From: a bacterium
Lineage (GTDB): Bacteria > Myxococcota_A > UBA9160 > SZUA-336
Length of the DNA: 53,002 nucleotides
Assembly: GCA_024226335.1 (NCBI GenBank)
Contig: JAAELY010000191.1
Location: forward strand, 1 to 53,002
Direction: 5' to 3'
Made by a program: the position numbers and the translations under genes. The notes beneath the pieces were generated by a model. That model ran no database searches. It had not been told where the DNA came from and saw only the letters and a list, made by a program, of their open reading frames with translations. The number at the start of each line of letters is the position of its first letter. Position 1 is the first letter of the stretch. Shown in pieces: positions 1-53,002 of the stretch.

Positions 1-1182
1 CAGTTGCGGTTGCTTGCGCTCCTGGGGCGTCATCGAGAAGATCATGGCTTCGATCTTCTTCAATTCCTTGCCGTCCACGTTCGCGCCTTCGGGGATCAGA
101 TCGCCCGCGAACGGCATCTTCTCCATCACGTCTTTGAGCGGACCCATCTTCTGGATGGTCTGTAGTTGCGACAGGAAGTCTTCGAGCGTGAACTGACCCT
201 TCAGCATGCGCTCGGCGTCGGCTTCGGCGCTCTCGACGTCGACGACTTCCTCGAAGTCCTGCATCAGGCCCACGACGTCGCCCATGCCCAGGATGCGCGA
301 GGCCATGCCCTCGGGCCGGAAGGTCTCGAGTCGGTCGACGCCTTCGCCCATGGTCACGCAGCGGATCGGCACGCCGGTAGCGGCGCGAATCGCCAGCGCG
401 GCGCCGCCGCGCGAGTCGCCATCGAGCTTGGTCAGGATCAGCCCGTTGAGGGGCAGGCGATCGGCGAAGCCGCGCGCCACGTTGACCGCTTCGCGACCCA
501 TCATGGCATCGCAGACCAGCGTGATGAACTCGGGCTCGGTGCGTTCGAGCACCTGTTCCAGTTCGTGCATCAACTCGTCGTCGATCTGCAGACGACCGGC
601 GGTGTCGAGGATGACGGTGTGGTGGCCGTTGGCGCGCGCGTGCTCGACGGCCTCGGCACAGATCGCCGGGGCGTCGTCGCCCTCGCGCGTGTACATGTCG
701 ACGTCGATCTGTTCGGCTAGAACGCGCAGTTGTTCACGCGCAGCGGGGCGGCGCACGTCGGCCGCCACCAGTAGCGGCTTTTCGCCCTGCTTCTTGAGCT
801 GCAGCGCCAGCTTCGCGCTGGTGCTGGTCTTACCCGTACCCTGTAGACCCACCATCATCAGCACGCGGGTCTTCTTGGACGGTTCGATGGGCTCTTCGGC
901 GCCCATCAGCTCGATCAGTTCTTCGTAGCAGGCTTTGGTGAAGTGATCGCTGGGGGTCACCTTCATCTGGCCGCCGCGCGTGCGCAGCTTCACGTTCTCG
1001 CCGATGGCCCGCTCTTTCACTCTGGCCAGGAAGTCGCGCACGATGCCCAGGTCGACGTCGGCCTCGAGCAGCGATAGGCGCACATCGCCGAGGGCCTCGG
1101 CGATGTTCTCTTCCGTCAGATCCGTGACGCCCCGGAAGCGGTCGCGGGCGCTGCGGAATCCCTTGGTCAGGGTCTCGAGCAT
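1..1182 (-). CDS. ffh: Signal recognition particle protein Ffh, 5' part (cut by window edge)
   Basis: This is the GTPase subunit of the signal recognition particle, which binds signal sequences and 4.5S RNA and delivers ribosomes to FtsY at the membrane. The reverse-strand frame is open from the ATG at 1182 to base 1 (394 codons, no stop), so the end of the M domain lies outside the window. Seen in order: an N domain starting MLETLTKGF, the P-loop GLQGTGKTS, DTAGR, TKLDGD and RILGMGDV, then the start of the methionine-rich M domain. The family is usually about 450-500 aa, so roughly 60-100 residues are missing. It is divergent from the biotin carrier gene, with 119 bp between them for promoters. 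Nothing is abnormal in the visible part. Confidence 0.97.
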   Translation of the reverse strand, partial: MLETLTKGFRSARDRFRGVTDLTEENIAEALGDVRLSLLEADVDLGIVRDFLARVKERAIGENVKLRTRGGQMKVTPSDHFTKACYEELIELMGAEEPIEPSKKTRVLMMVGLQGTGKTSTSAKLALQLKKQGEKPLLVAADVRRPAAREQLRVLAEQIDVDMYTREGDDAPAICAEAVEHARANGHHTVILDTAGRLQIDDELMHELEQVLERTEPEFITLVCDAMMGREAVNVARGFADRLPLNGLILTKLDGDSRGGAALAIRAATGVPIRCVTMGEGVDRLETFRPEGMASRILGMGDVVGLMQDFEEVVDVESAEADAERMLKGQFTLEDFLSQLQTIQKMGPLKDVMEKMPFAGDLIPEGANVDGKELKKIEAMIFSMTPQERKQPQL

Positions 1183-1301
1183 GGGCGGCAAATTAGCACA
1201 AGTGTCTGGGCGCTCCGGTCAGCCGTCGGGCGAGCCCGGCTGGCTGGTCTTGGAGCGAGATTTCGTGTACAAGAGAGCCCGATTTTCCTGCGGAGAAAAG
1301 C

Positions 1302-1517
1302 ATGTCCACGACGGTCGAGGCCCAGATCACGGGAACCGTGTTTTTGATCGAGACGCAGGTGGGCGCGCAGGTCGCTGAAGGCGACACGCTGATCGTGATC
1401 GAGTCCATGAAGATGGAACTTCCGGTCGAGTCACCGGCCGCGGGCAAGGTTTCCGAGATCAAAGTCGAGGAAGGCCAGAGCATCGAAGAGGGCGACGCCC
1501 TCGTCGTGCTCGACTGA
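1302..1517 (+). CDS. Stand-alone biotin carboxyl carrier (biotinyl/lipoyl attachment) protein
   Basis: This 71-residue protein is a single biotinyl domain. The biotinylation motif ESMKME lies at about residues 34-39, with the lysine expected to carry biotin. The mirror-related half (GKVSEIKVEEGQSIEEGD) that completes the flattened beta-barrel follows. It would shuttle carboxyl groups between a biotin carboxylase and a carboxyltransferase, but neither is in the window. A GGAGAA ribosome site precedes the ATG. The next gene, 115 bp downstream on the same strand, is an SDR dehydrogenase, which suggests acyl-CoA metabolism (inference). A lipoyl carrier is less likely because the Met-Lys-Met context is typical of biotin. 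Confidence 0.93.
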   Translation: MSTTVEAQITGTVFLIETQVGAQVAEGDTLIVIESMKMELPVESPAAGKVSEIKVEEGQSIEEGDALVVLD

Positions 1518-1632
1518 GCCTTCCGCGCCCCTGAATGCGGGGCGCATCTCAATCCCCCAACAGAGTCTGGCCGCGAGCCACCGGCTGCGGCCGCGCTTCG
1601 CGAAGTGCGAAGCACAATGCGAAGGAGAGATC

Positions 1633-2505
1633 ATGGGTCTACTGGATGGCAAGGTTGCAGTCGTTACGGGTGCGGGTGGCGGACTGGGTCGCGAGCACGC
1701 GCTTCTGTTTGCCAAGGAAGGCGCTTCGGTCGTCGTGAACGATCTGGGCGGTTCCCGCGACGGCTTAGGCGGTGGCGGTGCCATGGCCGATCAGGTCGTG
1801 GACGAGATCAAGGCGGCGGGGGGTGAGGCCGTGGCCAATTACGATTCCGTCGCGACGGTCGAGGGTGGACAGAACATCCTCAAGACTGCCGTCGACGCTT
1901 TCGAGCGTGTCGACATTCTCGTGAACAACGCCGGGATCCTGCGCGACAAGACACTGTCGAAGACCGAGGAAGCCGACTGGGACATCGTGCTCTCCGTCCA
2001 CCTCAAGGGCACCTACTGCGTCACGCGTCCGGTGTTCAACCACATGAAGGAAGGCGGACACGGCGGTGTGATCGTCAACACCACGTCCACTTCGGGCCTG
2101 CTGGGCAACTTCGGTCAGTCGAACTACGGCGCGGCCAAGGCCGGAATCGCCGGTTTTACCCGTTGCCTCGCCCTCGAAGGCAAGAAGTACAACATCCGGG
2201 CCTGGGGTCTGGCGCCGGTGGCCTTCACGCGACTGACCAATGACCTGCCGGGTTTCAACAGCGAAGAAGCCGCCAAGATGCTCGACCCCAGCAAGGTTTC
2301 GCCGACGGTTCTGTACATGGTGAGCGATCTGTCAAAGGACAAGACGGGCAAGTTCCTGTTCGCCGGCGGCGTCAAATGCGCTGAGATGAAGGTCGTGATG
2401 GCGCCCGGCTTCAAGAACATGGCGGGCATGACGGCTCAGGACATCGCTGCAAATGAAGACAGCGTATTCCTGCCCGACGAGGGGCCGATCAACTTCATGG
2501 GCTGA
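1633..2505 (+). CDS. SDR-family oxidoreductase, multifunctional-enzyme-2 (17-beta-HSD4) type
   Basis: This is a 290-aa short-chain dehydrogenase. The N-terminal NAD-binding glycine motif is TGAGGGLGREHA, and NDLGG with a glycine-rich insertion (DGLGGGGAMAD) follows. That insertion is characteristic of the 3-hydroxyacyl-CoA dehydrogenase unit of peroxisomal-type MFE-2. The NNAGI motif, a catalytic serine region (TTSTSG) and YGAAK (Tyr-x-x-x-Lys) are all present. Its probable role is oxidation of a 3-hydroxyacyl-CoA or a related alcohol; the substrate cannot be read from sequence. The start is an ATG with GAAGGAGA just upstream. A strong hairpin terminator follows the stop codon. Confidence 0.9.
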   Translation: MGLLDGKVAVVTGAGGGLGREHALLFAKEGASVVVNDLGGSRDGLGGGGAMADQVVDEIKAAGGEAVANYDSVATVEGGQNILKTAVDAFERVDILVNNAGILRDKTLSKTEEADWDIVLSVHLKGTYCVTRPVFNHMKEGGHGGVIVNTTSTSGLLGNFGQSNYGAAKAGIAGFTRCLALEGKKYNIRAWGLAPVAFTRLTNDLPGFNSEEAAKMLDPSKVSPTVLYMVSDLSKDKTGKFLFAGGVKCAEMKVVMAPGFKNMAGMTAQDIAANEDSVFLPDEGPINFMG

Positions 2506-2544
2506 GTTTCAGGGTCCCTCACGGGGCCGGGGCTGAGAGAACAG

Positions 2545-2580
2545 CGCCCCCGTTGCTGGTTTCCGGTGACGGGGGCGTTT
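2545..2580 (+). terminator. Rho-independent-type terminator after the SDR gene
   Basis: A 9-bp perfect GC-rich stem (CGCCCCCGT at 2545-2553 with ACGGGGGCG at 2569-2577) has a 15-nt loop and is followed by TTT. It separates the rightward SDR gene from the convergent LolA-like gene that ends at 2582. The T tract is short, so efficiency is uncertain. Confidence 0.7.
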
Positions 2581-2581
2581 C

Positions 2582-3379
2582 CTATTTCGGGCACTGGCGC
2601 CGCTTCAGGTGTTGCGGCGTGAAGATCTCGTCCGGCAGGTCCGTGTCTACGCGCAGGTTCTTCGTGTTCACTGTGGTCTTCACCCCGTGATTGTCGTCGG
2701 TCACGGTCGCGCTGCGCATGTAGTGGGTTTTGCCCTGTTTGGCGATGTCGTCTCGGGTCGTGCGCACGCGCTTGCGCGGTTTCGCATCCGATTCGTACAG
2801 ATCGATCTCGATCGGTACGCAGCTCGCGTCGTCAATACGGGCGCGCACGCGCGTGTAGTCGGTCTTTCCCCCCGAAGGCAATGCGAGTTCGACCTGTGTG
2901 CTGCCCGGTGTCGATCCCGTGTCCGCCGTCCCGTCCAGAGTGGCCTGGGCCAGGTTCAGGGGTAGATAACGCAGATCGTCGTAGCGGATTGCGGTGCGTC
3001 CGATGCGCCCGCGCCTGGCGGCCGCGCCCGGCGTGTAGCGCAGCACGCGTTCGTCCTCGGGCAGGTAGAGCCAGATCTGACGCTCTGATTCCCGGTTGTG
3101 GATGAGATAGGCCAGGCCTTCGACGTCGCGCGGTGCGGTCATGCAGACCAGGGTGCGGCTCAGGCCATCGGGCGCGAGTTCCCAGAAGACCCGACCTTCG
3201 TGGGTGTAGCTGCGCCCGCTGCGGTCTACTGACTCGAGTCTCAGTTCCAGCACCGCAGAGCGGCGCGGCACGTTTTCGTTCATACAGGCGATCGTCGCCT
3301 CTCCGGTCTCCGCGCCATTGGCAATCAGCGGAATCGCGAAGCTCAGTGTCGCGAGTATCAAAGCCCAACGTCGTGGCAT
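2582..3379 (-). CDS. LolA-like outer membrane lipoprotein-sorting protein
   Basis: This periplasmic protein of 265 aa has a signal peptide (RRWALILATLSFAIPLIANG, then the cleavage region). The body matches the LolA_like (TP_0789) family: YTHEGRVFW, the IWLYLPEDERVLRY strand pair, RYDDLRYLPLN, then the C-terminal hydrophobic-groove strands ending in DLPDEIFTPQHL. Proteins of this fold carry lipids or lipoproteins and often accompany RND-type exporters, but none is adjacent here. The ATG at 3379 is preferred over a GTG 12 bases upstream because GGGAG is well spaced before it. A second member of the same family lies at 41461-42231. The cargo is unknown. Confidence 0.75.
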   Translation of the reverse strand: MPRRWALILATLSFAIPLIANGAETGEATIACMNENVPRRSAVLELRLESVDRSGRSYTHEGRVFWELAPDGLSRTLVCMTAPRDVEGLAYLIHNRESERQIWLYLPEDERVLRYTPGAAARRGRIGRTAIRYDDLRYLPLNLAQATLDGTADTGSTPGSTQVELALPSGGKTDYTRVRARIDDASCVPIEIDLYESDAKPRKRVRTTRDDIAKQGKTHYMRSATVTDDNHGVKTTVNTKNLRVDTDLPDEIFTPQHLKRRQCPK

Positions 3380-3594
3380 CTCGTCTCCCACCTGGTGAGT
3401 GATTCTCGAGGAAATCCGCCCGCATCATACCGGAATGGGTCTGAGTCCTGGCAGGCTGCGGAAGGGTCCGCTCCCGTCGCTCTGGGGTGACGAAAGTGGA
3501 CAAGCTTGACGCAATGCAGCGGACCCGGCGTCAATACACGAGCGAAACTTCGCCGAAGGAATGCGCGCTTCGGTGTTTTCGTTAACTTGAAACC

Positions 3595-6294
3595 GTGCAC
3601 ACGAAGCAGCCTCCCGCACCGCCTGAGGAGACCCGATCCGAGGCGGATCCGCTCGAAGAGAGTCGCCCGCCCACAACGACCCCTATCCCCGACGGGGACG
3701 GTTCCGGCGATCCGTATACTTCGATGACGCCGCGCTTCGGGAACATGGCCCAGTGGTTCGCGCGTCGCTTTTTTTCGTCATTCCAGTTCGAGACCGGCGA
3801 CGCCGGGACGCTGCGCTCGCTCGAGTCCACGGGCGCGATCGTGTACGTCATGCGTTATTCGTCGCGCCTCGACTACTTCCTGTTCAACTGGCTGTTCCTG
3901 TCGGCGGGCTTGCGCCTGTCGTCCTTCGCCAACGGCATCAAGTTCTACTACTACCGTCCACTGGGTGAGGCGACTCGCCTGCTCTGGAGCGGTCTGATTG
4001 AACGCATACGCTTCGGCAATCGCGGCATGCGCGAACGCGGCATCTTGCACATCCGCCGGACGATTCGCCGCGGCGATACGGCTTTTTTGTTCCTGCGCAC
4101 CGACAAGACCGGATCTCGTTTGCGTACGCGCCAGGGAGCCGTCAGTTCCGCTCGCTCCGAACTGGACTACCTGCGCCAGATCGTCGACAACTGTTTCACC
4201 AGTCCGGATCCGGTGTCGCTGGTTCCGCTGGCGTTGTTCTGGCGCAAGGGCAGTCGCCCGCAGCGCCCGTTCCTGAATCTCTTCTACGGCGGGCCCGAGC
4301 GTCCCACGGATATCGGCAAGGTCATCTCGTTCATCTGGAACTACCGCAATCTGGCCGTGCGCATCGGCACGCGCATCGATCTACAGGGCTTCGTGAGCGA
4401 GCGCCGTTGGGAAGGTCGTGAGCGCATCGTCAAGCAGGTTCGACGTTCGCTGCTCATCTTCCTGCGCCGCGAAGAGAAGCCGGTTCTCGGCGCTGCGCTC
4501 CCGACGTTCGAACGCATCCAGGAAGCCGTGCTCGACGATCCCGAGGTGCGACGCACGATTCGCCAGATCGCCGACGAATCCAATCGATCCGAGGCGCGCG
4601 TCGAGGCGCGGGCGCGTCGCATGGTCGGCGAGATCGCCGCGAACCAGAGCCCAACGATGCTGGCCGCTCTCTCGGTGATCATCGCCGCGATGTTCAAGCG
4701 CTTGTTCGCGCGTTTCGAAGTTCACGGGCTGGAGCGTGTCATCGAGGTGGCCAAGCTCCATCCGATCGTGCTCCTGCCGAGCCATCGCAGCCACTTCGAC
4801 TATCTGATCCTGTCGTGGATGTTCTACCAGCGGCATCTGGTGCCACCCCAGGTCGCCGCGGGCATCAATTTGAGCTTCTGGCCGCTCGGTCCCATTTTCC
4901 GTCGAGCTGGTGGCTACTTCCTGCGCCGCAGTTTCGACGGCGATCAGCTGTACTCGGCGGTGTTCCGCGGCTACGTGCAGAACCTGATCAAGGCCGGCAT
5001 CACCCAGGAGTTCTTCATCGAGGGAACGCGCTCGCGCACCGGCAAGACGCTGACTCCGAGACTGGGCATGCTGCGTATGGTGCTCGAAGCTTTCTCGCGC
5101 GGCGCGCGGCGCGAGCTGTACGTGATTCCCGTCGGCTTTACCTACGAACGCCTGGTCGAAGAAGGCAGCATTCGCGAAGAGCGGCAGGGCAAAGCGAAAA
5201 AGCGAGAGAGCTTGGTTGAACTCCTGAAAGCGCGCAGCGTCTTCAACTACAGCTTCGGCAGTGTGACGGTGCGCTTCGGTGAGCCCATCTCGGTGGCGCA
5301 GCGCATGGAGGAAGCGAAACAGAGCGGTCTGCTGCTACCGGCTGCGGAAGGCGAGGCGGTCCCCAATCTGCGCCCGCTGACGCACGAACTCGGAATCGAT
5401 ATTTCACGCAAGCTGAACGAGCTGACGACGGCCGGTCGCTCTTCGGTTGCGGCGGCCGCGCTACTGGGCAGTCCCGCCCTGGGGATTCGCGAGAGCTTGT
5501 TCCGGGCGCGGGTCTCCGAGATTGCCCAATTGCTCGAACTGCTCGGCATGGCCCGGTCCGAGAACCTGGAGCGCTGCCTGGCCACTGAACGGCCCGCGGC
5601 CGTCATCGAGTTGCTCGAGCAGGCGGATCGAGTCAAGCGGGTCCACTCTCCACACGGTGACCTCTTGCAGATCAAAGACGGTGTGCGCGACGCGTTGGAC
5701 TATTACCGTGCCACGATTGCCCCGGCCCTGGTGTGGCCAGCCGTGCTGGCGTTCGCACTGCACGAAGCGCGTACTCGCAAGAACGCCTGCGATACCGCCT
5801 CGGCCTGGCTCGATCTGCTGAGGCTCGAGTACTTCCCCATCGAGGGCCCAGAACGTCATGTAAAACTCCTCCGGCTGATCGATCACTTCACCGAGCGGGG
5901 GTGGATCGCCGATGCAGAGGACGGCAAGATGCACGTCACGCGCCGGGGCCACGAATGGCTGAGCTTCCTGGCCGCGCAGTTGCGCCCGATCATGGAGGCC
6001 TACCAGGCGATGCTTCTGGCCGTGCGCGCATCGCAAGGCAAGATCAAACGCCGAGAGCTACTGGATTCCGTGCAGAAGGTGCAGCGCGAACAACTCCTAC
6101 TGGGCGAGGCGGTCTTCCCCGAGGGGATCTGCAGCGTGGCTGCCGGCAATGCGCTCGCTCGCTTGCTGGCCGACGGCGTTCTGCGAACCGACGGAAACCC
6201 CAACAAGCCCGACGCGGACCTGGAGCCCGGAGAGAACTGGGATCTACTCGAAGCCGATGCCGCGCTGGTGGGCGCCGCGTTGCGTTGGCCGTAA
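3595..6294 (+). CDS. plsB: Glycerol-3-phosphate acyltransferase, PlsB type
   Basis: This enzyme acylates sn-glycerol 3-phosphate at position 1, the first step of phospholipid synthesis at the inner membrane. The 899-aa protein contains the acyltransferase signature HRSHFDYL near residue 396 (HX4D), AAGINLSFWPLGPIFRRAG as in PlsB, and FIEGTRSRTGK near residue 475. E. coli PlsB is 807 aa, so this one is somewhat longer, with a proline-rich N-terminal tail of about 40 residues. The N-terminal half contains a segment that resembles the active-site region but lacks the histidine (RYSSRLDYFLFNWLF near residue 85). This resembles the non-catalytic half known in PlsB. Translation begins with GTG. It is divergent from the LolA-like gene over about 215 bp. 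Confidence 0.93.
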   Translation: MHTKQPPAPPEETRSEADPLEESRPPTTTPIPDGDGSGDPYTSMTPRFGNMAQWFARRFFSSFQFETGDAGTLRSLESTGAIVYVMRYSSRLDYFLFNWLFLSAGLRLSSFANGIKFYYYRPLGEATRLLWSGLIERIRFGNRGMRERGILHIRRTIRRGDTAFLFLRTDKTGSRLRTRQGAVSSARSELDYLRQIVDNCFTSPDPVSLVPLALFWRKGSRPQRPFLNLFYGGPERPTDIGKVISFIWNYRNLAVRIGTRIDLQGFVSERRWEGRERIVKQVRRSLLIFLRREEKPVLGAALPTFERIQEAVLDDPEVRRTIRQIADESNRSEARVEARARRMVGEIAANQSPTMLAALSVIIAAMFKRLFARFEVHGLERVIEVAKLHPIVLLPSHRSHFDYLILSWMFYQRHLVPPQVAAGINLSFWPLGPIFRRAGGYFLRRSFDGDQLYSAVFRGYVQNLIKAGITQEFFIEGTRSRTGKTLTPRLGMLRMVLEAFSRGARRELYVIPVGFTYERLVEEGSIREERQGKAKKRESLVELLKARSVFNYSFGSVTVRFGEPISVAQRMEEAKQSGLLLPAAEGEAVPNLRPLTHELGIDISRKLNELTTAGRSSVAAAALLGSPALGIRESLFRARVSEIAQLLELLGMARSENLERCLATERPAAVIELLEQADRVKRVHSPHGDLLQIKDGVRDALDYYRATIAPALVWPAVLAFALHEARTRKNACDTASAWLDLLRLEYFPIEGPERHVKLLRLIDHFTERGWIADAEDGKMHVTRRGHEWLSFLAAQLRPIMEAYQAMLLAVRASQGKIKRRELLDSVQKVQREQLLLGEAVFPEGICSVAAGNALARLLADGVLRTDGNPNKPDADLEPGENWDLLEADAALVGAALRWP

Positions 6295-6298
6295 AACC

Positions 6299-6315
6299 GG
6301 CGGGCGAAACCCGCC
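6299..6315. other. GC-rich hairpin just after plsB
   Basis: A 6-bp perfect stem (GGCGGG/CCCGCC) with a CGAAA loop starts 4 bp after the plsB stop. No T tract follows, so it may act as a 3'-end stabiliser or a weak terminator rather than a classical terminator. Confidence 0.4.
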
Positions 6316-6368
6316 CTCAGGGCACCTTTCCCTCAAAAAACGTGCAGTTGGGGGAATTAGTCCACAAC

Positions 6369-6395
6369 TTTCGAACGTTTCGAACGTTTCGAGCG
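6369..6395. repeat. Three tandem 9-bp repeats upstream of the PEP-CTERM gene
   Basis: TTTCGAACG occurs twice in tandem and is followed by a third, one-mismatch copy (TTTCGAGCG). Each unit contains TTCGAA or a near-palindrome. The array ends 63 bp before the ATG of the PEP-CTERM protein, a position suitable for regulator binding or a promoter region. Its function is not known. Confidence 0.6.
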
Positions 6396-6458
6396 ACAAG
6401 ATGCACTCGAATTGCGCTATCCTATGGCCGATTCTCTCCACCTTTCTGGGAGCACCCT

Positions 6459-7301
6459 ATGAGCCTCTATACTTTGCGCAGCAAGCTGATCGCTATTTCA
6501 CTCATCCTTCTGGCCTGGGCACTGCCGACTCCGGCCTCTGCGAACGCGCTGTTCGCCGGAGACCTTTCGAGCACTCTGTGGACAGTGGACTCGACCACCG
6601 GTGCGGCTGTCGAAATCGGTTCGATGGGGCCGCACGTCATCTCCGACCTGGCGGTCTCGCCGAGCGGCGACCTCTACGCGGTTGGGTACTCGACTCTCTG
6701 GCGCGTCGACAAGGCGACCGGGGCCAAGACGATGATAGGAGCTCACGGAATCGCCGGTGCAAACGCTCTCGCGTTCAACCCGAGCGGGATTCTCTTCCTC
6801 GCCGGTGGTTCACAACTCGCCACCGTCGATATCACCACGGGTGCCGGTACGGTGATCGGCTCAACTGGCTTCAACTCGGCAGGTGATATCGCTTTCGGTC
6901 TCGACGGAGAGCTGTATCAGACCGCGGATGGATCAGTCGGAAACCAATTGGTGATTCTCGATACGACCACGGGAGCGGGCACGGCAGTTGGAGACATCGG
7001 TTTTGGCAACGTCTTCGGACTGGCGGCCGAAGGCTCCGGGCTCGTAGGCCTGACTTCCCGTGGCTGGACTATTTCGATTGACACCGCGACCGGTGGCGGA
7101 GTAGCCATCGCTTCGGGTGGGATCGACGCAAATGGAGCGACGCCCGTATCGGGTGGGATCGCGACAAATGGAGCGGCGTCCGCATCGGCATCGGGTCTGC
7201 CGATTCCCGAGCCAACCTCTACGCTGCTCTTTACTGCGGGAGTTTTCGTTGTGGCCTGGGCCATTCGCAGGAAACGGGAATCCTTGAACATCGCCAACTA
7301 G
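6459..7301 (+). CDS. PEP-CTERM-sorted secreted protein with propeller-like repeats
   Basis: This is a 280-aa exported protein. It has a signal peptide (SKLIAISLILLAWALPTPASA), then repeats of the type 'LWTVDSTTGA.. / ..LAVSPSGDLYAVG' spaced about 40 residues, suggesting a beta-propeller. The C-terminus is a PEP-CTERM tail: IPEPTSTLLF, a hydrophobic helix, then RRKRE. Such proteins are cleaved and anchored or released by exosortase; no exosortase lies in this window. The ATG at 6459 is chosen because it starts directly at the signal peptide, although the frame is open far upstream into plsB. The end lies 7 bp from the convergent ABC permease gene. Its biological role is unknown. Confidence 0.87.
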   Translation: MSLYTLRSKLIAISLILLAWALPTPASANALFAGDLSSTLWTVDSTTGAAVEIGSMGPHVISDLAVSPSGDLYAVGYSTLWRVDKATGAKTMIGAHGIAGANALAFNPSGILFLAGGSQLATVDITTGAGTVIGSTGFNSAGDIAFGLDGELYQTADGSVGNQLVILDTTTGAGTAVGDIGFGNVFGLAAEGSGLVGLTSRGWTISIDTATGGGVAIASGGIDANGATPVSGGIATNGAASASASGLPIPEPTSTLLFTAGVFVVAWAIRRKRESLNIAN

Positions 7302-7312
7302 CTGCAAGCTAG
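7298..7312. terminator. Small bidirectional hairpin covering two convergent stop codons
   Basis: CTAGCT-GCA-AGCTAG forms a 6-bp perfect stem with a 3-nt loop. It contains the TAG stops of both the rightward PEP-CTERM gene and the leftward permease gene. It lacks a T tract, so termination is possible but not shown. Confidence 0.35.
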
Positions 7313-8100
7313 GCGCGAACCCCGAAGCGACTGCCCGATGTGTAGCGGCGCAGGCCGCGACCGAAGAACCAGGCGGCCAGGCACGAGTAGAAGATCGCGG
7401 CAGCGAACGCCGCAGCGATGCCTTCGACGCTGAATTCCCGTAACAGGCCCACTGGCAAATAGCCTATGAAGCCGGCCGGCAGGACTGAGAACAGCAGTAG
7501 ACGCAGCGGTCCCGTGAACAGCGGTTGCGGGTACAACGCGAAGGTGAGCAGGAACTCCCATACTTGACGGGCCAGACCCTGCGCGTGACCCAACCAGAAT
7601 GCCGTGCTGTGAATGATGATGCCGGTCGATAGGAACACGATCGAGGCGAGCGCGACGACGAGCAACGCCAGCGGAATCTCCAGCGGAGAGACGACGCCCG
7701 ATATGCTCAGAAAGAACGTTCCGCTGAGCAGATCACCCCAACCGGCTGCAAACGTGTGCGAGCCGGTCGTGTGCAGCAGGGTCGACTTCGGCTGTGTCAG
7801 GAAGACATCGAGTTCCCCGTCGGCGATCATGCGAGAGAGTTCGCGCACTCCCCCTCCCAGAACGACGGCACAGCCGAAGGAGCACGCCACGACCCCGTGC
7901 AGCGCCATCACGTCGCCGATCTTCCAGCCGCGAATATCGTCGAAACGGTCGAAGAAGATCCACCAGATCGTGAAAAAGATGAGATTGTTGAGCGCCATCA
8001 TCGCGACTTGAAGAAAGAAGGCCCCGCGCCGGGCGAAGCTGGCCTTCAGGTTCGTGGCGATCAGCGCCCGCGCGAACAGCAGGTTGTCTCTGGTCGCCAT
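7309..8100 (-). CDS. ABC-2 family transporter permease (COG3694-like)
   Basis: This 263-aa integral membrane protein has about six hydrophobic segments, including NLIFFTIWWIFFDRF near residue 40 and several alanine/leucine-rich helices. It resembles the ABC2_membrane_6 permeases that occur in threes with a second permease and an ATPase (COG4586/COG4587/COG3694). It is the last gene of that leftward operon, starting 2 bp after the interrupted permease gene ends. The substrate is unknown; relatives are exporters of uncertain cargo. The ATG and reading frame are unambiguous. Confidence 0.82.
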   Translation of the reverse strand: MATRDNLLFARALIATNLKASFARRGAFFLQVAMMALNNLIFFTIWWIFFDRFDDIRGWKIGDVMALHGVVACSFGCAVVLGGGVRELSRMIADGELDVFLTQPKSTLLHTTGSHTFAAGWGDLLSGTFFLSISGVVSPLEIPLALLVVALASIVFLSTGIIIHSTAFWLGHAQGLARQVWEFLLTFALYPQPLFTGPLRLLLFSVLPAGFIGYLPVGLLREFSVEGIAAAFAAAIFYSCLAAWFFGRGLRRYTSGSRFGVRA

Positions 8101-8102
8101 GG

Positions 8103-8921
8103 TCAGCCTCCACTCACTTCAAGTGCCCGCAAAGCGCGTCGATAGATCCAGACAGTGAAACACGCCACGAGGACCAGCCAAGTCGCCATGCGCAGGGCGA
8201 CCATCGCCGCGAGTTCCCAGTCCAGACCGAAGGCCATTCGCGCAGGGCCGTACATCAGCGACGAAAACGGACTCGCGAGGGCGATCCGGCGCAACCACTC
8301 CGGGTAGATCTCCAGAGGCAGTAAAAGGCCGCCGAGCACGAAGCCCAGCTTCTGCCAGATCTAGTACAACGGTGAAGTGTCCTGAAGCCAGACGGCCCCC
8401 AGACCGATGGCCACGGTGAAGATCAGTCCCAGGATCGATGCACCGATGCCCAGGGGGATTGCCAGCCATAGGCCGCGGGGATCGCCGGGCAGCCCACCGG
8501 CCATCGCGTAGGCGAGCGCAAACCCGACCGGCGCCAGCACCAGGAGTCGCGCCGCGTATTCTCCACCACCGCGCGCGATGCACACCCCCAGATAGGAGAT
8601 CGGACGCGGCAGTTGATAGGCGATGTCGCCGCTGATCACGTCGCTTTCGACCTGCAGGAACACCCAGGGCATCGAGAGTGCGATCCACTCCGTGATTGCG
8701 ACGTACCACAGGAGTTCGGGCACCCCGAGGCCCTCGACGACGTTCTTCTCCACGATGACCACCCATAAGCGAGAGAAGATCAGCAGTAGGATCGCGAAGA
8801 AACCGCTGCGCCCGAGGATCGGCGCCCACTCCCGCAAGGCGCTGCGGAAGGACAGTGAGAACAGGGCGCGGTACTTCCCCACTCGATCGGGCTTGGGCGG
8901 TGTTGCAAACGCTGTAGTCAT
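8103..8921 (-). pseudogene. ABC-2 family permease (COG4587-like) interrupted by an in-frame TAG
   Basis: The frame runs from the ATG at 8921 to the TGA at 8103 (272 residues), but a TAG stop occupies 8361-8363. The frame is unchanged on both sides: the protein reads ...QDTSPLY-stop-IWQKLGFVLGG... and continues as a normal permease (LLLPLEIYPEW, then three more helices). The split would give a 186-aa N-terminal piece and a C-terminal remainder. In related permeases the stop position is, to my recollection, usually a tryptophan, so a single TGG-to-TAG change would explain it. Both flanking operon genes look intact. It could be a nonsense mutation, a sequencing error, or amber suppression; the last is least likely. 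Confidence 0.8.
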
Positions 8922-8922
8922 C

Positions 8923-9912
8923 TCAGGCCCTTCCCGCAGCTTGTTCGTAGATCGCCGAGACGATCTCGTCCATGGGCGGATCCTCGACCCGCAGGTCGCG
9001 CAGGCGCGAAGTGCTCAGTGCGGCCTGCACGACGCATTCGACAGGAGTCTGCGAAACATCGACCTCGAGTTCGGTGGTGTGCGGGCTCCTTCCCGCGATG
9101 CGCACGCCGGGCAACTCGAATTCCACGCGCTCCTCGGAGGTGTGCAAGGTGATCAGTTTTCTCTTGATGTAGTTCCTTCGCAGGGCCGCAACGGGTTCGT
9201 CGAGCAGTAGGCGACCTTCGTGGATCACGATCACGCGATCGCAGACCCGCTCCATATCGCCGGTGTCGTGTGAGGTCAGCAGCACCGTGCGGCCATTGCT
9301 GGATTGCTCCTTGATCAGGTCGCGGATGATCGCCTTGGCGGTCACATCGAGTCCGATCGTCGGCTCGTCCAGAAACAGGACATCCGGGTCGTGCAACAGG
9401 CTCGCGGCGATCTCGCAGCGCATCCGCTCGCCCAGGGATAGCTGGCGTACGGGCCGATGGATCAGGTCTCCGATCTCGAACGCCGCGACAAGGGCATCGC
9501 AGCGCCGCCTGTGGGTCGGGAGATCTCGATCGTAGATGCGCGCGAGCAGTTCGAACGTATCGGCTGCGGGCAGGTGATACCAGAGCTGCGAGCGTTGCCC
9601 GAATACCGTACCGATGCGATAACCCAGGACGCGCCGCTGCTCCCAGGGGACGAGTCCCATGACCTCGACCCGTCCGGAACTCGGGTACAGGATTCCCGAC
9701 AAAACCTTGATCGTGGTCGACTTTCCGGCGCCGTTGGGGCCGATGAAGGCGACCCGTTCGCCGCGTTTGATCTCGAAGCCGAGTCCGTCGACTGCCCGAA
9801 CTTCGTGTTTCACGGGGCGCACGAGTTGGCGCAGAGCCGCGCGCAGGCCGGGCTCGCGCACGGCCGTGTAGAAGCGTTTGTTCAGATCTTCGACGATGAC
9901 GACGGGTTCCAT
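8923..9912 (-). CDS. ABC transporter ATP-binding protein (COG4586-like)
   Basis: This 329-aa ATPase of an ABC-2 exporter has Walker A GPNGAGKST, the Q-loop region VFGQRSQLWYHLP, signature LSLGERMRCE, Walker B VLFLDEP and switch histidine TSHD. The signature is LSLGE rather than LSGGQ, as in the NatA/COG4586 subgroup. A C-terminal domain of about 100 residues follows. The ATG at 9912 is chosen because GGAG precedes it and the protein then begins right at the ABC domain; the frame is open another 240 bases upstream without protein-like content. The stop is 1 bp from the next permease start, so the three genes form one operon. Confidence 0.9.
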   Translation of the reverse strand: MEPVVIVEDLNKRFYTAVREPGLRAALRQLVRPVKHEVRAVDGLGFEIKRGERVAFIGPNGAGKSTTIKVLSGILYPSSGRVEVMGLVPWEQRRVLGYRIGTVFGQRSQLWYHLPAADTFELLARIYDRDLPTHRRRCDALVAAFEIGDLIHRPVRQLSLGERMRCEIAASLLHDPDVLFLDEPTIGLDVTAKAIIRDLIKEQSSNGRTVLLTSHDTGDMERVCDRVIVIHEGRLLLDEPVAALRRNYIKRKLITLHTSEERVEFELPGVRIAGRSPHTTELEVDVSQTPVECVVQAALSTSRLRDLRVEDPPMDEIVSAIYEQAAGRA

Positions 9913-9947
9913 GGCGTTCTCCAAGCGGCTCGGGCGAGCCTCTAATG

Positions 9948-9982
9948 AAAAGCGCCCTTCCGGCGGGACCGGAAGGGCGCTT
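9948..9982 (-). terminator. Strong hairpin with T run, in the leader of the ABC operon
   Basis: A perfect 14-bp stem (9950-9963 with 9969-9982) and a 5-nt loop is followed on the reverse strand by TTTT. It lies 36 bp upstream of the ATPase start codon. It could end transcription arriving from the aaRS-like gene at 10393-11376, or act as an attenuator for the ABC operon. If it is a terminator, the operon promoter must lie in the 36 bp below it, which is tight. Confidence 0.7.
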
Positions 9983-10392
9983 GAAAAATCTGCTCTGTCC
10001 CTTCCGGCTACGTATTTGTCCCCATGACCGCAACAAGGGCGATCGGAGCGCACGGCTGCGAAATCGACGCGCAGCCGGCGATCAGACGCTCGTTTGTGTA
10101 GTCGTTGCGGGACATCGCTTGCGACGATCTCCCGAGACGGGCGTCTTGTCAAGCCGAATCAGGCTTTGATCAAGGGGAAACGCCAGAAATCTGCTTCAAC
10201 TGTCGCCAGAACTCGTGGTTGTCGTCACTCTCGCCCAGGAGTCGGGCAGGTCCGGGTTCCGGACAGAGATGCCGCGCAAGCGCCGCAAAAACGGGCCTCT
10301 TCTCTGTCGTCGTGCCCGCGGGTCGAACAGATCACTCTGGCTCCACCGAAATCAGCCGACCACAATAGCCCGATGAGGTGAGCGTTTCAGTA
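9983..10392. other. 410-bp region without a recognisable gene
   Basis: No frame here shows protein-like content. The only structure noticed is a small hairpin at 10250-10264 (GTCCGG-GTT-CCGGAC). The stretch separates the leftward aaRS-like gene from the leftward ABC operon and probably holds the end of the first and the promoter or leader of the second. No known RNA family was recognised. Confidence 0.45.
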
Positions 10393-11376
10393 TTAGGCCG
10401 TGGCTTCTCCAGCCGTCGGCGCAAACCCCCAGACGAAGCGATCGACGCCGAAGCCCGAGATCACCATGCGTTCTTTGCGGTTTGCCAGCATCCGCTGCGA
10501 CCAGTCGACCACGCCACCGTCTCCCACTTCGCTCTCGGCGCCCGAGGCGTCGCTCAGGAATATCTTGAAGGCCGTATCGACGTAATAGCCACGCCCACTC
10601 TCGCGCGTGTCGGAGACACTGATCTCGACGTCCGGGTGATCTCGTCGGAGCGGTGCTTCGATCGAGTCGCGAAGTGCCGCCAGTCGCAGGCCGTCAGAGA
10701 AGTCCGAGATCTCCAGACGAATGCACGAGATCTCCTTGCCGATGTCCGCGGCATCGGCAAGGGTCCGCAACCAGAAATCGAGTTGTTCGCGCAAGGCCGA
10801 GGTTTCGAATGAGAAGCTGCCTTCGTCGCGCCCGGCGGTGCACAGGCTGAACAGGCGGAAATGCGGCACGTGGCTGGCGTCGAGCAACGCCTGAGCGCGA
10901 GCGACGCGCTGGCTGGTACACAGGCGCACGCGCTCGTGCCGGTTGCTTCCGCTCGCGAGGATCTCGCGTCGTCGCACGGCGCACTCCAGGGCCAGAGCGT
11001 TAGTCGGGTCCGCGCACGCTTCCGTTCCGCGCCCCGCCGAGATGACCTTGTCCTGGTTGACGCTGGCGACCGACGAACACGCACCCAGGGGCGACAGAGG
11101 GGACAGTTCCAGTCCGCTGAAGCTCTCCGGAAGATGCGAGAACGCCAGGGCGTCGAAGGCGCGAAACCCGGCCGGATCTGCCCCCGCAGGTCGAACGAAC
11201 CGGTTGCGTCGGTACCGTGCCAGAAGATCGGGCGCCGACTGAGCAGCGACGTGGCGCCGGTAGACCTCGAGTAGGAGGGTCTGCAGATCGCTGGCCGACA
11301 GACGCTCGGTGAGCACGTCGACCAGATCGGGCACGCCCGATTTGCGTGTGATGCGCTGGAGCAATGGAGAGTCCAT
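10393..11376 (-). CDS. Orphan protein resembling a class II aminoacyl-tRNA synthetase core
   Basis: I do not recognise this 327-aa protein with certainty. Two stretches look like class II synthetase motifs. LGACSSVASVNQD...RGTEACADPTNALALE resembles the motif 2 region, and VISGFGVDRFVWGF near the C-terminus resembles motif 3 (G-x-G-x-D/E-R). No anticodon-binding domain is evident. HisZ, the HisRS paralogue that pairs with short HisG, is one possibility because hisG is about 1.2 kb away. However, that HisG is the long form, which does not need HisZ. The start is uncertain: ATG 11376 leaves 103 bp to the divergent gene, while ATGs at 11430 and 11481 are in frame; none has a good ribosome site. 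Confidence 0.6.
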   Translation of the reverse strand: MDSPLLQRITRKSGVPDLVDVLTERLSASDLQTLLLEVYRRHVAAQSAPDLLARYRRNRFVRPAGADPAGFRAFDALAFSHLPESFSGLELSPLSPLGACSSVASVNQDKVISAGRGTEACADPTNALALECAVRRREILASGSNRHERVRLCTSQRVARAQALLDASHVPHFRLFSLCTAGRDEGSFSFETSALREQLDFWLRTLADAADIGKEISCIRLEISDFSDGLRLAALRDSIEAPLRRDHPDVEISVSDTRESGRGYYVDTAFKIFLSDASGAESEVGDGGVVDWSQRMLANRKERMVISGFGVDRFVWGFAPTAGEATA

Positions 11377-11479
11377 CCACCCAGGGAATCGGATCGTCAA
11401 CGTCCGCGCAAGTCCGCGGACCGCGACCATGGATATTTCGCTAGGCTCGCGGGGTCGTTCGAAGTCGAAAGGTCCACCC

Positions 11480-12529
11480 ATGCCATCGCCGCGCGTCGCT
11501 TTCGTGATACTCGATGCGTTCCCATTTCGAGGAGTTGACGAAAAGCAGACACCCTCGCTCGCTCGGCTGCGAGAGCAGGGCGGCTGGGCTCGGGAGGGTG
11601 GGCGAGCGGAGTTGTCGGCCTCTACCTATCCGAACCACGCCACGTTCGTGACCGGTGCGGCGCCGATCGATCATGGAGTCCTCACCAGCATGGTGCTCGT
11701 CGACGGTGGCTTTCAATCGGCCCAGGAGGTCGGTCCGAGAGGCCCGACGCTCTTCACGCGCTGCAGGGAAGCGGGGCGCCGTTCCGTCGCTGTGTTTGGC
11801 GATCAGAACCTTGTGGGAGTGTGCGGCGCGCAGCAGGCCGATGCGCACTGGCCACCGGGGGGAGTCCTTCCTGAAGACGCTCCGCGCGGGGGTTTGGGGT
11901 ACGGCGCAGACGAAGCCGTGCTCTCCGGTCTGGAACAGGTCGACGTCGATTCCGCCGATCTGCTCGTCGTGCAACTCGATGAAGTCGACACGGCTCGGCA
12001 TCTGTTCGGGCCCGGACCCGGTGTGCCCGAGGTCGCGCAGCAATGCCGCCGGACGGATGCGGCTTTGGGGCAGGTGATCGAGCGGCTCGCGCCGCGTTGG
12101 GACGACACCATCCTGATTGCGGTGAGCGACCACGACCACGAGAGCGTACGCCCCGGAGCCATCGATCTGGCTGCCGAGGCTCGCGCATCCGGCCTCGATG
12201 TCCTCGTGCAGCACGACGGGACCGCGGCGCTGGTCGTGGGAGACGTCGAGGCTTCGGAACTACTCGAGTTGCCCGGGGTGAGCGGCGAAACGGCCATCGC
12301 TCCGGGTGTCTATGTGGTCTGGGGAGACGAAGGTCAGCAGTTCGGAATCGATTGGGGGCTCAAGGCGCAACACGGCAGTCCGCGCACCGCCGGACAGCTC
12401 GCCGTCGTCGGTGGGGGACACCCGCGTGTCGCCGAACTCGCGCGCTGGGTCGAAGCCGGACCTCCACCGGCCGCGGCCTGGGCGGATCGCGTGGCGGATC
12501 TGCTCGATCTGCCGGATCGCCGCAGTTGA
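11480..12529 (+). CDS. Alkaline-phosphatase-fold protein (type I phosphodiesterase/nucleotide pyrophosphatase-like)
   Basis: This 349-aa hydrolase of the alkaline phosphatase superfamily begins VAFVILDAF, where the aspartate is the usual first metal ligand. STYPNHATFVTG carries the Thr or Ser nucleophile region. DEVDTARHLFGPG, SDHDHE and a late HGS provide the remaining metal-binding Asp and His residues in the expected order. The substrate (nucleotide, phosphonate or lipid phosphodiester) cannot be told. No signal peptide is seen, so it is probably cytoplasmic. The ATG at 11480 follows AAAGGT. The gene is divergent from the aaRS-like gene and 86 bp upstream of hisG on the same strand. Confidence 0.82.
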   Translation: MPSPRVAFVILDAFPFRGVDEKQTPSLARLREQGGWAREGGRAELSASTYPNHATFVTGAAPIDHGVLTSMVLVDGGFQSAQEVGPRGPTLFTRCREAGRRSVAVFGDQNLVGVCGAQQADAHWPPGGVLPEDAPRGGLGYGADEAVLSGLEQVDVDSADLLVVQLDEVDTARHLFGPGPGVPEVAQQCRRTDAALGQVIERLAPRWDDTILIAVSDHDHESVRPGAIDLAAEARASGLDVLVQHDGTAALVVGDVEASELLELPGVSGETAIAPGVYVVWGDEGQQFGIDWGLKAQHGSPRTAGQLAVVGGGHPRVAELARWVEAGPPPAAAWADRVADLLDLPDRRS

Positions 12530-12615
12530 GGACCGGGGACCGCACCCAGATGGCCAGACGGATGGCTGCGGCTCGCTGGCACTAGGCCCCTGGAGCCGAT
12601 AAGCTCCGCCCCACC

Positions 12616-13521
12616 ATGGCACTCGGATCAAAAAGATCGAAAGAAGACAAGCAGATTTTGCGCCTCGGACTCCCGAAGGGCTCACTCCAGGACAACACTG
12701 CGGCGCTTTTCGAGCGCGCCGGTTATCGCCTGAGCTTTCCGGAGCGTTCGCTGTTTCCAACCGTCGACGATGATGAGATGGAATGCGTGCTGATCCGAGC
12801 TCAGGAGATGGCTCGCTACGTCGAAGAAGGTGTGCTGGACGCCGGTATCACCGGTCACGACTGGATCGTCGAGAACCGCGCAAAGGTGACTCAGCTCGCG
12901 GACCTGAAGTACTCCAAGCAGAGCTTCCGCCCCACGCGCTGGGTGCTGGCCGTACCCGAAGATTCCAAGATCAAGAAGGTGAGCGACCTGCAGGACAAGC
13001 GCATCGCGACCGAAGCGGTGGGGCTGGTGAAGACCTGGCTCAAGAAGCACGGTGTAAAAGCCAAGGTGGAGTTCTCCTGGGGTGCGACTGAAGTCAAGCC
13101 GCCGCTGCTGGCAGATGCGATCGTCGACGTGACCGAGACCGGTTCTTCGTTGCGTGCGAACAAACTGCGGATCGTCGATACGCTCATGGAAAGCACGCCG
13201 CGCCTGATCGCCAACAAGGACGCCTACAAGGATCCCTGGAAGCAGCGCAAGCTCGATCGTCTGGCGCTGATGCTCAACGGCGCGATCAACGCGGCCGGCA
13301 AGGTCGGGTTGATGTTGAACGCACCCTCGACGCATCTGCCCAAGGTTCTGGATCTCTTGCCCGCGCTCGCATCCCCCACGATTTCGCCCCTGGCGGACGG
13401 CAAGATGGTCGCGGTCAATACGATCATCGAAGAGGCGCTGGCGCGCGATCTGATGGCGGATCTCTTCGAGGCGGGCGCGACCGGAATCGTCGAGTTTCCG
13501 GTCAACAAGATCCTGCTCTAA
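12616..13521 (+). CDS. hisG: ATP phosphoribosyltransferase, long form
   Basis: This enzyme joins ATP and PRPP in the first step of histidine synthesis. The 301-aa protein shows [11 protein letters not shown] at the start, [24 protein letters not shown] and the PRPP-binding region [13 protein letters not shown]. An extra C-terminal domain of about 80 residues ([16 protein letters not shown] to the end) is the ACT-like regulatory domain of long-form HisG, the site of histidine feedback inhibition in the family. Long-form enzymes work as hexamers without HisZ. No other his gene is in the window. The N-terminus carries a short lysine-rich lead of about 15 residues. Confidence 0.96.
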
Positions 13522-13549
13522 CGCCACTGGGCGGCGCGGTCGCCTAGCC

Positions 13550-13574
13550 TGTTCCCCACAGTATACCGGGAACA
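13550..13574. promoter_or_regulatory. Possible operator upstream of the Hsp70-like gene
   Basis: TGTTCCC (13550-13556) and GGGAACA (13568-13574) form a 7-bp perfect inverted repeat with an 11-nt spacer. It lies 54 bp before the Hsp70-like start codon and 29 bp after the hisG stop. The spacing suits a dimeric regulator binding one helix face. No known binding site was recognised. Confidence 0.4.
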
Positions 13575-13627
13575 CGAAGCGTCGACCAGACTGACAATCT
13601 CGCTCTACCTGGGTTATCTCCCGAATC

Positions 13628-15031
13628 ATGTCGCGCATAGGTCTCGGGATCGATTTCGGTACGTCCAATTCTTCGGTCGCCCTCTTCGACGGTCGGAACA
13701 CGGAGTACCTGCGCGTCGACGAAGGGGATCTACCCGAGGTGATGCCCAGCGCGCTCTACCTGAATTCCGCGCTCGAGGCGGAGGTCGGAAGCAACGCGAT
13801 CTCGGCCTATATGCGCGAGAACGCTGGGCGCGTCGTGAACCTGACGCAGGAGAACGTCGGTAACATCGAAGTGACGGTCTCCGGCGGTGACAACATCCAG
13901 GGGCCGAAGGAAGAAGGTGGGGCGATCACCGATTCCTATGACGTCCACGCCTACACCGATCGCGATATGCCGGGCCGGCTGTTTCGCAGTGTGAAACGCT
14001 GGCTGGGAGACGCATCTCTGGAGCGTGTTCGCGTTTTCGACTCCCGCTACCGGATCGTGGCTCTCTTGACGCCGATGCTCACCAGCCTGCGCGAGGCCGC
14101 CGACGAGGGCAGGGCGGAGCGCCCCGCGAACATCTGGGTGGGGCGCCCCGTGCATTACGAGGGGCGCAGTCAGGAGGCCGATGAGGTGGCTGTCGAGCGC
14201 ATGCTCGAAGCTTGTGGTTATGCCGGTCTGGCCGACGTCACGCTCTACCCCGAGCCGTTGGCCGCGGTGCGCAGCTATTTGCACCGGGTTCCGGCCCGCA
14301 CCGGTGAAACCGTACTGACGTTCGATTTTGGCGGCGGTACGCTCGACCTCACGGTTGTGCGCGTGTCGGATTCGGGCTTTGACATCCTGGCGACCCACGG
14401 GATCGGCCTGGGAGGCGACGCGATCGACCGCTTGATCTACCGCACCCGAGTGTTTCCCGAACTGGGGGAGGGCGCGCTGATTCCGACGCCCGTCGACGAT
14501 CAGTTCAAGGAACTCGCCTTCCCCTTCCGCGAATTCGGGGAGCGTCTGCTCAACTGGCCTCTGGCCTACGAACTCAATCGACCCGATCTGCGCGAGCAGA
14601 TCCTGCAGGCTGCGAAATCGCGTGGAGACGTCGGCCGGCGCTTTGCCCGCCTGTACGATCTGGTCACTTTGAATCACGCCTACCGCGTCTTCCAGGCGAT
14701 CGAGCGGGCGAAGGTCGAGCTGTCTTCGTGCGATCGCACCACTCTTTCGATTCCAGAGATCGATCTCGAACTGGAGTTGCGCCGCGATGCGTTCACGCGC
14801 CTGCTCGAGCCGGTTCTTGCGGAAATCGCTCACACTATCGAGACGGTGTTGGAGCAGGCCGGCGTTGAGCCGAAGGCGATTGGCGTCGTGGTGCGCACCG
14901 GAGGATCGGCGCGGATTCCCGCGGTGATCGATCAGCTCACGCAGATCTTTCCCGGCAAGGTCGTCGAGCACGATGCGTTCACCGGGATTGCGGCGGGGCT
15001 GGCGATTTCGAGCTACGAGAGCGGCGCGTAG
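13628..15031 (+). CDS. Hsp70-family ATPase of YegD type (no substrate-binding domain)
   Basis: This 467-aa protein has the actin-like Hsp70 ATPase fold: IGLGIDFGTSNSSVA (phosphate 1) at the N-terminus, EPLAAVRSY, FDFGGGTLDLTVV (phosphate 2) near residue 235, and VVRTGGSARIPAV (adenosine motif) near residue 420. It ends soon after, so the DnaK peptide-binding and lid domains are absent. This matches the YegD subgroup of about 450 aa. A segment near residues 70-110 (VSGGDNIQGPKEEG) is an insertion relative to DnaK. Its function in the family is not established. It is downstream of hisG with a candidate operator between them. Confidence 0.88.
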   Translation: MSRIGLGIDFGTSNSSVALFDGRNTEYLRVDEGDLPEVMPSALYLNSALEAEVGSNAISAYMRENAGRVVNLTQENVGNIEVTVSGGDNIQGPKEEGGAITDSYDVHAYTDRDMPGRLFRSVKRWLGDASLERVRVFDSRYRIVALLTPMLTSLREAADEGRAERPANIWVGRPVHYEGRSQEADEVAVERMLEACGYAGLADVTLYPEPLAAVRSYLHRVPARTGETVLTFDFGGGTLDLTVVRVSDSGFDILATHGIGLGGDAIDRLIYRTRVFPELGEGALIPTPVDDQFKELAFPFREFGERLLNWPLAYELNRPDLREQILQAAKSRGDVGRRFARLYDLVTLNHAYRVFQAIERAKVELSSCDRTTLSIPEIDLELELRRDAFTRLLEPVLAEIAHTIETVLEQAGVEPKAIGVVVRTGGSARIPAVIDQLTQIFPGKVVEHDAFTGIAAGLAISSYESGA

Positions 15032-15080
15032 TCTCCCGGCGTTCCCCGCTTCTGCCGGTCCTTTGCGCTTTCGGCCCAGG

Positions 15081-15122
15081 CCAAAGAAAAACCCGGTTGG
15101 AAGCGATGCTTCCAGCCGGGTT
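15081..15122 (-). terminator. Strong terminator for the zinc-ribbon gene
   Basis: A 15-bp stem (one G-T pair) with a 3-nt loop spans 15090-15122. Read leftward it is followed by TTTTTCTTT, a good T tract. It lies 34 bp beyond the stop codon of the leftward zinc-ribbon gene and can also stop rightward Hsp70 transcripts less efficiently. Confidence 0.85.
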
Positions 15123-15156
15123 CCGATTCCGTCTGACGGTCCGGGTTCGAGCCCCG

Positions 15157-15654
15157 CTACCTCGTCATTTCCCGCAGGCCACTGGCTTCCCATTCCTTGG
15201 AAAGCTGCTGGAGCTTGCGGTTGAATTCGTCGAAATCATCGTCGAACGAAAGGATGATCTCGGTCGTGCGCGGGATGTCGTCGCCAGAAAGCAGTCCGCG
15301 ATAGCGGTTGAGATTGGCGAGGATGGCTTCGGCGACCTTGAGCGCGCGCTTCTCGGTCTTGATCAGCGGCGACTGCAGAGTGTAGACGTTGTTGCGGCCC
15401 CAGAGACTCTCGTCGCGAACGATCGCGATCTCTCGGTAGATGCCGTGGATCGGGTCGAAGTTGTACTCGACGCGGACCTCTTTGAAGATGTCGGAGTTGC
15501 CGGTGTAAAAGCCTCGCTCCTTCTCGACCTTGCCCAGCTGGCGGCAGCGGGGGCAGTAGAAGGTGTCACCGTGGTTGAGCAAGAAAACGCCCTTGGCGTA
15601 ATCCTCGCACTCAGTGTTCTCGCAGTAACCGACCCCGCGCTTCATTCGTGCCAT
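15157..15654 (-). CDS. Zinc-ribbon protein of unknown function
   Basis: This is a 165-aa soluble protein. An N-terminal zinc ribbon has four cysteines (residues 11, 16, 34 and 37; C-x4-C ... C-x2-C). It is followed by a basic/aromatic central region (RVEYNFDPIHGIYREIAIVRDE) and an acidic C-terminal helix (FDDDFDEFNRKLQQL). I recognise no specific family. The Cys arrangement suggests nucleic-acid or protein binding. The ATG at 15654 is chosen for the GGGAGAT upstream; an in-frame ATG three codons on is possible, and the open frame continues upstream without protein-like content. A strong terminator follows. Confidence 0.75.
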   Translation of the reverse strand: MARMKRGVGYCENTECEDYAKGVFLLNHGDTFYCPRCRQLGKVEKERGFYTGNSDIFKEVRVEYNFDPIHGIYREIAIVRDESLWGRNNVYTLQSPLIKTEKRALKVAEAILANLNRYRGLLSGDDIPRTTEIILSFDDDFDEFNRKLQQLSKEWEASGLREMTR

Positions 15655-16360
15655 CTGACTGGATCTCCCAAGGCCTTCCCGGCCTGTCTGCTCGACTGTC
15701 CTGCGGCGCTGTCCCGAGTTCCAGCGTGGCTGAGACACTTTCTCAGATGTCGTTGCTGCCCTGCGGCGCAACCAACTCAAACTGAGAAGTTCTCCCAACC
15801 TCATCCTGCCGCCCCCCGCAGCTGGAACACGTCCGCACCGATGTGAACTGAATCCAACTTTCGTGCCAGATCGAGCATGCCGCTCGATGGTCGCTTTGAA
15901 ATCGCCTGTTTGGCTGCCTGATCTGCCGTGCCATTGCCTTCTCGAGAAGTAGGCTTGTTGCCAGAGTGGTGGGTCACCCGCCTCCTCGAATGAGAAGTCG
16001 ACTCCCCACCCCCTCCCAGAGGCGCAGAACAAAGGTGTGGATCGCTACAGATCGAGCCCCATCCTGGATCTGCGGAATCCGCAGTTGCGCAGGAATGAAA
16101 AGGCCGGGGTAGGAGGGGACGTGAAGAGCACTCGTTCTCGCAAATAGTCAGTGGAAAGCCGTGATCGCGACTGCCCAGTACGATTAATCCCCGAGCGCTC
16201 CGCTTTGTCAACTGTTCTGTGCAAAGCGCCAAAACAGCCGCGAAGGCGAGGGGTTGAAGCCGCCCTGAAACTCGCGGTCAAGCACATTCTAGGGGCCGAG
16301 ATCGGCCTGTGCAAAACTCTTCCGGATTTCAGGCTGCGGGTCGGACCCCTCAGGGACCGA
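15655..16360. other. 706-bp gene-free region with four TGAGAA-type dyads
   Basis: No convincing gene was found on either strand. Four dyad-like sites lie within 270 bp: CTGAGA-n5-TCTCAG at 15730-15746, GAGAA-g-TTCTC at 15784-15794, the 12-bp palindrome CTTCTCGAGAAG at 15938-15949, and a half-site TGAGAAG near 15991. They are upstream of the leftward zinc-ribbon gene and may be operators for one regulator. The ccm operon ends at the right edge. The frame open upstream of the zinc-ribbon gene has no protein-like composition. Confidence 0.45.
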
Positions 16361-16483
16361 TCAGATCCTCGGATCTTCCTCTCCCAGCTCTTTTCGCAGC
16401 TCCGAGCGACGCGCGCGCAGGTGCAACTCGTAGCCCGCGAGCGTGACCAGGACCGTTGCGTAGGCCGCGATGACCCAGGCCAT
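16361..16483 (-). CDS. ccmD: CcmD-like small heme exporter subunit
   Basis: This 40-aa membrane peptide has one transmembrane helix (AWVIAAYATVLVTLAGYELHL) followed by a basic stretch (RARRSELRKEL). That is the usual design of CcmD, which holds CcmE to the CcmABC complex. Its ATG overlaps the ccmC stop by one base (TGATG), as expected for a coupled operon gene. The gene is very short and would be missed by length filters. The call rests on position, size and topology rather than on strong sequence identity. Confidence 0.8.
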   Translation of the reverse strand: MAWVIAAYATVLVTLAGYELHLRARRSELRKELGEEDPRI

Positions 16484-17241
16484 CACGCGCCTCCCTGCAG
16501 ATCGCGCAGCAGCAGGCGCTCGTCCAGGCGCGCGATTTCGAGGCGCCGCGCGGCCAGGTATCCGAAACAAAGGACGTAGGCCAGCATGCCGACCGCCAGG
16601 GTCTGGGACATCTCGGCCGGCAGCCCCGCGCGCGCGGGGTTGCTCGGGTGCAGGGTGCTGCCCTTCGCGATGTCGACTGCGAAATACACGAAGGGAATCG
16701 CGGCTGTGCCGAGGATTCCGTAGATCGAAGTGAAGGTTCGGGCCGTGTCGCTGCCAAACGTCAATCCGCGCAGGAACAGGTAGGCAACGTAGACGAACCA
16801 GAGTACGAGCGCGGAGGTCAGACGAAGGTCCCAGACCCACCAGTGTCCCCAGATGGGTTTCGCCCAGATCGGCCCGGTGATCAGGCCGAGCGTGCAAAAG
16901 ACGATGCCGACCTCGGCCGCGGCCAGCGCGAAGTGGTCCCATTGTTCCTTGCGCGAAACCAGGTAGCCGATGCCGCCGACCGCCGTGAGTGCAAAGCCCA
17001 GGTAGGCGGGAGGCCAGCACGGGACGTGGGCGTAAAAGATCTTCTGAGGCAGGCCCTGGACCTTTTCCAGCGGCGCGTAGAAACCGGCCATGGCCAGCCA
17101 GGCCGCGCCTGCGAACAGCGCCAGGAAACCGACCATCCGGGTGGCATCGCTGCGTTCGGCCTCGCCCAGCGCAAGCCGGATCAGCCAGGCGACGATCGCC
17201 AGAAGCGTCAGCGTGAACAGGGCGTAGAGCGCGCCGGTCAT
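16483..17241 (-). CDS. ccmC: Heme exporter/handling protein CcmC
   Basis: This inner-membrane protein loads heme onto CcmE. The 252-aa sequence has six hydrophobic helices and the tryptophan-rich WWD signature GHWWVWDLRLT near residue 132. Conserved histidines occur in YAHVPCW and in the STLHPSNP loop, the likely axial heme ligands. It starts 6 bp after ccmB and is coupled to ccmD at its end. All expected features are present. Confidence 0.95.
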   Translation of the reverse strand: MTGALYALFTLTLLAIVAWLIRLALGEAERSDATRMVGFLALFAGAAWLAMAGFYAPLEKVQGLPQKIFYAHVPCWPPAYLGFALTAVGGIGYLVSRKEQWDHFALAAAEVGIVFCTLGLITGPIWAKPIWGHWWVWDLRLTSALVLWFVYVAYLFLRGLTFGSDTARTFTSIYGILGTAAIPFVYFAVDIAKGSTLHPSNPARAGLPAEMSQTLAVGMLAYVLCFGYLAARRLEIARLDERLLLRDLQGGA

Positions 17242-17247
17242 GGCTTG

Positions 17248-17919
17248 TCAGTCCTCCAGAACGTAGTCGAACACGAAGAACCCGATCAGGACGAAGACCC
17301 AGTCGTAGAGCGCGAGCGCACCCCACCAGGTTCCCGGGATACTGCCACCGTCGAGTGCGATGGACGTCATGCGCGAGGCGATCACCACCACGGGCAGCAC
17401 AAGCGGAAAAAGCAGGATCGGCAGCAGGAACTCGCGGAAGCGCACCGAGATCGCAACACCCGACAAGAGTGTTCCCTGCGCCGTCAGGCCCGCGCAACCC
17501 AGTACGCAGATCCCCAGCGCCTGCGGAAACGCGGCGGGCCAGCTCACGTTCAAGAAGACCGTGAAGAGCAGGCCGGTCCAGAGCGCGACCGCGATCAGTG
17601 CGATCAGATTTGCAGCGGCCTTGCCCAGGAAAACCCAGCCGCGATCACAGGGCACCTGGTTCAAGAGCGCGACTGCACCCGATTCGCTTTCCGATTGAAA
17701 CGAGCGCGCCAGTCCGAGCAGCGAGGTCAGCAACATCACGACCCACATCAGGGCCGGGACCCAGGCTCGGCGCGCAGCTTCGGACGACGGCAGGGCGATC
17801 GAGAGCAGAGTCGCGATCAGTGCAGCGAACACCGCCATGTGTCCGAAGCGATCCTTGCTGCGCAGATCGAGCAGCAGGTCCTTGCGCAGCACGGCCAGGG
17901 CGACGCGGGGTCCCGTCAT
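17248..17919 (-). CDS. ccmB: Heme exporter membrane subunit CcmB
   Basis: This is the permease partner of CcmA in the ABC complex that releases holo-CcmE. The 223-aa protein has six membrane segments and family features such as LLNQVPCDRGWVFLGK and the LLPILLFPLVLPVVVIAS helix near residue 175. It overlaps the ccmA stop by four bases (ATGA). It was identified both by sequence and by its place between ccmA and ccmC. Confidence 0.94.
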   Translation of the reverse strand: MTGPRVALAVLRKDLLLDLRSKDRFGHMAVFAALIATLLSIALPSSEAARRAWVPALMWVVMLLTSLLGLARSFQSESESGAVALLNQVPCDRGWVFLGKAAANLIALIAVALWTGLLFTVFLNVSWPAAFPQALGICVLGCAGLTAQGTLLSGVAISVRFREFLLPILLFPLVLPVVVIASRMTSIALDGGSIPGTWWGALALYDWVFVLIGFFVFDYVLED

Positions 17920-18581
17920 GTCTCGAGCAGACCCGTTTCGAAGGACGTCAAGCGTCCGGCCTCGATCGACAGTCGCACATCGAAGAGGTCGGAGAGTTCG
18001 GTGACCGCGTGCGCAGCAACCAAAGTAGTGGCACCGGCTTCGCGGCGCGCATCAAGCACCTGGACGAGCTTGCGCGAAGCGGCCGCGTCCAGACCGTTCC
18101 AGGGTTCGTCCAGGAGCAGGAGTTCGGGTTCGCAGAGCAGGGTGCGCGCGAGTCCGGCGCGCCGCTGGTAGCCCAGCGAAAGAGTCCGCACCTTGCGCTG
18201 GGTCCATCCCACCAGACCCAGGTCCGAGACGACCTTTCGAACGCGTTCGCTCTGCAATCCGTGCAGTTGCGCCCCGAACTGAAGGTTTTCCTCGATGCTC
18301 AGATCGCCGTAGAGGCCGGACTGAGCACCCAGATAACCCACCTGTCCGCGAATCGAGGAACCGCCGCTCGCGAACGGGTCGCCGCCCAGGATCTCGACCT
18401 GACCACTGCTGGGGCGAGTGAGCATGCCCAGTACGCGCAATAGCGTGCTCTTGCCCGCGCCGTTGGGTCCGGCGACCAGGGCAATCGATCCGCGAGACAG
18501 TTCGAAGCTTACGCCGGACAGCGCCGCGATCCGCTCATAGCGTTTGTCGAGAGCTTCGACGCGGACGCTGATCTCGCTCAA
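17916..18581 (-). CDS. ccmA: Heme exporter ATP-binding subunit CcmA
   Basis: This is an ABC ATPase of 221 aa: Walker A GPNGAGKST, signature LSLGYQRR, Walker B LLLLDEPWNGLD and switch histidine VAAHA. ATP hydrolysis by CcmAB frees heme-loaded CcmE from CcmCD. The TTG at 18581 is chosen as start because it overlaps the preceding stop (TTGA) and starts the protein just before ISVRVEALDKRYE. The frame is open further upstream, but that would overlap the zinc-ribbon-coding end of the previous gene. Confidence 0.93.
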   Translation of the reverse strand: MSEISVRVEALDKRYERIAALSGVSFELSRGSIALVAGPNGAGKSTLLRVLGMLTRPSSGQVEILGGDPFASGGSSIRGQVGYLGAQSGLYGDLSIEENLQFGAQLHGLQSERVRKVVSDLGLVGWTQRKVRTLSLGYQRRAGLARTLLCEPELLLLDEPWNGLDAAASRKLVQVLDARREAGATTLVAAHAVTELSDLFDVRLSIEAGRLTSFETGLLET

Positions 18582-19864
18582 AGTTCTGTGCCGCACCCGC
18601 CGCAGAAGCGGTCGTCCGGCCTCGCTTCGCGACCGCAACTACACACCCGGAGCGTGTCGGCGCTTGTCTTGCCTGGGTTCGATCCCGATCGGGTGACGCC
18701 GCGTTCGCGGGCGAGTGCGCGAGCCGCTTCGTGTCGCAGTTCTTCGCGAAGCCGGTCGCGATCTTCTTCCGATAGTTTCGCGGTCTCGAAGTCGTGTTCC
18801 AGATCGCGCAAGGCGGCCCTGAGGGCGTCGCTGTGCCGCTGCTCGTCGTCATCGGGCAGGCGCACCACCTTGCCGTCTCCTCCGGCCTCTGCGATCGGTT
18901 GGCCCACCAGGAAGAGAAGTCCACCGGCCAGCAGGGCGACCAGGCCCGCGATCAGGCCATCGGCGGGGGCCTGATCGGATGCCAGCGGTTCGATGCGCAC
19001 GCGGCTCACTTGTCCGGGGGGCAGATCGAAGCCCACGAAGCCCAGATAGAACACATCGTCCTGGCGTGCAGGCTGGGCCGGGTGCAGGCCATCGGCCGTG
19101 ACCTCGATGCCGAAGTCGCGCACGTACAGGCGCAAGCTGTCCACGCGATCGGGGAAGCGCAATTCGGTTTCCAGCAGCGCCGAGTCGTCGCCCAGGTCGA
19201 AGGCGAAGTTGACCCGCAGGCCCTCTTCGCCCGGCATGACGGGTCCGCGGACCTCGACGACCTCGCCCGCGATCGTGACTCCCTTGGGAAGCTTGCCGAA
19301 GGGCAGTTTGAGTTCCGAGTACCCGGCGGGCAGGGGAAGGCGAATTGCGGGAGGATCGTTCGGGTCGATCTGCACCATCATCGCGCTCGAGTTCGCAATC
19401 GACACGTTCACATCGACTCGGTAGACACCGGCCTCGCGCTCGAAGACCCATTGCATCGAGTTGATCGAAAGCGCACTCGCATCTTCGCTGCGGTCGAAAA
19501 CATGGATCACGACCGGGTCTGCGGATTCCGGCTCGCCCGGTCGGAAGATCGCAGTGCCTCCTGGAAACACCACGCCCGCGAAGATGGCCCGCAAGAGATA
19601 GGCGGCGGGCGCCGGCAGGTCGTCGAAGCGGAAGTGCCCGTCGCTGTCGCTACGCGTTCTGCGCTCGATCGTGTCGCTATTGGGATCGCCGCTGATGCCG
19701 AGGGCCAGGATCTCCAGGTTTTCGACGGCTTCCGGTCGCGTGGAGTGCAGAACTCGCCCCTCCACGACCGCTGCCGAAACACTTCCCGCCCCGATCCAAC
19801 TCAGGCAGAGCGCGATCAGGGTGGCGCCGATTGTGCGGAAGGTTCCAGGCGTTGCGGGGATCAC
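18578..19864 (-). CDS. Unidentified Ccm-operon protein: secreted domain, one TM helix, CcmI-like helix and zinc ribbon
   Basis: This 428-aa protein sits between ccmF and ccmA, overlapping both (GTGA and TTGA). Seen in order: a signal peptide (about residues 8-30); a carboxypeptidase-regulatory-like beta domain with GHFRFDDLP near 76-85; a second beta-rich region to about 295; one transmembrane helix at 303-322; a charged helix ALRDLEHDFETAKLSEED (350-367), similar to the segment found in CcmI-like proteins; and a C-terminal zinc ribbon (Cys 408, 410, 421, 424). Most of it would face the periplasm and the ribbon the cytoplasm. It occupies the place where CcmG, CcmH or CcmI would be expected, and may take over apocytochrome handling (inference). 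Confidence 0.85.
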   Translation of the reverse strand: MIPATPGTFRTIGATLIALCLSWIGAGSVSAAVVEGRVLHSTRPEAVENLEILALGISGDPNSDTIERRTRSDSDGHFRFDDLPAPAAYLLRAIFAGVVFPGGTAIFRPGEPESADPVVIHVFDRSEDASALSINSMQWVFEREAGVYRVDVNVSIANSSAMMVQIDPNDPPAIRLPLPAGYSELKLPFGKLPKGVTIAGEVVEVRGPVMPGEEGLRVNFAFDLGDDSALLETELRFPDRVDSLRLYVRDFGIEVTADGLHPAQPARQDDVFYLGFVGFDLPPGQVSRVRIEPLASDQAPADGLIAGLVALLAGGLLFLVGQPIAEAGGDGKVVRLPDDDEQRHSDALRAALRDLEHDFETAKLSEEDRDRLREELRHEAARALARERGVTRSGSNPGKTSADTLRVCSCGREARPDDRFCGGCGTEL

Positions 19865-21825
19865 GTTCTCGCTCCCGCGCCGCTCCCGCGCCGCTTGAAG
19901 GGCCACAGCAGTATCGTATTGCCGAATACCAGCACGAAGCCACCAATCCAGATCCAGTTGACCAGCGGATTGATGTAGACCTTCACCGCGATCGACTGAT
20001 CGGGCTGAAGTCCCGCAAGGATCACGTAGAAATCTTCGCGAAGGTTGCTGGCGATGGCCGGAATCGTGGTCGGTTGTTCCTGCTGAAAGTACATGCGCTT
20101 CTCGGGCAAGAGCACACCGACGGGTTTCCCCTGGTCTTTCAAGGCGAGACGCGCGACCGCTCCCGCGTAGTGCGCGTGCCGAACCGGTCGCACCTGGCGG
20201 TACTCGAGACTGTATCCGCTCACCTCCCAGGTTTCGCCGGGCTTCAGCAGTCGGGTCTCTTCGGAGTTGAACGAGGCTCCGGCGAATCCGATGAACATGA
20301 GCACGATGGCCAGGTGCACGATGTAGCCGCCGTAACGGCGCTGATTGCGCCGGATCAGGCCGAGTGCGGCCTGCAGTGAGTTCTCGCCGCGGCGGCGTCG
20401 CGCGCGGATGCCGCGCTGGTATTCCTCGACGATGGTAGCGATCACCCAGGCGCAGAGCGCCAGGAAGGACACCGGGTAGAACTCACGTACGCCGACCGCG
20501 AGTGTCCCGACCACGGTCGCAAGGGTGATCACCGCCGGCCACAGGAAACTCTTGCGCAGGTTGATCCAGGTCGCCCGGCGCCAGGCGATCAGCGGTCCGA
20601 CGCCGGTCAGGAAGAGCATGAAGATCGCCAGGGGACCCGAGTAGCGCTGGAAGAACGGCGGTCCGATCTGGGTGCGCACGCCCGTCAGCGATTCCGAGAA
20701 TACCGGGTACAAGGTTCCGAAGAACACGATCGCCAGCAGTCCGATGAACACGTAGTTGTTGAGCAGGAAGCTCGCCTCTCGGGAAACGATGGAGTTGAGC
20801 TTGTTGTGACTGCGCAGCAGGGGCAGGCGCCAGATCAGCAGCGCCGCAAAGCCGATGGCGAGCACGGCGACGTAGGCCAGGAAGAGCGTGCCGAACCAAC
20901 CCGCGTTCGCGAAACTGTGCACCGATTGCACTACTCCACTGCGCGTGAGGAATGTGCCGAACACGCACAGTGAGTAGGTCAGGCCGATCAAGGCCACGTT
21001 CCAGATCTTCAGCATGCCCCGCTTTTCCTGGATGATCACCGAGTGCAGAAACGCGGTGGCCGCCAACCAGGGCATGAGCGAGGCGTTCTCGACCGGATCC
21101 CAGGCCCAGTAACCGCCCCAGCCCAGGACTTCGTAGGCCCAGCGCCCGCCGATCATCAAACCCATGCCCAGGAAGAACCAGGAAACCAGCGTCCAACGGC
21201 GCGTGGTTTCGAACCAGGTCGTGCCGAGTTGTCCCGTGATCATGGCCGCAGCCGCGAAACTGAAAGGCACGGAAAAGCCGATGAACCCGATGTACAGAAC
21301 CGGCGGGTGGACCAGCATGGCCGCGTGCTGCAGGAGCGGATTCATGCCCGCACCGTTGGAGTAGGCCTTCGCCGCCGGCAGGGCTTCGAAGGGGTTGCTG
21401 CTGAATGTGACGATCGCGCCGAAGAACAGCAGATTCAGCATCATCGAGGCGATGACCCAGGGCATCAGCATGCGATTGCGCTGGCGGTTCTGCAGGACGA
21501 CCAGAAAGCTGAACAGTGACAAGAGCCAGGCCCAGAGCAGCAGCGAACCGGCCTGACCACCCCAGAGCGCCAGCTTGAACAGGAGTGGTTGCTCTCGTGC
21601 CGAGGTCTTGGCGACGAAGGCCAGATCGAAGCGATCGGTCACCAGGGCGACCTCTACACCGAGCATCGCCAGACAGCACAATGCGAAGACCGCGTAGACC
21701 GCGCGTTCCGAACTGCGCAGCCACGCCTCGCGTTCCGGGTTGGCGCCGATCAGCGCAGCTACGAGGGCGTAGATGCAGAAGCCGAGCATCAAGTACAGCG
21801 AGTAGTTGCCGACTGCTACGAGCAA
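19861..21825 (-). CDS. ccmF: Cytochrome c heme lyase subunit CcmF
   Basis: This large inner-membrane protein attaches heme to the CxxCH cysteines of apocytochromes. The 654-aa sequence has many membrane helices, the WWD signature GGYWAWDPVENASLMPWL near residue 230, HAAMLVHPPVLYIGF and TFLTRSGVVQSVHSFA carrying conserved histidines, and the C-terminal periplasmic domain ending with a last helix (WIWIGGFVLVFGNTILLWPF). The length matches the family (about 650). It follows ccmE by 70 bp and overlaps the next gene by GTGA. Confidence 0.97.
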   Translation of the reverse strand: MLVAVGNYSLYLMLGFCIYALVAALIGANPEREAWLRSSERAVYAVFALCCLAMLGVEVALVTDRFDLAFVAKTSAREQPLLFKLALWGGQAGSLLLWAWLLSLFSFLVVLQNRQRNRMLMPWVIASMMLNLLFFGAIVTFSSNPFEALPAAKAYSNGAGMNPLLQHAAMLVHPPVLYIGFIGFSVPFSFAAAAMITGQLGTTWFETTRRWTLVSWFFLGMGLMIGGRWAYEVLGWGGYWAWDPVENASLMPWLAATAFLHSVIIQEKRGMLKIWNVALIGLTYSLCVFGTFLTRSGVVQSVHSFANAGWFGTLFLAYVAVLAIGFAALLIWRLPLLRSHNKLNSIVSREASFLLNNYVFIGLLAIVFFGTLYPVFSESLTGVRTQIGPPFFQRYSGPLAIFMLFLTGVGPLIAWRRATWINLRKSFLWPAVITLATVVGTLAVGVREFYPVSFLALCAWVIATIVEEYQRGIRARRRRGENSLQAALGLIRRNQRRYGGYIVHLAIVLMFIGFAGASFNSEETRLLKPGETWEVSGYSLEYRQVRPVRHAHYAGAVARLALKDQGKPVGVLLPEKRMYFQQEQPTTIPAIASNLREDFYVILAGLQPDQSIAVKVYINPLVNWIWIGGFVLVFGNTILLWPFKRRGSGAGART

Positions 21826-21895
21826 CGGGTCTCCAGTGTTCTACCGTTTCCGGCCTCGAACCGCCTCCGACCATCGGCGATTTCGGCCGGGGAGA

Positions 21896-22315
21896 TCAGG
21901 CTTCTGTACCCGGCTCCTGGTTTTCGTATTTGGAAGGACACTTCGCCATTACACGCTCGGCCAGGAAGGTGCCTCGTTCGAAGCGGCCCTCGATCACGAC
22001 CTCGGCACCGTCGCGAAACAGATCCGGTACGTCGATCCCCAGGAATCGCACCGAAAGCAGGCCGGGGTTCTCGGCGTCCTTGATCGAGAAGTCGACGTGG
22101 CCCGCAGGCAGATCCGCCTGGATGGAACCGGCGACCACGAAGCCGTGCACGCGCGCTACGCCAGCGGAGCTTTCAGGAGCGCCATCACCCACGAAGTCGC
22201 CAACACTCGAGTAGTACGTGAAGGTTCCGTCTTCGCCGTCCATCTGGGTGAGTCCGATGGCTACCGCGGCAAATACCGTGACGGCGGCGATCGCGATCTG
22301 AACTCCCTTGCTCAT
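21896..22315 (-). CDS. ccmE: Heme chaperone CcmE, Cys-type (CxxxY instead of HxxxY)
   Basis: CcmE carries heme covalently between CcmC and CcmF. The 139-aa protein has an N-terminal membrane anchor (VQIAIAAVTVFAAVAIGL) and the OB-like periplasmic domain (HVDFSIKD, VRFLGIDVPDLF, EGRFERGTF). The heme-attachment region reads AKCPSKY: Cys126 and Tyr130, where classical CcmE has AKHDxxY with the heme-binding histidine. CcmE proteins with CxxxY are known from a Desulfovibrio Ccm system that lacks CcmG and CcmH. The ATG at 22315 has GAGGAA ideally spaced; an ATG 48 bases upstream lacks a ribosome site. Confidence 0.93.
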   Translation of the reverse strand: MSKGVQIAIAAVTVFAAVAIGLTQMDGEDGTFTYYSSVGDFVGDGAPESSAGVARVHGFVVAGSIQADLPAGHVDFSIKDAENPGLLSVRFLGIDVPDLFRDGAEVVIEGRFERGTFLAERVMAKCPSKYENQEPGTEA

Positions 22316-22456
22316 GCTCAGTTCCTCAGGCTCTGCAATCTTCCACCCTGTTTGGCTGCTCATCTGAGAGCCGTGCGGTCAGCGATGCTGAGGCTAACTT
22401 GGGACCCCTGAAGCGTCAAACATCAGGGAATCGCTGAGGAACCAGGAGACAGACCC

Positions 22457-23068
22457 GTGAATGCCAAACTCGCGCACGATGCTGCGGACGCCTCCCAGTT
22501 CCCCTCCGACGGTCTGCCCGAGGTCGCCGTCATGGGCCGCTCCAATGTCGGAAAGTCCACGTTCATCAACGCCCTGATCGGGCGCAAGAACCTCGCGCGC
22601 ACCAGCGCTCGACCCGGAAAGACCCGGCGCATCCACTTCTACAGGCTGGAGCAGCGCGCCTATCTGGTGGACCTGCCCGGCTACGGCTACGCCGCGGTCG
22701 GCAAGGAAGAGCGCCGGGCCTGGAAGCCGCTGGTGGAGTCCTACTTGCTCGGCTCGCGCGCTGCACTGCGCGGAGCGGTGCTCCTGGTCGACGCCCGACG
22801 CGGTCCCGAGATCGAAGAGCGAGAACTACTGGCCTGGCTGGAAATGCAGAACATTCCCGCCCGCCTCGTGATCACCAAGGCAGACAAACTCAAGCCCAGC
22901 CAGCTCCACGCGCGCACCACCGCGATCGCAAGCGAAGTCAATCTGAAGCCAGACGAAGTCGCCGCAGTCTCGGGCAAATCAGGAAAGGGTCTGAGCCTCG
23001 CAGGCAACTGGCTCACCGACTGGATAGACCTGGAATTCCTGAGAGCCGACGGAACAAAACTGCTCTAG
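22457..23068 (+). CDS. engB: Ribosome biogenesis GTP-binding protein EngB (YsxC/YihA)
   Basis: This is a small GTPase for late assembly of the 50S subunit. The 203-aa protein carries G1 GRSNVGKST (residues 27-35), the switch I threonine in ARPGKTRRIHF, G3 DLPGYGYA, G4 TKADKL and a G5-like VSGKSGKG. The start is GTG with AGGAGA just upstream. It is divergent from ccmE over 141 bp. All family motifs are intact. Confidence 0.96.
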   Translation: MNAKLAHDAADASQFPSDGLPEVAVMGRSNVGKSTFINALIGRKNLARTSARPGKTRRIHFYRLEQRAYLVDLPGYGYAAVGKEERRAWKPLVESYLLGSRAALRGAVLLVDARRGPEIEERELLAWLEMQNIPARLVITKADKLKPSQLHARTTAIASEVNLKPDEVAAVSGKSGKGLSLAGNWLTDWIDLEFLRADGTKLL

Positions 23069-23117
23069 AGGATCAGAAGCCATCCAACGACCCACCGATC
23101 CACCGACCCACCCCCGG

Positions 23118-23134
23118 GCGGGGCGTAGCCCCGC
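23118..23134. terminator. GC hairpin downstream of engB
   Basis: GCGGGGC-GTA-GCCCCGC forms a perfect 7-bp stem with a 3-nt loop, 50 bp after the engB stop. Only TT follows, so it is a weak candidate terminator. Confidence 0.4.
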
Positions 23135-23168
23135 TTCCATCCACCAGAGTCCGAGATGGTGCGCGATC

Positions 23169-23287
23169 CCCGGGGCGGCGTGACGTTTCCCGAAGTGAGC
23201 GTCAAGAGCGACCCAACCTACCCCCCAAGCAACTCATCAACCCCCGCCCCAGCGAAGCGAACGAAGGAAACGTCACGCCGCCCCGGG
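23169..23287. repeat. 119-bp element bounded by a perfect 22-bp inverted repeat
   Basis: The arm at 23169-23190 is exactly reverse-complementary to 23266-23287, with 75 bp between. Together they can form one large hairpin in the gap between the convergent engB and cofE genes. It may be a small palindromic mobile element or a bidirectional terminator-like structure. No flanking target duplication was identified. Confidence 0.75.
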
Positions 23288-23309
23288 AACGTTCGAAGCT
23301 CTCCCTCAA

Positions 23310-24023
23310 CTACCGAAACAGATCGAGCGCCGGATCCCGCATTAGATCGGCCAGGCTTCCGTCGCCGTGGGGCGAGAGGCCCGTGATCCAGACGCACGGC
23401 GTGCCCGCGTCCTTTTCCATCAGCAGGCCGGCCGCAGCCGTCAGTTGATCTGCGGTCGCCAGGGCGGTCACCTGCATCTCACGGCCTTCCCGGTCGCGTT
23501 CGCCACGGTAGTCGCGCACCGGTTCCAGGCCGGCTACGCCGATGGTCACGTCGACCTGACCCTCGCGCCAGGGGCGTCCGAAGGTGTCGGAGATGAGTAC
23601 GGCTCGCTGCGGGCCCAGGGCCGCCAGGATCGCTCGCGCGGAGGCGTCGGGGTCCAGTGGAAGCAGGATTGCGCAGCCTTCGGGCGCGTTGGACTGATCG
23701 ATGCCCGCGTTCGCGCACACCAGTCCGTGGTGCGTCTCGGTGATCAGCACGCCCGGGGCCGCGCGCACCACGCGCCGGGATTCGCCGAGAGTCAGTTCGA
23801 CCAGACGCGGATCCTTGTCGACCTGTTTGGCGAGTTCGATGGCCTCGGCGGACGGCTTCACGCGCTCGAGCGGGATCACGCGATCTTCCGCCTTCGAGAC
23901 GATTTTCTGCGCGACCACGAGTACGCCCGGGCCTTCTGGGACGAGCTCGGCCAGCATGCGCGGCAGGTCATCGTGCGCGCGGATTTCCGGGAGGCCCTGG
24001 AGCGCGACCAGTTCGAGACGCAT
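23310..24023 (-). CDS. cofE: Coenzyme F420:L-glutamate ligase
   Basis: This enzyme adds glutamate residues to F420-0 with GTP, the last step of F420 synthesis. The 237-aa protein shows VVAQKIVSKAEDR near the N-terminus, ITETHHGLVCANAGIDQSN with metal- and GTP-binding residues, and ISDTFGRPWREGQVDVTIG. All are hallmarks of CofE. It is a stand-alone form, without the nitroreductase-like domain fused in mycobacterial FbiB. The ATG at 24023 overlaps the cofC stop by one base (TGATG). Confidence 0.95.
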   Translation of the reverse strand: MRLELVALQGLPEIRAHDDLPRMLAELVPEGPGVLVVAQKIVSKAEDRVIPLERVKPSAEAIELAKQVDKDPRLVELTLGESRRVVRAAPGVLITETHHGLVCANAGIDQSNAPEGCAILLPLDPDASARAILAALGPQRAVLISDTFGRPWREGQVDVTIGVAGLEPVRDYRGERDREGREMQVTALATADQLTAAAGLLMEKDAGTPCVWITGLSPHGDGSLADLMRDPALDLFR

Positions 24024-24661
24024 CAGGACAGCAACTCGCGCAGGATTTCGCGCGTGCGACACGGCACGGCGGTGGCGATCAGGCGTACCGCGTCATCGGG
24101 CGTGTCGAGGTCGACTCGCGTCGACTCGGGCATCGCCGTGTACCAGAGCGCTTCGCAACCGGCTTCCTGCGCGGCGATCTGATGTGCGCGACTGCTCTCG
24201 GGACCGAAGCGCGCGGGGATGCGCGTGGGCGGACGCCGCAGGAGGAGGGCGGTCCCTTCATCGGCGGCCGGTGCGATGACCACCGGGTAGTCCCCACTCG
24301 CATCGATCATCGCATCGATGTCCGCGCCCTTCAGCAGGGGAAGATCGCCCAGGACCACGAGCATCCCGTCGTAGCCCTGAGCTTCGAGATCCGCCGCCGC
24401 TTCGTCGATCACCGGGTTCAGACCGGGGTCGGGCTTGCGTTCGCGCACCCGGGCTCCGGCTTCCCGCGCGGCATCGGCGACGGCCGGATCGTCGGTCAGC
24501 ACCAGCACGCGATCGATATGTTTTGCGGACTTGAGCGCGTCGAGCACATCTGCAAGCAACGCTCGAAGGATGCGTTCGACTTCCGCGTCGCTGAAGCGCG
24601 AGCGCAGGCGCTTCTTGGCGCGCGTGAAATCCTTGACCGGAACCGCGGCAGCCAGTCTCAT
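24023..24661 (-). CDS. cofC: 2-phospho-L-lactate (or phosphoenolpyruvate) guanylyltransferase
   Basis: This nucleotidyltransferase activates 2-phospholactate or PEP with GTP to form the donor for CofD. The 212-aa protein has the N-terminal signature AAVPVKDFTRAKKRLRSRFS, VVLGDLPLL (metal-binding aspartate) and APAADEGTALLLRRP, as in the CofC/FbiD family. It is fully coupled to cofD (ATGA overlap) and cofE (TGATG). Which substrate is used cannot be told from sequence. Confidence 0.94.
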   Translation of the reverse strand: MRLAAAVPVKDFTRAKKRLRSRFSDAEVERILRALLADVLDALKSAKHIDRVLVLTDDPAVADAAREAGARVRERKPDPGLNPVIDEAAADLEAQGYDGMLVVLGDLPLLKGADIDAMIDASGDYPVVIAPAADEGTALLLRRPPTRIPARFGPESSRAHQIAAQEAGCEALWYTAMPESTRVDLDTPDDAVRLIATAVPCRTREILRELLS

Positions 24662-25596
24662 GCCGGATGTCCGGCCAGGTCCAGAGCGCTACGGGCCAGG
24701 TCCGCGGCGATCTCTACCTTTCGCATCAGCGTTTCCTCCACGCGCACTTCGATGTCGAGCGCCTCGATCTCGGCGCGCAGCCCGTCGTCCTCGCAATCGA
24801 TCACCATACCGCGGCAGATCTTCCGGTACAGCTGCGCAACGCCGAATGCCGACACGGGCACGCCCAGCGCTCGCATCAGCCGGTCCGCCGGCCCCTTGAC
24901 CGGCCGTCCGCCGATGATCGGGCTGACGGCCACAGCACAGCGGCGTGCCTCGAGTCGCTCCCGCACGCCGGGTACGGCCAGGATGGTTCCGATCGAGACC
25001 ACCGGGTTGCTCGGGCAGATCAGTATGGTTTCCGCTCCGTCGATCGCCTCGAGCACGCCCGGACCGGGGCGCGCCGCTTCCGCGGCCGACAGGTCCACCT
25101 TCGCGATGTCGTCGGGTGCGCCGTCGCGCACCATGTACTCCTCGAAGTCACAGCGCGAACCGTCCTCGCGCACGATCATTGTCGGAGCGGGGTCTTCGCT
25201 CATGGGCAGCAGGCGGATACCCAGGCCGAACGATCGCGCGATTTCACCGGCAATCTGCGCCAGGCCCGCGCCTTCGCGCAGACGCGAACTGCGCTGGATG
25301 TGCGTGGCCAGGTCGCGATCGCCCAGATTGAACCAGACGTCGGAGCGCAGTCCGCGCAGCGCATCCAGGCAGTGATAGGTATCCCCCTGGAAACCCCAGC
25401 CCGTGTCCGGATTGACCACACCGCCGAGCGTATAGGTGACGATGTCCAGGTCGGGGCACACGCGCAGTCCGAAGAAGTCGCGATCGTCTCCGGTATTGAC
25501 GATCACGGTCAGATCTTCGGGCGGTAGTACGCGTACCAGTCCCGCCAGGAATCGAGCTGCACCGACACCGCCCGCGAGCGCGACGACTCGGGGCAC
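24658..25596 (-). CDS. cofD: 2-phospho-L-lactate transferase (CofD)
   Basis: This enzyme transfers the phospholactyl (or enolpyruvyl) group to Fo, giving (dehydro-)F420-0. The 312-aa protein begins VVALAGGVGAARFLAGL, then VNTGDD, GWGFQGDTY and CPSNPVVSIG, all conserved in CofD. The start codon is GTG at 25596. The Rossmann-like strand begins immediately, so this start is secure. A MITE-like element ends 2 bp before the GTG, so its upstream region is element DNA with only a weak ribosome site. Before insertion the GTG would have overlapped the stop of the DUF4124 gene (TAGTG). Confidence 0.95.
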   Translation of the reverse strand: MPRVVALAGGVGAARFLAGLVRVLPPEDLTVIVNTGDDRDFFGLRVCPDLDIVTYTLGGVVNPDTGWGFQGDTYHCLDALRGLRSDVWFNLGDRDLATHIQRSSRLREGAGLAQIAGEIARSFGLGIRLLPMSEDPAPTMIVREDGSRCDFEEYMVRDGAPDDIAKVDLSAAEAARPGPGVLEAIDGAETILICPSNPVVSIGTILAVPGVRERLEARRCAVAVSPIIGGRPVKGPADRLMRALGVPVSAFGVAQLYRKICRGMVIDCEDDGLRAEIEALDIEVRVEETLMRKVEIAADLARSALDLAGHPA

Positions 25597-25598
25597 TA

Positions 25599-25760
25599 GT
25601 GTCCCGTTCCAGAAGTTCGCTGACTATCCCGGTGCCCGGACGCCCCGCTGGCAAGGCGGGAGGCCGCCGGAGTATCCGTTGATACTTCAAGGCCTTTCCA
25701 ACGCAGTCGGCGGGGATGGGCGGGCGTCGCGATAGTTGGCGAACTTCTGGAACAGGGCAC
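25599..25760. mobile_element. 162-bp MITE-like element with 33-bp terminal inverted repeats and TA flanks
   Basis: Arms 25599-25631 and 25728-25760 match as inverted repeats at 28 of 33 positions; both begin GTG and share GTTCCAGAAGTTCGC. The element is flanked by TA on each side (25597-25598 and 25761-25762). Restoring one TA gives the target CTAG, the preferred target of IS630-family transposases. A central hairpin (AGTATC-CGTT-GATACT, 25671-25686) lies at the exact midpoint, so the whole element can fold on itself. It has no transposase and would need one supplied elsewhere. It sits precisely between the DUF4124 gene and cofD. Confidence 0.85.
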
Positions 25761-26407
25761 TAGGGGTTTGCGCTCCGGCGCAGCCGTTCGAGCCGAGCCT
25801 GCATGCGCGGCAGCCGATCCGCGAGTTCGCGCAAGCGCTCATCCTTGGCGAGTTCGGCTCCCTGCCATTCGCGTTCACCAATCAGGCGGCGCAGTTCGTC
25901 TCGGTCGCGCTCCACGAGATCTTCGAGTTCTTCCAGGCTCAGGTCGCCGGTCGTTTCTGGGTCGATCGGCGGGTCGACCGGCACCGGGTTCGCCCGGGGT
26001 GTCTCCAGGCCCGTCTCGATGGGCGGCAGTTTCGGAGCGGCACTCGCGCTCGGTTTTGCGAGTGAGCCGGGTCGGGCCGCCGTCGGCGCAAGCATTTCGT
26101 CTCCGGGTGTCGCCGGATGGGGAAGCGGTTCAATCTTGTCTGCGGGTCTGTCGGCGTCCGCTTCGCGCAGCGGTTCGCGCAGCGGCGGAGCCTGTTCGGC
26201 GGTGTTGCGCCCGGTGCGAAGCTCCGGCGCCTGCGGGGCTTCGCGCACGACAAGAGATGCGCTGACTCCGCGCGGAATGCGTTCCGGATCCGTCGTGTAG
26301 TGGCGGATGCCTTCTTCGTCGATCCAGCGATACAGCTCAGCCTTCGCGCCCAGCGGCAGCGCGCACAAAAGGGCCATCAGCGCGATCTGGACGACGACGG
26401 ACCACAT
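25760..26407 (-). CDS. DUF4124-domain periplasmic protein
   Basis: This 215-aa protein has a signal peptide (VVVQIALMALLCALPLGAKA) directly followed by the DUF4124 core LYRWIDEEGIRHYTTDPERIP. A proline/alanine-rich linker of about 90 residues and a charged C-terminal helix (LSLEELEDLVERDRDELRRL onward) complete it. DUF4124 proteins are envelope-associated with unknown function. GGGGAG precedes the ATG. The last base of its TAG stop is the first base of the MITE-like element: the stop is kept because the element starts with G next to the duplicated TA. It was probably the first gene of the F420 operon. Confidence 0.85.
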   Translation of the reverse strand: MWSVVVQIALMALLCALPLGAKAELYRWIDEEGIRHYTTDPERIPRGVSASLVVREAPQAPELRTGRNTAEQAPPLREPLREADADRPADKIEPLPHPATPGDEMLAPTAARPGSLAKPSASAAPKLPPIETGLETPRANPVPVDPPIDPETTGDLSLEELEDLVERDRDELRRLIGEREWQGAELAKDERLRELADRLPRMQARLERLRRSANP

Positions 26408-26629
26408 TCTCTGGAACTCCCCAGTCTTCCCTGCGACGTTGTCTGCAACGCCGCGTTTCGTCTCGGATTCTACGTTCGGGCCTCGAAGGTGTCGAGGGAG
26501 GCGGATGGGCGCGAGTCAGAGTCTTCACGCGGCGCCCGTGCGACGTTCACATGGCACGTGCAGCCGTCCGGATTCATTGGCGGAATTCAAGGAGAACTGG
26601 CGGCACGGGGTTTGCTCTCCCAGGGGCCC

Positions 26630-28132
26630 ATGAGCCTCTCGATCTCCGCCGCTATCGGAATCCTGTTTACCGCCCTCGCGCCGCACTGGTGGGCGGCCCG
26701 GCCTCCGGCTCCTGTCATCGATGCCGTGCAACACGAAGACGATCTCCTGATCGCGACCGCGCACGGCCTCTACCGCGAGGTGCGCGGCGAGTGGCACAAG
26801 GTCGCGACACGGGGCCAGGCCCGCGGTCTGGCCGATACCGCGCGCGGAACCCTGATCGCGACTTCTTCCGGTCTGTACGACTGGCGCGATCGGACCCCGG
26901 CCCCGCGCGCGATCCCGCTCGGGGCCGGTGCGCGCGTCCGAGGAGTCGCGGCAAACCCGGGCGGTACTGAATGGGTGGCTTCCGAAGTCGGCCTGTTCGC
27001 CCGAGGGCCTGACGAATCGGCGTTTCGCAGAAGACTCGACCTGCCGCCCGGTGAAGTCTTCGCCGTGCAGGCAGACGGGGAGCAGGTCTGGGTCGCCGCG
27101 CGGCGTGCCCTCTGGTCGGGCAAGGCAAGTGTGAGCCATTCCGGAGTTTTGGAGCGGAGAATTCAAGCACAGGAAGATGGTTGGTGGGAACTGCGCGACC
27201 TGGCCCGCATCGCCGGAGCCACACTGCTCTGCGTTCCGCAGGGCATCTGGCGGGTTGAAGGTTCGCAGTCGCGCCGGGTGGAGCTCGGGGTCGGCGAGTT
27301 GCGGGCGATCGAGGTTCGAGGGGATCGACTCTGGGTCGCGTCCGCGCGCGGTTTGTACAGCTACGATGCGACGGACTGGGAAAACCAGGTGCCGACGAGC
27401 CTCCTGGCCTCCCCGGCCCACGACATCGTCGTGCGTTCCGGACGCCTCCTCGTTGCGACGCGCGATGGCATCGCCGAGCTCTCCACGGAACCAGGCGGAA
27501 CCGGTAACGGCGCCGGCCGCGCGGCCGAGCGCAGTGGCGGTGCTTCGGGCGAAGTTCCGGGGCTGCGCTCCGGTCGAATTCCGCGCGCAGACATCGGTCG
27601 AATCCAGCGCGCCGCCCTCGCATACCTGGAGTTGAATCCATCGCGCATTGCGCGCTTGGAAGAGCGTGCACGTCGCTCCGCTCTGTATCCGCAGCTTCGC
27701 GCGGGTCTCAGTATCGACCGCGATTCTCACCGCGACCGAGATCGCGACGAGGTCCTGTCGTCGGGTGAAGTGCGCGGCCTGCTCGACTCGGAGCGCGGGC
27801 GCGATCGAGGTCTGAGTCTGGATTTTCAGCTGACCTGGGATTTCACCCGACTCGCCACACCGAACGACGCACTGGCCGTATCGCGTGAGCGACGAAGTCT
27901 GATCGAGATGCGCGACCAGGTACTGGAGCGCATCCACCGGCTGTACTTCGAACGCGAACGCGTTTTGGAACGCTTACGCGTTTCCGCGGATTCCAGCGAA
28001 TCCGCCAGGTCAGAGCGGCGCGAGCACGATTTGCGTGTCCGGGAACTCACCGCCCAGCTCGATGGCTGGACCGGCGGTTTGCTCACACGCTTCGAAACCC
28101 ACCCGTCCACGGGTCCCGGGAGGAACCGATGA
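26630..28132 (+). CDS. Exported beta-propeller protein with C-terminal coiled region, function unknown
   Basis: This 500-aa protein is not assigned to a named family. A hydrophobic N-terminus (ISAAIGILFTALAP) may be a signal or anchor. Residues about 25-290 hold repeated units such as LLIATAHGLYREV, LIATSSGLYDW, VAARRALW and LWVASARGLYSYD, resembling two-component-regulator-type propeller blades. The C-terminal 180 residues are charged and helical, including RIHRLYFERERVLERL. An Asp/Arg-rich stretch (DRDSHRDRDRDE) lies between them. The start follows AGGGG. The end overlaps the next gene (ATGA), so the two are probably made together. The open frame extends upstream without protein-like content. 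Confidence 0.75.
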   Translation: MSLSISAAIGILFTALAPHWWAARPPAPVIDAVQHEDDLLIATAHGLYREVRGEWHKVATRGQARGLADTARGTLIATSSGLYDWRDRTPAPRAIPLGAGARVRGVAANPGGTEWVASEVGLFARGPDESAFRRRLDLPPGEVFAVQADGEQVWVAARRALWSGKASVSHSGVLERRIQAQEDGWWELRDLARIAGATLLCVPQGIWRVEGSQSRRVELGVGELRAIEVRGDRLWVASARGLYSYDATDWENQVPTSLLASPAHDIVVRSGRLLVATRDGIAELSTEPGGTGNGAGRAAERSGGASGEVPGLRSGRIPRADIGRIQRAALAYLELNPSRIARLEERARRSALYPQLRAGLSIDRDSHRDRDRDEVLSSGEVRGLLDSERGRDRGLSLDFQLTWDFTRLATPNDALAVSRERRSLIEMRDQVLERIHRLYFERERVLERLRVSADSSESARSERREHDLRVRELTAQLDGWTGGLLTRFETHPSTGPGRNR

Positions 28133-28785
28133 AATCGATCATTCACTTCGTTTCGAGCCTCGTTCTGGTCACCGCAGCGGCGCTACCGGCCCAGGCGATA
28201 TCTCTTCAGATCAGTGAAGTCTTCTACGACCCGGCCGGGAGTGACAACGGTCTGGTGTTCGTGGAGTTGTACGGGGCTTCCGGCCTTTCCCTGGACGGCT
28301 ACCGGGTCGAGGGCGTGAACGGCTCGGGCGGGGCGGTTGGGCCGACGCTCTCGCTTACGGGCAGCATTCCCGGCGACGGCTTCTTCGTGATCGCCGATCT
28401 CGACGGAGCGACGACCGCAGTGCCGAATGCGGACCTGACGCTGAACTTCGACTTCCAGAATGGTCCGGACTCGATCGTGTTGCGGGATCCTGCGGACTCG
28501 ATCGTGGACGCGCTCGGGTATGGCAGCTTCGGCGCGGGTGATGTGTTTGCCGGCGAGGGGTCGCCCGCGCCAGATCCGCCCTCCGGTCAGAGCGTGGCGC
28601 GACTGTTTGCCAACGTCGATACGAACGACAACGGGGTCGACTTCGTCGCGCTCGAAACCCCGACACCCGGTGGCGGGCCAATTGCGGTACCCGAGTCCGG
28701 GGCCGTCTCCCTCATGCTGCTCGCGTTTTGTGCGACCGGCTGGCGCCGGCTGAGCGGTATTCCTGGCTCGAGGTTCCGGCGCTGA
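28129..28785 (+). CDS. Lamin-tail-domain protein with PEP-CTERM-like tail
   Basis: This is a 218-aa secreted protein. It has a signal peptide (FVSSLVLVTAAALPAQA), then a lamin-tail-like beta domain beginning LQISEVFYDPAGSDNGLVFVELYG and containing GDGFFVIADLDG. The tail is VPESGAVSLMLLAFCATGWRR, a PEP-CTERM-type signal with Pro-Glu-Ser in place of Pro-Glu-Pro. GGGAGG precedes the ATG, which overlaps the propeller gene stop. Lamin-tail domains are found in exported nucleases and surface proteins; no nuclease domain is present here. Confidence 0.83.
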   Translation: MKSIIHFVSSLVLVTAAALPAQAISLQISEVFYDPAGSDNGLVFVELYGASGLSLDGYRVEGVNGSGGAVGPTLSLTGSIPGDGFFVIADLDGATTAVPNADLTLNFDFQNGPDSIVLRDPADSIVDALGYGSFGAGDVFAGEGSPAPDPPSGQSVARLFANVDTNDNGVDFVALETPTPGGGPIAVPESGAVSLMLLAFCATGWRRLSGIPGSRFRR

Positions 28786-28806
28786 TTGTCTTCCCGTCCC
28801 CCCGGG

Positions 28807-28838
28807 GGCGCTCCGGTCTACCACCGGGGCGCCTCTTC
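28807..28838 (+). terminator. Probable terminator after the lamin-tail gene
   Basis: A 10-bp stem (GGCGCTCCGG/CCGGGGCGCC, one G-T pair) with a 7-nt loop is followed by TCTTCT. It lies 22 bp after the stop codon. The remaining 195 bp before the next gene shows nothing recognisable and probably holds its promoter. Confidence 0.6.
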
Positions 28839-29033
28839 TGGGTCCCGCTTCGCGGTTCTTGCGACAGCCGCGCCTGCGGGCGAATTCCGGGCCGGTTCAC
28901 GCCGAAATCGAAGCGTAAACTCCTGCGCGCAAGTGACCGATAACCCCTGATGCCGTATGGGTTCTTTCTCACCGAGTGCTTGCGGGCGCACCGGGGGTCC
29001 CGCACACTTCGCGGCGGAGGGGTTTGAGAGGCA

Positions 29034-29405
29034 ATGGTCGGCGGTTTCAACACGAACGTCCGCTACAGCGGCAGGATCTTCCACGTTCAAACGGAAGACG
29101 GCGGTGCCCAGAGTCCGAGTATCGTCACCCTCTTGTACGAGGGGGGCTCGATCTTGCTGTCGAAGAAGCAGACCTACGACTTCGAGATCGAAGATCGCGA
29201 AGCCAGAGTTCGCCAGTTCATGGAAGAACAGCACCGCGGCATCGTGAAGCAGCTCAAGGCGGGCGGACTCGACCATAAGGTGGGACTCGCGGAGGAACCG
29301 CGCGAGAACACCGAAACCGAACGCGCATCCCAGGACTTCGGTTCGGGCGTGGTCTCGAAGCGACGCCTGGACGAGGTCATCCTCGCTCATCTCGCACGGG
29401 AATAG
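29034..29405 (+). CDS. Conserved hypothetical protein upstream of ftsE
   Basis: This 123-aa soluble protein has the N-terminal core FNTNVRYSGRIFHVQTEDGG followed by PSIVTLLYEGGSILLSKKQTYD. I recall similar 'FHVQTEDSG' proteins in deltaproteobacteria, but no function is known. The second half is charged and poor in structure signals. GAGAGG precedes the ATG. It lies 33 bp before ftsE on the same strand, so co-transcription with the division genes is likely. Confidence 0.75.
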   Translation: MVGGFNTNVRYSGRIFHVQTEDGGAQSPSIVTLLYEGGSILLSKKQTYDFEIEDREARVRQFMEEQHRGIVKQLKAGGLDHKVGLAEEPRENTETERASQDFGSGVVSKRRLDEVILAHLARE

Positions 29406-29438
29406 CTCCCGTCGTACGCCTCCCCTCCGAGGCGAAAC

Positions 29439-30149
29439 ATGATCCAGATGTATCACGTCGATCTGCGCTACGACGCGACCCAGTTCGGGCTTCGCGACGT
29501 GTCGCTCGATATCGAACGCGGCGAATTCGTCTTCCTGACGGGTTCGAGCGGCGCGGGCAAGACCTCGCTTCTGCGCCTGCTATTCGGCGCCGAGAAGCCG
29601 AGTTCCGGGCAGATTCTGGTTGCAGGCCGCAATATCTCGCGCCTCACGCATGCGGCCGTCCCGGAGCTGCGCCAGCAGATCGGTGTGATCTTCCAGGATT
29701 TCAAACTGCTCCCAGAGCGCAGTATCTTCGACAACGTGGCGGTCACGCTCGAGATCGCGGGCGCTTCGCGCCGCGAGATTCGCGCGCGCGTCTGGAACAT
29801 GCTCAAGCGCCTCGGTCTCGGACACAAGATCGACGCCAAGCCCCGCGCGCTCTCCGGAGGTGAACAGCAACGCGTGGCGATCGCGCGCGCCCTGGTCGAC
29901 GACCCGTCGCTTCTGCTTGCGGACGAGCCGACAGGAAACCTCGATCCCGACCTCGCCGTCGACATCATGGACATCATTGCGGATGCACACGCGCGCGGAA
30001 CCACCGTGATCGTGGCCACGCATGATCCCAGTCTGCTGGCGCGCTACCGGCACCGCCGGCTGGTGCTCGACAAGGGACGCCTGGCCGTCGATCGTCCACC
30101 CGACGCCCTGCCCAACACCCTTCAGAAGATGGTCTCGCACCGCTCGTGA
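29439..30149 (+). CDS. ftsE: Cell division ATP-binding protein FtsE
   Basis: This is the ATPase of the FtsEX complex, which controls peptidoglycan hydrolysis at the septum. The 236-aa sequence has Walker A TGSSGAGKTSLL, Q-loop VIFQDFKLLPE (typical of FtsE), signature LSGGEQQRVAIARAL, Walker B LLADEPTGNLDP and switch histidine ATHDPSLL. It is coupled to ftsX by a GTGA overlap and followed by an EnvC-like gene. Confidence 0.95.
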   Translation: MIQMYHVDLRYDATQFGLRDVSLDIERGEFVFLTGSSGAGKTSLLRLLFGAEKPSSGQILVAGRNISRLTHAAVPELRQQIGVIFQDFKLLPERSIFDNVAVTLEIAGASRREIRARVWNMLKRLGLGHKIDAKPRALSGGEQQRVAIARALVDDPSLLLADEPTGNLDPDLAVDIMDIIADAHARGTTVIVATHDPSLLARYRHRRLVLDKGRLAVDRPPDALPNTLQKMVSHRS

Positions 30150-31066
30150 TCGACGCGCGCACGGCAAGACGCCTCTCGGTTGCGTTGCGTTCGGGTCTGC
30201 GTGGCACGCGTGAGACCCCGTTCGTCTTCCTTGTTTCCGTAGCGACCATGGCCGGGGGCCTGCTCGTGTTGGCGGGCTATCTCCTGATCGTCCAGAACAT
30301 GCGCGGTGTGCTCGAGCGCTTCGGCGAGGATCTGCGCATCGTGGCCTTTCTCGTGCCCGGCGAAACTCCGGACAAGGATGCGGTGGCGGCATTTGGAGAC
30401 GGGTTTCGCGCGCTCGAAGGCGTGGCGCGCGTGCAGTACATCAGCCCGGACAAGGCTCTGGGCCGACTGCGCAGCGAACTCGGCGAGGATGCGGCGATTC
30501 TCGAGGATCTGGACCACAATCCGCTGCCCGGTTCCTTCGAACTGGTGCTCGCAGATGACATGCGTTCACCCGAAAACGCTCGCCGGGTCGCGGCCAGCGC
30601 TGGAGCCACCCAGGGTATCGACGAGGTGCGCTACGGCGAGGACTGGGTGGCGGGCTACGCGCGCACCGTGCGCGTGGCGGAGTGGCTGGGCCTGGGACTG
30701 GGTCTGGTCCTGCTGATGATCCTCAGCTCGATCGTCGCTGGAACGGTGCGCCTGGCCGTCCACACCCGCTCCGACGAGATCCAGGTCCAGAGACTCGTCG
30801 GTGCGCGCGGGTTCTTCGTGCGCCTGCCGTTCTATCTCGAGGGTGCTCTCCAGGGCGCATCCGCCGCTGCTCTGGCCCTGCTGGCGCTCTACGGTCTCTT
30901 CGTGCTGGGACTTCCCCTGCTCGGGGCACCGCTCGAATTCCTTCTGGGCGATCGCCCGGTCGAGTTCTTCGATCTCGGTGGGTCGATGGGCTTGCTCCTT
31001 CTGGGCACCGGTATGGGACTGGGCGGGGCCGTGCTCTCCCTCACGCGCCTGGACGAACGGACTTGA
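30146..31066 (+). CDS. ftsX: Cell division protein FtsX (permease-like)
   Basis: This is the membrane partner of FtsE. The 306-aa protein has a first transmembrane helix near residues 30-50 (VSVATMAGGLLVLAGYLLIV), a periplasmic loop of about 120 residues including LRIVAFLVPGETPDKDAV and LPGSFELVLADD, then three more helices near 180-200, 230-260 and 280-300. This is the four-helix MacB-like FtsX plan. The start is GTG, overlapping the ftsE stop. The periplasmic loop is the part that would contact the EnvC-like activator encoded next. Confidence 0.94.
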   Translation: MIDARTARRLSVALRSGLRGTRETPFVFLVSVATMAGGLLVLAGYLLIVQNMRGVLERFGEDLRIVAFLVPGETPDKDAVAAFGDGFRALEGVARVQYISPDKALGRLRSELGEDAAILEDLDHNPLPGSFELVLADDMRSPENARRVAASAGATQGIDEVRYGEDWVAGYARTVRVAEWLGLGLGLVLLMILSSIVAGTVRLAVHTRSDEIQVQRLVGARGFFVRLPFYLEGALQGASAAALALLALYGLFVLGLPLLGAPLEFLLGDRPVEFFDLGGSMGLLLLGTGMGLGGAVLSLTRLDERT

Positions 31067-32193
31067 AACTCCCGGCGACGTTGGCGCTCAGCTGTGCCTT
31101 GGCGCTGATATTCGGCGTCGGGGACGTCTCGGCCGACCCGAAGAGCGATCGCCTGGAGTCGATCCGAAAAGAGATCGAGGCGCGTGAGAAGAAGGCCAGC
31201 GAGTACCAGAGCGAGGCCGAGGGCGTCGTGGGTGAACTGGACGAGGTCGACCGCCAGCTCGCGGAAGTTCGGCGCAGTGTCCGACGACTTCGGACGAAGG
31301 AACGCTCGGCCGATGGGGAAGACAGGCGCGCTCGCAAACAGGTCAAGGCCGCAGAACGCGCGTTGAGCAAAACCCGCAGAGATCTGGAAGTGAGACTGGT
31401 TGCTCTCTACAAGTTCGCATCGACGGGAGGAGTCGCATCGCTCTACACAGCGGGAGATTTCCAGTCCTTTGCGCGCAGCCGGCAGAACCTGGCGCGCATT
31501 CTCGACAGCGACCGGCAACTCTTTCAGCGCCATCGCGCGCGCCAGCTCGAACTCGTGCGGACTCGAGAGGCCAGCCGCGTCTTGCTCACCGAGCTCAAGG
31601 CATCGCGCAAAGAACTCGCCGTGCGCGAGGATCGGGCCCGGCGCAAGCTGGTCGAGCGCAAGAACCTGGTGGCCACACTGCGCAACCGCGCCGATCGGGA
31701 AAAGCGCGCTGCGGCGGAGTTGCGAGACGCCGCTCAGCGCCTGGAAAAGGCCCTGGCCCGAATGCCGTCCGGTTCCACTTCGTCTGCTGCAACGGGCCTC
31801 GACAAGGGCCGGCTCCCCCAGCCCGTCGCGGGAGCGGTTCGCATGGGCTTCGGACGGCAGGTGGACACGGAATTTGGCACGGAAACGCTCCGAAACGGCA
31901 TTGAATTCGAAGCCCCCATGGGCGCGCCCGTGCACGCAGTCGCGTCCGGGCGGGTGCTGTTTGCGGGCTGGTTCAGGGGCTACGGGCAGATGGTGATCGT
32001 GGATCACGGGCGTGGAGATGTCAGCGTTTCGGGCTATCTGAACGAACTGGGCGTCGAGGCGGGAGCCGACCTGGAACAAGGCGATCAGATCGGAACTGTG
32101 GGAGATACTGGATCCCTGTCGGGACCCGGGCTTTACTTTGAAATTCGACACCGTGGCAAGCCCGTGGACCCAAGGGTCTGGCTGGGTCTCTAG
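31063..32193 (+). CDS. envC: EnvC-like murein hydrolase activator (degenerate LytM domain)
   Basis: This 376-aa periplasmic protein has a signal peptide (TLALSCALALIFGVGDVSA), a long coiled coil (about residues 27-235) and a C-terminal LytM/M23 domain. The catalytic residues are missing: the first His/Asp motif reads RNGIEFEA where active enzymes have HxGxD, and the last is LYFEIRHRG instead of HFE with an upstream His. E. coli EnvC has the same LYFEIR form and activates amidases rather than cutting itself. The start is a TTG overlapping the ftsX stop (TTGA). The ftsE-ftsX-envC order supports the role. Confidence 0.9.
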   Translation: MKLPATLALSCALALIFGVGDVSADPKSDRLESIRKEIEAREKKASEYQSEAEGVVGELDEVDRQLAEVRRSVRRLRTKERSADGEDRRARKQVKAAERALSKTRRDLEVRLVALYKFASTGGVASLYTAGDFQSFARSRQNLARILDSDRQLFQRHRARQLELVRTREASRVLLTELKASRKELAVREDRARRKLVERKNLVATLRNRADREKRAAAELRDAAQRLEKALARMPSGSTSSAATGLDKGRLPQPVAGAVRMGFGRQVDTEFGTETLRNGIEFEAPMGAPVHAVASGRVLFAGWFRGYGQMVIVDHGRGDVSVSGYLNELGVEAGADLEQGDQIGTVGDTGSLSGPGLYFEIRHRGKPVDPRVWLGL

Positions 32194-32222
32194 CGGCAGA
32201 CGACAAACAACGGGGAACTCAG

Positions 32223-33572
32223 ATGAAGCTTCGAACGATCGTGACCGGACTGGCGCTGACCGGTCTGGTGTTCCTTTCGCTCAACGGCGGCGGCCTGCTG
32301 CGTTCGAGCCACGCGGGGCCGAGTTATCAGGACCTGGCGCTGCTCACGAGTGTTTTGCACCTGGTGCGCCAGCACTATGTCAAGGACGTCAGCGAGCGCG
32401 ACCTGGTCGAGGGAGCCCTCGAGGGCATGCTCGATACGCTCGATCCTCATACGTCATATCTCTCGCGCGACCTTTACAAGGAGGTGCAGCGCGACACGAA
32501 GGGTGAGTTCGAAGGGCTCGGCATCGAGATCACCAAACGCGATGGCTACGTGACCATAGTCGCGCCGATCGACGGCACACCCGCTGCGCTCGCCGGTCTG
32601 AGGGCCCGCGATCAGATCGTGGCGGTGTGCCCCGACGCGACCGAAGAAAGCTGCAAGTCGACACAGGACATGAACCTGATGGAGGCCGTCAAGCTCATGC
32701 GCGGCCCGCGTGGGACCAAGATCCTGATCCAGATCATGCGCAAGAGCTTCACCTCGCCGCAGCCCTACACGATCAAGCGTGCCTCGATCCGTGTTTCCAG
32801 CGTCACGATGCATATGATCGAAGAAGATATTCCCTATGTTCGCCTGAGTCAGTTCCAGGAGCGCACGACCATTGACCTCCAGGAGGCCCTCGACGCCGCG
32901 CGCGAGTCGCATTCCGAATTCCGCGGACTGATTCTCGATATGCGCGACAACCCCGGCGGTCTATTGGATCAGGCGGTGCGCGTCGCGGACCTGTTCCTGG
33001 AAGATGGCTTGATCGTGTTCTCGGAAGGTCGCGGCGGTGGCAATCGCATGGACTGGAGCGCGAAGAGCGATGGAACCGAACCGGGCTATCCGATCGTGGT
33101 GCTGGTGAACGGCGGCAGCGCTTCGGCGTCTGAGATCGTCGCAGGTGCGCTACAGGACCATCGCCGCGCACTCGTGATCGGCACCGAGACCTTCGGCAAG
33201 GGATCTGTCCAGACGATCATCCCGCTCGAAGACGGGTCCGGGCTGCGCCTGACCACTGCGTTGTACTACCTGCCGAGTGGCCGTTCGATCCAGGAAGTGC
33301 GCATCCAGCCCGACGTCGGCGTCGAGCCGTACAGCCAGAGAGAACTCGAGGGGCTCGACAAGCCGGCCGAACGCAAGAGCTTTGGCGAAGAGGATCTCGA
33401 GGGCCACTTCACGGCCGAAAAGCAGGATCCGGTGCCCGAGGAGCTTCGCTCTGAAACCAAGGAACAACGCTTCCAGCGCCAGCTTCCCAAGGATCGCCAG
33501 CTCACGCGGGCCATCGATCTGCTGAAGAGCTGGACCATCTTCTCGAAGCTCGACGATCCGGAGACCTCGTAG
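32223..33572 (+). CDS. ctpA: C-terminal processing protease (S41 family)
   Basis: This is a periplasmic serine protease of 449 aa with a signal peptide or anchor at the N-terminus. A PDZ domain follows (about 85-170; GEFEGLGIEITKRDGYVTIVAP, with AGLRARDQIV). The catalytic region shows LDMRDNPGGLLDQA, GGSASASEIVAGAL (catalytic Ser near residue 300) and GTETFGKGSVQ (catalytic Lys near 326). The tail of about 70 residues is charged. CtpA-type enzymes trim peptidoglycan hydrolases and other envelope proteins, consistent with a place right after envC (30 bp). GGGGAA precedes the ATG. Confidence 0.95.
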   Translation: MKLRTIVTGLALTGLVFLSLNGGGLLRSSHAGPSYQDLALLTSVLHLVRQHYVKDVSERDLVEGALEGMLDTLDPHTSYLSRDLYKEVQRDTKGEFEGLGIEITKRDGYVTIVAPIDGTPAALAGLRARDQIVAVCPDATEESCKSTQDMNLMEAVKLMRGPRGTKILIQIMRKSFTSPQPYTIKRASIRVSSVTMHMIEEDIPYVRLSQFQERTTIDLQEALDAARESHSEFRGLILDMRDNPGGLLDQAVRVADLFLEDGLIVFSEGRGGGNRMDWSAKSDGTEPGYPIVVLVNGGSASASEIVAGALQDHRRALVIGTETFGKGSVQTIIPLEDGSGLRLTTALYYLPSGRSIQEVRIQPDVGVEPYSQRELEGLDKPAERKSFGEEDLEGHFTAEKQDPVPEELRSETKEQRFQRQLPKDRQLTRAIDLLKSWTIFSKLDDPETS

Positions 33573-33590
33573 GCTCGGAGCGAAGGATTT

Positions 33591-33624
33591 CCGCCCGCCG
33601 CGACCGGCCGGTCGCGGCGGGCGG
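33591..33624. repeat. 34-bp perfect palindrome between ctpA and xseA
   Basis: CCGCCCGCCGCGACCGG is followed immediately by its exact reverse complement, giving a loopless 17-bp inverted repeat that is nearly all G and C. It begins 18 bp after the ctpA stop. No T run follows, so it is not a standard terminator. It could form a cruciform or a 3'-end-protecting hairpin, or be a REP-like unit. Confidence 0.75.
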
Positions 33625-33677
33625 GCGCTCCGCACGGCCGGTCCCCGGCCAGCGATCGGGATCGTTATCATGGGCTC

Positions 33678-34889
33678 ATGGAAGTTCCAGGTGGCGAGGC
33701 CGACCAGACTCTCCGGGTTTCGGAGCTGATCGCGAAGCTTCGCGAGCAGTTTGACGACTTCGGAACCGTCTGGGTCGAAGGTGAAGTCGGATCGGTGTTT
33801 CGCTCGCGCGCGGGCCATTTCTATTTCGATCTGAAGGACGAGCAGACGCAGCTTCGCGCCGTGTGGTTTCACGGCAGTGCAGCCCGTTCCCCGATCGAAC
33901 CCGAAGAGGGCATGCTGGTGCGAGTGCGCGCGCGGCTCGACCTGTATCCAGAACGCGGTGCGCTACAGCTGATCGTCGACCGGTTGGCACCGCGCGGTGA
34001 AGGTGCGTTGCGCGCCTCGTTCGAACGCCTGAAGAAGAGACTCTCCGAAGAGGGGCTTTTCGATGCCGAGCACAAGCGCCCGCTGCCGTATCTGCCGCGC
34101 CGCATTGGCCTGATCACTTCCCTCGAGGGTGCGGCCATTCACGACTTCTTGCGGGGTCTGCGCGCGCGCTTTCCAGCCTCAGATGTGCTGGTCTACGGCG
34201 CGCCGGTGCAGGGCGAAGGAGCCTGGCGCAAACTCGTGCGCGGACTCCATCTATTGGACGCGCGTCAGGATATCGACGCGATCGTACTCACGCGCGGCGG
34301 CGGCTCGATCGAAGACTTGTGGAACTTCAATCGAGAGGAACTCGTGCGAGCGATCTTCGAGCTCGAAACGCCCGTGGTCTCGGCGATCGGTCACGAAGTC
34401 GACGTGATGCTCAGCGATCTGGTTGCGGATGTCCGTGCGGCCACGCCGACGGCCGCGGCGGAGCTGATCGTGCCCGATGCCGGAGCGCTTTTCGAGGCGC
34501 TCGAGGCGCGTTCTCGTCGGCTCTCACTGGCGCTGCAAAGGCGGATCGACGGTCTTGCGAGCAGGCTGGACGGGCTTCGTCGGGGCGTGGTCCATCCGCG
34601 CAGCAGGATCGAGGAGATGACACGGCGTGTTCAGCAGATTCAGTTGCGACTGATCGCGGCGGTGAAGCGCGGACACGAACGCTCGTTTTCGAAGCTCGGC
34701 GCGCTGGGCGGCCAGCTCGACGCGCTCTCACCCCTGGGAGTGCTCGGGCGCGGCTATAGCATCACGCGACGCGAATCCGACGATGCGATCGTGTTTTCGA
34801 GTGCGCAGGTTTCGCAGGGCGAAACGATTCGCGTGCGGTTGAAGGACGACGCTCTACTGGCATCGGTGCTGGAGACGGAGATTTCGTGA
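33678..34889 (+). CDS. xseA: Exodeoxyribonuclease VII large subunit
   Basis: This is the catalytic subunit of ExoVII, which degrades single-stranded DNA. The 403-aa protein has an N-terminal OB-fold (LRVSELIAKLREQF ... VWVEGEVGSV), then IGLITSLEGAAIHDFL, LTRGGGSIEDLWNFN and VVSAIGHEVDVMLSDLVAD. The long helices of the C-terminal region and the GYSIT terminus are also present. E. coli XseA is 456 aa, so this is slightly short but complete in motifs. It is followed by xseB with a GTGA overlap. Confidence 0.96.
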   Translation: MEVPGGEADQTLRVSELIAKLREQFDDFGTVWVEGEVGSVFRSRAGHFYFDLKDEQTQLRAVWFHGSAARSPIEPEEGMLVRVRARLDLYPERGALQLIVDRLAPRGEGALRASFERLKKRLSEEGLFDAEHKRPLPYLPRRIGLITSLEGAAIHDFLRGLRARFPASDVLVYGAPVQGEGAWRKLVRGLHLLDARQDIDAIVLTRGGGSIEDLWNFNREELVRAIFELETPVVSAIGHEVDVMLSDLVADVRAATPTAAAELIVPDAGALFEALEARSRRLSLALQRRIDGLASRLDGLRRGVVHPRSRIEEMTRRVQQIQLRLIAAVKRGHERSFSKLGALGGQLDALSPLGVLGRGYSITRRESDDAIVFSSAQVSQGETIRVRLKDDALLASVLETEIS

Positions 34890-35161
34890 GTACAGGTGAG
34901 AAGAAGACGGTGAAATCGACACAAGCGGCCGAGCCCAGCTTCGAGGAGGCACTCGAGCGTCTCGAATCGGTGGTCGGGCGGCTGGAAGACGGAGAACTCG
35001 ACCTGGAGAAATCGCTCTCGGCCTTCGAGGAAGGCGTGCGCCTGGTCAAGCTCTGTTCGGGCAGACTGGAAGCTGCGCGTGTCAGAATTCGCCAGCTCGA
35101 GGACGGTCCCGAAGGACCCGTCGAGAGCCGTCTGGCGCTATCGGAGGATCCGGGTGAGTGA
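34886..35161 (+). CDS. xseB: Exodeoxyribonuclease VII small subunit
   Basis: This 91-aa helical subunit is typical in size. PSFEEALERLESVVGRLEDGELDLEKSLSAFEEGV contains the conserved ExoVII small-subunit pattern. The start is GTG overlapping the xseA stop. About 20 extra residues follow the conserved part. Its end overlaps the beginning of the sulfotransferase gene by 8 bases. Confidence 0.95.
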   Translation: MSTGEKKTVKSTQAAEPSFEEALERLESVVGRLEDGELDLEKSLSAFEEGVRLVKLCSGRLEAARVRIRQLEDGPEGPVESRLALSEDPGE

Positions 35162-36302
35162 AGTGAGTTTTGGCGAGCAGGAGATCCTGGACGAAGTGTG
35201 CGCGGCGACCGGTCTGAGCGACTTCGGTTCTGACTATCTCGATGGATTTCGAATGCTCCTGCGCACCTACGATGTGAACGCGTACTCGGAGAAGGGCCGG
35301 CGCGGCAATCGTCGTCGCCTGGTGCAGTTGTTGTCGACGCGACAGCGCATCGAGAAGGCGTTCAAGGAACATCCCGAGATTCGCGAACGCGAGATCTCGG
35401 CACCGATGGTACTGACCGGGCTGCCGCGCTCCGGAACGTCCGCTCTCTTCAGTCTACTGGGAGCGGATCCGGCGGTGCGCCCCCTGCGGATGTGGGAGAC
35501 GCAATTTCCCGATCCCATGGAAGGCCTGGAGCCAGGCGCGTCCGATCCGCGCCGGGACGCGATCGAAGCGCATTTTGCCAAGACCCGCGAGAACAATCCC
35601 GAGTTCACGAAGATCCACTACACGAGCGCGGACACTCCCGAAGAGTGCGTGCTGCTGCACGCCTACGCGATGCACGGCGTCCAGATGGGCGTCGAAGTCA
35701 TGCTCGAACCCTACGCTTCCTGGTACCGCGATCAGGATCTGCTGGGGATGTACGCCTACTACGCCGACCTGTTGCGTCTGCTCGACTGGCAGCGGCCAGG
35801 TGAGCGTTGGCTATTGAAAGCGCCCGCGCATATGTGGGGCATCGACGCACTCACGTCCACGTTTCCCGACGTATCCATCGTGTGGAGCCATCGCAATCCA
35901 CTGGCCTGTATCGCGTCGATATGCAGCATGACCCACGTCCTCATGAAGAACAAACTCGAGATCGATTCGCACCTGCTGGGTCCTGTCGTCATGGATTTCT
36001 ACGCGACCTCGCTCGAGCGGGGACTGCAAGAGCGGGATCGCCTGGATCCGGGGCGCTTTGTCGACGTGAGTCACGACGAATTCGTCGACGATTCCATGAA
36101 GGTGGCCGAGCGAATCTACGGGCAGTTCGATCTCCCTCTCCAGGGCGCCACCCGGGCGTCGCTGGTCGCGCACATCGAGAGCCACCCGAAGGACAGACAC
36201 GGGACTCACGAGTACAAGCTGGATGACTACGGACTCACGTCCGACGCGATCCGAGAACGCTTTGCGGGCTACGCCGAGCGTTTCAAGATCGACATGGGTT
36301 GA
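35154..36302 (+). CDS. Sulfotransferase family protein (PAPS-dependent type)
   Basis: This 382-aa protein carries the PAPS 5'-phosphosulfate loop LTGLPRSGTSALFSLLG near residue 85 and a later WSHRNPLACIASI, the usual 3'-phosphate-binding region. LLKAPAHMWGID is also conserved in the Sulfotransfer_3 group. It would move sulfate from PAPS to an unknown lipid, sugar or alcohol. The start is GTG 35154, with GGAGG well spaced and 8 bases of overlap with xseB. The next gene (DUF1214) is close behind, and APS kinase lies about 8 kb away. Confidence 0.88.
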   Translation: MSEVSFGEQEILDEVCAATGLSDFGSDYLDGFRMLLRTYDVNAYSEKGRRGNRRRLVQLLSTRQRIEKAFKEHPEIREREISAPMVLTGLPRSGTSALFSLLGADPAVRPLRMWETQFPDPMEGLEPGASDPRRDAIEAHFAKTRENNPEFTKIHYTSADTPEECVLLHAYAMHGVQMGVEVMLEPYASWYRDQDLLGMYAYYADLLRLLDWQRPGERWLLKAPAHMWGIDALTSTFPDVSIVWSHRNPLACIASICSMTHVLMKNKLEIDSHLLGPVVMDFYATSLERGLQERDRLDPGRFVDVSHDEFVDDSMKVAERIYGQFDLPLQGATRASLVAHIESHPKDRHGTHEYKLDDYGLTSDAIRERFAGYAERFKIDMG

Positions 36303-36316
36303 GGAGGCCCGAGAAG

Positions 36317-37426
36317 ATGGCGGACGATCCCGTTGGCAAGCTGGCTTCTGGTGAAGCCTGGAACGAATTCTGTGATCTCTTGAAGAAGGCCGGTGACGTC
36401 ATCTTGCGCGAAGATCTCGGTGCTTCGGACTTCGATCGCGCCGAAGGCCTGCGCTATCTGACGCGACTGTTGAGGGCCGGCTTTTCGTCCTTCGCAGAAA
36501 GCACGGGTTCGGATCACCCGGTCTTTCGCGCCATGCCCGATCTGGTGAAGATGGGTCTCGACAATCCGGACAACTACTACGTGAGTGCGTCGGTGAAACC
36601 CAATTTCACGTACCGCATTCGCGGCCAGCGAGGCACGATTCACTACCTGAGTTTTGCGGCACAGAATCAGAACTTCGCGGCGAAGACCCGCATCAGCGGC
36701 GGAGCCGGGCATCTGAACGACTCGGAGCTCAAGTTGGAATCCGACGGTAGCTTCGAAATCATCGCGAGCCAGAAGCAACAAACGGGAAACTGGCTGCAGA
36801 TGAATCCGGACACCGCCCAGATCCTGGTGCGACAGACTTTTCTGAATCGCGCGACCGAGCGAGCCGTAGACATCGAGATCGAGTGTCTCGACACGGCCGA
36901 CAAAGCGCCTCCGCGTCTGGATCCCGAGCGTGTTCCCGGCCAGCTCATGGGCTCGGCGATGTACGCCATGGGGTGTGCGCAGTGGTTTGCCGACTGGGTC
37001 CTGGCCTTTCGCGACAAGGCGCCGGTCAATGCCTTTCATCTGCCGGACGAGGAAAACCACCGCCTCGTAGGCGGGGATCCGAATATCCGCATCTGGCTGG
37101 GCCTCTGGAGCCTGGCGGAGGACGAAGTACTGCTCATCGACGCACAGCCGCCGAAGTGCGACTACTGGAACTTCCAGCTGGGCAACGTCTGGGCGGAGTC
37201 GCTGGACTATCGCTTCGAACCAGTGCATATCAACAGTGCGGGCGCCCAGTACGCTGACGATGGCTCGTTCCAGCTCGCGATTGCATCCGAGGATCCGGGC
37301 CACCCGAACTGGATTTCCACGGCGGGCCACGATCACGGCACGATGTGCGTGCGCTGGGTGCGAGCCGACCAGCACCCCGAACCGCGCTGTCGCGTCGTCA
37401 AGCGCTCGGAGTTGCCAGCGGCGTAG
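36317..37426 (+). CDS. DUF1214-domain protein
   Basis: This 369-aa soluble protein of unknown function has a DUF1214-like C-terminal region with the aromatic strands CDYWNFQLGNVW and YRFEPVHINSA, then WISTAGHDHGTMCVRW. The N-terminal 180 residues hold YYVSASVKPNFTYRIRGQRG and a beta-rich section. GAGGAGG precedes the ATG at 36317, making it preferable to the TTG 18 bases upstream. It follows the sulfotransferase by 14 bp, so the two may act on the same substrate (inference). Confidence 0.78.
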   Translation: MADDPVGKLASGEAWNEFCDLLKKAGDVILREDLGASDFDRAEGLRYLTRLLRAGFSSFAESTGSDHPVFRAMPDLVKMGLDNPDNYYVSASVKPNFTYRIRGQRGTIHYLSFAAQNQNFAAKTRISGGAGHLNDSELKLESDGSFEIIASQKQQTGNWLQMNPDTAQILVRQTFLNRATERAVDIEIECLDTADKAPPRLDPERVPGQLMGSAMYAMGCAQWFADWVLAFRDKAPVNAFHLPDEENHRLVGGDPNIRIWLGLWSLAEDEVLLIDAQPPKCDYWNFQLGNVWAESLDYRFEPVHINSAGAQYADDGSFQLAIASEDPGHPNWISTAGHDHGTMCVRWVRADQHPEPRCRVVKRSELPAA

Positions 37427-37442
37427 CGCGAAAGGATTTCGG

Positions 37443-38270
37443 TTGGATCACGATCTGGACAAGTTCATCTCCGATAGCGCGCAGCGCGTCGACCACTACC
37501 TGGACAAGAGTCTGGCCCCCGTGGTGGATCCTCCGGAGATCCTGCACGAGGCGATGCGCTACGCCGTGTTCTCGGGTGGCAAGCGTCTGCGCCCGGCGAT
37601 CTGCTTTGGCGCGGCGGTGGCGGCCGGTGCCAGTCCAGACGCAGCCCTGCCGGCGGCGGCTGCGGTCGAGCTGGTCCACGCCTATTCGCTGGTTCACGAC
37701 GACCTGCCTTGCATGGACGATGACGACGAGCGCCGCGGCCGACCGACGGCCCACGTGCGTTTTGGTGAAGCAAACGCGCTGCTGGCCGGAGACGCCCTGC
37801 TGACCGAGGCCTTTGCGCAGCTGGGTTCCAGCGACCGAGCCGCGCCCCTGGTCGCCCAACTGGCTCGAGCGGCCGGTTCACGCGAACTGATTGGCGGTCA
37901 GGTCGACGACCTGGGCTGGGCGAGCGGCACGCCGACGTTTCACCGTGTGGTTTCCGTTCACCTGCGCAAGACGGCGGCGCTATTTCGATTCTCCGCGCTC
38001 GCTGGCGGGACTCTGGCGGGACTTGCCGGGACTGAACTCGAGTCGCTCGATCACTTCGGCCGGGCCTATGGACTGGCTTTCCAGACGGTGGATGATCTGG
38101 ACGATCAGGGCGCCGAGGAATGCTCGATCCTCCAGGTCATGACGCCGAATGAGGCTCGAGCCCGTGCGTCCGAACTGGTCGAGGAAGCTCTCGAAGCATG
38201 TTCCATTTTCGGCGATCAGGCCTGGGTCCTCACAGGTGTGGCCGAAGCATTGGTCGGACGGCTACCGTAG
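37443..38270 (+). CDS. ispA: Short-chain polyprenyl (farnesyl/geranylgeranyl) diphosphate synthase
   Basis: This is a class I prenyl synthase of 275 aa. GGKRLRPAI (substrate binding), the first aspartate-rich motif DDLPCMDDDDERRGRPT near residue 80, GDALL, GGQVDDLGW, and a second aspartate motif DDLDD near residue 215 are present. Length and motif spacing fit the IspA group. The second motif is followed by an unusual GAEECSILQV, and the C-terminal IKDQY-like end is absent. Product length cannot be told. The start is a TTG with AAAGGAT upstream. It is 6 bp from dxs, which provides its precursors. Confidence 0.92.
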   Translation: MDHDLDKFISDSAQRVDHYLDKSLAPVVDPPEILHEAMRYAVFSGGKRLRPAICFGAAVAAGASPDAALPAAAAVELVHAYSLVHDDLPCMDDDDERRGRPTAHVRFGEANALLAGDALLTEAFAQLGSSDRAAPLVAQLARAAGSRELIGGQVDDLGWASGTPTFHRVVSVHLRKTAALFRFSALAGGTLAGLAGTELESLDHFGRAYGLAFQTVDDLDDQGAEECSILQVMTPNEARARASELVEEALEACSIFGDQAWVLTGVAEALVGRLP

Positions 38271-38276
38271 GGAAAA

Positions 38277-40163
38277 ATGAGTTCCATTCTCGATCAAATC
38301 CACAACCCCGCTGATCTGCGAGCCCTGCCCACTGAGCAGATGCCGGAGGTTGCTCACGCATTGCGCCAGGCGATCCTCGAGACGATTTCCAAGACCGGAG
38401 GGCATCTGGCGGCGAGCCTCGGAACGGTCGAGCTGACCACGGCGCTTCACTTCGTTTTCGATACCCCGCGCGACAAGCTCGTATGGGATGTCGGTCACCA
38501 GGGCTATCCGCACAAGATGCTCACCGGTCGTCGCGAGCAGTTTCCGACGATCGGCAAGAGTGGCGGAATGGGCAAATTCCTGCGCCGCCAGGAGTCGGTT
38601 TTCGACGTGTTCGGCGCAGGTCACGCGGGTACGTCCATCTCCGCGGCCACCGGTATCGCCGAGGCGATTCGCCGGCGGGGCGGAGAAGAGTGGACGATCG
38701 CTGTGATCGGCGACGGTGCGCTGACGGCGGGCATGGCCTACGAAGGCCTGAACAACGCCGGTTATCTGGGCCTGGACAAACTCGTCGTCGTGCTCAACGA
38801 CAACGAGATGTCGATCTCGAAGAACGTCGGTGCCCTGACGAGTTTCCTCGCGCGTCGCTGGTCCGGTCCGCAGATGCGTCGCATGAAGCATTCCGTTAAA
38901 TCCCTGCTCGAGTCGATACCTCGCGCGGGGGACGATCTACTCGAAATGGCGCGCCGCGCCGAGCAGAGTTTCAAGGGCTTCATCTCGCCGGCACATCTCT
39001 TCGAAGGTCTCGGCTTCAACTACATCGGACCGATCGATGGACACAATGTTTCGGAGCTGGTCGAGACTTTCAGTAATGTGCGCGACATCGTAGAGAACGA
39101 GCACCCGATACTCGTGCACTGTCGCACCGAGAAGGGTTACGGCTACGAGCCGTCCCAGGCCGACCCGATCAAGTACCACGGTGTGAGCAAGTTCGAGATG
39201 TCTTCGGGTACGTTTGCGAAGAGTGGCGAGGGTCCGCCTTCCTGGACCTCGATTTTCTCTGATGCTCTGATCGAACTCGCGGCGGAGGATGAGCGGATCG
39301 TCGGCATCACCGCTGCGATGGCGTCCGGAACCGGCCTCGATCGCTTCCAACAGGCGCTCCCCGAGCGCTTCTACGATGTTGGCATCGCCGAGCAGCACGC
39401 CGTGACCTTTGCCGCGGGTCTGGCCACCGAAGGCCTCAAGCCGGTCTGTGCGATCTACTCGACGTTCCTGCAACGCGCGTACGATCAGGTCGCGCACGAC
39501 GTCTGCATTCAGAATCTGGATGTGACTTTCGTTCTGGATCGAGCGGGTCTGGTCGGCGCCGATGGGGCTACCCACCAGGGTCTGTACGATTTCTCGTATC
39601 TGCGCTCACTGCCGAACATGGTCGTGATGGCGCCCAAAGACGAGAACGAGTTGCGCCAGATGCTGCGCACCGCCATCGAGTATCCCGGCCCGGCCGCACT
39701 GCGCTTCCCGCGCGGGGCCTGTTTCGGACTGTCGCTCGATACCGAGATCAAGCCGCTGAAAATCGGGGAAGCCGAACTCCTGCGCGACGGTTCCGATGTT
39801 GCACTGATCGGCATCGGAAGTACGGTCTCGACGACGATCGAAGCCGCGGAAAAGCTGGGTGAAGTGGGAATCAGCGCAGCCGTTCTGAACGCTCGCTTCG
39901 TCAAGCCGCTCGATGCACGCTGGCTGGGCGAACTCGCACGCCGTTGCCGGGCGATCGTCACCGTCGAAGAACACTGTGGTGTGGGTGGCTTCGGTGACGC
40001 CGTGGCAGCTGAACTCGCCAGCCAGAACTCTCGCGTTCCACTGCGCGCGATCGGCATACCCGACGAGACGATCGAGCACGGCGATCCCGGACGGCAGCTC
40101 GAAGAAATGGGTCTCGACGCCGCGGGAATTGCTACAGCAGCGCGCGAGCTGCTGGGAGAGTAG
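38277..40163 (+). CDS. dxs: 1-deoxy-D-xylulose-5-phosphate synthase
   Basis: This is a thiamine-diphosphate enzyme joining pyruvate and glyceraldehyde 3-phosphate, the entry step of the MEP isoprenoid pathway. The 628-aa sequence contains GHLAASLGTVELT, WDVGHQGYPHKMLTGR, GDGALTAGMAYEGLNNAG (ThDP-binding GDG ... N), DRAGLVGADGATHQG and RFPRG. The C-terminal transketolase domain is present. Length matches the family (about 620-640). It lies directly between ispA and tlyA, a common deltaproteobacterial order. GGGAAAA precedes the ATG. Confidence 0.97.
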   Translation: MSSILDQIHNPADLRALPTEQMPEVAHALRQAILETISKTGGHLAASLGTVELTTALHFVFDTPRDKLVWDVGHQGYPHKMLTGRREQFPTIGKSGGMGKFLRRQESVFDVFGAGHAGTSISAATGIAEAIRRRGGEEWTIAVIGDGALTAGMAYEGLNNAGYLGLDKLVVVLNDNEMSISKNVGALTSFLARRWSGPQMRRMKHSVKSLLESIPRAGDDLLEMARRAEQSFKGFISPAHLFEGLGFNYIGPIDGHNVSELVETFSNVRDIVENEHPILVHCRTEKGYGYEPSQADPIKYHGVSKFEMSSGTFAKSGEGPPSWTSIFSDALIELAAEDERIVGITAAMASGTGLDRFQQALPERFYDVGIAEQHAVTFAAGLATEGLKPVCAIYSTFLQRAYDQVAHDVCIQNLDVTFVLDRAGLVGADGATHQGLYDFSYLRSLPNMVVMAPKDENELRQMLRTAIEYPGPAALRFPRGACFGLSLDTEIKPLKIGEAELLRDGSDVALIGIGSTVSTTIEAAEKLGEVGISAAVLNARFVKPLDARWLGELARRCRAIVTVEEHCGVGGFGDAVAAELASQNSRVPLRAIGIPDETIEHGDPGRQLEEMGLDAAGIATAARELLGE

Positions 40164-40172
40164 GCGTCGGCG

Positions 40173-40949
40173 ATGGCCAGAGGCCACGAACGACTCCCTC
40201 CGTCAAAGGGGCGGGTGCGTCTGGATCAGCGCCTGCTCGACCTCGGACTCGAAACCAGTCGGAATCGCGTGCGGGCTCGAATACTGGCCGGTGACGTGCG
40301 CCTGGGAGATCGCGTACTCGACAAGCCTGGAATGCTGGTCGATGCCGACTCCAGACCATCGCTGATCGCGCGCAGCCCTTTTGTGTCACGCGGAGGCGAA
40401 AAGCTGGCAGGTGCACTCGACGCTCTGCAGATCGACCCGAAGTCCTGGATTTGCGCGGATGTCGGCGCATCCACTGGGGGGTTCACGGACTGTCTGCTTC
40501 AGCGCGGAGCGGCCAGTATTCTCGCGATCGATGTGGGTTACGGTCAGCTAGCCCATCGATTGCGCGTCGATGGGCGGGTGCGGGTTCTCGAGCGCACGAA
40601 CATCCGCCATCTGGAACTCGCAGATCTTGCCGGCCAACACGATCTGGTAACGGCTGACCTCAGCTTCATCTCGCTCCGGCTGGTTCTGCCGAAACTGCTC
40701 GAACTCGCCAAGCCCGAAGGGCGTCTGTTGCTGATGGTCAAGCCGCAGTTCGAACTCGAACGCGCAGACGTGGCTTCCGGCGGTGTCGTGCGCGATCCGG
40801 TCATGCGCGCAGCTGCAGCGACGCGGGTGCGCGAAGCCGCCGAGGCGTTGGGACTGCGTTGTATCGGACAGGTCGACAGCACATTGCCCGGGCCGAAGGG
40901 CAATATCGAGATCTTCCTGCTTCTCGAGCCCGGCGGATCTCCCAAATAG
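40173..40949 (+). CDS. tlyA: TlyA-family rRNA (cytidine-2'-O)-methyltransferase / hemolysin A homologue
   Basis: This 258-aa protein has an N-terminal S4 RNA-binding domain (RLDQRLLDLGLETSRNRVRA; RLGDRVLDKPGMLVD) and a FtsJ-like methyltransferase domain: SRGGEKLAGAL, DVGASTGGFTDCLLQRGA (SAM site), DLSFISLRLVLP, KPQFELER. TlyA methylates 16S and/or 23S rRNA and was first named for haemolytic activity. It follows dxs by 9 bp and is probably the last gene of that operon. Confidence 0.93.
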   Translation: MARGHERLPPSKGRVRLDQRLLDLGLETSRNRVRARILAGDVRLGDRVLDKPGMLVDADSRPSLIARSPFVSRGGEKLAGALDALQIDPKSWICADVGASTGGFTDCLLQRGAASILAIDVGYGQLAHRLRVDGRVRVLERTNIRHLELADLAGQHDLVTADLSFISLRLVLPKLLELAKPEGRLLLMVKPQFELERADVASGGVVRDPVMRAAAATRVREAAEALGLRCIGQVDSTLPGPKGNIEIFLLLEPGGSPK

Positions 40950-41114
40950 CGGAAAAGCAAAGCGTTTTGCAGGTGCGACCGGTCGGCGACCGGCGAGCGG
41001 CGAAAGAGTCGCTTGAACTCCGGCATTCCGTGCCTAGCCTGAGCACCTGCACCGCTTCCCGACGCGACCTGATGGGATGTGCGGGCTAGACTGTGAAGAG
41101 TCGGGAGGACCGAG

Positions 41115-41438
41115 ATGATCACCGTGACTGAAACTGCAGCGGCCAAGGCCAAGGCCCTCATGGAACGCGACGGACGCGAGGGTTTTGGCCTGCGTCTCAA
41201 GGTCGTGGGTGGAGGCTGTAGCGGCCTGCAGTATCAACTCATGTTCGACGACCAGGTTGGGGAGTGGGACCAGGAAATCGAGCAGCACGGCCTGCGCATC
41301 TTCGTGGACTCCAAGAGCGCGGTCTACCTGGTGGGGACCAGCGTCGACTACGTCGACGACCTGAACGGCTCGGGTTTCAAGATCGAGAACCCGAATACCA
41401 CTTCGACCTGCGGCTGCGGACAGTCCTTCGGCGCCTGA
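41115..41438 (+). CDS. erpA: A-type iron-sulfur carrier/insertion protein (ErpA/IscA family)
   Basis: This 107-aa protein carries the three cluster-binding cysteines of A-type carriers: GGGCSGLQY (Cys near residue 35) and CGCG near residue 100. The hallmark region is SAVYLVGTSVDYVDDLNGSGFKIENPN. It delivers Fe-S clusters to apo-enzymes, including enzymes of the isoprenoid pathway. GGGAGGACC precedes the ATG. The nearby cysteine desulfurase and IscU-like genes point to the same process. ErpA and IscA cannot be separated reliably here. Confidence 0.92.
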   Translation: MITVTETAAAKAKALMERDGREGFGLRLKVVGGGCSGLQYQLMFDDQVGEWDQEIEQHGLRIFVDSKSAVYLVGTSVDYVDDLNGSGFKIENPNTTSTCGCGQSFGA

Positions 41439-41460
41439 TCCGAGCGCGCCTGCACTTCGC

Positions 41461-42231
41461 TCAGAAACTCGGCATGCGCCCGCGCGATAGCTGAGTCAGC
41501 GTGAACATGTCTTCAGGCACCTCTGCACCTACCAGAATGTTCCGTACCTTGCGGGTGGTTCGTCGACCCGTGCGCAGATCGAACATCTCGTCGCGCATCG
41601 GAACCCACCAATCGAAGTGCTTCACGAAGTGCTCGGGTTCCACCCGGTAGCGCTTCCAGAGTCCCTTGCGATCGAAATAGTCGGTTCGAATGATCACCGG
41701 GCGCTCCGTGGACAGCCACATCAGCATCATCTTGTAGGGGCCCGACATCGGACGCAATCGCAGTACCCGGCAGGGCTCGCCATCAATGAGGTCCGAGCCC
41801 AGTACTTCGATGCGGTAGTCGTCCGCTTCATGCGCGCGGAAGTCCTCGTAGGAAAAGTCGCTTCCGAAAAGCGGCCATCGATACTCACCGGCTGAAGCAG
41901 GTCTCACCTGGCCGCGACGGCCGTCGCCGACGTAGATCTTGTCGCGATCTCCCCGGGACTGCAGCAAGAGCATGCGAGGTGCTTTGCGGTCTTGGGTTGC
42001 TGAGTACAGGAGCGTGCGGGTCTCGCCGCCGCGCCGCTTGCGGCCGTACGCAAAGGTTACCGGCTGGGCGGGGCGGGCTCCGCGCACCATCGAAAGCTCG
42101 ATTGCGGCCAGGACCCCGGGCGAGTAGAGGTTGTCAAAGGCCCGGTCGAGGGCCTTACGCGCCTGGGAGCCGTCTTCGAAACCGAGGAGAAATGGGACGA
42201 GCGAGAGGAGCAGGAGGCTTCGTGTGCGCAT
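41461..42231 (-). CDS. LolA-like outer membrane lipoprotein-sorting protein (second copy)
   Basis: This 256-aa periplasmic protein has a signal peptide (SLLLLSLVPFLLG) followed by a LolA_like fold: RTLLYSATQDRKAPRMLLLQS, LFGSDFSYEDFR, VLRLRPMSG and IIRTDYFDRKGLWKRYRVE. The end (AEVPEDMFTLTQLSR) resembles that of the other family member at 2582-3379 (DLPDEIFTPQHL). It ends 22 bp from the convergent erpA gene and is divergent from iscS over 133 bp. The cargo is unknown. Confidence 0.8.
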   Translation of the reverse strand: MRTRSLLLLSLVPFLLGFEDGSQARKALDRAFDNLYSPGVLAAIELSMVRGARPAQPVTFAYGRKRRGGETRTLLYSATQDRKAPRMLLLQSRGDRDKIYVGDGRRGQVRPASAGEYRWPLFGSDFSYEDFRAHEADDYRIEVLGSDLIDGEPCRVLRLRPMSGPYKMMLMWLSTERPVIIRTDYFDRKGLWKRYRVEPEHFVKHFDWWVPMRDEMFDLRTGRRTTRKVRNILVGAEVPEDMFTLTQLSRGRMPSF

Positions 42232-42364
42232 GATGCCTGTTTTCGAAGCGGTACCCGGGGTGGCGAGGGGGAGTTCCGCGGTCGTTCATTCGATTCGCCA
42301 TGCCTCTGATCGGCAGCTCGAAGCCGAGCATGAGATCCGCAAAACAAGGTGTAATCTCACCGGC

Positions 42365-43573
42365 ATGAGCGACGAAACCCCGATCTTTCTCGATCACCAC
42401 TCGACGACTCCTTGTGACAGGCGCGTCGTCGAGGCGATGCTTCCATATCTGAGTGAGGAGTTCGGGAACGCGGCGAGCCGGACGCACGCGTTCGGCTGGC
42501 GCGCAGAGCAGGCCGCTGAAAATGCGCGTCGCCAGGTGGCGGGACTGATCGGCGCAGATGCGCGCGAGATCGTCTTTACCTCAGGCGCGACCGAATCGAA
42601 CAATCTGGCGCTTTTCGGAGCGGCGCGCGCCGCACGGGTTCACGGCGATCACATCATCAGCTGTCAGACGGAGCATCCCGCAGTCCTGGATTCTCTGCGC
42701 GCCCTCGAACGCGAAGGCTTTCGCGTGACGAGGCTGGGCGTGAGCCCCGACGGTCTACTGCATCCGGGCAAACTCGAAGCGGCGATCGAGCCGGGTACGG
42801 TCCTGATTTCGATCATGCACGCGAACAATGAGATCGGCGTCATTCAGCCCGTTGCGCAACTCGCGGCGCTCGCTCGCGAACGCGGTGTGTTGTTTCATAC
42901 GGACGCCGCGCAATCGGCCGGCAAGATTCCCGTCGACGTGAAGGCGCTGAGCGTCGATCTGCTCTCGTTTACCGCGCACAAGCTCTACGGCCCCAAGGGT
43001 GTCGGCGCACTCTTCGTACGACGTAGGCACCCGCGCATTCCGATCGAGCCGCTGATCCACGGAGGCGGGCATGAACGGGGTCTGCGGGCTGGAACTCTTC
43101 CTGTACCGCTCTGTGTCGGGTTTGGACGCGCGGCGGAGATTGCGCTGGAGTCCATGGAGAGCGACGCCTTGCAGCAACGCGATCTGCGCGAACGGCTCTG
43201 GAATCGCCTGGCCGCGGGTCTCGACAGCCTGGAACTCAACGGACATCCCGATCAGAGACTGCCCGGGAACCTGAATGTGAGCTTCCTTGGCGCGGAGGGA
43301 GAAGCGCTGCTTCTGGCCGTGCCAGGTGTGGCGCTGTCATCGGGTTCGGCGTGCAGTTCCGCGAAGCGCGAATCCTCACACGTGTTGCGCGCGCTGGGTG
43401 TGGGTGAGCTACGCGCACAATGTGCTTTGCGCATCGGCATAGGGCGCGGGAATACCGGCGAGGAAGTCGATGTCGCTGCCGATCAGCTGATCGAACAGAC
43501 GCGACGCTTGCGCAAGCTGTCGCCTGCGTGGGACGAGCCGGGCCGCAGCGGCCGGCGCGGCCAGGGGCGTTGA
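42365..43573 (+). CDS. iscS: Cysteine desulfurase (IscS/NifS family)
   Basis: This PLP enzyme takes sulfur from cysteine for Fe-S clusters and other thiolation. The 402-aa sequence begins IFLDHHSTTPCDRRV and has SGATESNNLALFG, HTDAAQSAGKIPVDV, SFTAHKLYGPKGVGAL (PLP lysine) and the active-site cysteine loop SSGSACSSAKRESSHVL. The ATG at 42365 is chosen because the fold starts right there. It overlaps the IscU-like gene by TTGA. Confidence 0.95.
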   Translation: MSDETPIFLDHHSTTPCDRRVVEAMLPYLSEEFGNAASRTHAFGWRAEQAAENARRQVAGLIGADAREIVFTSGATESNNLALFGAARAARVHGDHIISCQTEHPAVLDSLRALEREGFRVTRLGVSPDGLLHPGKLEAAIEPGTVLISIMHANNEIGVIQPVAQLAALARERGVLFHTDAAQSAGKIPVDVKALSVDLLSFTAHKLYGPKGVGALFVRRRHPRIPIEPLIHGGGHERGLRAGTLPVPLCVGFGRAAEIALESMESDALQQRDLRERLWNRLAAGLDSLELNGHPDQRLPGNLNVSFLGAEGEALLLAVPGVALSSGSACSSAKRESSHVLRALGVGELRAQCALRIGIGRGNTGEEVDVAADQLIEQTRRLRKLSPAWDEPGRSGRRGQGR

Positions 43574-43956
43574 GCGTTCCCTATAGTGAGTCGGTGCTGG
43601 AGCACTTCCGCAACCCGAAAAATGCGGGTCGCCTCGCTCGCCAGGATTTCGATGTCGGAACGGGTGACGCGCGGATCGACGCTTCGGGAGAACGGATCGT
43701 CCTGCAGGTGCGAGTTGCATCGGGACGTGTGCGAGAAGCGCGTTTCAAGGCATTTGGCTGTCCCGTGACGATCGCGTGTGCGAGCTTCGTGAGCGAAGCC
43801 GCGCTCGATCGGGATTCCGTGCAGTTGAGACGGCTGGGCGAGAGCCAGGTCGCGCAACGCCTGCAACTCGACCACGACCAGCGGCCGCTGGCGCGTCTGG
43901 CGCTTCGGGCGCTCAAGGAGGCGTGTGAGGATTTCGATGCCAAGCAGCGACCCTGA
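43570..43956 (+). CDS. IscU/NifU-like scaffold protein lacking two of three ligand cysteines
   Basis: This 128-aa protein begins with the IscU hallmark YSESVLEHFRNPKNAGRL and keeps FKAFGCPVTIACASFVSEA, with Cys64 in the place of the second IscU ligand. The first ligand (in VGAPACGD of classical IscU) is replaced: here the segment reads VGTGDARIDASGE. The third, normally in a CSVLA segment, reads QRPLARLA. Other cysteines (70 and 119) are present, but not at the standard positions. The start is a TTG overlapping the iscS stop, so both are made together. It may be a reduced scaffold, a sulfur acceptor or an IscS regulator (inference). Confidence 0.82.
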   Translation: MSVPYSESVLEHFRNPKNAGRLARQDFDVGTGDARIDASGERIVLQVRVASGRVREARFKAFGCPVTIACASFVSEAALDRDSVQLRRLGESQVAQRLQLDHDQRPLARLALRALKEACEDFDAKQRP

Positions 43957-44007
43957 GTGCGTGCGAGTTTTCCTCTATGCTGCGCACCGATTCCCGACGG
44001 AGGTGGC

Positions 44008-44622
44008 ATGAGCGAGCGCCCGAAAAGCAAGAACATCACCTGGAGTCACAGCTTCGTCTCCAGGGAATCCCGGCACGAGCTTCTGGGACATCGCTCGGCC
44101 ACTCTCTGGTTCACCGGCCTCTCGGGATCGGGCAAATCGACTGTCGCGCTCGCCGTCGAGCAGTTGCTGGTCGCCCGCGGTGCCAACGGCTACGTGCTCG
44201 ATGGCGACAACGTCCGCCAGGGGCTCAACTCGAACCTCGGCTTTGCCCCGCAGGACCGCACCGAGAACATCCGCCGCATCGGCGAGGTGGCGAAGCTTTT
44301 CAACGACGCGGGTGTGATCGTGCTGACTGCGTTCATCTCGCCCTATCGAGTCGATCGCGACCGAGTGCGAGCGGCGCTCCCGGCGGGGGAGTTCATCGAA
44401 GTTTTTGTCGATTGTCCTCTAGATGAATGTGAGCGCCGGGACGTGAAAGGGCTGTACAAGAAGGCTCGCGCGGGTGAGATCCCGGAGTTCACAGGCATCT
44501 CTGCGCCCTACGAGGCCCCCGAGAGCCCGGAACTGGTGGTGAAGACCGCCGAGTCGGAGGTCCTGGAGTGCGCGCAGCAGGTCATTGCCTACCTCGAACA
44601 TCGAGGTGTGTTGAGCGTCTGA
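44008..44622 (+). CDS. cysC: Adenylylsulfate kinase (APS kinase)
   Basis: This enzyme phosphorylates APS to PAPS. The 204-aa sequence shows the N-terminal [14 protein letters not shown]-loop [41 protein letters not shown] and [13 protein letters not shown], followed by the [23 protein letters not shown] lid region. It is complete and typical in length, without a fused ATP sulfurylase. GGAGGT precedes the ATG. PAPS is the sulfate donor for the two sulfotransferases in this window. Confidence 0.96.
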
Positions 44623-44790
44623 ACCGGGCATGTCCAGATTCCCACAGGTGGCAACTGGCACGGGTTCAGCGATCCGTGGGCAAGCCGATACGCTAGCAGG
44701 TACGCTGGTTTGCCGACGCAAAGGGGCGCTGCTAGGATGCCGAAATCAAAGGGCTTCCGGGTGTACCTCTACCCCAGGCGGCTTCGCACG

Positions 44791-46587
44791 ATGACAAAAA
44801 CTCCCGCTCAGATTCTTATGTGCTGCCTCGCGCTGGGCTTCGCGGGTGCGTGTGGTACGACCTCGGGTCCCGAAAGCCTTCCCCCTCTGCCCTTGTCGCC
44901 GGAAGCTGAAGCGGGTGCAGCCTTCATTCGCGGCCACAAGCTCGAACTCGAGGGGCGTCTACTCGAAGCGGCCGAAGCCTACGAGAACGCGGCTCGCATC
45001 GATCCTGAATCAGCTGAACTTCAGCGTTACCTGGCCCAACTCTGGTTGCGCGCCGACGACGCAGAGCGCGCACTCTCTCACGCGGAACGTTCTTGCGAAC
45101 TCGATCCCGAGAACGATCAACTGCGTTCGAGCCTGGCCAGTCTGTACATCTCCTTGAAGCGCTATCCGCAGGCGGCCACGCTTCTGGAGCCGGATTTCGA
45201 GGCTGGAGAGCTTTCGGATGAGGGCAGAATGACCCTCTTCAACCTCTATCTGCGCATCGAGAACGCCGATGGAGCCGAGAGAGTCGCCCACCAGATGGTG
45301 GAGACGGCTCCGGGTGATGTTCGCGGATACATGGCGCTGGGGGCGGCCCGCGAACGATTCGACGATCCGATCGCCGCCCTGCGCGCGTACCGCGAAGGCC
45401 TGGGAGTCGATCCGCATCAAGCCGTGTTCTACGACTCGATCGCGCGCGTCCATCGCAAAGCGGAGGATGCGGAGAGCGAGATCGCGATCCTGGAGGAGAA
45501 ACTCGTCGTTTTTCCCGGGGATCCAGCCGCCTATATGAGACTTGGGCAGGTCTATGACGATCGCGGTGATCGGGATTCCGCGATCGAAGCACTCGAGAAT
45601 CTGGTCGGGGTCCATCCCGAGATCCTCGGCGCTCAATTTCGCCTCGGTTATTTCTACTACGAGAGCCGACGACTCGATGATGCCCTGGAACGCTTTGAAA
45701 TCGTTGCGCGTGGCCGAGGCGGCATCGAAGACCAACGCTATCGCGATGAAGTGCGTTACTTCCTCGGCCTGGTAAGAGAGGAGGCCGGTCAACTCGACGA
45801 GGCTCTGGAATCGCTCGAGCAGGTGCCGCGCGAGTCGCCCCGTTTCGCGGATTCACGCGTGTTGATGGCGCGCATCCTCGAGAAGCGAGAGGAATTCGAA
45901 CGCGCCATCACGGAACTCAAACGCGCCATCGCGTCCGCGCCGAGCAATACCGCGCTTTCGATCTATCTCGCGGGTATCTACCAGCGCAACGGCGACGTCG
46001 AGCGTGCCGTTGCGATCGTCGAAGACCTGATTGCGGAAAACCCCACGGAGATCGACCTGTACTACGACCTGGGCGTGATCTACGGCGATGCGGAGAACTA
46101 CGAAAAGTCACTCGAGTACATGAACAAGGTTCTCGAGATGAATCCGGATCACGCCAGCGCTCTCAATTTCATCGGCTACACCTGGGCAGAGCAGGGCGAG
46201 AATCTCGACGAGGCCGAGAGCATGCTTCGTCGGGCGGTTGAACTTCGGCCCGACGACGGATATATCACCGACAGTCTTGGCTGGGTCTACTACCAGCAGG
46301 GACTGCGGAATCTGCGCAACGGTGACCCCCAGATCGCACGCGACTACTTTACTCGAGCCCTGTCCGAACTGGAGCACGCCCTGGAATTGCTGGAACGCGA
46401 CGATCCGGTCATTACCTGGCACGCCGCCGACGCCTACCGATCCATGGCGCGCTTCGATGACGCGCTTCAGGCGTATCTGCGCGCACTGGAATTGAAGCCC
46501 AGCGAAGCCGACGCGAAGAAGATTCGCGATGAGATCCGTCTCCTGGAGATCCAGATGCAGGAATCTCCACCGGAGGAATCGCGTTGA
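44791..46587 (+). CDS. TPR-repeat lipoprotein
   Basis: This is a 598-aa lipoprotein. A hydrophobic signal (ILMCCLALGFAGAC) ends with a lipobox-like LGFAGAC, so Cys about 21 would be lipidated. The rest is more than ten TPR-like helical pairs from about residue 45 to the end, e.g. AAEAYENAARIDPES and EKSLEYMNKVLEMNPDHASALNFIGYTWAEQG. TPR lipoproteins of this kind act as envelope scaffolds. The start at 44791 fits the signal peptide best, but an in-frame ATG at 44737 would add a basic 18-residue lead; neither has a convincing ribosome site. It is coupled to the next lipoprotein gene by TTGA. Confidence 0.82.
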   Translation: MTKTPAQILMCCLALGFAGACGTTSGPESLPPLPLSPEAEAGAAFIRGHKLELEGRLLEAAEAYENAARIDPESAELQRYLAQLWLRADDAERALSHAERSCELDPENDQLRSSLASLYISLKRYPQAATLLEPDFEAGELSDEGRMTLFNLYLRIENADGAERVAHQMVETAPGDVRGYMALGAARERFDDPIAALRAYREGLGVDPHQAVFYDSIARVHRKAEDAESEIAILEEKLVVFPGDPAAYMRLGQVYDDRGDRDSAIEALENLVGVHPEILGAQFRLGYFYYESRRLDDALERFEIVARGRGGIEDQRYRDEVRYFLGLVREEAGQLDEALESLEQVPRESPRFADSRVLMARILEKREEFERAITELKRAIASAPSNTALSIYLAGIYQRNGDVERAVAIVEDLIAENPTEIDLYYDLGVIYGDAENYEKSLEYMNKVLEMNPDHASALNFIGYTWAEQGENLDEAESMLRRAVELRPDDGYITDSLGWVYYQQGLRNLRNGDPQIARDYFTRALSELEHALELLERDDPVITWHAADAYRSMARFDDALQAYLRALELKPSEADAKKIRDEIRLLEIQMQESPPEESR

Positions 46588-47330
46588 GCCGACTGCACGC
46601 GACCGCGCTCGCGTGCTCGAGTTTGTTGTTGAGCGCATGTCTCGGCATTGCCCCTCACGGGAAACTCGAGCCGATTCTCGACGAAGACGTGCGAATCAAG
46701 GGCTGGCTCGAGCGGATCTCGAGGCAGGGGGAGGCGCTTCGCAGTTTGCGGGCCGTAGGCAAGCTGCGCATTCGCTCGCAGGCCGGCGGCGGGAGTGTCA
46801 AAGAGGTCATTCTGGTCCAGCGCCCCGGGCAGTTGCGCCTGGAGTCCCTCGGTCTATTGGGCAACTCGCTCAATCTACTCGTGACCGATGGTCAGAGTTT
46901 CTCGTTCTTCGATGGACGCTCGCTCGAGCGGGGCGTCGTGGATGAGCAAGTGCTGTCGCAGCGCCTGGGTCTTGCTCTGACGCCGAGCGAAGCGATCGAG
47001 GTACTCCTGGGCTCGATTCCCCGCAACGAATGGCCGCCTGCCAGGATTCTGGGCAGCGAGACCGTTCGTCAGGTGTGGTTGACCGGGCAGCGCCTTCTAC
47101 TCGGTCCGAGCGGCGAACTACTCGAAGTCGAAACCCTGGCCGCGAATGGGCGCGTGCGCTGGGTTGTGCGCTACGGGAAATATCAGGAACTGCCCGGTGG
47201 CACATACCCCTTCGCCGTAGATTTGATTTTTCCCGACGAGGCTTTCAATGCGGAGCTTCGCTTCAGCGATGTCGAGCTGAACCCGTCGCTTTCTTCGGCG
47301 CTTTTCCGCGTCGCATGGCGGAAGGACTGA
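46584..47330 (+). CDS. LolB/DUF4292-like outer membrane lipoprotein
   Basis: This 248-aa protein has a lipoprotein signal ending LLLSAC. The following domain has LolB-like features: LRAVGKLRIRSQAGGGSVKEVILVQRPGQLRLESLGLLG, then FSFFDGRSLERG, and late strands (YPFAVDLIFPD) resembling DUF4292. LolB accepts lipoproteins at the outer membrane; whether this copy does so is not certain. The start is TTG overlapping the TPR gene stop. It ends with a TGATG overlap into the ABC ATPase gene, a notable coupling of a lipoprotein to a peptide-transporter ATPase. Confidence 0.75.
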   Translation: MSRLHATALACSSLLLSACLGIAPHGKLEPILDEDVRIKGWLERISRQGEALRSLRAVGKLRIRSQAGGGSVKEVILVQRPGQLRLESLGLLGNSLNLLVTDGQSFSFFDGRSLERGVVDEQVLSQRLGLALTPSEAIEVLLGSIPRNEWPPARILGSETVRQVWLTGQRLLLGPSGELLEVETLAANGRVRWVVRYGKYQELPGGTYPFAVDLIFPDEAFNAELRFSDVELNPSLSSALFRVAWRKD

Positions 47331-48319
47331 TGAGCGAAGCGGTTCTGAAAGTCCGCGGGCTGCGCACGACGTTTCACACTCCAGAAGGCGTGCTCCCGGC
47401 CGTGGACGGAGTGAGTTTCGATCTGCACGCCGGTGAAACACTGTGCGTTGTAGGGGAGTCGGGATGCGGTAAATCGGTCACCGCGCTCTCTGTTTTGCGT
47501 TTGCTTCCCGAGCCGCCCGCGAACATCGAAGCGGGTGAGATTCTATTCGACGGCGACAATCTGCTTACTCTCGATTCCGAACAGATGCGCCAGATTCGCG
47601 GGAATCGCATCGCGATGATCTTCCAGGAGCCGATGACTTCGCTCAATCCGGTCCTGCGCATCGGCTATCAGATCGAAGAATCGCTCCAGGTTCACACCGA
47701 CATGGATGGTAAGCACAGGCGCGAGCGGGTCGTTGAACTCCTCAATCTCGTGGGTATTCCCGAAGCGGAGCGACGGGCGCGCGACTACCCTCATCAGCTC
47801 TCGGGCGGCATGCGTCAGCGTGTGATGATTGCGATGGCTCTCGCGTGCGATCCCGAAGTGTTGATCGCGGACGAGCCGACCACCGCTCTGGACGTAACGA
47901 TCCAGGCGCAGATCATCGAGCTTCTGGAGACCTTGAAGAAGCGATTCAACATGGCCGTGTTGCTGATCACGCACGACCTCGGCGTCGTAGCCGAAGCCGC
48001 GCAACGTGTGGCGGTACTCTACGCCGGGCGCGTCGTCGAAACGGCGACAGCGGATGAACTCTTCCGCGAGCCGCGTCATCCCTATACACACGGCCTGTTG
48101 CTCGCGATGCCCAGTTCCAAGAACAAGTCGCGTGAGCCGCTTCACGTGATTGCAGGCATCGTCCCCGACCTGATCAGCCGGCCCGAAGGTTGCAGTTTTC
48201 GCGAACGGTGTCCGCGTGCGCAAGAAGTTTGCGCGAAGATCGATCCCGAACTCGATAGCATCGGACCCGATCATAGTGTTGCATGTCACAACGCCGTGCC
48301 TCCCGAGGGTGACGCATGA
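47330..48319 (+). CDS. Oligopeptide/dipeptide ABC transporter ATPase (OppD/DppD-like)
   Basis: This 329-aa ATPase has Walker [29 protein letters not shown], signature [15 protein letters not shown], Walker [13 protein letters not shown] and THDLG. The C-terminal oligopeptide-transporter domain includes [14 protein letters not shown], cysteines typical of the OppD tail. The ATG at 47330 starts right at the ABC domain. No permease or binding protein lies in the window, so the partner subunits must be encoded elsewhere. Confidence 0.93.
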
Positions 48320-49284
48320 CTGAGCCTCAGCTGCGGGTTCGAGGTCTGTCGAAGTCCTTTCCTGTCGGCGGTTCGGTGTTCGGCCGACGCCTGTTGTTGC
48401 GCGCCGTCGATTGTGTGGATCTCGATGTGGCTGCAGGCGAAACCATTGGGCTCGTGGGCGAATCCGGCTGCGGGAAATCGACCTTGGCGCGTCTGATCCT
48501 GAGATTGATCGATCCCGATGCGGGAGAGGTGTTCTTCGAAGGAGAAGACGTGCGCGCCATGAGTCGCCCGGAGTTGCGCACTCTGCGTCGCCGCATGCAA
48601 GTCGTGTTTCAGGACCCTTTTGCCTCGCTGAATCCCCGGATGACCGTGGGGGAAGCGATTGGCGAGGGATTGATGATCCACAACCTGGCCAATCGCGTGG
48701 AACGTCGCGAACGCGTGAACGAGTTGCTGACGACCGTGGGCTTGCGCGAGAACCATGCGAACCGCTATCCCCACGAGTTCAGCGGCGGACAACGTCAACG
48801 CATCGGTATCGCACGCGCGTTGGCACTCAAACCCAAACTCATCGTCGCCGATGAGCCGGTATCCTCGCTCGACGTTTCCATTCAGGCACAGATCCTGAAT
48901 CTCCTGCTCGAACTCCAGGAACGATTCGGCATCACCTACCTGTTCATCTCGCACGATCTTCGTGTGGTCCAGCACCTGAGTGATCGCGTAGCCGTCATGT
49001 ACCTGGGGCGCATCGTCGAGTTGGCGCCTTCGGAAGGCCTGTACGAATCACCGCAGCATCCCTACACGGAAGCTCTCTTGTCGGCGGTGCCGATGGCTGA
49101 TCCGTCGATGCGACGCGAACGCATTATTTTGTCCGGTGACGTGCCGAGTCCAATCTCGCCGCCGCCCGGTTGTCCTTTTCACCCGCGCTGTCCGAAGGCG
49201 GTCGAGCGCTGCACGAGCGAAGTTCCGAAGCTACAAGAAGTGGCTCCAGGACGGCTCTCGGCCTGTCTATTGGCCCCATTCTGA
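48316..49284 (+). CDS. Oligopeptide/dipeptide ABC transporter ATPase (OppF/DppF-like)
   Basis: This 322-aa ATPase has Walker [29 protein letters not shown], signature [15 protein letters not shown], Walker [14 protein letters not shown] and [12 protein letters not shown]. The C-terminal domain has [15 protein letters not shown]. It overlaps the preceding gene by ATGA. Together they form the usual pair of ATPases of one transporter; the permeases are absent here. Confidence 0.93.
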
Positions 49285-49295
49285 GGAGCAATTCT

Positions 49296-49616
49296 ATGCG
49301 TATTGAGTACAAGTTCGGTCTTGATGATGTCGAGGTTCCTTGCTTTTCCGTCGAGAGTTCAGAGGGACCGCAGAAGCTCTTCACGCTGGCAACGTTGGTT
49401 CTCAACGTGCTGTACGACAAACCGCGCGTGGACGTGATCTTCCACAGTCCCAATCGCGATGACCTGCCCAAGAAGATCCAGGCGCTCGAGAAGATTCTGG
49501 GAAGTGCACCGATCGTTCTAGGTCTGAAATACGAAGAAGGAAGCTCGGGTTCCGTCGGGAGTTCCTACTACCAGTGGGTCAGCATCCATGCCACCGGTGG
49601 TTCCGAGAAAGGCTGA
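49296..49616 (+). CDS. Small hypothetical protein
   Basis: I do not recognise this 106-aa soluble protein. It begins MRIEYKFGLDDVEVPCF and contains FTLATLVLNVLYDKPRVDVIFHSPN and IQALEKILGSAPIVLGLKYEEG. TGAGGAGCAA precedes the ATG, an excellent ribosome site, and it follows the OppF-like gene by 11 bp, which supports a real gene. Its 3' end overlaps the convergent kinase gene by 38 bases. Confidence 0.7.
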   Translation: MRIEYKFGLDDVEVPCFSVESSEGPQKLFTLATLVLNVLYDKPRVDVIFHSPNRDDLPKKIQALEKILGSAPIVLGLKYEEGSSGSVGSSYYQWVSIHATGGSEKG

Positions 49617-50841
49617 CGGCAATTACTTCGCGGCGCAGAGCTTCGGCGTCCCCGCTGAAACCACTCTGTTCCAGATAATCACCGAAGGCGACCTCACGCA
49701 GTGAGGCGGGCACGTAGTCCGGAAGGGCTGCGTTGATCTGCGCCAGGTTCTTCACGCGATGCCTGGGATGGATTCGCCGCCCGAAGCGAACCCGGCCATA
49801 ATCGATGAGATGTGGAACCCGTCCGGGCGACCAGAGAATGTTATTGGCCTTCAGGTCGGCGTGATAGATGCCCCGCCGGTGAAGTCGCGCCAGCAGTGTA
49901 GATAGGGCTCCGGCCATCTCGCTGCGCTCGGCGTCTCCGGATTTCTCGAACTCCGGTTTGATCCAGTCGATCAGCGTGTCACCGTCGTCGCGCATGACGA
50001 GCCAGCGTCCGCTCCAGGCCAGGGCCCGGCCTGTGGGAATGCCGCGCACTTCGAGTCCGTGTCCGGCCACCCAAGCGCGCTTCGCCTCTTTGCGGTTGAT
50101 GTGCTTCTTCAACATGAAATTCCCGCAGCGATACAGATCTCCTGCGCGCCCGAGTTTGAGCACATCACCATCTGCGCCTAGATCCAAAGCCCGATTCAGC
50201 TCTTCTTCATCGATATCGCGTCTTCGAAAGCCGGTCTTTCCCGCGTGTTCGAAGGAGGTGAAGACCGAACTGTTCTTCAGGCAGCGTTTCGTGCGACTCC
50301 TCCAGTGCTGGTGGGCCCGTCTTTCGGTGGCCTCGCCAACGTGTCGCAACTGTTCAGGGATCGGCTCTCCAAGCGAGTAGGCGAGGAATCCGAGTTCGCG
50401 TTCGCGCAGGCGTCGCGGGAGTCCGGGAAGAAAGATCATGCGTTGTAGATCGAGGATTACGACGCGAGCACCCACGACGACGAGATTCCCAATATGAAGG
50501 TCTCGATGCAGTGCGCCGGCCCGGTGCATGAGTTCCACGGCCTCGAGAATTGCATCCAGGTCCTCCCGCGTCGCCGCCCGCGCACCCTCCAGGTATTCCG
50601 TCGCGACCCAGTGCTCTCCCGCGCTACGAACCGCGGGTACCGAGATTCCCAGCGCCGCAGCGCGGCGCAGTGCTCGCTCCTCGTGGCGCGGAGTGCGCGA
50701 GCGCTTCAGGAAGACTTTCAGGAAGTCGTCACCGGATCGCACGGCCACGCGAACGAGGGACCGTTTGACCTCCTGAATCCCAGGAGGCATCTCTCCTCTG
50801 CGGATGCGTTCGGCCAGGTCTTCGAAGTCGGCGTTCGTCAA
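49579..50841 (-). CDS. Tandem lipopolysaccharide-kinase-like protein (two WaaP/Kdo-kinase-type domains)
   Basis: This 420-aa protein seems to hold two kinase-fold domains. The first has HRDLHIGN (112-119) and a metal Asp in VVILDLQ (131). The second has HADLKANN (327-334) and Asp347 in LIDYGR. Both keep the H-x-D-x4-N catalytic loop and the metal aspartate, so both could be active. A single WaaP-type kinase is about 230-260 aa. The likely role is phosphorylation of LPS core sugars. The start is TTG overlapping the glycosyltransferase stop (TTGA). The 3' end overlaps the small convergent gene by 38 bases. Confidence 0.83.
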   Translation of the reverse strand: MTNADFEDLAERIRRGEMPPGIQEVKRSLVRVAVRSGDDFLKVFLKRSRTPRHEERALRRAAALGISVPAVRSAGEHWVATEYLEGARAATREDLDAILEAVELMHRAGALHRDLHIGNLVVVGARVVILDLQRMIFLPGLPRRLRERELGFLAYSLGEPIPEQLRHVGEATERRAHQHWRSRTKRCLKNSSVFTSFEHAGKTGFRRRDIDEEELNRALDLGADGDVLKLGRAGDLYRCGNFMLKKHINRKEAKRAWVAGHGLEVRGIPTGRALAWSGRWLVMRDDGDTLIDWIKPEFEKSGDAERSEMAGALSTLLARLHRRGIYHADLKANNILWSPGRVPHLIDYGRVRFGRRIHPRHRVKNLAQINAALPDYVPASLREVAFGDYLEQSGFSGDAEALRREVIAVSLSRNHRWHGC

Positions 50842-51926
50842 CCCGCGACCTTCCGATACAGATCGAGGATCACATCTGCGTGTCGGGCCCAGGTATACCC
50901 TTGGGCCACTTCGCGGGCGACGCGACCCATTTCCTTGAGCCGCTCTTTATCGGCCAGCGCCAGGAAGGCGGGCGTGAAGTCTTCTTCGAGCACGAAACCG
51001 GTGCGCCCGTCTTCTATGAGTTCGGAAGCGCCAGCCATCGGCGTTGTCGCCGGAGGAACTCCGGATGCCATGGCTTCGAGAACCACATTTCCAAAGGCGT
51101 CGTAGCGAGTGGGAAGTACGACCAGGTCGGCGACGGCGTGCAGGCGTTCGATATCGGCTCGGACGCCGAGGAACCGCACCTGTTCGGCTATGCCGAGGCG
51201 TTGGGCTTGTTGACGATAAGGCCTGGGGTCGCCTGCGCCAGCAACTAGCAAACTCGCTTCTGCGCCGCTTTTCGCCAGTCCGTCGATCGCGCGATCCAGG
51301 CCCTTGCGCGCGAACCCACTGCCGACGAAAAGCGCAACGGGTCCCTCGATGCCGAGTTCTCTTCGCAGGGGTCCGGAGAACTCTTCCCTGTTTTGCGGGC
51401 TGAAACGCATGACGTCGACGCCGGTGCGCGTGACGACGAGACGTTCCCGGGAAACTCCATAGCGGTTTGCGATATCCGTTGCGTCGCGCTCCGTCAGGCA
51501 TTGAATGATCTGACGCTCATCGCGAAAGACGGCTTCTTCAATCGAGAGAATCGCGCCATGGCGTGGTGACCAGCGCTGCAGGCCCGGGCGAGCGTAGAAA
51601 CGATCCATGAACTCGGCGTGGCTACCGCCCCCGGCGCGATAGATATCCTGGTGCCGGGTTCGCGAGTAGCTGTGTACGACATCGAAGCGATCGTGTGTGG
51701 CCGTGCCTGCGCGCGACGAGAAAACCAATACCCGAAGTGGTTGCCAGAATGACGGCCCACCCACGATCTCGAGTGAGGCGCCCGGCGGAGCCGCCAGGCT
51801 GGCTTTCCGGCACACAATACTGAGCGATACGTCTCGCTCGGAGAAAGCCTGAGCGAGTTCCACTGCATCGCGCTCGGCTCCGCCGGCGCCGCGCTCGAAC
51901 GACTCGATGACCAGGGCGATACGCAT
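50838..51926 (-). CDS. GT4-type glycosyltransferase, WaaG-like
   Basis: This 362-aa GT-B enzyme has an N-terminal glycine-rich start (IESFERGAGGAERDAVELA), a middle linker, and the donor-binding C-terminal domain: VALFVGSGFARKGLDRAI, then DAFGNVVLEAMASGVPP with the conserved E-x7-E nucleotide-sugar region. The overall pattern is that of the LPS core glucosyltransferase WaaG. It is followed by the kinase gene (overlap) and preceded by a sulfotransferase gene by 7 bp. The donor sugar and acceptor cannot be read. Confidence 0.85.
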   Translation of the reverse strand: MRIALVIESFERGAGGAERDAVELAQAFSERDVSLSIVCRKASLAAPPGASLEIVGGPSFWQPLRVLVFSSRAGTATHDRFDVVHSYSRTRHQDIYRAGGGSHAEFMDRFYARPGLQRWSPRHGAILSIEEAVFRDERQIIQCLTERDATDIANRYGVSRERLVVTRTGVDVMRFSPQNREEFSGPLRRELGIEGPVALFVGSGFARKGLDRAIDGLAKSGAEASLLVAGAGDPRPYRQQAQRLGIAEQVRFLGVRADIERLHAVADLVVLPTRYDAFGNVVLEAMASGVPPATTPMAGASELIEDGRTGFVLEEDFTPAFLALADKERLKEMGRVAREVAQGYTWARHADVILDLYRKVAG

Positions 51927-51933
51927 TGTCTGC

Positions 51934-52842
51934 TCAGTATCCGAAGTGCGCCAGCTCTTCTTCGAGCAGTTCCTCTAGCATCGCGATCTGCTTGGGTGAC
52001 ATGCTCTCACGCCAGCTGGGAATTCGAAACGCCACCTGGTTTGCGTCTACGATGCTCGTCGTTCCCAGATGTCGTCCAAATCGTGAATCCGATGCGTCGG
52101 CGCCCAGGAACTCGATGCATTCCCGTGCCGTTGCGTGTGGATCCGCGACCATGTCTTCGTAGCGCACCAGTTTGATTGCATCGTCGGGGAGTTCGCTGGT
52201 GGTCTCTCGCAGGGAGTTGATCAGGATCTTCCATTGCACTCCAGCCAACGCCAGGAAGCTGTGATCGTACTTTTTCAGGGCTTCTTGCAACTCCGCACCT
52301 GGCTCGCCCCAGCGCCACTTGGAAATCCCCTCGTAGCCTCGCCAGTAGTTGATGTTGACCAGTGAATTCACCACGGCTCGCGGATTGCGAACGATGTGAA
52401 TGAAGATCGCATCCGGGAAGATCTCGCGGATGAAGCGCACTCGAGACCAGCCGGAGTATTCCGCGATGAAGCGCGGTTTGGCGTGACTTTCCAGGATATC
52501 GACCACTGCGCGTTTCATGCCGTGACGCGCGCGCGGCGTTACGTCGTCTTCGGTCAGATCGCGGAAGGGCTCCGAAAAGCCCGCAAACGCCCTTCGCCAG
52601 TAGCCCCATGCTTCGTCGTGAACCGGAATATAAGGCTGCAAGCGGAACTTCAGCGGTCCGCGCAATAGCGGCCATTCGACGATTCGTGAAAGTCGACCGA
52701 TCCAGGCCTTGTCGGGCATGCGCTCGTGATACTGCGAGGGCCAGCCGAAGTCCGGGTGATAGGCAATCAGATCCATGAGCGGACTCAGCCCGCAGCGGCC
52801 GGTGCCGATCACGAACGCTGGGCGTCGCACGTCAGCGCTCAT
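51934..52842 (-). CDS. Sulfotransferase family protein
   Basis: This 302-aa protein has the PAPS-binding loop FVIGTGRCGLSPLMDLI at the N-terminus (CGLS in place of the usual SGTS), IFIHIVRNPRAVVNSLVNI as the 3'-phosphate region, and LVRYEDMVADP. It would sulfate a carbohydrate or lipid, probably a surface glycan given its neighbours. The ATG at 52842 starts just before the PAPS loop. The frame is open upstream to an ATG at 52920, which would add a basic lead; a longer form cannot be excluded. Confidence 0.85.
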   Translation of the reverse strand: MSADVRRPAFVIGTGRCGLSPLMDLIAYHPDFGWPSQYHERMPDKAWIGRLSRIVEWPLLRGPLKFRLQPYIPVHDEAWGYWRRAFAGFSEPFRDLTEDDVTPRARHGMKRAVVDILESHAKPRFIAEYSGWSRVRFIREIFPDAIFIHIVRNPRAVVNSLVNINYWRGYEGISKWRWGEPGAELQEALKKYDHSFLALAGVQWKILINSLRETTSELPDDAIKLVRYEDMVADPHATARECIEFLGADASDSRFGRHLGTTSIVDANQVAFRIPSWRESMSPKQIAMLEELLEEELAHFGY

Positions 52843-52920
52843 CGCAGAACTCCGTAGCCTGCTAGGGAATCTCTGCACAGGGAGGAATCGAGCGAGAAGC
52901 GGGAGTCGCCGCCTGAGCAA

Positions 52921-52996
52921 GAAGCGTGATCCGATCGCAGATCCGTAGATCTGCAGAGGGTCGCGCGACGCAGCGCAGGCGGATGCATCACGCTTC
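52921..52996. repeat. Nested inverted repeats at the right window edge
   Basis: GAAGCGTGAT (52921-52930) is the exact reverse complement of 52987-52996. Inside lies a perfect 7-bp hairpin (GCAGATC-CGTA-GATCTGC, 52937-52954). The region lies upstream of the leftward sulfotransferase gene. It may be regulatory or the end of an element extending beyond the window; the edge prevents a decision. Confidence 0.45.
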
Positions 52997-53002
52997 GCAG
53001 CC

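Follow-up and report, generated by a model that had tools for sequence, protein, structure and literature searches.

How does a 162-bp palindrome come to lie exactly on a stop codon between two genes of an F420 operon without breaking either of them, and is it a mobile element or a part of the operon? We addressed these questions in a window of 53,002 nucleotides (the whole stretch of DNA analysed) from a bacterium of the lineage Myxococcota_A; UBA9160; SZUA-336, whose genome is called G000 below.

Structure of the element and of its insertion site

The element and the genes around it have the following coordinates in the window.

23310-24062, minus strand: cofE-like F420 gamma-glutamyl ligase (PF01996)
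24023-24661, minus strand: cofC-like guanylyl transferase, next gene of the F420 operon (PF01983)
24658-25596, minus strand: cofD, 2-phospho-L-lactate transferase, whose GTG start abuts the element (PF01933, TIGR01819)
25597-25598, no strand: left TA target duplication, within CTAG 25596-25599
25599-25760, no strand: 162-bp MITE, near-perfect palindrome, as judged by copies, folding and terminal identity
25599-25631, plus strand: left terminal inverted repeat GTGTCCCGTTCCAGAAGTTCG...
25644-25715, minus strand: conserved hairpin core CTGCGTTG...CGCCTTGCCAG, 74.4 bits with the R1 covariance model, the training set of which includes this copy
25728-25760, minus strand: right terminal inverted repeat GTGCCCTGTTCCAGAAGTTCG...
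25761-25762, no strand: right TA target duplication, within CTAG 25760-25763
25760-26407, minus strand: DUF4124 protein, TAG stop rebuilt by the terminal C/G of the element (PF13511, 30.1 bits)

The sequence-only reading had proposed a 162-bp element with 33-bp inverted ends and TA flanks, placed at a CTAG target with TA duplication. Both proposals were borne out at 25599-25760: left and right ends are identical at 28 of their 33 terminal positions, and each side shows a CTAG with its TA. The element carries no gene-like ORF. Folding of the region as single-stranded DNA gave -57.7 kcal/mol, compared to -33.3 +/- 3.3 for dinucleotide shuffles (z = -7.4). An Rfam search of the window at gathering score returned 0 matches, and neither a sigma-70 promoter nor an intrinsic terminator was detected in or near the element.

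Both genes are read from the minus strand, with the DUF4124 stop TAG at 25762-25760 and the cofD GTG at 25596-25594. This GTG agrees with the residues found in relatives just ahead of VVALAGG, and the cofD frame contains no further usable start upstream of it. Excision of the element in silico produced ...CCCCTAGTGCCCCGAGTCG..., i.e. TAGTG; with the element and one TA removed, the site reads CCCCTAGTGCCCCGAG, where DUF4124 stop and cofD start overlap as TAGTG, exactly as had been claimed. On this reconstruction, the empty ancestral site is a CTAG with the stop/start overlap TAGTG. Since the CTAG target is palindromic and the element starts with G and finishes with C, TAG is rebuilt on both sides. 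The CTAG target and the terminal G/C thereby leave both reading frames intact, the cofD GTG being retained, in agreement with the earlier view that both genes survived. As judged from these junctions, the element landed on the stop codon between two F420-operon genes without breaking either, and this copy exemplifies how CTAG targeting and G/C tips let an element enter an operon. In relatives, DUF4124 and cofD are adjacent, with tight junctions that in most cases lie between an overlap of 4 nt and a gap of roughly 20 nt; the close spacing is thus ancestral.

Dispersed copies and the origin of the insertion

Six full copies are present in G000, the five others being 92-95% identical to the window copy. 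At least 14 copies at 81-85% identity occur in a genome from another family of the class (G028), and one copy at 70% in G010. Derivatives in G000 include an internal deletion of ~83 bp, a tip-to-tip pair and a one-ended copy. The copies occupy differing sites, and TA flanks and CTAG are found at most of them, even though the window contains only 23 CTAG where dinucleotide shuffles predict 68, a three-fold depletion. Other members of the family with a readable DUF4124-cofD junction have no intact element there. Thus the sequence recurs in its own genome and in others rather than being conserved at this site, and the MITE identity put forward by the sequence-only reading is supported by six full copies, TA duplication, CTAG target and inverted ends. 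We conclude, with a probability of about 0.85, that a non-autonomous MITE, probably mobilised by IS630, went into the TA of the CTAG that the DUF4124 stop and the cofD start had formed, and that it is a member of a modular family.

Alternatively, the locus could be a conserved hairpin that regulates the F420 operon, as an attenuator or an RNA switch, and is not mobile. Its position between cofD and its upstream gene, a fold far better than that of shuffles, and a remnant at the same site in G002, from another genus of the same family, would fit such a role. However, six copies at unrelated loci (92-95% identical), TA flanks with a CTAG target, the absence of an intact element at the junctions readable in other family members and the lack of an Rfam match all point away from it. 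The dispersed copies already largely refute this explanation, which we regard as extremely improbable.

The remnant itself requires an explanation. In G002 (L075, G002:C196, ~15266-15287), TAG-TGTCCCGTTCAGGACAC-TAG lies exactly at the orthologous DUF4124 stop, which is followed by TAGTGTCCCGTTCAGGACACTAG, two fused tips of the window-element family; this string is unique among 91 class genomes. One old insertion in the common ancestor of G000 and G002, later mostly deleted in G002, would account for the exact position and for its uniqueness, and the AU test does not reject a clade of G000 and G002 (p = 0.144). The best trees nevertheless group G000 with G007 and G009, both without any remnant. 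Moreover, identity between the window copy and its paralogues is ~95%, whereas the CofD proteins of G000 and G002 reach only about 70%, which argues for a recent insertion in the window. G002 also carries at least one full element of the window tip family and seven cores, and could have received a separate insertion. A single ancestral event therefore appears unlikely; two independent insertions at the same stop codon would be more likely, because the window copy is too close to its paralogues for the G000/G002 split and G002 has its own element and cores.

A probable IS630-type partner

The sequence-only reading had suggested looking in the same genome for a full IS630-type element with matching ends. 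Matching ends were found, an intact copy was not. G000 contains a multicopy insertion sequence (IS; L054-L069, at contig ends) with tips CTAGTGTCCTGTTTCAGAAGTTCC (also given as GTGTCCTGTTTCAG) near-identical to those of the MITE. These tips run into transposase-like termini, MGQRGRPRAAVTLTDAERA at the left end and ...HNAAPKPFIWTKSAEQILDSIRRFCSRVLQVHARKH* at the right end, which we take to be the two ends of an IS630 transposase, a family assignment made from two terminal fragments. The copies are always cut at contig ends and their interior is missing from the assembly, which explains why a PF13358 search of G000 for an intact IS630 found nothing; a Pfam search with a 36-residue fragment of this transposase gave no match. 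An intact 1161-bp IS with related tips GTGTCCTGTCCCA is present in G059 and encodes an IS630 transposase (NF033545, 284.7 bits; cut-off 100). From the near-identity of the tips, the IS630-type insertion sequences of G000 probably supply the transposase of the MITE.

The target of an IS630-associated transposon is given as the TA in 5'-CTAG-3' (Tenzen and Ohtsubo 1991, cited in PMC2170065), and insertion of IS630 at this TA with TA duplication is established according to references in PMC2170065. MITEs of the IS630 family (Tc1/mariner superfamily) resemble the window element in TA duplication, CTAG target, absence of coding capacity, a length of ~160 bp and tips matching an IS630-type IS, a putative one in G000. 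By itself, the window element is a further member of this already known kind. Unlike a plain IS630 MITE, it has a central hairpin common to elements with non-IS630 tips and is therefore not simply an internal deletion of its partner IS.

A hairpin core shared across phyla

Scanning GTDB contigs for the tip revealed MITEs in Acidobacteriota, Gemmatimonadota and Gammaproteobacteria. Many of these measure exactly 159 bp and can be aligned along their full length with the 162-bp element. Conservation is highest in a central hairpin, which has an asymmetric stretch that does not pair (TGCGTT opposite GCCTT); 11 of the 16 pairs of this hairpin carry compensatory changes. Two covariance models were used, R1 for the central core and R2 built from GTGTCC-tipped elements only.

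R1 identified 95 places in G000 and was positive in 24 of 40 class genomes. Cores were also found in Gammaproteobacteria (Aquisalimonas lutea, Solimonas flava DSM 18980, a Competibacteraceae MAG and another MAG), in three Gemmatimonadota and in two Acidobacteriota. Core-bearing elements span at least four phyla, represented by the window's class, Gammaproteobacteria, Acidobacteriota and Gemmatimonadota. Plasmid and phage records gave no match to the core, and six other genomes with similar tips gave zero core matches at E <= 1e-4. R2 scored 27-64 bits on 19 loci, nearly all with non-GTGTCC tips, the maximum in 400 kb of background being 19.7. The abundant GGGAACC element reached only 20.9 bits with R2, so that its membership is based mainly on R1, length and layout.

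Near-constant length and exchangeable ends

Core-bearing elements have an almost constant length of 157-164 bp (159-164 bp in 15 with varied tips), and the window element, with its core in the middle, fits this layout. A few core-bearing places have only short inverted arms and span 89-106 bp; the constant length is thus a strong tendency and not a rule. Around the cores, CTAG- or TA-flanked palindromes show at least ten different tips, namely GTGTCCTGAGTCCGAAG, GGAGCCTGACCCAAGACTC, GTTTGGTGCATCCGCAAT, CAGGATGCTGAAAAACTCC, AGAACCCATCTCA, GCAGCCCGTCGAAGAACCC, GAGGGCATCTCATCC, GAAGCGGTCTC, GGGAACCTCTGCACAGGGAGG and others. The GGGAACCTCTGCACAGGGAGG-tipped element is the ~85-copy element of G000, one copy of which leaves the window at its right end.

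52865-53002, no strand: second MITE, tips GGGAATCTCTGCACAGGGAGG..., cut by the contig end; CTAG 52862-52865
52910-52982, minus strand: core of the second MITE (R1 36 bits, E 1.6e-6)

Many G000 contigs end inside a copy of this GGGAATCTCTGCACAGGGAGG MITE. Neither the second element nor the wider family with its core and differing ends figured in the sequence-only reading.

Some of these ends match those of another transposase family. An 18-nt tip, TAGGAGCCTGACCCAAGA, is identical between a core-bearing MITE of G015 and a complete 1.4-kb IS of the same genome, and this IS codes for a transposase of the IS1182 family (305 bits; cut-off 270). Core-bearing elements of ~160 bp in G015 and G023 carry the tips of a complete IS1182-family IS, also at CTAG. 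The window element has no IS1182 tips, and the IS1182 transposase (DDE_Tnp_1, not DDE_3) is unrelated to that of IS630. Given the IS630 tips on one side and the tip identity in G015 on the other, one core rides with the ends of two unrelated transposase families.

Could the core have arisen by convergence, GC-rich mobile palindromes merely looking alike with no tip exchange on a common chassis? Palindromy and GC richness do make part of the signal, and an IS630-type tip resembles an IS1182-type one (GTGTCCTGTCCCA and GGAGCCTGACCCA, 9/13) so that a few mutations could turn one into the other. However, the strongly conserved letters lie in the unpaired part of the hairpin, a model trained on a single tip family separates cores from the 400 kb background, the genomes bearing similar tips without the core remained negative, and element lengths agree to a few bases. 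These observations make convergence improbable.

The family is best described as a palindromic chassis of ~160 bp with a conserved asymmetric core and with outer ends similar to those of several CTAG-inserting transposases (IS630, IS1182). Core sharing and near-constant length are observed; from the identity of the tips, the chassis probably relies on a different helper depending on its host. A more far-reaching and tentative reading, to which we give somewhat less than even odds, is that the chassis is a functional parasite module in itself: its core would be kept by some recogniser (host factor, replication/repair or, on the RNA, RNase III) while its ends would be replaced, by point mutation or recombination, switching CTAG-specific transposases (IS630, IS1182, others) across hosts and phyla. 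The most likely readings of the core's role are a host-factor or RNase III site, or a constraint from hairpin-mediated transposition.

Relation to known systems

MITEs are usually explained as internal deletions of one local IS and are bound to that single transposase. A single hairpin chassis of near-fixed length that bears the ends of two or more unrelated transposase families, occurs in four or more phyla and reaches as many as ~95 copies in a genome does not agree with this picture and offers a concrete test of helper switching by non-autonomous elements. Literature searches on shared-core, chimeric and mosaic MITEs, on MITEs of Acidobacteria and Gemmatimonadetes and on the core string, which covered few subscription journals, returned nothing relevant; as far as they show, no chassis that combines near-fixed length, a conserved core and exchangeable ends has been described.

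REP/REPIN and BIME palindromes are, like the window element, high-copy, intergenic, palindromic and located at gene ends. REPs are described as 20-40 bp long (PMC3733652) and as tied to REP-associated tyrosine transposases (PMC2817692). Unlike them, the window element is 160 bp long with long inverted repeats and TA flanks.

The Correia elements of Neisseria (CREE/NEMIS) are closer in format, being ~155 bp, TA-flanked and palindromic with partly similar motifs (CTGCGGcTTCGtCGCCTTG), but they differ from the window family by other tips and a longer middle. Neither R1 nor R2 matched at six Correia-bearing loci. When the most similar members were aligned with Correia elements, 2 of 500 shuffles reached the score, an uncorrected and only suggestive figure. 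Correia elements were not retained as members of the core family, both models failing to support them and the alignment by itself being weak. In Neisseria-type prophage contigs (L320, L323, L325, L329, L333 and L334), Correia elements share CCGTACTATTTGTACTGTCTGCGGCTTCGTCGCCTTG with the G059/L071-type core, with weak statistics.

Predicted consequences for cofD expression

With the element in place, the DUF4124 stop and the cofD start, which overlap in the reconstructed empty site, stand 163 nt apart. Once transcribed with the operon, the element would form a 162-nt hairpin separating the two coding regions. The predicted RNA structure has the DUF4124 stop inside the basal stem and the cofD GUG directly after it; GGGA at the end of the element, the nearest Shine-Dalgarno-like stretch, is paired. 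The sequence-only reading took direct translational coupling to cofD to be lost; stop-start coupling is most likely reduced, which is the simplest expectation. Since the predicted hairpin brings stop and start side by side, hairpin-assisted reinitiation at cofD is conceivable as an alternative. The hairpin may also serve as an RNase III or stability site.

Insertion sites of the copies

Among 19 two-ended insertions in three genomes, 10 lie on a stop codon, 4 of these on a target common to two convergent stops; L004 and L135 have the same tandem geometry as the cofD copy. Two of the 19 are inside genes, the location of more than half of the background CTAG in G000 and G028. For comparison, the share of background CTAG sites that fall on stops is 15% in G000 and 14% in G028, a difference with a Mantel-Haenszel OR of 4.4 (z 2.8). 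Taken at face value, this enrichment would suit an insertion process that actively prefers stop codons, beyond mere survival there. Among sites outside genes, however, z falls to 1.4; 64% of the CTAG sites in G022 are already stops, and the gene calls behind these statistics come from a simple codon-model caller. As no excess remained once gene-disrupting sites were excluded, active preference was rejected, and we consider it quite improbable. The stop-codon excess among copies is instead attributed to selection against gene disruption together with the stop-restoring geometry.

The MITEs also occur next to each other. L138 (G028:C72), where two tips lie 1337 bp apart, was considered as a full IS and rejected, since it consists of a MITE followed by ordinary genes. 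At L138 and L136, a GTGTCC-tipped MITE directly adjoins one end of a further MITE-like palindrome (tip GAAGCCATCTCACAAACCCC), with a CTAG common to both; MITE ends seem to be used as targets by other MITEs. At L007 (G000:C489:12647-12717), two MITE ends point at one another with a single TA between them, as though an element had inserted at a CTAG made by another element and truncation had followed.
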